Shown here: in pieces, positions 1 through 5,934 of the stretch | Numbering within the stretch: the first letter of the stretch is position 1 | Layout: every line of letters starts with the position of its first letter | Assembly (NCBI GenBank): GCA_949291975.1 | Contig: CASEYA010000059.1 | Span: 1-5,934, forward strand | Source: an uncultured Christensenella sp. | GTDB lineage: Bacteria > Bacillota > Clostridia > Christensenellales > UBA1242 | DNA: 5,934 nt | Direction: 5' to 3' | The notes under the pieces: model-generated | The model's database searches: none | The model's input: only the letters and a program-made list of their open reading frames with translations | What the model was told of the DNA's origin: nothing | Translations under genes and position numbers: made by a program

Positions 1-30
1 AATTTTTATCAAATAAAAAATATTTTACGC

Positions 31-216
31 TTATTTTAACAAAAAAACATTTTTCTTATTGCTATCATAAATTTTTGTGAAATAGGCTTTTTTGCTGTTT
101 GTGAGTTTGTAATTTTTGTCTAAATCTTTCAACATCACAAAAAATGCCAAAATTTTAACTTTTTTAGTTAAAATAGACAATTTTTTATCTTGAAGATTAT
201 CACTTTGACTAGACAA
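31..216 (-). CDS. Doubtful small hypothetical protein, 61 residues
   Basis: I do not recognise this product. It would start with TTG at 216-214 and is lysine-rich, with a short hydrophobic stretch (about residues 22-29, ILAFFVML) that is too short for a confident membrane helix. The only Shine-Dalgarno-like bases upstream are a weak AGGT about nine bases before the TTG. A TATAAT-like hexamer lies at 237-232 on the same strand, but no -35 box is visible. It lies beyond the terminator of the deacetylase gene, so it would need its own promoter. Against it are the rare start codon, the short length and the low-complexity, AT-driven composition. It is listed because no other gene occupies this stretch. 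It may simply be intergenic DNA. Confidence 0.2.
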   Translation of the reverse strand: MSSQSDNLQDKKLSILTKKVKILAFFVMLKDLDKNYKLTNSKKAYFTKIYDSNKKNVFLLK

Positions 217-226
217 AAAAAGAACC

Positions 227-247
227 TATTGATTATAAAAATCAATA
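227..247. repeat. Small AT-rich inverted repeat containing a -10-like hexamer
   Basis: TATTGAT (227-233) and ATCAATA (241-247) are perfect 7-base inverted arms around a 7-base loop. On the minus strand the loop side carries TATAAT (237-232), upstream of the doubtful ORF at 31-216. There is no U-tract on either side strong enough to call a terminator. It could be an operator or chance AT-rich symmetry. Confidence 0.3.
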
Positions 248-264
248 TGCTCTTATTTCTTACC

Positions 265-288
265 AAAAAACCACCATGGTCGGTGGTT
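265..288 (-). terminator. Intrinsic terminator downstream of the deacetylase gene
   Basis: On the minus strand the arm AACCACC (288-282) pairs with GGTGGTT (275-269) around a 6-base loop, and the T run reaches 265. The stem has 7 bp and is GC-rich for this genome. It lies about 100 bases after the stop codon of the gene at 391-1128 and would end that transcript. The plus-strand side has no comparable U-tract. Confidence 0.75.
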
Positions 289-390
289 AAATAAAGGTTT
301 GGTTTTGAAAATGCTTGTTCTCTGTTATGTGTTTCCTTTTTTAAAACAACATTTTTTACACTTTTTTATTCCAAGACCAAAAGATTTTTC

Positions 391-1128
391 CTATTTTAAT
401 GCGGTAAAGTCAATTAGTTCAATATCTTGCCAAACATTTTCTTCCAATGCCTTTCTAAGTGAAACAAGTTCGCTTTCACGGGCAAGATAGTTTGTTTGTG
501 AAATTGTATATTCATCAATATAGCCAGCGGTGCACATAAGTTCTGCTGTTATGTCTTTATCTCTAAGTTCATCAGCAATTTGTTTGAGAACATCAAAATT
601 TCCATAATTTTCATGAAATTCATCAATGTAAATGTCTGTGGTTTTTATTCCTTTTTCTCTTGCAAGGCTGGCAGTATGTGCGGTCATTGAACGAACGGGT
701 AATTGATATTTTTCCGCAAGTTCCAAATAGGCACGATAAACTTCTGGTGCAGAATAAAAATAGTGATGAAAGTCAAGGTGAGAGGGGTTAATGCCAAAAT
801 CATAAAACTTTTGAATTTGCAGGTCAAGTTCCTTTTTTACATCTTCATATTTGGCAAAAAAGGGCATTGAGCACATATAGCGAAAATTTCCGTCACTCTC
901 AACCAAACTTGGCACATTTTCACAAAGCGGGATTCCGTGTGTAATGTTCAAATGCACACCAACATTTTTTAGACCTTGTTTTTTAACTTGCTCCAAGGCT
1001 TCATCTGTATATTTTGCATTCATAAACATGGAAGCACTGGTAATAAAACCCTGCATAAGCCCTTCAAAAATTCCTTTGTTTATACTTTGAGAAAGTCCCA
1101 AATCTTCTGCGTTTATTATAAGTTTCAT
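391..1128 (-). CDS. ChbG/YdjC-family carbohydrate deacetylase, divergent motifs
   Basis: This 245-residue protein has the length and layout of the YdjC/ChbG family, metal-dependent deacetylases of N-acetylated sugars (E. coli ChbG acts on chitooligosaccharides). An N-terminal strand leads into NAEDLG (residues 6-11), the counterpart of NADDxG, with D9 as likely metal ligand. GVHLNIT follows, with H59 as the family histidine, then SHLDFHH with H117, H121 and H122. The C-terminal block ELMCTAGYIDE aligns with the usual E-x-M-C-H-P-G-Y segment. Three positions differ from the norm: the first Asp of NADD is Glu8, the usual HHHVH is HHYFY, and the C-terminal HPG is TAG. The substrate cannot be read from sequence. 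The ATG at 1128 is preceded by AAGGAA six bases upstream. No signal peptide is seen, so it should be cytoplasmic. The 185 bases between it and the RNA terminator at 1314 show no convincing promoter, though they have several -10-like hexamers. It appears to be a single-gene unit. Confidence 0.88.
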   Translation of the reverse strand: MKLIINAEDLGLSQSINKGIFEGLMQGFITSASMFMNAKYTDEALEQVKKQGLKNVGVHLNITHGIPLCENVPSLVESDGNFRYMCSMPFFAKYEDVKKELDLQIQKFYDFGINPSHLDFHHYFYSAPEVYRAYLELAEKYQLPVRSMTAHTASLAREKGIKTTDIYIDEFHENYGNFDVLKQIADELRDKDITAELMCTAGYIDEYTISQTNYLARESELVSLRKALEENVWQDIELIDFTALK

Positions 1129-1313
1129 ATTAAATTCCTTTTATATTCAATTCAATAAAACAATTTTAAACTAAAAGTAAAAATAAAACAATCAAAAATT
1201 ACCTTTTTCTTATATTTTTCTAAAATTTATTTTTAAACCGAAAAAGTTAGTTTATAATATAAAAAATCAATCTATAATATTATCAATGCAGACCACAAGA
1301 CTTAACAGCAAAC

Positions 1314-1342
1314 AAAAAAAGAGCAAACCCACAGGCTTGCTC
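1314..1342 (-). terminator. Strong intrinsic terminator ending the putative small RNA
   Basis: On the minus strand GAGCAAGCC (1342-1334) pairs with GGTTTGCTC (1329-1321) around a TGTG loop. This is 9 continuous pairs, counting one G-U in RNA, followed by seven T (1320-1314). The wobble pair means the hairpin is complete only on the minus strand. rpsT already has a terminator at 1524-1552, so this one must serve a transcript starting between them. Confidence 0.88.
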
Positions 1343-1460
1343 AAAAAGTGCTGACAAAGCAACATAAAATGCGCTAAGTCAACAAAACAAAGCGAATGCT
1401 TCGTTTAAAATCCGACTTTCGCCAGATACCAAAACATTACTTGCGTAAGTTAAGGATAAT
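1314..1460 (-). ncRNA. Putative independent structured small RNA, about 145 nt, family unknown
   Basis: This non-coding stretch has its own promoter (1493-1464) and ends in its own terminator (1342-1314). Read 5' to 3' on the minus strand it contains four elements. First is a weak hairpin, ACUU-ACGC-AAGU (1450-1439). Second is a 7-bp hairpin, AUCUGGC-GAAA-GUCGGAU, with a GNRA loop (1427-1410). Third is AAACGAA paired with UUCG(C)UUU around a GCA loop (1406-1389). Fourth is a longer stem closed by GUUGAC/GUCAGC (1383-1350), with a UU/UU internal loop and AGC, CAU pairings inside. Several pairs are G-U on the minus strand and would be A·C on the plus strand, so the sense strand is minus. I found no match to tmRNA, SRP RNA, RNase P RNA, 6S RNA or the riboswitch classes I know. 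Alternatively it is a long leader of the deacetylase gene, 185 bases downstream. The 5' end is an estimate. Confidence 0.62.
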
Positions 1461-1463
1461 TCA

Positions 1464-1493
1464 ATTTTAACATGGTTTAAAAACAAAAGTCAA
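1464..1493 (-). promoter_or_regulatory. Predicted sigma-A type promoter of the putative small RNA
   Basis: On the minus strand TTGACT (1493-1488) matches the -35 consensus at five of six positions. It is followed after 18 bases by TAAAAT (1469-1464), five of six for the -10. Transcription would begin near 1457-1460. The promoter sits downstream of the rpsT terminator, which supports a separate transcription unit. Confidence 0.6.
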
Positions 1494-1523
1494 CCAAATT
1501 TAATAAAATTTTTATAAATTGGC

Positions 1524-1552
1524 AAAAAAAAGAAGTTAATCACGTTAACCTC
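1524..1552 (-). terminator. Intrinsic terminator of rpsT
   Basis: It begins immediately after the rpsT stop codon. On the minus strand GAGGTTAA (1552-1545) pairs with TTAACTTC (1539-1532) around a 5-base loop, with one G-U pair, followed by eight T (1531-1524). This isolates rpsT from the RNA gene downstream. Confidence 0.88.
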
Positions 1553-1828
1553 TTATTTTTTTGCTTGTTGTGCATCGCTTAAAAGTTTTGCAAGTTTTGA
1601 TTTTTTACTGCTTGCGGTGTTTTTATGATACACATTGTCAAGTCTTGCGCGGTCAATAAGGCTGAAAAGTTCGTTAAGTTTGGTTTGCGCAGCATTAAAA
1701 TCACCTTTTGCAATCTCTGCTTTAAATTTCTTAACTTCGGTTGCAATGCGACTTTTCTTTGACTTGTTTGCTTGGTGAGCAATTTCGTTTGTTATAATTC
1801 TCTTTTTTTGCGATTTAATATTTGCCAC
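1553..1828 (-). CDS. rpsT: 30S ribosomal protein S20
   Basis: S20 is a primary binder of 16S rRNA in the small ribosomal subunit. The 91-residue product has the typical S20 start MANIKSQKKR, a very basic helical N-terminal half (KKSRIATEVKKF), the central AAQTKLNELFSLIDRA segment and the conserved VYHKNTASSKKSKLAKLL block near the C-terminus. Length and charge fit the family. The start codon is GTG at 1828-1826, supported by AAGGAG nine bases upstream (1843-1838) and by the MANIKS beginning. It has its own extended -10 promoter and a terminator right after the stop, so it is monocistronic. Divergent pairing with gpr is, to my knowledge, a conserved arrangement in Bacillus and clostridia. A second frame across the same bases is a shadow. 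Confidence 0.97.
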   Translation of the reverse strand: MANIKSQKKRIITNEIAHQANKSKKSRIATEVKKFKAEIAKGDFNAAQTKLNELFSLIDRARLDNVYHKNTASSKKSKLAKLLSDAQQAKK

Positions 1829-1848
1829 TTGTTTCTTCTCCTTATAAA

Positions 1849-1857
1849 ATTATAGCA
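1849..1857 (-). promoter_or_regulatory. Extended -10 promoter of rpsT with a very short leader
   Basis: On the minus strand TGCTATAAT (1857-1849) is a perfect extended -10 element. The expected -35 position (1877-1872) is only a run of A, which fits an extended -10 promoter. The predicted start, about 1842-1844, falls at the AAGGAG ribosome binding site, so the 5' leader would be only about 15-18 bases. Confidence 0.6.
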
Positions 1858-1861
1858 CAAT

Positions 1862-1884
1862 TTTAGCATATTTTTTTTGCTAAA
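1862..1884. promoter_or_regulatory. Perfect 7-bp dyad between the divergent rpsT and gpr genes
   Basis: TTTAGCA (1862-1868) and TGCTAAA (1878-1884) are perfect inverted arms around a T-rich 9-base centre. The dyad covers the -35 region of rpsT and lies 40 bases upstream of the gpr start. GCATA (1866-1870) resembles the -35 element of forespore sigma-F/sigma-G promoters, the kind expected for gpr, but no good matching -10 is visible at the right distance. It may be an operator, part of a promoter, or chance. Confidence 0.35.
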
Positions 1885-1924
1885 TCAAGAGATATTTACC
1901 ATTTTTTTGGAAATAATCAAAAAT

Positions 1925-2758
1925 ATGAGTGAAATTTTAAAAAATTTTTATTCTGATTTAATTGATGAAAGATTTAATGTCGCAAAAGGCATTGAAAGCG
2001 GTAAACTTACAAAAAACGGTAAATATGGAATCAAAAAATTTGAATATCAAATAAAAACACAAAAAGAAGCAAAACTTTTGCAAAAAGAAGTAGGGCATTA
2101 TTCAATTATTAATTGCACATCGCTTTTTATTTTTTCAAAAGAGGTAGAAGACTATGTTACTGAGGAAATCTCAAAAAGTTTAAGCAAGTTTTTTAATCTG
2201 GCAACCAAAAAGAAAAAACCACTTGTGCTTGTTGTTGGTCTTGGAAATAAAGGTATAATTGCCGACAGCCTTGGAAGCAAAGTCACCGAGCAAGTTTTTG
2301 CATCAAGGCTTCTTGATAAAAAACTGAAAAAAGATTTTGGCAACCTTTGCTGTTTTAACGCTGGGGTGGGTGGAGTTACCGGCATTTTGTCCTATGACCT
2401 TGTTCTTGGTGTTATAAAGATGATAAAGCCAGACATTGTAATTGCGGTTGATGCTCTTGTTGCACACGAGGCAAGCAGACTTGGAAAAAGTTTTCAAATC
2501 TCTAATGCTGGCATAACGCCGGGTGCTGGCGTAAAAAACTTTTTAACACCACTCAATAAAAAAATGCTTGGTTGTGAAGTTATTGCAATTGGCGTTCCTG
2601 TTATGATAAGCGGGCTTAGCCTTTGTGAAAATATTGATAAAACCCTGCAAGATAAAATTTTCACTCCAAAAGAAATTGACCTTTTCATTGATAAATGTGC
2701 AAGCATAATAGGTGGGGCAATAAATCTTGCAGTTCACAAGCAAAAAAGAATATTCTAA
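1925..2758 (+). CDS. gpr: Germination protease GPR (peptidase family A25)
   Basis: GPR is made in the forespore as a zymogen and degrades small acid-soluble spore proteins during germination. Diagnostic blocks are VVGLGN-KGIIADSLG (D114), FNAGVGGVTGILSYD, KPDIVIAVDALVA (D176), QISNAGITPGAGV and EVIAIGVPV. D114 and D176 correspond by motif to the two aspartates implicated in catalysis in Bacillus megaterium GPR. The frame is open back to a TTG at 1877, but the ATG at 1925 is preferred. From it, FYSDLIDERFNVA (residues 8-20) aligns with the family's pro-peptide cleavage region (…YS-VRTDLA), giving a normal-length pro-sequence. At 277 residues it is much shorter than the roughly 370 of Bacillus GPR. 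Within the RTDLA-like motif the aspartate is N18. The ribosome binding site is poor (GGAA, 12 bases away). It ends in its own terminator. No spore protein substrate gene is in view. Confidence 0.93.
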   Translation: MSEILKNFYSDLIDERFNVAKGIESGKLTKNGKYGIKKFEYQIKTQKEAKLLQKEVGHYSIINCTSLFIFSKEVEDYVTEEISKSLSKFFNLATKKKKPLVLVVGLGNKGIIADSLGSKVTEQVFASRLLDKKLKKDFGNLCCFNAGVGGVTGILSYDLVLGVIKMIKPDIVIAVDALVAHEASRLGKSFQISNAGITPGAGVKNFLTPLNKKMLGCEVIAIGVPVMISGLSLCENIDKTLQDKIFTPKEIDLFIDKCASIIGGAINLAVHKQKRIF

Positions 2759-2776
2759 AAGCCAGTGTAACATATA

Positions 2777-2809
2777 AAAAAGGTTAAAGAAAATTAACCT
2801 TTTTGTTTT
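2777..2809 (+). terminator. Intrinsic terminator of gpr
   Basis: AAAAAGGTTAA (2777-2787) pairs perfectly with TTAACCTTTTT (2794-2804) around AGAAAA, 11 bp, continuing into GTTTT. It lies 18 bases after the gpr stop. The A run on the left arm could let it act on the minus strand as well, but no minus-strand gene approaches it here. Confidence 0.85.
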
Positions 2810-2841
2810 GTTATGGCTTGTTTTTTAACATAACTTTTTTT
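2810..2841 (+). terminator. Possible second, weaker terminator after gpr
   Basis: GTTATG (2810-2815) pairs with CATAAC (2829-2834) across a 13-base loop and is followed by seven T (2835-2841). The stem is short and the loop large, so it would be at most a backup for the strong terminator just upstream. Confidence 0.4.
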
Positions 2842-2904
2842 ATTAATTACTAAAATATCAATCAAAAAACCAACCACAAACAAACAAAAATGCATTATTT
2901 CTCA

Positions 2905-2917
2905 TAGAATAATTTGT
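2905..2917 (+). promoter_or_regulatory. -10-like element placed for a leaderless murI transcript
   Basis: TAGAAT (2905-2910, five of six to TATAAT) lies exactly seven bases before the murI ATG, so transcription would start at or next to the start codon. No good -35 lies 16-18 bases upstream (A-rich CAAACAAAAA). The hexamer overlaps an inverted repeat, ATTATT (2894-2899) and AATAAT (2908-2913). No Shine-Dalgarno precedes murI, which is consistent with, but does not prove, a leaderless start. Confidence 0.3.
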
Positions 2918-3712
2918 ATGAAAAAAATAACAGCAGAAAGTCCAATTTTGTTTTTGGATAGTGGACTTGGTGGATTAACCACGCTTTTTCAAACTGAACT
3001 GCTTTTACCACACGAAAATTTCATTTATGTTGCAGATTTCAAAAATCATCCATATGGCAATAAAACAAAAAAGCAGATTGAAAATGTTGTAATACATAAC
3101 ATAAAACACTTTTACGCACAGTTTTACCCAAAAAGTGTGGTTCTTGCGTGTAATACCGCCACAGCAGTTGCCATTACCAGACTTAGAAAAATGTTTTCAA
3201 ACATAATCATAATTGGAACAGAACCAGCCATCAGACCAGCCATCGAAGCGGGTAAAAAAAGAATTTTGGTGCTTGGAACACAGGCCACAATAAAACATAG
3301 TTCTTTAATCAAACTTTTTAAGGCAAACAAGCACAGCTACTTAAAATTTCTTGCTTTGCCAGAACTTGCCAAACTTGTTGATGATAACTATCTAAATAAT
3401 AAAAAACTTATTGATAATTATCTTGCTGAAAAACTAACACCGCTAAAAGACAAGTTTGACGCAGTAATTTTAGGATGCACTCACTATGTAATTTTAAAAA
3501 AAGAAATTAAAAATTGCCTTGGCAATGTAACCATTTTTTCTGGTAACGGTGGTGTTGCAAAGCGTCTTAAACAATGTTTAACCTTGTTAAACCTTAGAAA
3601 CTTGGGCAAAGGCTCTTTAAGATTAATTTCAACATCAGTGGTCAAACAAGAGATGCTGTTAGAAAATCATAACTATCTGTTTAAAAGGAGAAAAGAAATA
3701 TGTGTGGTCTAG
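2918..3712 (+). CDS. murI: Glutamate racemase
   Basis: MurI converts L-glutamate to D-glutamate for the peptidoglycan stem peptide, in the cytoplasm, without a cofactor. The 264 residues show the family layout. LDSGLGGLT is at residues 13-21 with D14 and S15, and PYG at 45-47. VVLACNTATA carries the first catalytic cysteine, C78. IGTEPAIRPA is at 99-108. ILGCTH carries the second cysteine, C187, and H189. Length is normal. The ATG at 2918 fits the usual few residues before DSG, yet the bases upstream lack any Shine-Dalgarno sequence. The C-terminal IFSGNGGVA has Ser where many homologues carry Asp (iDSG…VA), a minor divergence. The last 13 bases overlap glmS, whose ribosome binding site lies inside this gene, so the two are probably cotranscribed and translationally coupled. 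Confidence 0.95.
   Translation: MKKITAESPILFLDSGLGGLTTLFQTELLLPHENFIYVADFKNHPYGNKTKKQIENVVIHNIKHFYAQFYPKSVVLACNTATAVAITRLRKMFSNIIIIGTEPAIRPAIEAGKKRILVLGTQATIKHSSLIKLFKANKHSYLKFLALPELAKLVDDNYLNNKKLIDNYLAEKLTPLKDKFDAVILGCTHYVILKKEIKNCLGNVTIFSGNGGVAKRLKQCLTLLNLRNLGKGSLRLISTSVVKQEMLLENHNYLFKRRKEICVV
3685..3690 (+). promoter_or_regulatory. Ribosome binding site of glmS inside murI
   Basis: AAGGAG sits nine bases before the glmS ATG and 20 bases before the end of the murI stop codon. It fixes the glmS start, which must be ATG-TGT to expose the catalytic cysteine, and makes translational coupling to murI likely. Confidence 0.85.
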
Positions 3713-5511
3713 TTGGATATGTTGGGCAACAACCAGTGTCTGATATTTTAATAAAACTTTTAGAGCGACTTGAATACAGGGGATATGATTCTGCTGGAAT
3801 TGCTCTTAATGAAAAAGGTAAGTTGGTGCTTGAAAAAAGTCAGGGTCTTTTGGTGAATCTGTCTAACAAGATTGAAAATAAGAATTTTTCAGCAACAAGT
3901 GGAATTGGTCACACACGCTGGGCGACTCACGGAAAACCAAACGAAAAAAACGCACACCCACACATCAGTGAAAATGGTCAAGTTGCACTTGTTCATAATG
4001 GCATAATTGAAAATTATAATAAGTTAAAAAACGAACTGAAAGATATAAAATTTATTTCAGAAACAGACACCGAGGTGGTTGTTCAACTGCTTGGAAAATA
4101 TATCACTAAAAAAAGTGATGAAAATCACATTTTGCGTCAAATTGCCAAGGTTTGTGAAATGATAAAAGGCTCATATGCTTTTGCAATAATGGTAGCACAT
4201 ATTCCAAACAAGATTTTCTTTGCAAAAAAAGGAAGCCCACTTATTATTGGGTGCGGAAAAGATGAAAATTTTTTGGCAAGCGATATTCCAGCGCTTTTGC
4301 CATTTACAAATAATATCATCTATGTTAAAGACGGAGAAATGGGTGAGATAAGCACAAAGGAGATTAAAGTTTTTGATTTCAAACTTAAACAAAAAAATAA
4401 TATTGTTAAAAAAATCAATCTTTCACCCGAGCAGGTCATGCTTGGCAACTATTCAACTTTTATGGAAAAAGAAATTGCTCAGGGCAGTTACGCCATGCAA
4501 AATACCTTGGAACACATAACAAAAGATAGAATATTTTATAAAATAAAAAAGACAAAATTTCAAGATTTGTCTATGATGTGTTCTAACATTCACATTGTTG
4601 CTTGTGGAACAGCCCTTCATGCTGGGATGCTTGCAAAATATATTCTAGAAAGAGAATGCAGGCTGGCCGTCAGCCTTGATTATGCAAGTGAATTTAGATA
4701 TAAAAAGCCACTGATAAATAAAAAAAGCATTTGTATCTTTATCAGCCAAAGTGGAGAAACTGCAGATACCATTGCCAGTTTACAGCTTGCCAAAAAGTGC
4801 GGGGCATATTGTGTTGCAATAACAAATGTTATAACAAGCAGAATTGCAAGCCTTGCCGATTTCGTTATTCCAACATATGCTGGACCTGAAATAGCAGTTG
4901 CTTCCACAAAGGCATATGTGGCACAAATAACAGCACTTTATGCATTAATTGAATTTATTGCCAAACTTAATAACAAGAAGATAAAATATAATTCAAATGA
5001 TTTTTTAGGTGTTGTAAAAAAGATTGAAAATTGGTCAACAAAACTTTTATGGCAAGATATGGTTAAGAATATTTGTTCAAAGGAAAGCATCTATTTTGTG
5101 GGAAGGGGAATTGATTTTTATCTTGTGAAAGAGGGTGCTTTAAAGCTGACTGAAATCAGTTACATTCACGCCGAAGCCTTTGCTGGCGGAGAACTTAAAC
5201 ATGGAAGTTTGGCTCTTATAAACGAAGAAGCCATTGTGATTGTGCTTTTAACACAAAAAGATTTGATTGATAAAACACTTAATGCTGTTGCTGAAATCAA
5301 GACAAGAGGGGCAACTGTGATTTTAATTTCTCAATTTGAATATCTAAAAAATTATGCTCAGCATTTTATTTTGCTTCCAAAAGTAAAAGATATTTTAATG
5401 CCTTTTGTTGCAATAAAACCACTTCAAGAACTTGCGTTTTTATGCGCACAAGAAAAAAATCTTAATCCAGATAAGCCAAGAAATCTCGCAAAATCAGTTA
5501 CTGTTGAATAG
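3700..5511 (+). CDS. glmS: Glutamine--fructose-6-phosphate aminotransferase (isomerizing)
   Basis: GlmS makes glucosamine-6-phosphate from fructose-6-phosphate and glutamine, the entry step to UDP-GlcNAc. The 603 residues match the family's usual length of about 600. The N-terminal glutaminase domain begins MCGLVGY with C2 as nucleophile, then RGYDSAG (27-33), GHTRWATHG (70-78), HNGIIENY (99-106) and SETDTEV (120-126). Two SIS sugar-isomerase domains follow. The first has ACGTALHAG (301-309), FISQSGETADT (348-358) and STKAYVAQ (402-409). The second has YFVGRG, EISYIHAEAFAGGELKHG (485-502, with H501) and the C-terminal tail PRNLAKSVTVE with a conserved lysine. The linker block usually reading KEIxEQP is KEIAQGS here (257-263). 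The start overlaps murI by 13 bases, so there is no separate 5' UTR and no room for a glmS ribozyme. A terminator follows the gene. Confidence 0.98.
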   Translation: MCGLVGYVGQQPVSDILIKLLERLEYRGYDSAGIALNEKGKLVLEKSQGLLVNLSNKIENKNFSATSGIGHTRWATHGKPNEKNAHPHISENGQVALVHNGIIENYNKLKNELKDIKFISETDTEVVVQLLGKYITKKSDENHILRQIAKVCEMIKGSYAFAIMVAHIPNKIFFAKKGSPLIIGCGKDENFLASDIPALLPFTNNIIYVKDGEMGEISTKEIKVFDFKLKQKNNIVKKINLSPEQVMLGNYSTFMEKEIAQGSYAMQNTLEHITKDRIFYKIKKTKFQDLSMMCSNIHIVACGTALHAGMLAKYILERECRLAVSLDYASEFRYKKPLINKKSICIFISQSGETADTIASLQLAKKCGAYCVAITNVITSRIASLADFVIPTYAGPEIAVASTKAYVAQITALYALIEFIAKLNNKKIKYNSNDFLGVVKKIENWSTKLLWQDMVKNICSKESIYFVGRGIDFYLVKEGALKLTEISYIHAEAFAGGELKHGSLALINEEAIVIVLLTQKDLIDKTLNAVAEIKTRGATVILISQFEYLKNYAQHFILLPKVKDILMPFVAIKPLQELAFLCAQEKNLNPDKPRNLAKSVTVE

Positions 5512-5550
5512 ATAATGCTATTTGATATATGTTCTTGAATATATTACTAA

Positions 5551-5582
5551 AAAACTCTATCTTGTCAAAAAGATAGAGTTTT
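5551..5582. terminator. Intrinsic terminator after glmS, probably bidirectional
   Basis: AAAACTCTATCTT (5551-5563) pairs perfectly with AAGATAGAGTTTT (5570-5582), 13 bp, around GTCAAA. On the plus strand the U-tract is only the four T at the end of the stem. On the minus strand it reads into six T. It lies 39 bases after the glmS stop and closes the murI-glmS operon. Confidence 0.85.
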
Positions 5583-5659
5583 CAATACTTCAATAACTAT
5601 ATAACAAAAAGTCAAAATCAAAAAATTGTTTCTCTAATTTGTTTTTTTATTAAAATCGT

Positions 5660-5688
5660 TTGTGTTTTGTGAAAAAAGTTGTTATAAT
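5660..5688 (+). promoter_or_regulatory. Predicted promoter for the gene beyond the right edge
   Basis: TATAAT (5683-5688) is a perfect -10 preceded by TGT, giving the extended form TGnTATAAT. TTGTGT (5660-5665) is a partial -35 at an ideal 17-base spacing. Transcription would start near 5695, about 240 bases before the expected start codon. Confidence 0.65.
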
Positions 5689-5694
5689 AAACAT

Positions 5695-5922
5695 GTAAAA
5701 ATCTTTTTTGCAAAAAATTTTTAGCACAACCATTAAACAATATGTGAGGTTGCACAAAAATTTTAACAACAAATAAGTGCAAAAAAATAAGTAAAGAATA
5801 GCAAAAGTAAAAATGGGAAGTTAGAGCCAAAAATAAAACTTTAACAAAAAACAAGTTAAAAAAAGTTAAATTTTACAAAAAAATTATAGAAAAAACAATT
5901 TTGCAAAAGATAAAATAAAAAC
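5695..5922 (+). other. Long AT-rich 5' leader with alternative pairings, no gene seen
   Basis: This is the predicted untranslated leader of the gene beyond the window. A palindrome of six T, GC and six A spans 5704-5717. CAACC (5727-5731) pairs with GGTTG (5748-5752), extended below an internal loop by AAAATTTTT (5714-5722) with AAAAATTTT (5756-5764). GTTG (5749-5752) could instead pair with CAAC (5767-5770), and GCAC (5724-5727) with GTGC (5777-5780). Farther on, TTTAAC (5840-5845) faces two tandem GTTAAA copies (5855-5860 and 5865-5870). No known riboswitch was recognised. Some of these pairings are expected by chance in such AT-rich DNA. Confidence 0.35.
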
Positions 5923-5928
5923 AGGAGG
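5923..5928 (+). promoter_or_regulatory. Perfect Shine-Dalgarno site of a gene starting past the window
   Basis: AGGAGG lies six bases before the end of the sequence, so the start codon should be within the next few bases outside the window. No part of the coding region is visible, so the product cannot be named. Confidence 0.75.
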
Positions 5929-5934
5929 ATAAAA

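Follow-up and report, generated by a model that had tools for sequence, protein, structure and literature searches.

We predict a small-RNA gene on the minus strand, at 1493-1314, of the window, the whole 5,934-nucleotide stretch analysed here, which is one entire contig (C59) of a draft genome (the source genome, G000; 866,708 bases, 142 contigs, 89% complete). The gene lies in about 300 bases that are unique to G000 among nine genomes of its genus, and its RNA of about 144 nt would be compact, Hfq-independent, and protein-binding, a reading to which we give about even credence. Judged by its sequence, the unit is a credible candidate for a species-specific sRNA gene with the signals needed for transcription. 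The promoter would drive RNA synthesis from near 1457 to near 1314, both ends being predicted; the unit would have been inserted once this lineage had diverged from its nearest sequenced relative; and the RNA would bind a protein, which is the weakest step of the proposal.

The sequence of the RNA has no precedent in the collections searched; its type is ordinary. Intergenic trans-encoded bacterial sRNAs have a promoter, 50-250 nt of RNA, and an intrinsic terminator, and orphan candidates of this type are a frequent yield of intergenic scans. The present unit is like them in gene layout, length, terminator with U-tail, and flanking genes that are ended and started separately; it is unlike them in leaving few unpaired bases that could serve as a seed, in belonging to a genus in which no Hfq was detected, and in having no relatives that we could find. 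If transcribed, it would exemplify sRNA gene gain cleanly: the nearest relative and seven other genus mates lack it at this junction, the genomes concerned measure about 1 Mb, and no Hfq was detected in them. Questions about the origin or arrival of a new RNA gene, and about selection on it, could then be put. The features of the unit and its neighbours are listed in Table 1; no tRNA or tmRNA genes were found in the window with ARAGORN.

Table 1. Features of the predicted RNA unit and neighbouring genes in the window.
Feature	Position	Strand	Details and basis
Predicted small RNA, ~144 nt	1314-1457	minus	Fold; start at 1457 placed from the -10
Promoter TTGACT-18-TAAAAT	1464-1493	minus	-35 at 1493-1488, -10 at 1469-1464
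A/T-rich, UP-element-like stretch ahead of -35	1494-1520	minus	Sequence
Hairpin 1, GCAA loop	1433-1451	minus	Predicted fold
Hairpin 2, GAAA loop, two G-U pairs	1410-1427	minus	Predicted fold
Hairpin 3, one G-U pair	1385-1406	minus	Predicted fold
Hairpin 4, longest, two G-U pairs	1349-1384	minus	Predicted fold
Intrinsic terminator	1314-1342	minus	Hairpin 1342-1321, 9 pairs (5 GC, one G-U); seven T at 1320-1314
Stretch bounded by imperfect 35-nt inverted repeat	1205-1508		Arms 1205-1239 and 1474-1508, 26/35 complementary; near insert edges
YdjC-family deacetylase gene (ydjC)	391-1128	minus	Downstream neighbour of RNA unit; Pfam PF04794, E 6.2e-47
Putative own promoter of deacetylase gene, TTGTTT-17-TAAAAT	1163-1191	minus	By eye
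rpsT terminator, 8-pair hairpin and eight T	1524-1552	minus	By eye
rpsT, ribosomal protein S20	1553-1828	minus	Upstream neighbour of RNA unit; Pfam PF01649, E 8.3e-22
Germination protease	within 1877-2758	plus	Pfam
Asp/Glu racemase family, murI-like	2918-3712	plus	Pfam
SIS and glutamine amidotransferase protein, glmS-like	3700-5511	plus	Pfam

Promoter and terminator signals

The unit has the layout of an sRNA gene, with its own promoter, its own terminator, and no ORF between them. The promoter matches the consensus at 10 of 12 positions in the promoter scan, with TG one base ahead of the -10, and the pairs of the terminator stem have probabilities of at least 0.99. Taken singly, such sites are not rare in the window and lie near expectation (promoter-like, 38 vs 23.6 expected; terminator-like, 5 vs 3.6 expected). 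A promoter scoring 10/12 or better and, 50-300 nt away on the same strand, a terminator with 7 or more pairs occurred together in none of 2000 shuffles of 1129-1552 and in none of 200 shuffles of the whole window, at thresholds chosen after the unit was already known. The minus-strand promoter and the terminator with its seven T are present as the original prediction had claimed, and its view that this is a complete unit, not read-out from rpsT, is supported by the sequence, the fold described below, and the promoter-terminator shuffles. The terminator assigned to rpsT is an eye reading only and was not among the sites of the terminator scan; a hairpin with a T-rich run, likewise seen by eye, lies 3' of rpsT in all nine genus sequences.

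The promoter belongs to a style that other genomes share. The string TTGACTTTTGTTTTT, which comprises the -35 and the T-rich stretch after it, combined with a -10 of the form TANNNT, has five occurrences in four of the nine genus genomes, and the reversed control pattern has none in the nine. Of the other four copies, one precedes an RsfS-like ORF and another a further ORF (both by eye), a third lies about 300 nt ahead of a tRNA-Arg gene, and the fourth extends past the end of its contig. When the whole insert was searched with blastn against the family, matches with E <= 0.1 came from 291 of 309 genomes (two candidates scored per genome), the best of them covering the UP-element-like stretch and the -35. 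Among the matches listed, nearly all fell in AT-rich parts of the insert, on the promoter side or in the tail, and a single one (28 nt) covered the terminator side; the AT-rich matches may have crowded out others. The promoter-like stretches in other family genomes stand mostly ahead of ORFs (nine loci, by eye). These family matches show a common promoter style, not a common RNA. Because the motif is shared within the genus and ORFs follow similar stretches, the promoter prediction is better than a bare consensus match.

A small peptide product was considered and rejected. The insert holds no ORF of at least 50 aa, and the only frames of at least 8 codons within the RNA, of 17 codons (TTG) and 10 codons (ATG), have no evident ribosome site by eye.

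Fold of the predicted RNA

The minus-strand RNA (1460-1314) folds at -51.5 kcal/mol vs -30.5 +/- 3.3 kcal/mol for its shuffles (z -6.3; none of 200 equals it), and the plus strand of the same stretch reaches -32.1 kcal/mol (z -3.2; two shuffles as stable). The stability is not confined to the terminator: with the terminator hairpin and tail removed, the RNA body (1343-1460) still has a z of -4.8. We also scanned both strands of the window in 194 segments of 147 nt with 60 shuffles each, and the most extreme was 1321-1467 on the minus strand (z -7.0), the best elsewhere reaching -4.5. The predicted fold consists of four hairpins and the terminator, which together hold 48 pairs, six of them G-U, and the sampled pairs have probabilities of at least 0.98; the roughly 145 bases with at least three hairpins of the original prediction are borne out by it. 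Two of the loops are GNRA tetraloops, and the longest accessible run beyond the U-tail is 6 nt. The RNA has AUCCUU at its 5' end, the CC of which is paired.

The G-U pairs had been read as a sign that structure is preserved on the minus-strand RNA and broken on the plus strand. Preservation is not demonstrable from one sequence, and the idea of a preserved RNA is weakened by the finding that none of the eight other genus genomes has the unit at this junction.

Homologues and known RNA families

The original prediction had matched the RNA to no known family, and none of the Rfam 15 covariance models reached its gathering threshold anywhere in the window. Searching 1129-1560 at E values up to 10 returned chance scores only; the best sub-threshold scores were for AbsR28, an Acinetobacter family (19.5 bits vs a gathering threshold of 50), and snoR144, a snoRNA family (28 bits vs 100), both of which we take as chance. 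At the level of titles and abstracts, we found nothing in the literature on this RNA.

With blastn, the RNA matched only its own genome among the nine of the genus, where it is single copy. A covariance model detected no relatives in 309 family genomes or 396 order genomes, G000 itself being the only match each time; this model was built from one sequence and is weak for distant kin, and the family and order runs used stricter filters. Five weak matches outside G000 in the genus (E 0.76-5.4) were inspected by eye and rejected: they fall in what appear to be coding regions, in AT-rich sequence, and in a series of hairpins that follows a tRNA gene. Phage and plasmid collections yielded only pieces of 23-34 bases at E 0.3, and four exact patterns of the RNA had no matches in viral contigs. 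With no relative found, the sequences searched show neither covariation of the stems nor a sign of long-term selection on the unit.

Separately, by eye, one genus genome carries three near-identical tandem terminator-like hairpins (GAGGC..GCCTC, with T runs) downstream of a tRNA-Ile (G001:C101, ~995-1142, minus strand).

The rpsT-deacetylase junction in related genomes

rpsT was found in 137 of the 147 family genomes searched, and we compared the junction in the best 30 of these loci. The deacetylase gene lies downstream of rpsT in 19 of the 30, the window included. From the rpsT stop to the deacetylase start there are 424 nt in G000. The distance is 46-129 nt in its eight genus mates and 49-159 nt in the other ten loci; the 46-nt gap is that of G002, where a partial copy of the deacetylase gene comes next. 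The nearest relative, G004, whose rpsT and deacetylase proteins are 98% and 89% identical to those of G000, has a junction of 129 nt in which the rpsT terminator and the bases immediately ahead of the deacetylase gene are retained and the RNA unit is lacking. The unit is a probable insertion that, of the nine genus genomes examined, is present only in G000. Lack of stem conservation in close relatives had been named beforehand as evidence against the unit; to the letter, no stem is conserved, but what the relatives lack is the unit in its entirety; they do not carry it with decayed stems.

The plain reading is that the approximately 300 bases between rpsT and the deacetylase gene were gained in the G000 lineage; on the comparison of these junctions, the alternative of losses in every other genome would call for several events. 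G000 being a 142-contig draft, a local assembly fault may affect the RNA locus.

The same junction in G002 (G002:C3:503000-511000, ~3010-5225, minus strand) holds a cassette of about 1.9 kb with a 447-aa radical SAM-like and a 174-aa uracil-DNA glycosylase-like ORF, both identified by eye. The cassette is bounded by a 164-bp direct repeat (99.4% identical) that contains the ydjC start, so a full-length ydjC still lies downstream of it.

Protein binding and base pairing as possible roles

Protein binding would be the likeliest role of the RNA, although it has neither a homologue nor a motif behind it; we infer it because few bases are free beyond the U-tail and two of the loops are GNRA tetraloops. 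Dependence on Hfq is not supported by the genomes examined: Hfq (PF17209) was detected in none of the nine genus genomes, which include G000 and one that is 99% complete, while a control search found it in 5 of 14 known genomes. As G000 is an 89% complete draft, its lack of a detected Hfq is not proof of absence.

Alternatively, the RNA could act in trans by base pairing and repress mRNAs, for example that of an alcohol dehydrogenase, or mRNAs with AAGGA ribosome sites through AUCCUU, a role that we consider rather unlikely. Twenty-one of 22 bases at G000:C91 are complementary to hairpin 4 (E 0.0014); the RNA would pair there with the coding strand of what by eye resembles an iron-type alcohol dehydrogenase ORF. 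In a simulated genome, however, 24 of 300 shuffled queries reach the same 36 bits, which makes the match ordinary and no better than chance; the site also lies inside hairpin 4 on the RNA side and deep within the coding region on the target side, and we rejected this target. The 5' AUCCUU could pair with AAGGA ribosome-binding sites, but its CC is already engaged in the predicted fold, and an RNA folded so tightly has little free sequence from which seed pairing could start; the lack of detected Hfq in the genus also speaks against this role. Pairing of the RNA was also predicted for the 5' region of each window gene, five in all; the deacetylase gene gave the best value (z -2.2), which we do not hold significant. 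On the RNA side this pairing involves the 5' AUCCUU together with the U-rich linker that leads into the terminator; on the mRNA side it falls about 75 nt before and about 55 nt after the start, away from the ribosome site.

Mobile-element and guide-RNA readings of the insert

Instead of an RNA gene, the insert could be a small mobile element, whole or reduced to one end, of the MITE-like, insertion-sequence, phage, or guide-RNA type, with hairpins that are DNA or guide structures; this we regard as improbable. Presence in one genome only would fit such an origin, as would the inverted repeat near the insert edges (when the two AT-rich flanks are shuffled, 5 of 200 trials score as high) and the other insertion at the same junction in G002. 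Compared with a MITE, the insert shows the imperfect inverted repeat, which is AT-rich and only 74% complementary, but it occurs in one copy in its genome, and no direct repeat was found in 1129-1560, hence no target duplication. The absence of any longer ORF and the results for phage, plasmid, and viral sequences also count against an element. The inverted repeat is suggestive of element ends, if weakly so, and the insert could be both an element and a gene.

The guide-RNA variant was considered because hairpin 2 is GAAA-capped and stands between GUUUU and AAAC, an arrangement like that of a tracrRNA. Like the tracrRNA of type II CRISPR systems, the predicted RNA is short, has several hairpins, and ends in a terminator. 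Cas9 genes (TIGR01865) occur in two of the nine genus genomes, G003 and G005; unlike in a type II system, none was found in G000, whose completeness of 89% means that this absence is not proof, and the CRISPR repeats of G003 and G005 align with the insert only locally and weakly, in a comparison scored without a shuffle control. A tracrRNA is therefore not supported by the Cas9 search and the repeats of these relatives. Nor does the unit fit a type III antitoxin RNA, which has tandem repeated units ahead of a toxin gene: 1129-1560 contains no direct-repeat families, and the downstream gene encodes a YdjC deacetylase.

The Cas9 loci themselves (G003:C2 and G005:C26) are accompanied by CRISPR repeats, with 29 array copies in G003 and 10 in G005, where the array reaches a contig end. 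An anti-repeat-like copy in G003 (11650-11678) may mark the tracrRNA of that genome.

The junction as a possible landing site, and a possible deacetylase leader

A bolder version of the compact, Hfq-independent RNA would make the G000 unit a newly acquired promoter-RNA-terminator cassette and the first known member of a class of such RNAs, with the rpsT-ydjC junction as a landing site of the clade that received the RNA gene in G000 and the radical-SAM pair in G002; we think this distinctly unlikely.

That the unit is instead the 5' leader of the deacetylase gene, a riboswitch or attenuator in which promoter (at 1493), aptamer, terminator, and gene follow one another, is in keeping with their shared strand and order and with the terminator lying between promoter and gene, but is very unlikely on the predicted structures, given that the 5' arm of the terminator, when its 3' arm is kept from pairing, has no partner in the minimum-energy fold and no competing antiterminator appears, that 185 nt with a possible promoter in a G004-shared stretch separate the T run from the deacetylase start, and that in 17 other loci an undisturbed deacetylase gene follows rpsT at 49-159 nt, too short for a 180-nt unit.

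The candidate promoter of the deacetylase gene aligns with the sequence of the nearest relative, where the -10-like hexamer is TAAACT; it was picked out by eye and is absent from the list of the promoter scan. Downstream of the deacetylase gene there is a second terminator-like hairpin (269-288, minus strand) with eight pairs, four of them GC, and a T run.
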